Shown here piece by piece: positions 1-32,350 of a DNA stretch of 32,350 nucleotides. The stretch spans positions 1 through 32,350 of the forward strand of contig JAPYUH010000021.1 in NCBI GenBank assembly GCA_029936195.1, read 5' to 3'. Under the pieces are notes generated by a model, which saw nothing but the letters and a program-made list of their open reading frames with translations, was not told the origin of the DNA and did not search any database. Made by a program: the position numbers and the translations under genes. This stretch comes from Alphaproteobacteria bacterium (GTDB lineage Bacteria > Pseudomonadota > Alphaproteobacteria > GCA-2731375). Numbering within the stretch: position 1 is the stretch's first letter; each line of letters starts with the position of its first letter.

Positions 1-49
1 TACGGGGTCATGAGGGGTATAAAAGTGGTAACACTGGCAGTTTTCTGGG

Positions 50-925
50 GTGGGCGCGCGTCTGACCGAGGCGGGGGCCCAGGTCACCTTCATTGCGCGG
101 GGTGGGCATCTGGCTGCGATCCGGGCCAATGGCCTGAGAGTTACCAGCCCGCAAGGCGAGGTGCATATCAATCCGGCCATGGCGACGGATGATCCGGGCG
201 ACGTCGGTGAGGTTGACCTGATTCTGCTGGGGGTCAAACTGTACGACGTCGAAACGGCGGTCACGGAATTGCTGCCCATGCTGGGCGCCGAGACCGGCAT
301 TGTGTCCCTGCAGAACGGCATTGATGCGCCGGCCATGATAACCCGGATCGCGGGCGCGGCCCATTGCATTCCCGGCGTCGCCCTGCTCAATGGCGAGATC
401 GCCGCACCTGGCGTGATCCAACACAACGCCATGAACGCCCTGTCCGTGGGCGAATTGGACGGCCGGATCAGCCCACGGCTGGAGGCCCTTCGCGAACTGG
501 CGAAGGGGTCGGTTTTGGATGTCGCGGTCAGCGCCGATATTGGGCTTGAATTATGGCGCAAGTTTCTCCGTCTGACGGCGATATCGGGAATGAGCACCTT
601 GACCCGTCTGCCCATGAGCCGGATCCGTGAAAATGCGGCCAGCTGGAAGCTGATCGGCGAGGCCTTGCGGGAGACCGTCGCCGTTGCCCAGGCCGAGGGG
701 GTCGAATTCGGCGAACGGGATATAGAGGAAACACGTACATTTCTGCGGGACATCATACCCGATACTTGGCGTGGTTCGCTGTATGAAGACCTCCACGCCG
801 GCCGTCGCCTGGAAGTGGAATGGCTGCACGGCACGATCTGCCGCCTGGGCGAAAAACATGGGCTGGAGACGCCCTTTCACCGGATAGTCCATGGCGCTCT
901 GATGCCCCATGCGGATGGGGCCTAG
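50..925 (+). CDS. 2-dehydropantoate 2-reductase (ketopantoate reductase, ApbA/PanE family), N-terminus disrupted or truncated
   Basis: Protein GARLTEAGAQVTFIARGGHLAAIRANGLRV...LQNGIDAP...LWRKFLRLTAISGMSTLTRLP matches the ApbA/PanE layout. The GxGxxG segment expected upstream is missing in this frame (TAA at 29-31). Confidence 0.75.
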   Translation: MGARLTEAGAQVTFIARGGHLAAIRANGLRVTSPQGEVHINPAMATDDPGDVGEVDLILLGVKLYDVETAVTELLPMLGAETGIVSLQNGIDAPAMITRIAGAAHCIPGVALLNGEIAAPGVIQHNAMNALSVGELDGRISPRLEALRELAKGSVLDVAVSADIGLELWRKFLRLTAISGMSTLTRLPMSRIRENAASWKLIGEALRETVAVAQAEGVEFGERDIEETRTFLRDIIPDTWRGSLYEDLHAGRRLEVEWLHGTICRLGEKHGLETPFHRIVHGALMPHADGA

Positions 926-1788
926 GGGATTGAAGCGGCGACCTCGGCGCTGATCGTCCACAGCCGCTCCTGCGCCTCCACATCCTGGCTTTCGGGCGAG
1001 GGTGTGACAGCTTTTGATTTATCGAAATATCCGCCGGAGGTAGTCGCCAGATCCGGAGCTGTCGCCACGTGGACCTGGGTCTTGGCGCCGGCCTGGGGCG
1101 AAACCGCGAACAGCGTCTGCGCGAACCGCATGGCCATACCCGCCAGGCCTGGATTATTGTGGCCGAATTTGGAGGCGACGAAGCCCGGATGCAGGCTGTT
1201 GGCGGTCAGGGCGGTGCCGTCCAGGTCTCGGGCCAGACGGCGGGCCAGGGCCAGGGTGAACATCACGTTCATCAGTTTGGATTGGCAATAGGCGGGCCAA
1301 CCCGCGTAATTCCCTTCGCCTTGCAAATCGTCGAAATCAACCATGCCCCGTTGATGAACCCGCGAGGCGACATTGACGATGCGGCCTTGTTTCGCCGCGC
1401 CGAGACGATCCAAAAGCGCATCGGTCAGGACGAAGTAGGCCATGTGATTGAGCGCGAATGTGTATTCGAGACCTTCGTCGGTCTGGCGCCGTTCCCGGAA
1501 GTAACCACCGGCATTGTTCATCAGAATATCGATCCGCGGCTGACGCTCCAGCAGCCGAACGCCCAGGGCGCGGACCTGGCGGATCAGGGACAGATCCGCC
1601 ACTTCGAAGCTAACTTTATTGTTGCCGGTGACATTCTTAATGGTCGCAACGGCATGGGCGCATTTCTCTTCGTTGCGGCCCACTAATATCACCCCGGCGC
1701 CGCGGGCGGCCAGAACTTCGGCGCTGACGAAGCCGACGCCGTCGCTGCCGCCGGTAATAACGGCGACCCTATCCTGCAAATCCAACAT
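922..1788 (-). CDS. Short-chain dehydrogenase/reductase (retinol dehydrogenase-like)
   Basis: VAVITGGSDGVGF cofactor motif, DILMNNAGG, and YCQSKLMN catalytic YxxxK; stop overlaps the end of the upstream convergent gene. Confidence 0.85.
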   Translation of the reverse strand: MLDLQDRVAVITGGSDGVGFVSAEVLAARGAGVILVGRNEEKCAHAVATIKNVTGNNKVSFEVADLSLIRQVRALGVRLLERQPRIDILMNNAGGYFRERRQTDEGLEYTFALNHMAYFVLTDALLDRLGAAKQGRIVNVASRVHQRGMVDFDDLQGEGNYAGWPAYCQSKLMNVMFTLALARRLARDLDGTALTANSLHPGFVASKFGHNNPGLAGMAMRFAQTLFAVSPQAGAKTQVHVATAPDLATTSGGYFDKSKAVTPSPESQDVEAQERLWTISAEVAASIP

Positions 1789-1867
1789 AGTAGTCGAAAA
1801 TCCTAACGTCCGGCTCTGGTTTCGCTATATTGCCAAATCTGGTTTGCGTACACCTGGAGGAAACACC

Positions 1868-2674
1868 ATGGATTATGAACTAATTCTGTTCGAACGGCGA
1901 GGGGAGCTGGGCGAGGTCGGATTAATCACCCTGAACCGGCCGGAAAAAATGAATGCCTGGACATATGATATGCGCGATGAGTTGCTGCATGCCATGGACC
2001 GGGTCAACAACGATCCCGACATGGGCGCCATGGTGATTACCGGTGCCGGGCGGGGCTTTTGTGCCGGTGCCGATATTGGCGCCATGTTCAAGACCCGTCT
2101 GGACGATGACGAACCGAAACGCCCCGAGACATCGGTCGATTGGGTCAAAGCAGTGCGCGAGGCCAAACCGATGATTGCCGCCGTCAACGGGGCTTGCATC
2201 GGCGTCGGCCTGACGCAAATCCTGTCCTGCGATTACATCATGGCCTCAGAAAAGGCCAAGTTCTCCTGCGCCTTTGTGAAAATGGGCGTGGTGACGGAAT
2301 TGGCCTCATCCTATTATCTTGTGCAACGCATGGGCTGGGGCAACGCCTCGGAAGTGGCCCTGACCGCGCGTATGATACCGGGCGAGGAGGCCGTGCAACT
2401 GGGTTTGGCCGATCGTCTGGTGGCCCACGATGACCTGGTCGGCGAGGCGGTGGCCCTGGCTGAGATGATGGCGCAAAATCCCAGCCGGCAAATGCGCATG
2501 GTCAAGGAGCTGTTTACCCAAAACGGCAGCGATCAGGACCTCGACGCGGTTTTGGCGCGGGAAAAGGCGGCATTGGATTTGTCCTACAAATCCGTCGAGC
2601 ACAAAGAGGCGGTGAACGCTTTCCTCGAAAAACGTAAACCTGACTTCCGGAAAGTGGCGGGGCAGCAAACATGA
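1868..2674 (+). CDS. Enoyl-CoA hydratase/isomerase family protein
   Basis: ATG at 1868 after a purine-rich stretch (ctggaggaaacacc); ITGAGRGFCAGADIGAMF and AAVNGACIGVGL crotonase motifs. Confidence 0.9.
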   Translation: MDYELILFERRGELGEVGLITLNRPEKMNAWTYDMRDELLHAMDRVNNDPDMGAMVITGAGRGFCAGADIGAMFKTRLDDDEPKRPETSVDWVKAVREAKPMIAAVNGACIGVGLTQILSCDYIMASEKAKFSCAFVKMGVVTELASSYYLVQRMGWGNASEVALTARMIPGEEAVQLGLADRLVAHDDLVGEAVALAEMMAQNPSRQMRMVKELFTQNGSDQDLDAVLAREKAALDLSYKSVEHKEAVNAFLEKRKPDFRKVAGQQT

Positions 2675-3291
2675 GTGGATTAAAGATTTTTGGTGTCGCC
2701 CCCACGCGCACCATGCGGACCTTGTGGATGGCCAACGAACTAGCCCTGGATTACGAGTTGGTCCCCGTCTCACCCCGCGATGGCGGCACCACGTCGCCGG
2801 AATATCTGGCGGTGAACCCAAATGCCAGCGTGCCGGCGATCCAGGACGGTGATACGACCCTGTGGGAATCCCTGGCCATCAATCTCTACCTGGCCAAAAA
2901 ACATGGTGGTGATTTGGCGCCGCGGGATGATGGCGAACATGGTTTGGCCCTGCAATGGAGTTTTTGGGTCATGGGCAACGTGGAAGGCCGGGCCATGACG
3001 CTTCTGCGCAACCGGGTGTTCTTGCCGGAAGATCAGCGTGACGGGGCGGCCGCGGCGACGGCTTCGGCGGCGGAAGCCGAATTGGCGGCTCCCTTGGCGG
3101 TTTTGGGCGCTGCCTTGGCCGATCGGGACTACCTGCTTGGCGATCGTTTCACCGTGGCCGACCTGAACGTGGCCGCCGTCATGTCATGGTTGAAGATGAC
3201 CAAGGTTGATTTGTCCGCCTACGGCCATGTTGCCGATTGGCTTGGCCGCTGCCTGGGCCGCAAGGCTTATGTGGCGGCGCGGGCGGCCTAG
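2671..3291 (+). CDS. Glutathione S-transferase family protein
   Basis: ATGA overlap with the preceding gene; thioredoxin-fold N-domain with NPNASVPAIQDGDTTLWESLAINLYLA and C-terminal LLGDRFTVADLNVAAVMSW. Confidence 0.88.
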   Translation: MSGLKIFGVAPTRTMRTLWMANELALDYELVPVSPRDGGTTSPEYLAVNPNASVPAIQDGDTTLWESLAINLYLAKKHGGDLAPRDDGEHGLALQWSFWVMGNVEGRAMTLLRNRVFLPEDQRDGAAAATASAAEAELAAPLAVLGAALADRDYLLGDRFTVADLNVAAVMSWLKMTKVDLSAYGHVADWLGRCLGRKAYVAARAA

Positions 3292-3321
3292 AATACAATT
3301 TACGAAGATTAGGAATGCTTG

Positions 3322-4500
3322 ATGATTGATTTTGCCTTACCCGATGAACTGGTCGAATTGCGGGACCGGGTCACCGCCTTTATCCGCGACGAGATCATGC
3401 CCTTCGAAGCGGACCAGCGGCAGGAATACCATGGTCCCACCGAAGACCTGCGCCATGAACTGGTGGCCAAGGCCAAGACGGCCGGTTTGCTCTCTCCCCA
3501 CGGCCCCACGGAATTCGGCGGTCTGGGCCTGAACCATGTGGGCATGGCCGTTGTATTCGAGGCGGCGGGTTATTCCACCCTCGGTCCCCTGGCCCTGAAC
3601 ATTCAGGCACCTGACGAGGGCAACACAAACCTGCTGGCCCAGGTCGCCTCGCAAGAGCAAAAGGAGCGCTGGCTGGCCCCCTTGGTCGCCGGCAAGGTGC
3701 GTTCCGTCTTTGCCATGACGGAACCTGACGGCGGTGCCGGCTCCGACCCTTCGCTGATGCGCACGGCGGCGCGGCCCGATGGGGACGACTATGTCATCAA
3801 TGGCCGCAAATGGCTGATTACCGGCATGCCCGGCGCATCGTTCCAGATCCTCATGGCCAAAACCCTAGACCAAGACGGTAATGATCTGGGCGCGACGATG
3901 TTCATGATGGACAATGACACACCGGGGATCGAAATTGTCCGCGTGCTCAACACCATGGACAGCAATTCGCCCGGCGGCCATGCGGAGGTGGCCTACAACG
4001 ATGTCCGTGTCCCGGCCCACCAGATCCTGGGCGAGGCGGGCAAGGGTTTTCGCTATGCCCAGGTGCGCCTGACGCCGGCGCGCATGACCCATTGCATGCG
4101 CTGGCTGGGCGCCGCCGTCCGGGCCCATGACATCGCCGTCGACTACGCCAAGCACCGCCAGGCCTTTGGCAAGGTGCTGGGCGAACATGAAGGCGTGGGC
4201 TTCATGCTGGCGGAAAACCAGATGGACCTGCATTTCTGCCGCCTGGCCATCTGGCAGGCCTGCTGGCTTTTGGATAATGGCGAGCAGGCCCGCGACGAAA
4301 GCTCCATGGCCAAGGTGCGTTGTTCGGAAGCCCTCTCGAACGTGGTTGACCGCTCGCTGCAAATTCTGGGCGGCCGGGGCATTACGGACGATACGGTAGT
4401 GGAGCGGATCTATCGCGATATCCGGGCCTTCCGTATTTACGACGGCCCCTCGGAAGTGCACCGCTGGGCCCTGGCCCGCAATATCATGAAGCGGAATTGA
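3322..4500 (+). CDS. Acyl-CoA dehydrogenase family protein
   Basis: FAMTEPDGGAGSDPSLMRTAA, INGRKWLITG, LGGRGITDDTVVERIYRDIRAFRIYDGPSEVHR. Confidence 0.92.
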   Translation: MIDFALPDELVELRDRVTAFIRDEIMPFEADQRQEYHGPTEDLRHELVAKAKTAGLLSPHGPTEFGGLGLNHVGMAVVFEAAGYSTLGPLALNIQAPDEGNTNLLAQVASQEQKERWLAPLVAGKVRSVFAMTEPDGGAGSDPSLMRTAARPDGDDYVINGRKWLITGMPGASFQILMAKTLDQDGNDLGATMFMMDNDTPGIEIVRVLNTMDSNSPGGHAEVAYNDVRVPAHQILGEAGKGFRYAQVRLTPARMTHCMRWLGAAVRAHDIAVDYAKHRQAFGKVLGEHEGVGFMLAENQMDLHFCRLAIWQACWLLDNGEQARDESSMAKVRCSEALSNVVDRSLQILGGRGITDDTVVERIYRDIRAFRIYDGPSEVHRWALARNIMKRN

Positions 4501-4501
4501 T

Positions 4502-5584
4502 ATGTTGAGCGAGATCAAGGTCGGCGGCGAACCATTGCCCATCCGGGAAAGTTTGGTGCGGGAAATGGAGGTGGCCTGGAAGCGCCTGGCCGGACCCGGT
4601 ACCTGGTGGACGGGGGCGGAGCGTTTGGCCATCGCGGCGGAGGCACGCCATGCCACGAATTGTAGGCTGTGCCAGCGCCGCAAGGAGGCACTGTCGCCCT
4701 ACACCCACGATGGCGAACACGATGCCATGTGCGAACTTGCGCCGGCGGCGGTCGAGGCGATCCACCGTCTGGTTACCGATGCGGGACGGATCACCGAAAA
4801 ATGGGTGCGCTCGCTGGATTTGGATGAAACCAAGTATGTGGAAATTATCGGCGTTCTTGCGGTCCTGACCGGCCTGGATACCCTGCACGGCGCCCTGGGC
4901 CTGCCCTTGACGCAATTGCCCGCCGCGATGCCGGGGGAGCCGGTGCGCCAGAAACCCCAAGGCGCGAAACGTAATCTGGCCTGGGTGGAGACCGTGGCGC
5001 CCGAAGATGTCGGGGCCGGAGAGCCAAACCCCTATCCCCTACATGGTGACAAGAACATCCATCGCGGAATCAGCCTGGTGCCCCAGGAGGTGATTAATTT
5101 CTTTGATCTGGATGTCGAACTGTACATGAAGGATGACGAAATCCGGGATTTCGATACGGAATACCGGGCCATTTCCCATGCCCAGATCGAACTGATCGCG
5201 GGGCGAACCTCGGCCCTTGCCGGGTGTTTTTACTGAACCACCTCCCATTCAGTTCTGCTCCGTGCGAGCGGCGAACATTTAGGACAGGACTACGATCTCA
5301 ACGCGGTGATGTCGGACCAGGGCCTGGTGGATAGTATTCCCAACGGCAAGGTTCTGATGGATCTGGTCGAGGCAGTTTTTGCTAACGCGGATTTGGCGGA
5401 GGCCCGCCAAGCGGTGCGCGACGATCTAGGCGATGCCGCCTTTGTCGATGCCTGCGGCACCATCGCCTCGTTCAGCGCCGTGGTGAAGATCGCCGATGGC
5501 GCCGGCATCCCGTTGGAGGATTACAAGGAAGAAGTTAGCCGTGAAATTCGCCAAGAATTGTCCATCAATGAGTTCGTGACCTAA
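4502..5584 (+). CDS. Two-domain AhpD-like (alkylhydroperoxidase/carboxymuconolactone decarboxylase-like) protein, candidate CxxU selenoprotein with in-frame TGA at 5234-5236 (Sec245)
   Basis: ORFs 4502-5236 and 5306-5584 are in the same frame. Readthrough gives ...AQIELIAGRTSALAGCFY[U]TTSHSVLLRASGEHLGQDYDLNAVMSDQGLVDSIPNGKVLMDLVEAVF..., where the TGA occupies the second Cys of the AhpD CxxCxxxH motif. The N-terminal half carries EARHATNCRLCQRRKEALSP. Confidence 0.8.
5252..5276 (+). promoter_or_regulatory. Putative bacterial SECIS element (hairpin downstream of in-frame UGA)
   Basis: GUUC-U-GCUC-[CGUGC]-GAGC-GGC-GAAC: two 4-bp Watson-Crick helices around an asymmetric internal loop, with a 5-nt apical loop that has G at position 2 and U at position 3. 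The loop starts 24 nt after the UGA. Confidence 0.65.
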
Positions 5585-5991
5585 GGCTGAAACGGAAACC
5601 GGTCACCCGAACAGCGGTGGATGACGGCGTATTCGACGCATTCCCCGCGCAGGCGGTAATTATTCTCTGACCCAGGCGCAGACGACAGGTCGAGAAAAGC
5701 CTGGTGGCTGGGATACCAGGCGGCCAGAATTTCATCCAGTTTTTGCTCTCCCACCGCCTGTCCGTGGACCGCGTGGCGCCACAGGATCCCGGGCCCGACC
5801 ACGGGCAGAAATTTTTCCAAACCGGTGATGCAATCATGATAAACGCCGCCGCCGGGAAATCCAGTGCCCGGCTTGTAGCGGTTCAAGTTCAACATGAGCA
5901 CGGGGCCGTCGTTGCCGCTGTCCGCGACAGCCTGGATAATCGCCGCCTCGTCTTCATTCCGTGTCAGTTTCGTGGGCAGCATGTCTGGCAT
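5581..5991 (-). CDS. DUF1330-like (NIPSNAP/ABM-fold) hypothetical protein
   Basis: GPVLMLNLNRYKPG...LEKFLPVVGPGILWRHAVHGQAVGEQKLDEILAAWYPSHQAFLDL...NYRLRGECVEYAVIHRC; convergent, with stop overlapping the AhpD-like gene's TAA. Start is ambiguous (an upstream start is also possible). Confidence 0.7.
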   Translation of the reverse strand: MPDMLPTKLTRNEDEAAIIQAVADSGNDGPVLMLNLNRYKPGTGFPGGGVYHDCITGLEKFLPVVGPGILWRHAVHGQAVGEQKLDEILAAWYPSHQAFLDLSSAPGSENNYRLRGECVEYAVIHRCSGDRFPFQP

Positions 5992-6073
5992 TCCTTTTTC
6001 AGAACTAGAATTGACCACGCCGTTGTATCTGGTGGACTATACGCAAAACACGCATCAGCAGGGAAATGAGTGC

Positions 6074-7699
6074 ATGGAGTGGTACGAAAAGCGCCTGATC
6101 GGTGATCTGGCGGACGCGGCGGCGGCAAGGTTCGGCGCGCGGGAAGGCTTGGTTTTCGAAAATTCGCGTTATAGCTTCGCCGAAGTTGCGGCGGAGGTTG
6201 ACCGCGCCGCCAAGGCATTGATGGCGCAAGGCGTCGAACGGGGCGATCACGTGGCGCTGTGGTTGAACAACAGCGCCGATTGGATTTTTATTAGTTTTGC
6301 CCTGGCCAAGGTTGGCGCGGTACAGGTGCCCATCAACACCCGCTTCCGCACCGCCGATCTGGAATATGTGGTGGGCCAGTCTGACAGCACCATGTTGATC
6401 ACCCATGACCATTCCGGCCCCATCGATTATCTGGACATGGTGCGCCAAGTCATCACCCTGCCGCAATCAGACGACAACGTTGCGGACGACCGGTTCCCCG
6501 AACTGCGCCGGGTGATCATTCTGGGCAGTGGCGAATATGTGGGCACGGCATCCTGGAAAACCAGCCTAAGCGCGGGCGAGACGATTACGGATGCCGCCCT
6601 GGCGGGCCGGGCCGCCTCGGTCGATCCCGATGATGCTTTTCTGATCATGTATACCTCCGGCACCACCGGCTTCCCCAAGGGCGCCATGCACAGCCACAAA
6701 TTGATCCGCAACAACGAGGAGCGGGCCAATCGCATGGCCTATACGGTCAATGACGTGATCCTGAACTACCTGCCCTTGTTCCATGCCTTCTCCTATTCCG
6801 AGGCGGCGGTGATGTCGTTTTTGAGCGGCGCCAAACAGATCATTACAGAAACCTTTGATGCCGGGGAAAGCCTGGATTTGATCGAGGCCGAGGGGGTCAG
6901 CATCGTGCACGGCTTCGAAGCGCATATGAAAGGCCTGACGGAGGCGCAGGAGGCCAAGGCGCGCAATCTATCAACCCTGCGCACGGGCATCTTTGCCGCC
7001 GGCATGCACAGCGCCACGCCGGTAATCCGCCGTGGTGCCAGGGCCCTGGCGCCGCTGAAGAATTTGTCGGGCTTCGGCATGACCGAAGTATGGCTGGGCG
7101 TGGCCCTGAATTCCCTGGACGACAGTGAAGAGCGGCGCTGCGAAACCTCCGGCTATCCTTGCTTAGGCTATGAAATCCGGGTTGTTGATCCCGATACCGG
7201 GGCCGATCAAGCGGTGGGCGTGCCCGGCGAATTACTGGTCCGCGGCTACAGCCTGATGCTGGGATATTACAAAAAGCCCGAGGAGACGGCTGCGAGTTAC
7301 GACGCCGACGGCTGGTTCCACACCGGTGACACGGCGGAGTGGCTCGACGGCGGCTACATGCGGTTCCTGGGCCGCTACAAGGACATGCTCAAGGTCGGCG
7401 GCGAGAATGTCGACCCCATGGAGACCGAGGGGTTCTTGCTGGAACACCCAGCAGTCCACCAGATCGCCATCGTCGGCTATCCGGACGAAAAGCTGTCGGA
7501 AGTCCCCGTTGCCTTTGTCGAGCGGGCGCCGGGCACCAATATTTCCGCCCAGGCGGTCATTGATCTTTGCCGGGGCAAATTCGCCTCCTTCAAAATTCCC
7601 CGGCATGTGTTTTTCATCGACGTGTTTCCCATGACCGCTTCCGGCAAGATCCGCAAGGTAGAGCTGCGCGAGGAGGCCTTGCGCCTGCTGGCGGAGTGA
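6074..7699 (+). CDS. Acyl-CoA synthetase / AMP-dependent CoA ligase
   Basis: MYTSGTTGFPKGAMHSH P-loop, GFGMTEVW, DGWFHTGDTAEW, GRYKDMLKVGGENVDPMETE, C-terminal TASGKIRKVELR. Confidence 0.93.
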   Translation: MEWYEKRLIGDLADAAAARFGAREGLVFENSRYSFAEVAAEVDRAAKALMAQGVERGDHVALWLNNSADWIFISFALAKVGAVQVPINTRFRTADLEYVVGQSDSTMLITHDHSGPIDYLDMVRQVITLPQSDDNVADDRFPELRRVIILGSGEYVGTASWKTSLSAGETITDAALAGRAASVDPDDAFLIMYTSGTTGFPKGAMHSHKLIRNNEERANRMAYTVNDVILNYLPLFHAFSYSEAAVMSFLSGAKQIITETFDAGESLDLIEAEGVSIVHGFEAHMKGLTEAQEAKARNLSTLRTGIFAAGMHSATPVIRRGARALAPLKNLSGFGMTEVWLGVALNSLDDSEERRCETSGYPCLGYEIRVVDPDTGADQAVGVPGELLVRGYSLMLGYYKKPEETAASYDADGWFHTGDTAEWLDGGYMRFLGRYKDMLKVGGENVDPMETEGFLLEHPAVHQIAIVGYPDEKLSEVPVAFVERAPGTNISAQAVIDLCRGKFASFKIPRHVFFIDVFPMTASGKIRKVELREEALRLLAE

Positions 7700-7761
7700 A
7701 TAATCGGCGGCCTGGGATAAACGAGCTTCCTGGCCGTGTCATTAACGCACATCATTGATTG

Positions 7762-7785
7762 ATTATCTAACATTTGTTAGATAAT
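7762..7785. promoter_or_regulatory. Perfect 10-bp inverted repeat ATTATCTAAC-ATTT-GTTAGATAAT (candidate repressor operator)
   Basis: Arms are exact reverse complements with a 4-nt spacer; located upstream of the monooxygenase ORF. Confidence 0.6.
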
Positions 7786-7812
7786 TCCCCGACCCTTTTT
7801 CATGACCTATGA

Positions 7813-9438
7813 ATGGCCCACTCACGCATGTCTGAAGCACAGGAATTTGACGTCATTATTGTCGGCGCCGGCATGTCCGGTATGTATCAGCTGCATCTGC
7901 TGCGCGGGCTCGGCTATTCCGTACGGGTGTTCGAGGCGGGGACGGGGGTTGGCGGAACCTGGTATTGGAACCGCTACCCCGGCGCCCGATTTGATTCCGA
8001 GAGCTACAGCTACGGCTATTCCTTTTCCGAAGAAGTCCTGCGGGAATGGAGCTGGAGCGAACATTTCTCGGCCCAGCCCGAAACCCTGCGGTATCTGAAT
8101 TATATCGCCGACAAGTTTGATCTGCGCACGGATATTCAGTTCGAGGCGCGGGTGGCCTCCGCCATATTTGATGATGCGGGCAATGCCTGGGATATCACCA
8201 TGGAAGACGGCAGCCGGGCCCGTGCGCAATTTCTAATTACCGCCATCGGTCCTCTGTCGACGCCGGTGATGCCAAAAATCAATGGCATCGAGGATTTTCA
8301 AGGCGACTATTTTCACACCGGGCAATGGCCCCATGAGCCGGTTGATTTCACCGGCAAACGGGTAGCGGTGATCGGTACCGGCGCCACGGGTGTGCAGACC
8401 ATCCAGGAAGTGGCCAAGACCGTCGGGCATCTAACCGTGTTCCAGCGCAATCCCAATTACTGCGCACCCCTGCTCAACAGTCCCATCGATGACGAGGCCC
8501 AGGCCAGGATCAAGGCCAGCTATGACGAAATTTTTGCCCAATGCAACAGCACCCATAGCGGCTTTCTCCATGATGCCGACCCGCGCCTTGCCCTCGAAGT
8601 TTCGGACGAGGAGCGCAAGGCGTTCTATGAACAGCGTTACGGCGAACCGGGCTTCGGCATCTGGATGGGCAATTTCCGCGATATCTTTGTGGATCAGGGC
8701 GCCAACGACACCATCAGCGAATTTGTCCGGGAAAAAATCCGCCAGCGGGTCAAGGACCCGGCGGTGGCGGAAAAACTGATGCCCCGCAACCATGGCTTCG
8801 GCACCCGCCGCGTGCCATTGGAAACCGGGTACTACGAGGTCTACAACCAGGACAACGTCGTGTTGGTGGACATCAAGGACACCCCCATCGAAAAAATCAC
8901 GGCGACGGGTTTGCGTTGCGGCGGTGTCGAGCATGAATTCGATATCATCATCTACGCGACCGGGTTTGACGCGGTCACGGGGGGATTTGACAAGATCGAT
9001 ATTCGCGGCGTGGACGGTCTGCGACTGAAGGATAAATGGGGGCAGGGGCCCAGAACATATCTGGGCCTGCAAATCGAAGGCTTCCCCAATATGCTGACCC
9101 TGGTCGGGCCCCACAATGCGGCATCCTTTTGCAATATTCCCCGCTGCATCGAACAGAATGTGGAATGGGTGGCGGACCTGTTGGCCTACATCAAGGACCA
9201 TGACATCAAGCGCATCGTACCGACCCTGGCGGCCGAAGACGAATGGACCGAGCATGTCTACGATGTCGGCTCCAAGTTGTTGTTCACCAAGGTTGATAGC
9301 TGGTTCACCGGCATCAACCGCAATGTCGAGGGTAAGACCAAGCGCACTTTTTTGCTTTATGCGGGCGGCGCCCCGGCATACCGGGAAAAATGTGACGAGG
9401 TGGCGGCCAACGACTACGAGGGTTTCGTGCTGCAATAG
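7813..9438 (+). CDS. Baeyer-Villiger type flavin monooxygenase (cyclohexanone/phenylacetone monooxygenase-like)
   Basis: N-terminal VGAGMSGMYQLHLLR, second GTGATGVQ, and an exact BVMO fingerprint FxGxxxHxxxWP (FQGDYFHTGQWP). Alternative start at 7828. Confidence 0.92.
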   Translation: MAHSRMSEAQEFDVIIVGAGMSGMYQLHLLRGLGYSVRVFEAGTGVGGTWYWNRYPGARFDSESYSYGYSFSEEVLREWSWSEHFSAQPETLRYLNYIADKFDLRTDIQFEARVASAIFDDAGNAWDITMEDGSRARAQFLITAIGPLSTPVMPKINGIEDFQGDYFHTGQWPHEPVDFTGKRVAVIGTGATGVQTIQEVAKTVGHLTVFQRNPNYCAPLLNSPIDDEAQARIKASYDEIFAQCNSTHSGFLHDADPRLALEVSDEERKAFYEQRYGEPGFGIWMGNFRDIFVDQGANDTISEFVREKIRQRVKDPAVAEKLMPRNHGFGTRRVPLETGYYEVYNQDNVVLVDIKDTPIEKITATGLRCGGVEHEFDIIIYATGFDAVTGGFDKIDIRGVDGLRLKDKWGQGPRTYLGLQIEGFPNMLTLVGPHNAASFCNIPRCIEQNVEWVADLLAYIKDHDIKRIVPTLAAEDEWTEHVYDVGSKLLFTKVDSWFTGINRNVEGKTKRTFLLYAGGAPAYREKCDEVAANDYEGFVLQ

Positions 9439-9504
9439 GGCGCCGGGCGCTGTATGTTGGGTGGCAACCGACAAGAAAAATGAATTTGCGGAGGACCTTG
9501 CAAT

Positions 9505-10608
9505 ATGGTGAAGACACCAATTTCAGCCGACTCACATATTACCGAGCCACCCAATTGTTATATTGACCATATCGATCCCAGCTTTCGTGATCGTGCGCCT
9601 CATTTGGTCAACGATGAAAAGTACGGCGATGTCTATGTCATCGAAGGCATGGAAAAAACCATTCCCATCGGTTTGGTGGCCGCGGCCGGCAAGGATCCGC
9701 GCACCCTGCGCATGAGCGGCGGAAAATTCGATGAACTGCACCGCAGTGGCTGGGACGGGACATTGCGCGCGGCGGACCAAGATCTCGATGGCATCTGTGC
9801 CGAAATCATCTATCCCTCGGTTGGCATGGTTTTGTGCAATCACCCCGATTTCGAATACAAGCAAGCCTGCATGACGGCCTATAACCGCTGGCTGCAGACT
9901 TATTGCGAGGCCGCGCCCAACCGCCTGTTTGGCATGGCGCAATTGGCCATGGCCTCGGTCGAGGGGGGCATCGCGGAATTGCGCCAGGCCAAGGAGATGG
10001 GCTTTCGCGGCGTCATGATGCCCGGCAACCCCCAGCAAGCGGACTATGACCATGCCGATTATGACCCGTTCTACGAGGCGGCGGTGGATCTCGGGCTGCC
10101 GCTGTCCTTTCATATTCTGACTTCCAACACCGACAAGATCGGCGCCATGCGCGGGCCGCGCATCAACGGTTTTTCCACCATCATTCGGGGTTGTCAGGAC
10201 ATCATCGGCATGTTCATTTTCGGCGGTGTCTTCCAGCGCCATCCCGATTTGAAGCTGGTCTGCGTCGAGGCCGACGCGGGCTGGGCGCCTCATTACATGT
10301 ACCGCATGGATCACGCCTACAATCATCACCGCTTTTGGATGAAATGCGACGAGATGGAGCGGCTGCCCAGCGCGTACTTCAAGGAGAATGTCTACATGAC
10401 ATTCCAAGATGATTGGATTGCTTTCAAGTTCAAGGATGAATGCAACATCCGCCGCCTGATGTGGGCCAATGATTTCCCTCATTCGGATGCCACATGGCCG
10501 CGCAGTCAGGAATTGCTGGCGGAACACACCGCGCATATGACCCAGCAGGAGAAAGACTGGGTCCTGCATGACAACGTGGCCGAATTGTACGGCCTGAACG
10601 TGGCGTAA
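9505..10608 (+). CDS. Amidohydrolase family (amidohydrolase 2, TIM-barrel metal-dependent hydrolase)
   Basis: ISADSHITEPPN start, AQLAMASVEGGIAELRQAKEMGFRGVMMPGNP, LVCVEADAGWAPHYMYRMDHAY, LMWANDFPHSDATWP. Confidence 0.88.
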   Translation: MVKTPISADSHITEPPNCYIDHIDPSFRDRAPHLVNDEKYGDVYVIEGMEKTIPIGLVAAAGKDPRTLRMSGGKFDELHRSGWDGTLRAADQDLDGICAEIIYPSVGMVLCNHPDFEYKQACMTAYNRWLQTYCEAAPNRLFGMAQLAMASVEGGIAELRQAKEMGFRGVMMPGNPQQADYDHADYDPFYEAAVDLGLPLSFHILTSNTDKIGAMRGPRINGFSTIIRGCQDIIGMFIFGGVFQRHPDLKLVCVEADAGWAPHYMYRMDHAYNHHRFWMKCDEMERLPSAYFKENVYMTFQDDWIAFKFKDECNIRRLMWANDFPHSDATWPRSQELLAEHTAHMTQQEKDWVLHDNVAELYGLNVA

Positions 10609-10618
10609 CCGTCTTTCC

Positions 10619-10704
10619 GTCATCCCCGGCCATTGACCCAGGGGTCCAGGGGCATAATCGCTGAAATTGTCGCTCTGGATTGCCGGGTCAAGCCCGACAA
10701 TGAC
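10619..10704. repeat. Imperfect inverted repeat, interspersed-repeat (REP/RPE-like) element
   Basis: Left arm gtcatccccggccattgacccaggggtccag and reverse complement of the right arm gtcattgtcgggcttgacccggcaatccag align over about 30 nt, in the gap between two CDSs. Confidence 0.6.
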
Positions 10705-10734
10705 TTCAAAAACAACCCTTTGAGGGAAAACAAG

Positions 10735-12420
10735 ATGTATGATCTGAAAATCACCAATGGTTCGATCATTGACGGCACCGGCGCGCCGGCTGTTTCGGGT
10801 GATCTAGGCATCAAGGACGGCAAGGTTGTTGCCCTGGGCGATGCGCCCGATGCGGCCAGCCGGGAAATTGATGCCGAGGGCCAGGTGGTTTGCCCCGGCT
10901 TCGTGGATATCCACACCCATTATGATGCGCAAATCCTGTGGGACCGTAATCTGACCATCTCTCCCTGGCACGGCGTGACCACGGCGGTGGTTGGCAATTG
11001 CGGCTTCGGCGTGGCGCCGACCAAGGCGGAACATCGCGAGATGATCATGCGCACCCTGGAAAAGGTGGAAGGCATGAGCGTCGCCGCCCTGCAGGCGGGG
11101 CTGGGCGAGGACTGGCCGTTTGAAACCTTTCGCGAATACCTCGATGCCGTCGATAATGTGGGCCCGGCCATCAATGTCGGCGTCCTGTACGGCCATACGC
11201 CCCTGCGCACCTACGTCATGGGCGAAGACGCGACGGAGCGGGTAGCGACGGACCACGAAGTGGCCCGGATGTGCGCCCTGCTGTCAGATGGCATCAAGGC
11301 CGGAGCCCTGGGTTTCGGTACCTCGAAGGCCTCCACCCATGTGGGTTATGAAGGCCGTCCCGTGCCCAGCCGGGCAGCTGGCATGGATGAAATCCATGCT
11401 CTATGTGATGTTTTGGGCGATTTGAACAAGGGCGTGATCCAGGCCACTGTCGGCCGGGAATTGTTTTTGGACGAGTTCGAACAAATTGCCATCCGCACCG
11501 GGCGGCCGATCACCTGGACGGCGCTGCTGGCCGGCTTGTCCCTGGGCAAGGGCGGGCACGAGGAACAACTGGTCCAATCCCGGGAGCTGGCGGCGCGGGG
11601 TTTGAAAATCAGCCCGCAGGTCACGCCGCGGCCCCTGAATTTCGAATATCAGTTCAGAGAGCCCTTTGTTTTCGAAGCCATATCCATGTTCAAACCGGTC
11701 TCGGCCGCCGATTTTGACGGCAAGTGCCGCATCTATCAGGATCCGGATTTCCGCAACGCCTTCAAGGAACGCATGAAGAGCATCCGGCCGTCATTCCAAA
11801 GCTCCTTCGCCAAGACCGTGGTCTCGCAATATGATCCCGATCCCGAACTATGCGAGCGGCTGCTGGTGGACATCGCCGCTGAACGCAGCGTGGACCCCAT
11901 CGACCTGGCCCTGGATCTCTCCTTGGATACCAATCTCGAAGCGCGCTTCCGCATGCCCGTGGCCAACCATGACGAGGACGAGGTGGAACCGCTGTTGAAG
12001 AGCGATTTTACCGTGCTGGGACTGTCGGATGCCGGCGCGCACGCTTCGCAATTATGCGATGCCTGTCAGCCCACGCATTTCCTTAAACGTTGGGTGCGTG
12101 AAAAAGAAGCTTTCAGCCTGGAAGAAGCAATCCGCATGCTGACCACGCGCACGGCGGAGGTCATGGGCATCACGGACAGGGGCCGCCTCGGCATTGGCAT
12201 GCCGGCCGATGTGGTGGTGTTTGATCCCGCCACGGTCAGCGACGGCCCGTTGCAGCGGGTGCATGACTTCCCCGCCGGCGCCGATCGCCTGATCAGCGAA
12301 GCCACGGGCATCTCCAATGTGATCGTCAACGGCACGGTCATTCGCGATCACGGCGAGGATGCCGTCCAAGCCAACGCTACCCTGCCGGGCCGGTTGCTGC
12401 GTGGTGGCGCGGCCGCATAG
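10735..12420 (+). CDS. N-acyl-D-amino-acid deacylase-like amidohydrolase
   Basis: MYDLKITNGSIIDGTGAP..., CPGFVDIHTHYDAQILWD, HGVTTAVVGNCGFGVAP, LGIGMPADVVVFDP. The upstream extension to 10633 runs through the inverted repeat and is probably non-coding. Confidence 0.9.
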   Translation: MYDLKITNGSIIDGTGAPAVSGDLGIKDGKVVALGDAPDAASREIDAEGQVVCPGFVDIHTHYDAQILWDRNLTISPWHGVTTAVVGNCGFGVAPTKAEHREMIMRTLEKVEGMSVAALQAGLGEDWPFETFREYLDAVDNVGPAINVGVLYGHTPLRTYVMGEDATERVATDHEVARMCALLSDGIKAGALGFGTSKASTHVGYEGRPVPSRAAGMDEIHALCDVLGDLNKGVIQATVGRELFLDEFEQIAIRTGRPITWTALLAGLSLGKGGHEEQLVQSRELAARGLKISPQVTPRPLNFEYQFREPFVFEAISMFKPVSAADFDGKCRIYQDPDFRNAFKERMKSIRPSFQSSFAKTVVSQYDPDPELCERLLVDIAAERSVDPIDLALDLSLDTNLEARFRMPVANHDEDEVEPLLKSDFTVLGLSDAGAHASQLCDACQPTHFLKRWVREKEAFSLEEAIRMLTTRTAEVMGITDRGRLGIGMPADVVVFDPATVSDGPLQRVHDFPAGADRLISEATGISNVIVNGTVIRDHGEDAVQANATLPGRLLRGGAAA

Positions 12421-12518
12421 AGCAAACAGCCCAATGTTGGAATCAATTGCGGTTGATAAACTGATCTACTTCGACGCGTTGGCGCAACATATTTGCGTTC
12501 AATAGAATGCGAGTTGCC

Positions 12519-13736
12519 CTAGCCCGCCGCCAGCCAGCTGGTAATCCAATCAGGGATGAAGCCGCCGATGGCGGTGCCGTGCAGGCCGTCGTGAATGACC
12601 CGTCTCAGGCTGCGTTCCCGCAGGCTGTCGATGGTCACGGTGACGGTCATGCCGGCACGCAATGGCTGACGTCCGTCTTCGGCGATGATGCGCAAGCGAA
12701 CGGGGATACGCTGGACCACCTTGACCCAGTTGCCCGACGCGTTCTGGGGCGGCAGTAAAGCGAATTCGGCGCCCGTGGCGGGCGAAATACTCTCGACCAC
12801 CGCCTCGTAATTGTCGTCGGGATAGGCATCCGCGATGACCGTGGCTTTCTGCCCCAACAGAATGTGAGTGAGTTGGGTTTCCTTCAAATTAGCTTCGATC
12901 CAGGTGTCGCCGGTTTCGACCATGGCGAAAACCGGCGTGCCCGCCCGGACATATTCGCCCAGACGCAGCTTTACGTTGGAGGCCGTGCCATCGCTCGGCG
13001 CCTTGATGATGGTCCGATCCAGATCCAATTGCGCCATGCCGTAGTCGGCCATAAGCTTTTGATATTTCGGATCCAGTTCAGCTTTACGTTTCGGATTGCC
13101 ACCCAATTCGGCCAGGACCATTTGATTGCTGTCCTGGCGCGTCTTCAAGGCCCGCCGGGCCATTTCCAGGTCGTGGCGGGCGGCATCCTTGCGGGTCGCG
13201 GTGCCGACGCCGCGTTTGGTCAGCTCGGTAGCGCGGTCAAATTCCTGATCCATATAACGCAACGCCTCGCGGCTTTCCTCGACCGCTTGCAGGCCGGCGA
13301 TATAGGCCATTTTCTTAGCCTGGATCTGTAGTTTCACATCATCCATTTGAGCCAGCACCGCATCCAATTCCAGTTGGAAGGGCTGCGGGTCAATCCGAAA
13401 CAGGATATCGCCCTTGGAAATGGTCTGGTTGTCGTGGGCGTTGATTTCCACCACGCGGCCGGAAACGTCCGCGCTGACAGCCAGGACATGGGATTTCACG
13501 TAGGCGTTTTCAGTGGAGATATAGCGTAGGCTTTCGGCCCAGATTCCGGCGCCGTAAATCAGGCCGGCTATGGGGATCACCAGCATCAAAACGAATCGGA
13601 TCAGGCCCCGCACCCAACGCCTCTGCCGCCGTGGCGAGGATTGGGGCAGTTCGGACACCCTGGCGCTAGCTTGCTCGTTCGCGGCGTCCGGTTCATTGGC
13701 CATTTCAGTGTCTTCATTCAATGCTGCTTCAGCCAT
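12519..13736 (-). CDS. HlyD/EmrA-type membrane fusion protein of an efflux system
   Basis: N-terminal TM segment, STENAYVKSHVLAVSADVSGRVVEINAHDNQTISKGDILFRIDPQPF, DLDRTIIKAPSDGTASN. Start is ambiguous (13703, 13736 or 13781). Confidence 0.88.
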   Translation of the reverse strand: MAEAALNEDTEMANEPDAANEQASARVSELPQSSPRRQRRWVRGLIRFVLMLVIPIAGLIYGAGIWAESLRYISTENAYVKSHVLAVSADVSGRVVEINAHDNQTISKGDILFRIDPQPFQLELDAVLAQMDDVKLQIQAKKMAYIAGLQAVEESREALRYMDQEFDRATELTKRGVGTATRKDAARHDLEMARRALKTRQDSNQMVLAELGGNPKRKAELDPKYQKLMADYGMAQLDLDRTIIKAPSDGTASNVKLRLGEYVRAGTPVFAMVETGDTWIEANLKETQLTHILLGQKATVIADAYPDDNYEAVVESISPATGAEFALLPPQNASGNWVKVVQRIPVRLRIIAEDGRQPLRAGMTVTVTIDSLRERSLRRVIHDGLHGTAIGGFIPDWITSWLAAG

Positions 13737-14289
13737 TTTTCCGGTCCCTCGTGCCCGAACGATTGCCATTGCCGCCGTCACCGTAGCCGTTTTCCCCCAT
13801 GGCCAAGAGATTACCCTTGACCTTGATCAAGGTGGCGATGAACTGCTCTTGTTCCTGATCCGTCAGATCGGCCAATGCCTCGGCCCGCAGATCCGCGGCC
13901 AAGGACCGCATGGTGCGCAACAAGGGTTCCACCGCACGGGCCAGGAAAACCAGTTTGACCCTGCGATCCTTGGGCACGGTCCGCCGCTCAATCCACCCTT
14001 TTGTCTCCAACCGGTCCAGCAGGCGGCCCAACGTGGCCCGTTCGATTTCCATGATGTCCGACAGATTGGTCTGTGACAGGCCCTCATTGAAATAAAGGTG
14101 ATTGAGGACCCACCATTGAGATCGGGTCAGGCCCAAATCCCGCATGCGGCGGTCATAGTTCGTCCTTAACTGTCGTGCGGTATCGTTGATGAGGAAGCCG
14201 ATATTTCTTTCGGCGGTTTCCTGTGGATCGACTTGCAAATCCACTTGCAAATGGTCAAGTTTCTGGTTGTTCATCATGGATGGGTCCAT
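13729..14289 (-). CDS. MarR-family transcriptional regulator
   Basis: MRDLGLTRSQWWVLNHLYFNEGLSQTNLSDIMEIERATLGRLLDRLETKGWIERRTVPKDRRVKLVFL winged helix. Start at ATG 14289 chosen over TTG 14328. Confidence 0.9.
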   Translation of the reverse strand: MDPSMMNNQKLDHLQVDLQVDPQETAERNIGFLINDTARQLRTNYDRRMRDLGLTRSQWWVLNHLYFNEGLSQTNLSDIMEIERATLGRLLDRLETKGWIERRTVPKDRRVKLVFLARAVEPLLRTMRSLAADLRAEALADLTDQEQEQFIATLIKVKGNLLAMGENGYGDGGNGNRSGTRDRKNG

Positions 14290-14401
14290 CGGGCCGGCAT
14301 TATGGATAATTGGTTGTCTAGCATACAATAAGCCATATTAATGGAAGCTTGCCAACAAACACTTTGCGAAAATTACGAATAAAGGAAAAAGGGGGCCAGG
14401 G

Positions 14402-15145
14402 ATGAAAAACGCAATTGACCTCACGGGCCGGCGGATACTGTTGACCGGTGCGGCGGGCGGCATTGGGGCGGCCACGGCGCGGGCCTGTGCCGCGTTGGGC
14501 GTTGGCGAGCTTGTTCTGGCCGATGTTGGCCCCATGGACGACATTGTTGCCGAATTGCGGGCCCAGAATGTCGCCGTTTCAGCCCATCAATGCGATCTGA
14601 GCCTACGCAAGGACAATGCCGAACTGATTGCCGCCGCCGGCCCCCTGGACGCCGCCGTCGCCTGTGCTGGCATTTGTCCGCTGGAGGAGGATTGGCTGGA
14701 CGATCCCGATTGGGACGACGTCTTTCACCGGGTCATGGATGTCAACTTGTTGGGTCCCATTCATCTGTGCCGGGAATTGCTGCCCGCAATGGCGGCGCGG
14801 GGCGGGGGCCAGATCGTCCTGATCGGCTCCATCGGCGGACGCATGGGTGGAACCTCGCCCATCGTACAGCCCCATTACATCGCCTCGAAAGGCGGGGTAC
14901 ATGCCCTGATCTGGTGGCTGGCCCAGCGTGCCGCGCCCCAGGGCGTGCTGGTCAACGGCATCGCACCGGGCCCCATTGCCACGGCCATGACCGCGACAAC
15001 CGTTTACCCAAAGGAAAAATACCCTCTTGGCCGCATCGGCGAGCCCGAGGAGATCGCCTGGCCGGCGGCTTTTCTCTGCTCTCCGGCGGCTTCATATTTC
15101 TCCGGCGCCATCCTCGACGTGAACGGTGGTTTGTTTGTAAGTTAG
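14402..15145 (+). CDS. Short-chain dehydrogenase/reductase
   Basis: GRRILLTGAAGGIGAAT, AVACAGI, YIASKGGVHAL, C-terminal FLCSPAASYFSGAILDVNGG. Confidence 0.9.
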   Translation: MKNAIDLTGRRILLTGAAGGIGAATARACAALGVGELVLADVGPMDDIVAELRAQNVAVSAHQCDLSLRKDNAELIAAAGPLDAAVACAGICPLEEDWLDDPDWDDVFHRVMDVNLLGPIHLCRELLPAMAARGGGQIVLIGSIGGRMGGTSPIVQPHYIASKGGVHALIWWLAQRAAPQGVLVNGIAPGPIATAMTATTVYPKEKYPLGRIGEPEEIAWPAAFLCSPAASYFSGAILDVNGGLFVS

Positions 15146-15169
15146 GCCCATCCATTGAAGGGCAATTAA

Positions 15170-16276
15170 ATGAAGATCGGCGACAAACACTACCGGACCA
15201 TTTGGCTGGGAGATGACGGCTGGTCGGTCGAGGTTATTGACCAGACCCTGTTGCCGCACGCGTTCGAGCTCATGCGTCTGACCAACGTTGCCGAAGCGGC
15301 TGCGGCCATCTCAACCATGGTGGTGCGCGGTGCGCCATTGATCGGCGCCACGGCGGCCTACGGCATGGCCTTGGCGGCGCACGAAGATGCATCGGATAAG
15401 AATTTGCAAAACGCCCATGCCATGCTGTTGGCGACCCGGCCAACGGCGGTCAATCTGCGTTGGGCCCTGGATGACATGCGGGGCCGTTTGTTGGCCGTGC
15501 CGCAGGGACACCGGCGCAAACTGGCTTATAAGCGGGCGGCGCAAATATGTGATGACGACGTGGCCACCTGCCAGGGCATTGGCCAGCACGGCGGCAAATT
15601 GATCAGGGAGGCATTTGAACACAAGGGCGGCGGGGATGCGGTCAACGTCCTGACCCATTGCAATGCGGGCTGGCTGGCCACGGTGGACTGGGGCACCGCC
15701 CTGGCACCGATTTACACCGCCCATGATGCCGGCATTCCGATACATGTATGGGTTGATGAAACCCGGCCCCGAAACCAGGGCGCGGCCTTGACCGCATATG
15801 AGTTGGGCAGCCACGGCGTTCCACACACGGTCATCGTCGACAATGCCGGCGGCCATCTGATGCAGCACGGCATGGTGGACCTTTGTATCACCGGCACCGA
15901 CCGCACCTCGGCTCATGGCGATGTTTGTAACAAGATCGGCACCTATCTGAAGGCCCTGGCGGCCTATGATAACGACGTGCCGTTTTATGTGGGCTTGCCG
16001 CACAGCACCATCGATTGGAGCATTGGCGACGGCGTCGCGGGCATTCCCATCGAACAGCGCGATGGCGAGGAAGTGTCCCATATTCGCGGCGTAAACGGGG
16101 ATGGAAAGGGGACCACGGTTCGCCTGGTGCCCAAGGGTGCCAAGGTGGGCAATTTCGCCTTTGACGTCACGCCGGCCCGTCTGGTCACCGGTTTGATCAC
16201 CGAACGCGGCGTCTGCCCGGCCAGCCGAGACGGCTTGTTGGAACTCTACCCCGAACAAGCCGCCACGGCCGCCTGA
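15170..16276 (+). CDS. mtnA: S-methyl-5-thioribose-1-phosphate isomerase-like (MtnA family aldose-1-phosphate isomerase)
   Basis: [43 protein letters not shown] (catalytic Cys), [24 protein letters not shown] (catalytic Asp), [19 protein letters not shown]. Confidence 0.9.
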
Positions 16277-16277
16277 G

Positions 16278-18302
16278 ATGAAAAATCTTTGGTCGGACGA
16301 GGATGCCCAGGCTTGGGTTAGCCGTTGCGCGGATTTTGGCGTGGACGAGGACATGGCGCTGCGCCTTTACACCGCCCGGCTGTTGGGTGGGGAAGCGGCG
16401 TTGGTATTGCACGGCGGCGGCAATGTCTCGTTGAAGGCGCGGATCACCGATCAAATGGGCGACGATTTGACAGTGATGTATATCAAGGGCAGCGGCCAGG
16501 ACATGGCGCGGCTGGAGGCGGCGGACCTGCCGGCGGTACGGTTGCAGCCATTGCGGCGACTGCGAAATCTGGCGGCACTCGATGACACGTCAATGGTCAA
16601 TCTGCTGCGCGGCAATCTGTTGAATAGCCAGGCGCCCGACCCATCCGTGGAAACCCTTTTGCATGCCTTCCTGCCCCATGCATATGTGGACCACACTCAC
16701 GCCTCCGCCCTGCTAGCCCTGACCAATCAGCCCGCCGGCGGACAGATTTGCGCGGATTTATACGGCGACAAGGCCGTCGTGGTCCCCTACGCCAAGTCCG
16801 GCCTGGCCTTGGCCCAGCGGGTAGCCAAAGCGCATGAAAGTCTGCCCGGGTGCCGCGGCCTGATCCTTTCCAACCATGGCCTGATCAGTTTTGGGGAAAC
16901 CGCCCGGGCATCCTACGAGGCGATGATTGAATTGGTGACCATGGCCGAGGAACGGGTTCTTTGGGGCTGGACCAAGGTTTTCGCATCCATTGACCTACCC
17001 GTCGACCCGCCAACGCCGTCCCAGGTCGGGCCGCTTTTGCGGGGCGCCCTGGCCCGCGCCGACAATGACCTGCCTGGCGGACATGAACGCGTGGTTCTGG
17101 CATATCGCGGCTACAATGAAATCATGCACTATGTCAATGGGCGGGACCTTGCCCGTTATAGCCAGGTCGGCGTGGTCACGCCGGACCATGCCATCCGCAC
17201 CAAGGGCTGGCCGCTTGTCCTGGATGGCTGCACCAAGGAAGCCATTGCCGCCGGGATCGCCACTTTCGTGGAAAATTATACTGCCTATTTTGAGCGTCAC
17301 AAGCGCCCCGACATGGTGATGCTTGACCCCTTGCCCAAGGTGATTCTGGCACCGGGCGTCGGACTATTCGCGGCGGGACGAACGGCCCGGGATGCCGCCG
17401 TTACCGCCGATATCGCGAGCAGCGCCATTACCGTGATCAGCGCGGCGGAGGCTGCCGGCAGTTTCCACAGCATCGACGAGAGCGACCTATTCGAGATCGA
17501 ATACTGGTCCCTGGAACAGGCCAAGCTGGGCCGGGAGCCAAGCCCCCCCTTGGCCGGCCATGTGGCCGTGATCAGCGGCGGGGCCGGCGCCATCGGGGCG
17601 GCGACGGCGCGGGCTTTCGCCACCGAGGGCGCGGCGGTCGTGGTCCTGGATCTGGATGGGGAACAGGCGGCTTCGGTGGCGCAAGGTTTCGGCGGTATTG
17701 GGATTGCCTGTGACGTGACGGACGCTGACAGCGTCAGCGAGGCCTTCGCGCAGATCTGCCGGGTTCATGGCGGGGTTGATATCCTGGTCTCCAATGCGGG
17801 TGCGGCCTGGCAGGGGAAGATTGGTGAAGTCGACGACGCACTGCTAAGGCAAAGTTTCGAGCTGAATTTCTTTGCCCATCAATTGCTGGCGAAAACCGCC
17901 ACCGGGATCATGACGCACCAGGGAACCGGCGGCGTGTTGCTGTTCAATGCATCAAAACAGGCGGTTAATCCGGGTCCGGAATTTGGCCCCTATGGCCTGC
18001 CCAAAGCGGCCACGCTGTCCCTGATGCGGCAATATGCCGTGGACTATGGCGATCAGGGCATCCGTTCCAATGCCGTCAACGCGGATCGTATCCGCGGTGG
18101 ATTGCTGACCGGGGAAATGGTCGCGGCGCGGTCCAAGGCGCGGGGCGTGAGCGAGGCGGATTATATGGCGGGAAATCTGTTGGGGCGGGAAGTCCGGGCC
18201 GAAGACGTCGCCCGGGCCTTTGTCGATCTGGCCAAGTCCGAACGCACCACTGGCGCCGCCCTGTCCGTTGACGGCGGCAACATCGCCGCCGCCCTGCGTT
18301 AA
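16278..18302 (+). CDS. Bifunctional class II aldolase / short-chain dehydrogenase fusion (rhamnulose-1-phosphate aldolase/dehydrogenase-like)
   Basis: N-terminal class II aldolase with GGNVSLKA, VDHTHASALLALT (Zn HxH) and LSNHGLISFGETA; C-terminal Rossmann SDR VAVISGGAGAIGAAT, LVSNAGAA, YGLPKAA. Confidence 0.9.
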   Translation: MKNLWSDEDAQAWVSRCADFGVDEDMALRLYTARLLGGEAALVLHGGGNVSLKARITDQMGDDLTVMYIKGSGQDMARLEAADLPAVRLQPLRRLRNLAALDDTSMVNLLRGNLLNSQAPDPSVETLLHAFLPHAYVDHTHASALLALTNQPAGGQICADLYGDKAVVVPYAKSGLALAQRVAKAHESLPGCRGLILSNHGLISFGETARASYEAMIELVTMAEERVLWGWTKVFASIDLPVDPPTPSQVGPLLRGALARADNDLPGGHERVVLAYRGYNEIMHYVNGRDLARYSQVGVVTPDHAIRTKGWPLVLDGCTKEAIAAGIATFVENYTAYFERHKRPDMVMLDPLPKVILAPGVGLFAAGRTARDAAVTADIASSAITVISAAEAAGSFHSIDESDLFEIEYWSLEQAKLGREPSPPLAGHVAVISGGAGAIGAATARAFATEGAAVVVLDLDGEQAASVAQGFGGIGIACDVTDADSVSEAFAQICRVHGGVDILVSNAGAAWQGKIGEVDDALLRQSFELNFFAHQLLAKTATGIMTHQGTGGVLLFNASKQAVNPGPEFGPYGLPKAATLSLMRQYAVDYGDQGIRSNAVNADRIRGGLLTGEMVAARSKARGVSEADYMAGNLLGREVRAEDVARAFVDLAKSERTTGAALSVDGGNIAAALR

Positions 18303-19207
18303 AACGGCACCACCTTAATCTCCCGCCGCCGCGCCTCGATATCCCGGCGATGGGGCACGCCGTCCTGAGCACCCGGTTGCAGACATGCCAGGCCGCCCGC
18401 CACGCTGCCATCCACCAGACAGTCGGCCAGGTCTTTTTCCGCCGCCATGGCCGCCACGAAGGCACCGACGAAGGCATCGCCGGCACCAACCGTATCCAAG
18501 GCCTTGATCGGCAGGGCATTGGCCCGCAAATTCCGGTTCTTGCCGATAACCATGGCGCCTTGGCCGCCCAATGTCAGCACCATGTCGAGGCCAAAGCGGT
18601 CCCGCACCTGGGCGCAGGCTTGGTCCAATGATGGGGTATTGATATCCAGGTCTTCGGCCAACATGGCCGCCTCCACCTCGTTGACGATTAGCATTTCCAG
18701 CTTGCCCAGACTTTCTGGGGGAATGGACTGATATGGCGCGGCGTTCAATATTGCCCTGGCGCCGTTTTCCACGGCGCTGTCGATACCGGCCCAGATTTCC
18801 CGGGGCGGTATTTCCATTTGCTGCAACACCAGATCGCCGGGCCCGCAGTGCAACTGCCGGGCAGAGGTTTGCAGATTGGCCCCGGATGAGACAACGATCT
18901 GATTCTCACCCGTGCTATCGACCGAAATCGTGGCGCAGGCAGTGGGGCGGTTCACGCGGGCGATATTGTCGAGAAAAACCCCGGCCTGCTCAAGATTGAC
19001 CAGGGCGCGCCGGCCGAAATCGTCATCGCCGATGGACGCAACGAATATGACGTCGCCTCCCGCGCGGGCCGCGGCCAATGCCTGATTGGCACCCTTGCCG
19101 CCTGGCAGCATGACATAGTCCGCCGTCAGCACGGTCTCGCCCGGTTGGGGCAATCGGCGTACGGATTGGACGATGTCCAAGCCAACGGAACCGAATACAA
19201 TGATCAA
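18299..19207 (-). CDS. PfkB-family carbohydrate kinase (ribokinase-like)
   Basis: GGKGANQALAAARAGGDVIFVASIGDDDFG, LNAAPYQSIP, NEVEAAMLAED, DTVGAGDAFVGAFVAAMA. Stop overlaps the convergent aldolase stop. Confidence 0.92.
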   Translation of the reverse strand: MIIVFGSVGLDIVQSVRRLPQPGETVLTADYVMLPGGKGANQALAAARAGGDVIFVASIGDDDFGRRALVNLEQAGVFLDNIARVNRPTACATISVDSTGENQIVVSSGANLQTSARQLHCGPGDLVLQQMEIPPREIWAGIDSAVENGARAILNAAPYQSIPPESLGKLEMLIVNEVEAAMLAEDLDINTPSLDQACAQVRDRFGLDMVLTLGGQGAMVIGKNRNLRANALPIKALDTVGAGDAFVGAFVAAMAAEKDLADCLVDGSVAGGLACLQPGAQDGVPHRRDIEARRREIKVVPF

Positions 19208-19241
19208 GACGTGACGTCCCAGCTAGATAGCGCAAACAAAA

Positions 19242-19475
19242 TTAGCGTCGGCCGCCGAATTTTGAAACGATACGAGGTCCGAAGCGATAAACATTGCCGG
19301 TCTGGACAATTCTCGCCCGGCGGTTGGCCATGTCATTGGCCTTGTATCGATGGCGCAGTTCCTTGAGACGCTTATCCTCTACCGCTTCGTCAATGGAACG
19401 CAGGCGTTTTTGCAGATATGGGCTCGTCATGGCGGCGAAACTCACAAGCTTGGACACATTGGTCACATGCGGCAT
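19242..19475 (-). CDS. Small hypothetical protein
   Basis: 77-aa ORF, hydrophilic and rich in Lys/Arg; no family recognised. A start at the internal MTSPYLQKRLRS is also possible. Confidence 0.35.
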   Translation of the reverse strand: MPHVTNVSKLVSFAAMTSPYLQKRLRSIDEAVEDKRLKELRHRYKANDMANRRARIVQTGNVYRFGPRIVSKFGGRR

Positions 19476-19654
19476 GCCAACAGTGCCGATAACACTTTAT
19501 TTACCACTTTTTTGGCGTAAGTCAAATTGCCGAAGCAATCAAAGATGGTTAACGGAAAACCTCGCGCCGGGGGCTCCGCATGCTCTCTTGTCAAGCGATG
19601 CAGGGAGCACTAGCATTCCGCCAAATTTGAGGCAGCGGTATTGGGTGATCGTGC

Positions 19655-20851
19655 ATGGAACTGGCATTTAGCGATGAAGACCTCGCTTTCCGGGAGGAAG
19701 TCCGCACCTTCGTGGCGGACAATTTGCCGGCCGACATCGCCGAATCAGTGCGCCGTGGCCGTGCCATCGACAAGTTGGACATCCAACGCTGGCAGCGCAT
19801 CCTGTTCGACCGGGGTTGGGCGGCACCGGCCTGGCCGGTGGAATATGGCGGACCAGGGTGGGACGCCACCAAACGCTATATCTTTGACGAAGTGATGTCG
19901 GAATTCGATACGCCGGAAACCATACCATTTGGCACGCTGATGGTCGGACCCTTGATCTATACTTTCGGCAATCAGGCGCAAAAAGATCGTTTTCTGCCGA
20001 AAATTCTGACCGGCGAGGAATGGTGGTGCCAAGGTTATTCCGAGCCGGGCTCGGGCTCCGATCTGGCCTCGTTGCAGACCAAGGCGGTCCGCGATGGGGA
20101 GCATTATGTGGTCAACGGCACCAAAACCTGGAATTCATCCGCCCATGTGGCCGATTGGGTGTTCTGTCTGGTCCGCACCTCGAACGAGGGCAAGCAGCAG
20201 GAAGGTATTTCATTCCTGCTGATCGACATGACCACGCCGGGGATTGATCCCAAACCGATTATCTCCATCGATGGCGCCCATCATCTGAACATGACCTATT
20301 ACACCGACGTTCGGGTGCCGGTGGAGAACCGCATCGGCGAAGAGAACAAGGGCTGGACCTACGCCAAATTCCTGCTGGGTCATGAACGCAATTCCATCGC
20401 CGAAGTGGGCCTGTCCAAGCAACGGGTGCGCCGGTTGCGAAAAATCGCCGGCGAGGAACAATTCGGCGGCGGCAGTCTGGCGGACGACGCCACTTATGCC
20501 GGCAGGATCGCCAATGTGGAAATTTCCCTGACCGCCCTGGAATACCTCAACCTGCGTTTCCTGGCCGAGGAGGCGGCGGGGCGGCCCATTGGCCCCGAAG
20601 TTTCCATGCTGAAGATAAAGGGCACGGAAATCCGTCAGAAGCTGACCGAATTGACCATCGAGGCCCTGGGCTATTATGCGATGCCGTTCGAGCCCGAGCA
20701 ATTGACCGACCGCTGGAACGAACCGCCCATCGGCCCCGATCACGCGGCGGCCCAGATGCCGCAATATTTATTCAGCCGTGCCGCGACCATATATGGCGGC
20801 AGCAACGAGATCCAACGCAACATTATCGCGAAAATGGTCCTCGGGCTTTAG
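19655..20851 (+). CDS. Acyl-CoA dehydrogenase (PimC-like large subunit)
   Basis: [80 protein letters not shown]. Confidence 0.93.
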   Translation: [398 protein letters not shown]

Positions 20852-20876
20852 TGGCGCCAGGATTAAGGAACTCCTC

Positions 20877-22058
20877 ATGGATATGAATTTCCACCCCGAA
20901 GATCTGGCCTTCCGCGACGAAGTGCGCAAGTTCATCGGTGAAAACCTGCCCAATGATCTGCGGGAAAAGGTCCGTCGTGGCCTGCATCTGGGCAAGGAGG
21001 ATTTCGAATTCTGGCAAAAGAAACTGAATGACCGGGGCTGGTTCGCGCCGCATTGGCCAATAGAGCTCGGCGGCGTGGCGTGGAGTTCAACACAGCATTA
21101 TTTATTCCAGAACGAACAGGTTGAAGCCAACTGCCCCTCGGTCATGCCGTTCGGGGTGCGCATGGTGGCCCCGGTGATCTTCACCTATGGCACGGATGAG
21201 CAGAAACAGCGCTTTCTGCCGCCAATCCTGGACAGCTCCGTGTGGTGGTGTCAGGGCTATTCGGAGCCGGGCTCGGGCTCGGATCTGGCCTCGCTGCAGA
21301 CCAAGGCGGTGCGCGATGGGGATCATTATGTGATCAACGGCACCAAGACCTGGACCACTCTGGCGCAACATGCCGATTGGATATTCTGTCTGGTCCGCAC
21401 GTCATCGGACGGCAAGCCCCAGGAAGGCATTTCCTTCCTGCTGATCGATATGAAAAGCCCCGGTATCGAGGTGACGCCGATCATCACCATCGATGGTTCG
21501 CACGAGGTCAACAGCGTCTTCTTCACGGACGTAAGGGTGCCGTTGAAAAATTTAATCGGCGAGGAGAACAAGGGCTGGACCTACGCCAAGTTTCTGTTGC
21601 TGTTCGAACGCTCCAATAGCCTCACTGGCGGCCTGAAACAGCAATTGCACCGCCTGAAAACCGTTGCGGCGGCGGAACTGTCCGGCGGCGCGGCCCTGCG
21701 TGATGATTCCGCCTTCGCGGCGCGGGTGGCGGACTACGAGGTGCAATTGCGCACCTATGATGCCCTGGAACTGCGCACCCTGGGCAAGACGGAGCCGGGC
21801 GCGGAGGCGTCTTATCTGAAAATCCTCGGTACCGATCTACAACAATTGGCGTCCGAATTAACCCTCCAAGCGGTGTCTTATTACGGCAATCCGTCTATCA
21901 GGGACGCCTTGGTCTACGGCTATAACGAGCCGTCCATCGGTCCGGAATATGCGGCGCCCGCGGCACCGCAATATTTCAACTACCGTAAAACGGCGATCTA
22001 TGCCGGATCGAACGAAATTCAGCGGAATATCTTGTCCAAGGCAGTTTTGGGTATGTAG
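20877..22058 (+). CDS. Acyl-CoA dehydrogenase (PimC-like large subunit, paralog of the preceding gene)
   Basis: [97 protein letters not shown]. Confidence 0.93.
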   Translation: [393 protein letters not shown]

Positions 22059-22122
22059 ACGCTTTGCGCCAACAACGGATCGTGTTAATTCAACAATTAG
22101 AAAAATTTGGTAGGAGAGCGTC

Positions 22123-23256
22123 ATGGATTTTTCCCTCAGCGAAGAGCAGCAACTGCTGAAGGACAGCGTGCAACGTTTCGTGCGCGAGGAATACGAGCTG
22201 GAGGCCCGGCGCAAATTGGTCGCCTCCGACATCGGCTATTCAGAGGAACACTGGGCCAAGATGGCGGAACTGGGCTGGCTGGCTCTGTCCCTGCCGGAAG
22301 AATACGGCGGCATCGGCGGCGGCCCGGTTGATACCATGGTGTTGATGGAAGAGCTGGGCCGGGGCCTGGTGGTGGAGCCCTACCTCACCTCCGTCGTCAT
22401 CGGCGGCGGCTTTCTCATGGCGGCCGGATCCAAGGAGCAAAAGACCGAACTGCTGCCCAAGCTGGCGGCGGGCGAATTGAAGCTGGCCTTTGCCTATGCC
22501 GAGCGGCAATCCCGCTTCGATCTGAACGACGTGGAATGCACCGCTGAAGCCTCGGCGGAAGGTGGCGGTGATAGCTACAAAATCAGCGGTCACAAGGGCG
22601 TGGTTTTCCACGCGGCCTCCGCCGACAAGATCATTGTCTCGGCCCGCACCTCCGGCGGCAGCCGGGACGCGGACGGCATCACTTTGTTCCTGATCGACAA
22701 CAATGCGGACGGCTTGAGCCGCCGGGATTATCCCACCGTGGACGGCCTGCGGGCTTCCGAATTGGAAATGGACGGCGTTGCCGGCACCCCCTTGGGCCAA
22801 GTTGGCGGCGGCGCGGCCTTGATGGATACGGTGGTCGGCCAGGCCATCGCGGCCATCTGTGCCGAGGCCGTGGGCTGCATGGACGTGTTGCAGGAAACCA
22901 CCAACGAATATCTCAAGACCCGGGTCCAGTTCGGCGTGCCGCTGTCAAAATTCCAGGTCCTCCAGCATCGCATGGTGGATATGTTCATGGAATGCGAACA
23001 GGCCCGCTCGATGACTTACATGGTCAACCTTAAGGTCGACGAGGCAGACAAGGTGGAGCGTGAAAAGGCGATCTCGGCCGCCAAGGTGCAGATCGGCAAT
23101 TCCGGCCGCTACGTGGGCCAGCAGTCCGTGCAGCTGCACGGCGGCATGGGCATGACGGACGAACTGCACGTGGGCCACTATTTCAAACGCCTGACCATGA
23201 TCGACACCATGTTCGGCAACAAGGACCATCACCTCAAACGCTACGCCGATCTCTAG
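22123..23256 (+). CDS. Acyl-CoA dehydrogenase (PimD-like small subunit)
   Basis: MDFSLSEEQQLLKDSVQRFVREEYELEARRKLVASDIGYSEEHWAKMAELGWLALSLPEEYGGIGGGPVDTMVLMEELGRGLVVEPYL; C-terminal QLHGGMGMTDELHVGHYFKRL. Confidence 0.92.
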   Translation: MDFSLSEEQQLLKDSVQRFVREEYELEARRKLVASDIGYSEEHWAKMAELGWLALSLPEEYGGIGGGPVDTMVLMEELGRGLVVEPYLTSVVIGGGFLMAAGSKEQKTELLPKLAAGELKLAFAYAERQSRFDLNDVECTAEASAEGGGDSYKISGHKGVVFHAASADKIIVSARTSGGSRDADGITLFLIDNNADGLSRRDYPTVDGLRASELEMDGVAGTPLGQVGGGAALMDTVVGQAIAAICAEAVGCMDVLQETTNEYLKTRVQFGVPLSKFQVLQHRMVDMFMECEQARSMTYMVNLKVDEADKVEREKAISAAKVQIGNSGRYVGQQSVQLHGGMGMTDELHVGHYFKRLTMIDTMFGNKDHHLKRYADL

Positions 23257-23275
23257 GGCTGATTATTTTACCGAT

Positions 23276-23308
23276 GGGGCTGGCCCGTTCCTTCGGGCCG
23301 GCTCTTTT
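23276..23308 (+). terminator. Rho-independent terminator
   Basis: GCTGGCCCG-TTCCTT-CGGGCCGGC stem-loop (23279-23302) followed by tctttt, just after the acyl-CoA dehydrogenase stop. Confidence 0.7.
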
Positions 23309-23334
23309 CGTATAGACAGGGAGTTGAAGACAAC

Positions 23335-24111
23335 GTGTTGAGCGCCGCGCAAATCGCCGAGTATCATGAAAAGGGTTATGTGGTGCCGGATTATCGATTG
23401 GGCGCTGATGTCCTCGACGCCATCCGCCGGGACCATGACCGCTTGCTGGCCAGTCATCCCGACTTCAGGGATAATTGCCCCGCCTTGCTGTCTTACGACC
23501 TGGCTTTTTTGAATTATGCCCGCGACCGCCGCATTCTGGACATGGCGGAACAACTGATCGGCCCGGATATCGCGTTGTGGAACATGAGTTTCTTCGCCAA
23601 GCCGGCCCTGAACGGGAAGAAGACGCCGTTTCATCAGGATGGCGAATACTGGCCGATCCGGCCGTTGGCGACCTGCACGGTCTGGATCGCCATTGATGCC
23701 GCCACGGTGGAAAACGGTTGCCTGCGTCTGTTACCGGGCTCCCACAAAGACCGGCGGTTGATGGCCCACGAGCAGAAGAATGATCCTAACTACACCTTGC
23801 AACAGGAACTACAGCCGTCGGAGTATGACGAAGGCGTGGCCGAGGATCTGATCCTGGAGGCCGGGCAGATGTCTTTCCACGATGTTTTTCTGGCCCATGG
23901 CTCCGAAATCAATACATCTACCAAGCCCCGGCGGGGCATGACGCTGAGGCTGATGCCCACGTCGTCGATTTTTGATCGTGACGTGGCGGTGCAAATGACG
24001 GCGGAACGGGGCGGCACCACTCTGGCCGATCATTCACTGTTTCTGTTGCGGGGTGGGGATCTATCGGGAAAAAACGATTTTCGTCTGCGGATACCCCAGG
24101 CAGCGGAATAG
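23335..24111 (+). CDS. Phytanoyl-CoA dioxygenase (PhyH) family Fe(II)/2-oxoglutarate-dependent oxygenase
   Basis: EKGYVVPDY, TPFHQDGEYWPI (HxD iron ligands), NGCLRLLPGSHK, FHDVFLAHGSEINTSTKPRRGMTLRLMPTS. GTG or TTG start. Confidence 0.88.
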   Translation: MLSAAQIAEYHEKGYVVPDYRLGADVLDAIRRDHDRLLASHPDFRDNCPALLSYDLAFLNYARDRRILDMAEQLIGPDIALWNMSFFAKPALNGKKTPFHQDGEYWPIRPLATCTVWIAIDAATVENGCLRLLPGSHKDRRLMAHEQKNDPNYTLQQELQPSEYDEGVAEDLILEAGQMSFHDVFLAHGSEINTSTKPRRGMTLRLMPTSSIFDRDVAVQMTAERGGTTLADHSLFLLRGGDLSGKNDFRLRIPQAAE

Positions 24112-25868
24112 TCAGGCCGGCAATCCGGCCTTTAGCAAGGATTGGCGGTGGTGGTCCCTATCGGCCTCGTGCATGTAGTGCAGGGTGCCGAGGTGCGCTT
24201 CAATCGTGAAACCCGGGTCCTGCCTCTGCACGGCCTCCCGGTGCCTTTCCGCGCGGTTGTCATCACCTAGGTAGGCGTAGGCGGCGGCGAGGGCGGCATT
24301 TATACCGACATCGGGTTGATTGACATGGCGGAATGCCTCAACAGCTTCGTCATAGCGGCGGGCCACGAAATAGGCGCGTCCCAGATGGCCCCAGAACCGC
24401 TCCGGGTGATAGGGGTTTAGGCGCATGGCTTTCAATATCCACTCGATGCCCTCTTCGGCCTGTCCCATCCAGGTCAGATTTTCACCTTGCTGGACGACAA
24501 TCAGGTCGTCATTGGGGTTCAGTTCCATGGCCCGTTTTTGATGATATTCAGCCTGATCGAAATCCCCGTGGAAAACTTGCTAGGCGGCCAGTATTCGGTG
24601 CACGTCGCTGTCGTTGTCGTCCAGGGCCTGGGCCGCGCTCAACTCTTCCTGCATGGCCTTCAAGGCGGCAGCCGGATCTTCGGCGGCGCTAAGGGCAATG
24701 CTTTGGCCTAAAGCACAAGCCTTCCAGGCGTGCCATGGGCATATTGGGGATCCAGTTCGATAGCCCGGTCCATCATTTCCTGGGCCCGAATATTGTCATC
24801 CGGCGTGCTGCGGTGGTGCAGACGCTTGCCGGCTAGGACGCATTCATAGGCCGCCATGCTTTCCGTCGGCTTGCGTTCCGCCCGCTCTTGGGCCGCCGCT
24901 TCCACCCGGCCGGGGAGGATTGAAACAATGGCCTGGGTCAATTCATCCTGGATTTCGAAGATATCTTCCAAATCCCGGTCATTGCGTTCGGCCCAGATGC
25001 GCTGGTCGGTCTCCGCGTCAATAAGCTGAACGGTCAGGCGGATGCGATTGCCGGCTTTGCGCACGCTGCCTTCAACCACGTATTGCACGTCCAATTCCTT
25101 GGCAACATCGGGAATATTTATGTCCTTGCCCTTGAAAGTGAAGGCGGAGGTCCGCGAAATCACCAATAAATCATTGAAGCGGGATAGTTCGGTCAGGATG
25201 TCTTCGGTTATGCCGTCCGTGAAGAAGTCCTGCTCCTCATCACGGCTCATATTGACGAAGGGCAGAACGGCGATTGACGGCTTTTTGTGACCGGCGCCGG
25301 GGGCGGCGGTTTTTTTGGCCCTTGCCCTTGGTGCCGCGCCATCGGCCTGCCAGCCCCAAACCCGAATGGGACGGGCAATATTCTTGACCTCGCGCTCGCC
25401 CAGGTCGCTGAATGATTGTTCAAGTTTGTCACGAACCTGATTGTAGGCATCATCTGAAATGCAGACTCCGTTCGGTTCGGCAAGCATCTGCAGACGGGCG
25501 GCGATATTGACGCCGTCGCCGTAAATATCGCCCTCTTCGACGATGATATCGCCCAGATTTACCCCGACGCGGAAGATCAGGCGTTCGATCTCCGGCACCT
25601 CCAGATTGCGTTTATGGACGGCCTCTTGAACCTCGATGGCATTGCGCACCGCCTCGACGATGGAGGGGTGTTAGATTAACAAGCCATCGCCCATGGTCTC
25701 GACCACCGTACCGTGGCGCAGCTTCAGGCCCGGGTCGATGATTTCAGTACGAATGGCTTTCAATTCGGCCGGGGTGGCCTCTTCATTGCGCTCCATCAAA
25801 CGGCTATAGCCAACCACGTCCGCCGATAAAATGGCGGCCAGTTTGCGCACTGTGGTTACGTTGGCCAT
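24112..25868 (-). pseudogene. Class III adenylate/guanylate cyclase with C-terminal TPR repeats, broken by two stops and one frameshift
   Basis: Pieces MANVTTVRKLAAILSADVVGYSRLMERNEEAT...VVETMGDGLLI / HPSIVEAVRNAIEVQ...GVNLGDIIVEEGDIYGDGVNIAARLQ...DRAIELDPQYAH / HAWKACALGQSIALSAAEDPAAALKAMQEEL...HRILAA / QVFHGDFDQAEYHQKRAMELNPNDDL... form one collinear protein. It is interrupted by TAA (25671-25673), a -1 nt shift (about 24733-24737) and TAG (24580-24582). Confidence 0.85.
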
Positions 25869-25901
25869 GATAACGAGACTAACAGCAATGCCGGGGAAAG
25901 G

Positions 25902-26690
25902 CTATTGAGCGGACCCGATCGCGGGCTCGATCTCGCAGATAACCGGGGTGTGGTCCGATGGGCGTTCTTTGCCCCGCGGCGTACGGTCGATCTCCACCGT
26001 GCCCAGACGGTCGGCGGCCTGCGGGCTCAACAAAAAATGATCGATCCGCACGCCGTTGTCTTTTTGCCAGGCGCCGCGCTGATAATCCCAATAGCTGTAG
26101 GCGGAGACATCAGGGTGGCGGGCGCGAAACGCTTCCGTCAGGCCGAGATACTGCAATTGCCGCCAACGCGCCCGGCTTTCTGGCAGGCATAATGCATCCG
26201 TGGCGAAACCTGGGGGATCAAAGCAATCCCGGTCCTCGGGAATAATGTTGTAATCGCCGCCCAGTACGGTGACGTCTTCATACGTCAGAAGCTCACGGGC
26301 ATGGGCGATCAGGCGGTCCATCCAGGCCAGCTTGTAGGGATATTTATCGCTGTCCGTGGGGTTGCCGTTGGGCAGGTAGATGGAGGCGAGGCGAACCGTA
26401 TCCACCGTTGCCTCGATATAGCGGGCCTGCTCGTCACTGTCATCGCCAGGCAAGCCGCGCTGGACATCCTCGATGGGCCGCTTGGCCAGGATCGCCACGC
26501 CGTTGTAGGTCTTTTGACCGTGGGTCTCCACATTGTAGCCCAGGTCTTCGATGGCCTCGCGGGGAAATGCCTCGTCCGTGACCTTCAGTTCCTGCAACAG
26601 AGCGACATCCGGTTGGGCCTGTTCAAGCCATTCGGTGACGCGGGGCAACCGCGCCTTGATGGAATTGACGTTCCAGGTGGCGATTTTCAA
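25902..26690 (-). CDS. xthA: Exodeoxyribonuclease III
   Basis: MKIATWNVNSIKARLPRVTEWLEQAQPDVALLQELKV, GGDYNIIPEDRDCFDP, YWDYQRGAWQKDNGVRIDHFLLSP, RPSDHTPVICEI. Confidence 0.94.
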   Translation of the reverse strand: MKIATWNVNSIKARLPRVTEWLEQAQPDVALLQELKVTDEAFPREAIEDLGYNVETHGQKTYNGVAILAKRPIEDVQRGLPGDDSDEQARYIEATVDTVRLASIYLPNGNPTDSDKYPYKLAWMDRLIAHARELLTYEDVTVLGGDYNIIPEDRDCFDPPGFATDALCLPESRARWRQLQYLGLTEAFRARHPDVSAYSYWDYQRGAWQKDNGVRIDHFLLSPQAADRLGTVEIDRTPRGKERPSDHTPVICEIEPAIGSAQ

Positions 26691-26696
26691 AGTAAT

Positions 26697-27038
26697 TTAG
26701 ACAGCAAAGGAAGTGCCGCAACCGCAGGCCGACGACGCGTTGGGATTCTCGATCTTGAAGGCCGCCGCCATCAGGTCTTCCACGTAATCGATTTTCGAGC
26801 CACCGAGAAACTGCAGCGAGGTTTCATCGATCAGCACCGTGACGTCGTCATGCTCGATCACCAAATCATCATCATTGATCTGGGTGTCGAAGCGGAAGCC
26901 ATAGCTGAAGCCGGAGCAGCCGCCGCCCTGCACCTCGATACGCAGTTTCGCGTCCGCGCCTTCCTGTTGTTTCAGGAATGCGATGCGCGCAACGGCGTCG
27001 CTGGTGATAGTCACTGTTGATTGAGCGCTTTCAGACAT
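26697..27038 (-). CDS. erpA: Iron-sulfur cluster insertion protein (ErpA/IscA A-type carrier)
   Basis: LRIEVQGGGCSGFSYGF and C-terminal NPNASSACGCGTSFAV with conserved Cys residues. Confidence 0.93.
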   Translation of the reverse strand: MSESAQSTVTITSDAVARIAFLKQQEGADAKLRIEVQGGGCSGFSYGFRFDTQINDDDLVIEHDDVTVLIDETSLQFLGGSKIDYVEDLMAAAFKIENPNASSACGCGTSFAV

Positions 27039-27136
27039 CGATAAATCATATCTCCATTTAATTAACTGAATGTAAGGTCAAGGGCGGAAAAGTCAATTAC
27101 TTCCCCGCGACCATGAATGGGTTTAGGTTGCCGGCC

Positions 27137-28303
27137 ATGGCCCATGTCCCGCATCTTGCACCTTACGCCTCCCATCCGGAACAAAGCCGGGGGCGGTTGC
27201 ATGATGAGCCCGAAAGCCTGACCCGTACGGCGTTTCAGCGGGACCGGGACCGGATTATCCATTCCGCCGCCTTTCGCCGCCTGCAATACAAAACCCAGGT
27301 CTTTGTCTATCACGAAGGCGATCACTATCGCACGCGGCTGACCCATTCCCTGGAAGTAGCGCAGATCGCCCGCTCCATTTGCCGCGCCCTGGGCCTGAAC
27401 GAGGATCTGGCGGAGGCCTTGGCCCTGGCCCATGATCTGGGCCACACGCCGTTCGGCCATGCGGGCGAGGAGGTATTGGATGAGCTGATGCGGCCTCATG
27501 GCGGCTTCGATCATAATGCACAGGCCCTGCGCGTCATTACCTTGCTGGAACACCGCTATGCGGATTTTCCCGGCTTGAACCTGACCTGGGAAAGCCTCGA
27601 AGGCACGGTGAAGCATAACGGCCCGGTGCTTGACGATCCGCTGCCCCGGGCCACCGCGGAGTACATCGCCGGTCACGATCTGGAACTTTCCACGTATGCC
27701 GGTCCGGAAGCCCAGGTTGCGGCCCTGGCGGACGACATCGCCTACGACAACCATGACATCGATGACGGATTGCGGGCTGAACTGTTCCCTGCCGATGATC
27801 TGGCCCAGGTGCCCCTGGTGGCGCCCGTGTTGGCGGAGCTGCGGGAGCGTTATCCGGACCTCGGCCGGGAGCAGTTGGCCCATGAAACCGTGCGCCGCCT
27901 CATCGGTGCCATGGTCGACGACGTGATCATGGAAAGCCGGGCCCGGCTGGATGCGGGCGGTGCCGCCAAAGTCGAGGATATTCGCCATTTGGGGCGGGCG
28001 GTCGTCGCCTTTTCCCCGGCGATGGAAGGGCGTCAAAAGGTCTTGAAGCAGTTTCTTTATAGGCAGATGTACCGCCACCCGCGGGTCAACTGGATGACCG
28101 AGAAAGCCGGACGGGTTGTCAGGGATTTGTTCGGGCTGTATACGGCCCAACCAGAGCATTTGCCGCGCCAGCGCGGCGGCCCAAACGCCGATACACCCCG
28201 GCGGGTGGCTGATTTCATTGCCGGCATGACCGACCGTTTCGCCCTGGAAGAACACAAACGCCATTTCGGCGAGAAGACCGAAGAAATAGAGTCCCCACGA
28301 TGA
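27137..28303 (+). CDS. dgt: Deoxyguanosinetriphosphate triphosphohydrolase-like protein (HD domain)
   Basis: [84 protein letters not shown]. Confidence 0.93.
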
Positions 28304-30063
28304 ACCAATTTGCGAACCCCTATGCCTATATCCGCGAACAGGTGATCGCCGCCATCGCCGCCCTGGCCGAACAGGGCGTGCTGCCGGGTGATATGGATTT
28401 TGCCAACCTGGCGGTGGAGGCGCCGCGCGACCCCAGCCATGGCGACGTGGCCACCAACGCCGCCCTGGTGTTGACCAAACAGGCGCGCATGAAACCGCGC
28501 GATATTGCCGAACCCCTGGCCGCCCGTTTGGCCGATTTGGCCGATGTCACGGCGGTTGATATCGCCGGCCCCGGCTTCATCAATCTGCGCCTGTCCGACG
28601 CCTTCTGGCGCGCCCGTCTGGGTGATGTGTTGACCGCCGGACCGGCGTATGGGGATTCAAAAGCGGCGAATGGCGCCAAGATCAATGTTGAATATGTCTC
28701 CGCCAACCCAACCGGTCCCCTGCACGTGGGTCATGTGCGCGGTGCCGTCTATGGCGATGTTCTGGCCAATCTGTTGGCCAAGGTGGGTTACGCGGTTTGC
28801 AAGGAATATTACATCAACGATGCCGGCGCCCAGGTGGACGTGCTGGCCCGTTCCGTGCATCTGCGCTATCGCGAGGCCTTGGGGGAGGAGATTGGCGCCA
28901 TTCCCGAGGGGATGTATCCCGGCGACTATCTGGTGCCCGTGGCCCGGGCCATTGCCGAACGGGATGGTGATAAATGGCGTGAACTGGCCGAGGCGGACTG
29001 GCTGGCCGACTTCAGGAGAATTTCCGTCGATGCCATGATGGATTTGGTGCGCGCCGATCTGGCCAGCCTGGGTATCGAACAAGAGGTATTTTTTTCCGAG
29101 GAAGGCTTGCATTTGAAGGGCGGCATTGATCGCGGCGTGGCCAGTCTGGCCGACAAGGGATTGATCTATACCGGCGTGTTGGAGCCCCCCAAGGGCAAGA
29201 TGCCCGAAGATTGGGAGCCCCGGCCCCAGACCCTGTTCAAGGCCAGCGAATTTGGCGATGACGTGGACCGGCCGTTACAGAAATCGGACGGCGCCTGGAC
29301 CTATTTCGCCGCCGACGTCGCCTATCATTACGACAAGCTGCAACGGGGCTATTTGCAGATGGTCGATGTCTTGGGTGCCGATCATGGGGGTTATGTCAAA
29401 CGCTTGAATGCGGTCGTCAAGGCCTTGTCGGGCGGGGAGGGCACCCTGGATGTGCGCTTGTGCCAGATGGTGCGGTTGTTGCGCGGTGGCGAAGTAGTGG
29501 TGATGTCCAAGCGGGCCGGCAATTTTGTCACCTTGCGGGAACTGGTCGATGAAGTTGGCCGGGACGTGGTCCGCTTCATGATGCTGACGCGCAAGAACGA
29601 TGCGCCCTTGGATTTTGATTTCGATGCGGCTGCGGAACAATCCAAGGACAATCCCGTTTTCTATGTGCAATACGCCCATGCCCGTATTTGCTCGGTGCTG
29701 CGCCGGGTGGGCGAAGAGCTGCCTGATCTTGACCTGCACGCCGAAAACCTGGCCCAGGCCGATTTCTCCCGCCTGACTGATTCGGCGGAAATGGACCTGA
29801 TCAAGCAAATGGCTGCCTGGCCACGGGCCGTGGACATCGCCGCTCAAGCAAGGGAGCCTCATCGAATAGCGTTTTATTTGAATGAGTTAGCGTCGTCTTT
29901 TCATGCGCTTTGGAACAAAGGTAACGCGGAGCCCAACCTGCGCTTTATTATAGGGTCCGACCAGGCCGTAACCCAGGCGCGGCTGGCCCTGATCCAGGGC
30001 GTGGCCTTCGTGTTGGCCTCGGGCCTGGAAGTAATGGGCGTGAAGCCGGCTGAATCCATGTAG
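28300..30063 (+). CDS. argS: Arginyl-tRNA synthetase
   Basis: [30 protein letters not shown] class I HIGH-type motif, [52 protein letters not shown] overlap with the preceding gene. Confidence 0.96.
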
Positions 30064-30129
30064 ATCTATGTAGATCCATGTGGCCCGGGTCAGCCGCTAA
30101 GATATTATTTGCCGAGGGAAGGATCCTCC

Positions 30130-31263
30130 ATGTCTGTTGCCGAACCGGAGCCGAATTTGCCGGAAGATGATGGCGGTTCCGGCGGCAATAGTGGTGGCGG
30201 TGGTGACGGCAGTGGTGGCGGCCTGGCGCAATGGGGCCGCCTGGGCGGTATTGCCGCCGCGTCGGCCATGGCGGTAGTCTTTGCCGTTGCCGCCTGGTAT
30301 GCCCTGCAGCGCCCCGACCTTGCCGCGCCGACCACGGTCGAAGTGCCCTTGGTCAAGGCCGAACCGGGCCCGGTAAAGGAAAAGCCAAAGGATCCCGGCG
30401 GCCTGAAGATCCCCAATCAGGACAAACTGGTCTACGAACGCATCACTCCGAAAGCCCAGGCTCCCGTAAAGGAGAAACTGGCGCCCGCCCCGGAGGAACC
30501 CATTGTCAAGGTGGCCGAGGCCCGCAATGTATTGCCAAAGGAAACGCCAAAGATAGCGCCAAAGCCGGCGGTCCCCAAACCCGGGCCGAAGGCGGATGTC
30601 GGCGTCATGAAACCGGTGGAAATGCCGAAAGCGGAAGCGAAACCGGACCCAATACCGCCGCCCTCCGTCAAGCCCCCCGTCAAGTCCGCAGTCCAACTCC
30701 CGGAAGCGCCCAAGGCAGTCCAAAAAGTGACAGCCGCGCCAAGGCAAGCTCCAAAGCTATCGGCAAAACAATCAGTCGCGAAATCCAGTGTCGCCCCCGG
30801 CGCCGAGAGCCTGCTGCCGGCCGGCAAGCCCGTCACGCCAGGGGCACCAGAGAAAGTAGCGGAGAACGTGGCCGAAAAAGCAGTTGTGAAAGCACCTGCG
30901 AAAGCGCCTGAAACAAAGGCCGTAATGACGGCTCCAGTGGTCAAGAAATTGCCAAAAGTGATGCCGCCGAAAGATAAGTCGGCGGCGGCGGCCAAGGTAT
31001 CCAGGCCCAGCTACCGCATCCAGTTTGCCTCTTATCGAACGGCGGCCAAGGCCAAGGCGGCCTGGGCCAAGATAATGAAAGCCCACGGCGCCATTGTCGA
31101 TGGTCTGCCACCCCACACGCAGCGGGCGGACCTGGGCCAGCGCGGTGTTTATTTCCGGGTTCAGGCGGGCAATTTCAAGACCGCCGGGGCCGCCAGGCTG
31201 ATCTGCGTCAAGTTGAAGGCGAAACGCCAGGACTGCATCATTGTCGTGCCCAAGAAAAAATAG
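30130..31263 (+). CDS. SPOR-domain protein with Pro/Lys/Ala-rich linker
   Basis: N-terminal Gly-rich segment and TM helix, long PKP/AK-rich linker, C-terminal YRIQFASYRTAAKAKAAWAKIMKAHG...GVYFRVQAGNFKTAGAARLICVKLKAKRQDCIIV SPOR repeat. Confidence 0.88.
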   Translation: MSVAEPEPNLPEDDGGSGGNSGGGGDGSGGGLAQWGRLGGIAAASAMAVVFAVAAWYALQRPDLAAPTTVEVPLVKAEPGPVKEKPKDPGGLKIPNQDKLVYERITPKAQAPVKEKLAPAPEEPIVKVAEARNVLPKETPKIAPKPAVPKPGPKADVGVMKPVEMPKAEAKPDPIPPPSVKPPVKSAVQLPEAPKAVQKVTAAPRQAPKLSAKQSVAKSSVAPGAESLLPAGKPVTPGAPEKVAENVAEKAVVKAPAKAPETKAVMTAPVVKKLPKVMPPKDKSAAAAKVSRPSYRIQFASYRTAAKAKAAWAKIMKAHGAIVDGLPPHTQRADLGQRGVYFRVQAGNFKTAGAARLICVKLKAKRQDCIIVVPKKK

Positions 31264-31276
31264 CATCGCCTAGGCC

Positions 31277-32281
31277 ATGGTATCGCGCGCGCCCATGGCC
31301 GCCGTGTTTGGCTGCGCCGGACCTGAATTGTCCCAAGACGAGGCGGCATTCTTCCGCGATTGCGATCCCTTGGGCTTTATCCTGTTCGCGCGCAATTGCC
31401 GGTCTCGTGGACAAATCCGCCGCCTGACCGGCGCACTGCGCCAGGCCGTGGGCCGAGCGGACGCACCGATCCTGATGGACCACGAAGGCGGCCGCGTCCA
31501 ACGCCTGCCCAACCCGCCTTGGCGCAAGGTTCCCGCCCCCGCCGTGTTGGGCATCCTGCCCTGCGAAGACGCCGTGGCGGCGGCGCGGCTGAATGGACGG
31601 CTCATGGCGATGGAGTTGCTGGATCTGGGCGTGGACGTCAATTGCGTGCCCTGTCTGGATGTCAATGACCCCGCCGGCCACCAGGTCATCGGCGACCGTG
31701 CTTATTCGAGCGATCCGTCCGTGGTAGCCAAACTGGGCCGCGCCCAGGCCGACGGCATGCTCGCGGGCGGCTTGTTGCCGGTCATCAAACACCTGCCGGG
31801 CCATGGCCGGGCCGGGGTGGACAGCCATCTCGAACTGCCCGTGGTGACCGCCAGCCGGCGGGAGCTTTCGGAGACGGATTTCAAACCCTTCAAGGATCTG
31901 GCCGACTTACCCCTTGGAATGACCGGCCATGTGCTGTTTACCGAGCTCGACCCATCCCGCCCAGCGACCCTTTCCAAGACCATCATCGTGCAATTCATCC
32001 GCCAATGGATCGGCTTTGACGGCCTGCTGTTCACGGACGATCTATCCATGCAGGCCCTGGGCGGCGAGATCGGGCAGCGTGCCGCCCGTGCCCTTGAAGC
32101 AGGCTGCGACATCGCCCTCCATTGCAACGGCAAGGCGGGGGAAATGCATGCCGTGGCGTCCGCCTGTGCCGCGCTGTCTGGCCCGGCTCAAGATCGGTGG
32201 CAACGGGCCCTTGCCGCCCGCCTTCCGCCCGACCCGGATGCCTACGAGGATCTCCGCGCCAGGTTTGAAGGGTTGATCTAG
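31277..32281 (+). CDS. nagZ: Beta-N-acetylhexosaminidase (glycoside hydrolase family 3)
   Basis: MDHEGGRVQRLPNPPW, DVNCVPCLDVN, VIKHLPGHGRAGVDSHLELPVV, LLFTDDLSMQALGG. Confidence 0.94.
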   Translation: MVSRAPMAAVFGCAGPELSQDEAAFFRDCDPLGFILFARNCRSRGQIRRLTGALRQAVGRADAPILMDHEGGRVQRLPNPPWRKVPAPAVLGILPCEDAVAAARLNGRLMAMELLDLGVDVNCVPCLDVNDPAGHQVIGDRAYSSDPSVVAKLGRAQADGMLAGGLLPVIKHLPGHGRAGVDSHLELPVVTASRRELSETDFKPFKDLADLPLGMTGHVLFTELDPSRPATLSKTIIVQFIRQWIGFDGLLFTDDLSMQALGGEIGQRAARALEAGCDIALHCNGKAGEMHAVASACAALSGPAQDRWQRALAARLPPDPDAYEDLRARFEGLI

Positions 32282-32288
32282 CCCATAT

Positions 32289-32350
32289 TCAATATTCATC
32301 GAATGGCCGGGCCGCCCGCTCCCCCTGCACGTCCACCCACAGGGTACCAT
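32289..32350 (-). CDS. Possible C-terminal end of a gene running off the window (partial)
   Basis: Reverse-strand frame GTLWVDVQGERAARPFDEY-stop reads like protein, but is only about 19 residues long. Confidence 0.25.
   Translation of the reverse strand, partial: GTLWVDVQGERAARPFDEY

Follow-up and report, generated by a model that had tools for sequence, protein, structure and literature searches.

The open reading frame at 4502-5584 on the forward strand of the window (our term for the whole 32,350-nucleotide stretch of alphaproteobacterial DNA that was analysed) almost certainly encodes a single 360-residue selenoprotein of the NCBIfam family NF041238, in which an in-frame UGA is decoded as selenocysteine (Sec). 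Standard annotation cuts this marine-type alphaproteobacterial gene in two, losing the catalytic residue. For a case made from sequence alone, the evidence that UGA is recoded to Sec is about as strong as it can be: it includes the complete selenocysteine machinery of the genome, a nearly frozen stem-loop past the TGA, and relatives that keep the same stop codon in the same place.

Results

One gene with one in-frame TGA

The frame runs from an ATG at 4502 to a TAA at 5582-5584, with a TGA at 5234-5236 as its sole internal stop. When read through, it gives a product of 360 residues with Sec as residue 245, placed in the motif C242-F-Y-U245-T-T-S-H249 (GCFYUTTSH), so that the TGA takes the second position of CxxU(x3)H. 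The original prediction had joined two open reading frames into one gene around this motif, and its coordinates and motif are both borne out by the one frame and one TGA. The features of the gene are as follows.

4502-5584, forward strand: AhpD-related selenoprotein gene (NF041238), 360 residues, predicted Sec at 245 (continuous frame; 428.8 bits, residues 14-359 on model positions 1-356 of 357)
5225-5227, forward strand: codon of Cys242, the presumed resolving Cys of CxxU (invariant in 54/54 aligned relatives)
5234-5236, forward strand: TGA predicted to be read as selenocysteine, U245 (same column in 54/54 aligned relatives; Cys there in PDB 3c1l)
5246-5248, forward strand: codon of His249, four residues past Sec (invariant in 54/54)

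A member of a catalogued selenoprotein family

The score of the read-through protein against NF041238, named 'alkylhydroperoxidase-related (seleno)protein', is far above the curated cutoff of 175 bits, and the motif of that family, C-x-Y/F-U-T with a TGA-encoded U, is present as GCFYUTTSH. A 2026 review equates NF041238 with 'AhpD-related protein (hypothetical protein 1, Sargasso Sea metagenome)' and gives its motif as CxxU (PMC13188914). Hypothetical protein 1 was described in the 2005 Sargasso Sea selenoproteome from four sequences with CxxU and a predicted SECIS element, and Cys versions of it are on record in the same work (PMC1088965). Given this match and this equation, the family is already known, and the window protein is an additional member of a described and catalogued selenoprotein family; the earlier guess that such a long, two-motif version might be poorly described is corrected accordingly. 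The window protein shares with NF041238 (AhpD_rel_CFYUT) the full-length match, the CxxU motif and a SECIS element past the TGA, and shows no defining difference from it, the window copy belonging to a subgroup whose genes lie in synteny next to an acyl-CoA dehydrogenase. Possibly new are certain details: an N-terminal AhpD-like unit that has diverged and has a plain CxxC, the lack of Cys versions in our sample, and the linkage of a subgroup to an acyl-CoA catabolic cluster. A literature search for the motif string 'CFYUT' returned no match.

Other AhpD-like proteins are more distant. The AhpD-like selenoproteins of COG2128 and TIGR01926 (AhpD-like 1 and 2 of the GOS survey, PMC2398784) have the CxxU core in common with the window protein, but the latter is about twice as long and carries an extra N-terminal CxxC unit; TIGR01926 matches residues 223-327 at 29.3 bits, under the model cutoff of 81.8. 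Solved structures of Cys-containing AhpD-like proteins, such as 3c1l (Mlr4105) and 6k40, match residues 223-338 by profile, although these proteins are about 190 residues long, are without the extra N-terminal unit, and have Cys instead of Sec. The profile alignment pairs U245 with the second Cys of 3c1l, and H249 with its His. The read-through protein scored 19.5 bits against the Pfam CMD model (PF02627, gathering score 23) and 19.0 bits against TIGR00778 (cutoff 27.8), reaching neither threshold.

Selenocysteine machinery and distribution

All four of the genes selA, selB, selC (tRNA-Sec) and selD, for which the original prediction had proposed a check, are present in the genome of the window (4.59 Mb in 540 contigs, 94.7% complete). 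The tRNA-Sec gene, with anticodon TCA (UCA), was found on contig C273 at 68.2 bits, and selA (578 bits) lies adjacent to selB (424 bits) on C297. The selD gene on C265 (L062, around 939) contains an in-frame TGA, which falls at the active-site position in the context GGGUGCKI, and SelD of this genome is likely a selenoprotein too. A second selD match (L016, on contig C456 of this genome, G000) is a 756-residue open frame without a TGA, possibly a fusion of the Ndh-SelD type. An AhpD-like gene on C354 was considered as a further selenoprotein and rejected, its TGA being upstream of the gene.

Three NF041238 paralogues, each with one TGA, are encoded in the genome of the window. The other two (L025 on contig C114 and L027 on C483) have about 38-47% identity with the window copy and stand in different neighbourhoods. 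Across the class, 27 of 385 genomes carry the family, with 50 members above the cutoff, every one of them having one TGA and no other stop; the order survey, whose 15 genomes overlap the class sample, yielded 30 members in 14 genomes, again with exactly one TGA each (30/30). The assorted nonsense codons and frameshifts that would mark decay are thus absent from these relatives, which have the TGA only. No Cys version was found among the 50 class and 30 order members of these overlapping samples. In a phylum-wide sample of 399 genomes, members occurred only in the window's own genome, so that this sample is silent on Cys versions elsewhere, and a plasmid collection contained no relative of the window protein.

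Within the class sample, selA is present in all 27 family-bearing genomes versus 56 of 385 overall (Fisher p = 3e-26, a value that overstates independence because the genomes are related). One congener in the order survey, G359, has selA and no NF041238 member, and therefore either the family is dispensable or the member was missed in an incomplete assembly. At loci in four other genomes (L085, L086, L087 and L088), a member lies 0.1-2.4 kb from a tRNA-Sec gene, with selA and selB also nearby in L085 and L087, and a selD-type fusion in L086 and L088. This arrangement looks like a selenocysteine gene cassette, its genes having been named from recognisable N-termini rather than by family search, except for selA and the tRNAs.

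A frozen predicted stem-loop past the TGA

5255-5271, forward strand: predicted bacterial SECIS stem-loop, 6-bp stem with the five-base apical loop CGTGC (RNAalifold and codon-level conservation)

The stem pairs 5255-5260 with 5266-5271, which places the element 19-35 bases past the TGA. A small apical loop with a G is described as a feature of bacterial SECIS elements (PMC1088965), and CGTGC is a loop of this kind. The segment TGCTCCGTGCGAGC is nearly fixed despite coding for ordinary residues: Leu at +8 is CTC in 34/34 sequences, Arg at +9 is CGT in 32/34, and Ala at +10 is GCG in 22/22, with codon entropy near zero at these three positions versus mostly 1-2.4 bits in the other Leu, Arg and Ala columns of the gene. 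Standard pairs fill 94.3% of the pair cells of the predicted stem, versus 34-59% in slid controls. Compensatory changes in the stem are few, and the support for the SECIS element therefore comes mainly from frozen sequence.

These results bear on the possibility that the TGA is read as some other residue, such as Trp, or is passed by unspecific read-through. A conserved downstream protein would be expected from read-through alone, but this explanation is very improbable in view of the complete Sec machinery, the strict co-occurrence with selA, the frozen SECIS element, the linkage to tRNA-Sec genes, and the Cys found at the Sec position in AhpD relatives. TGA also serves as an ordinary stop elsewhere here, for example at the end of the acyl-CoA dehydrogenase gene (4498-4500).

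Conservation on both sides of the TGA

Identity with the six nearest relatives is 72-82% before the TGA and 64-71% after it, so that the similarity among homologues runs on past residue 245, as the original prediction had suggested should be checked. With the SECIS codons excluded, dN/dS is 0.09-0.17 before the TGA and 0.16-0.29 after it, and Sec, the Cys three residues before it and the His four residues after it are invariant among the 54 aligned sequences. The run of similarity past the TGA is far beyond chance, because each of the 50 class members has a single TGA and is otherwise free of stops.

A pseudogene, in which the TGA is a genuine nonsense mutation followed by the decaying remains of the frame, would fit the two open reading frames of 244 and 92 residues that a standard gene caller would give; it is nonetheless extremely improbable, since the TGA stands in the same column in all relatives with no other stop, and the low dN/dS past it speaks against decay. 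A sequencing or assembly error converting TGC or TGT to TGA might be suspected in so fragmented an assembly, but its probability is negligible, as independent assemblies of different species share the TGA at the same position. All three explanations were rejected, and the CxxU selenoprotein reading put forward in the original prediction is supported by the presence of the sel genes, by relatives that keep the TGA only, and by conservation beyond it.

A probable second AhpD-like unit

4661-4672, forward strand: N-terminal CxxC (C54, C57; Cys in 51/54), within what is probably a diverged copy of the C-terminal AhpD unit

When the profiles of residues 10-165 and 195-360 were compared with hhalign, the CxxC of C54 and C57 aligned on C242-U245 with a score of 28.5; none of 200 column shuffles scored above 20.6, and the reversed control gave 17.8. 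The hhalign probability, however, was only 27%. An internal duplication of an AhpD-like unit is likely from this comparison, if not proven. An AlphaFold2 model built from six sequences is mostly helical, with a mean pLDDT of only 41.9; because this prediction is poor, we infer the fold from sequence profiles.

Gene neighbourhood

3319-4500, forward strand: acyl-CoA dehydrogenase, ending one base upstream of the selenoprotein gene (Pfam)
5581-5988, reverse strand: small conserved protein (neighbours 70-74% identical in L020 and L022)
6074-7699, forward strand: AMP-binding acyl-CoA ligase, downstream (Pfam PF00501, PF13193)

The acyl-CoA dehydrogenase and the selenoprotein gene are probably in the same operon. 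An orthologue of the dehydrogenase, 87-91% identical, stands beside the selenoprotein at three related loci (L020, L021 and L022), which have in common, on its upstream side, genes for the dehydrogenase, an enoyl-CoA hydratase and a GST-like protein. At two further loci (L023 and L024) the surroundings differ, making the acyl-CoA linkage a feature of a subgroup. The small protein at 5581-5988 has no Pfam or NCBIfam match. Elsewhere in the window, an adenylate cyclase/TPR-like protein on the reverse strand (24112-25649) is found in two open reading frames, 24708-25649 and 24112-24528, perhaps split by a frameshift.

Discussion

In the mechanism that we propose, the UGA at 5234 would be decoded as Sec by SelB and tRNA-Sec, steered by the stem-loop at 5255-5271. 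The product would probably consist of two helical, AhpD-like units that have diverged: an N-terminal unit with an ordinary CxxC, and a C-terminal unit with the CxxU(x3)H active site. In AhpD, it is the second Cys of CxxC(x3)H that reacts with peroxide. By analogy, the selenolate of U245 would attack a peroxide or disulfide with the help of His249, and a selenenylsulfide would then form with C242, to be reset by a thiol partner. We lean towards such peroxide- or disulfide-directed CxxU chemistry for the window protein.

The conserved placement of the gene in a cluster of acyl-CoA dehydrogenase, ligase and hydratase genes hints at a redox or peroxide-protecting role tied to a CoA-ester degradation pathway, a suggestion that we make tentatively. 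It is likewise only a speculative possibility that the family as a whole is an obligate or nearly obligate selenoenzyme, with a CxxC relay unit fused to a CxxU catalytic AhpD unit, and that the subgroup of the window acts in specific CoA-ester degradation and not in general peroxide defence.

The mended gene is a well-supported extra member, and one of three copies in its genome, of a named selenoprotein family. Leads on what this family does come from the probable internal duplication, from the lack of any Cys version in the class sample, and from the catabolic neighbourhood.
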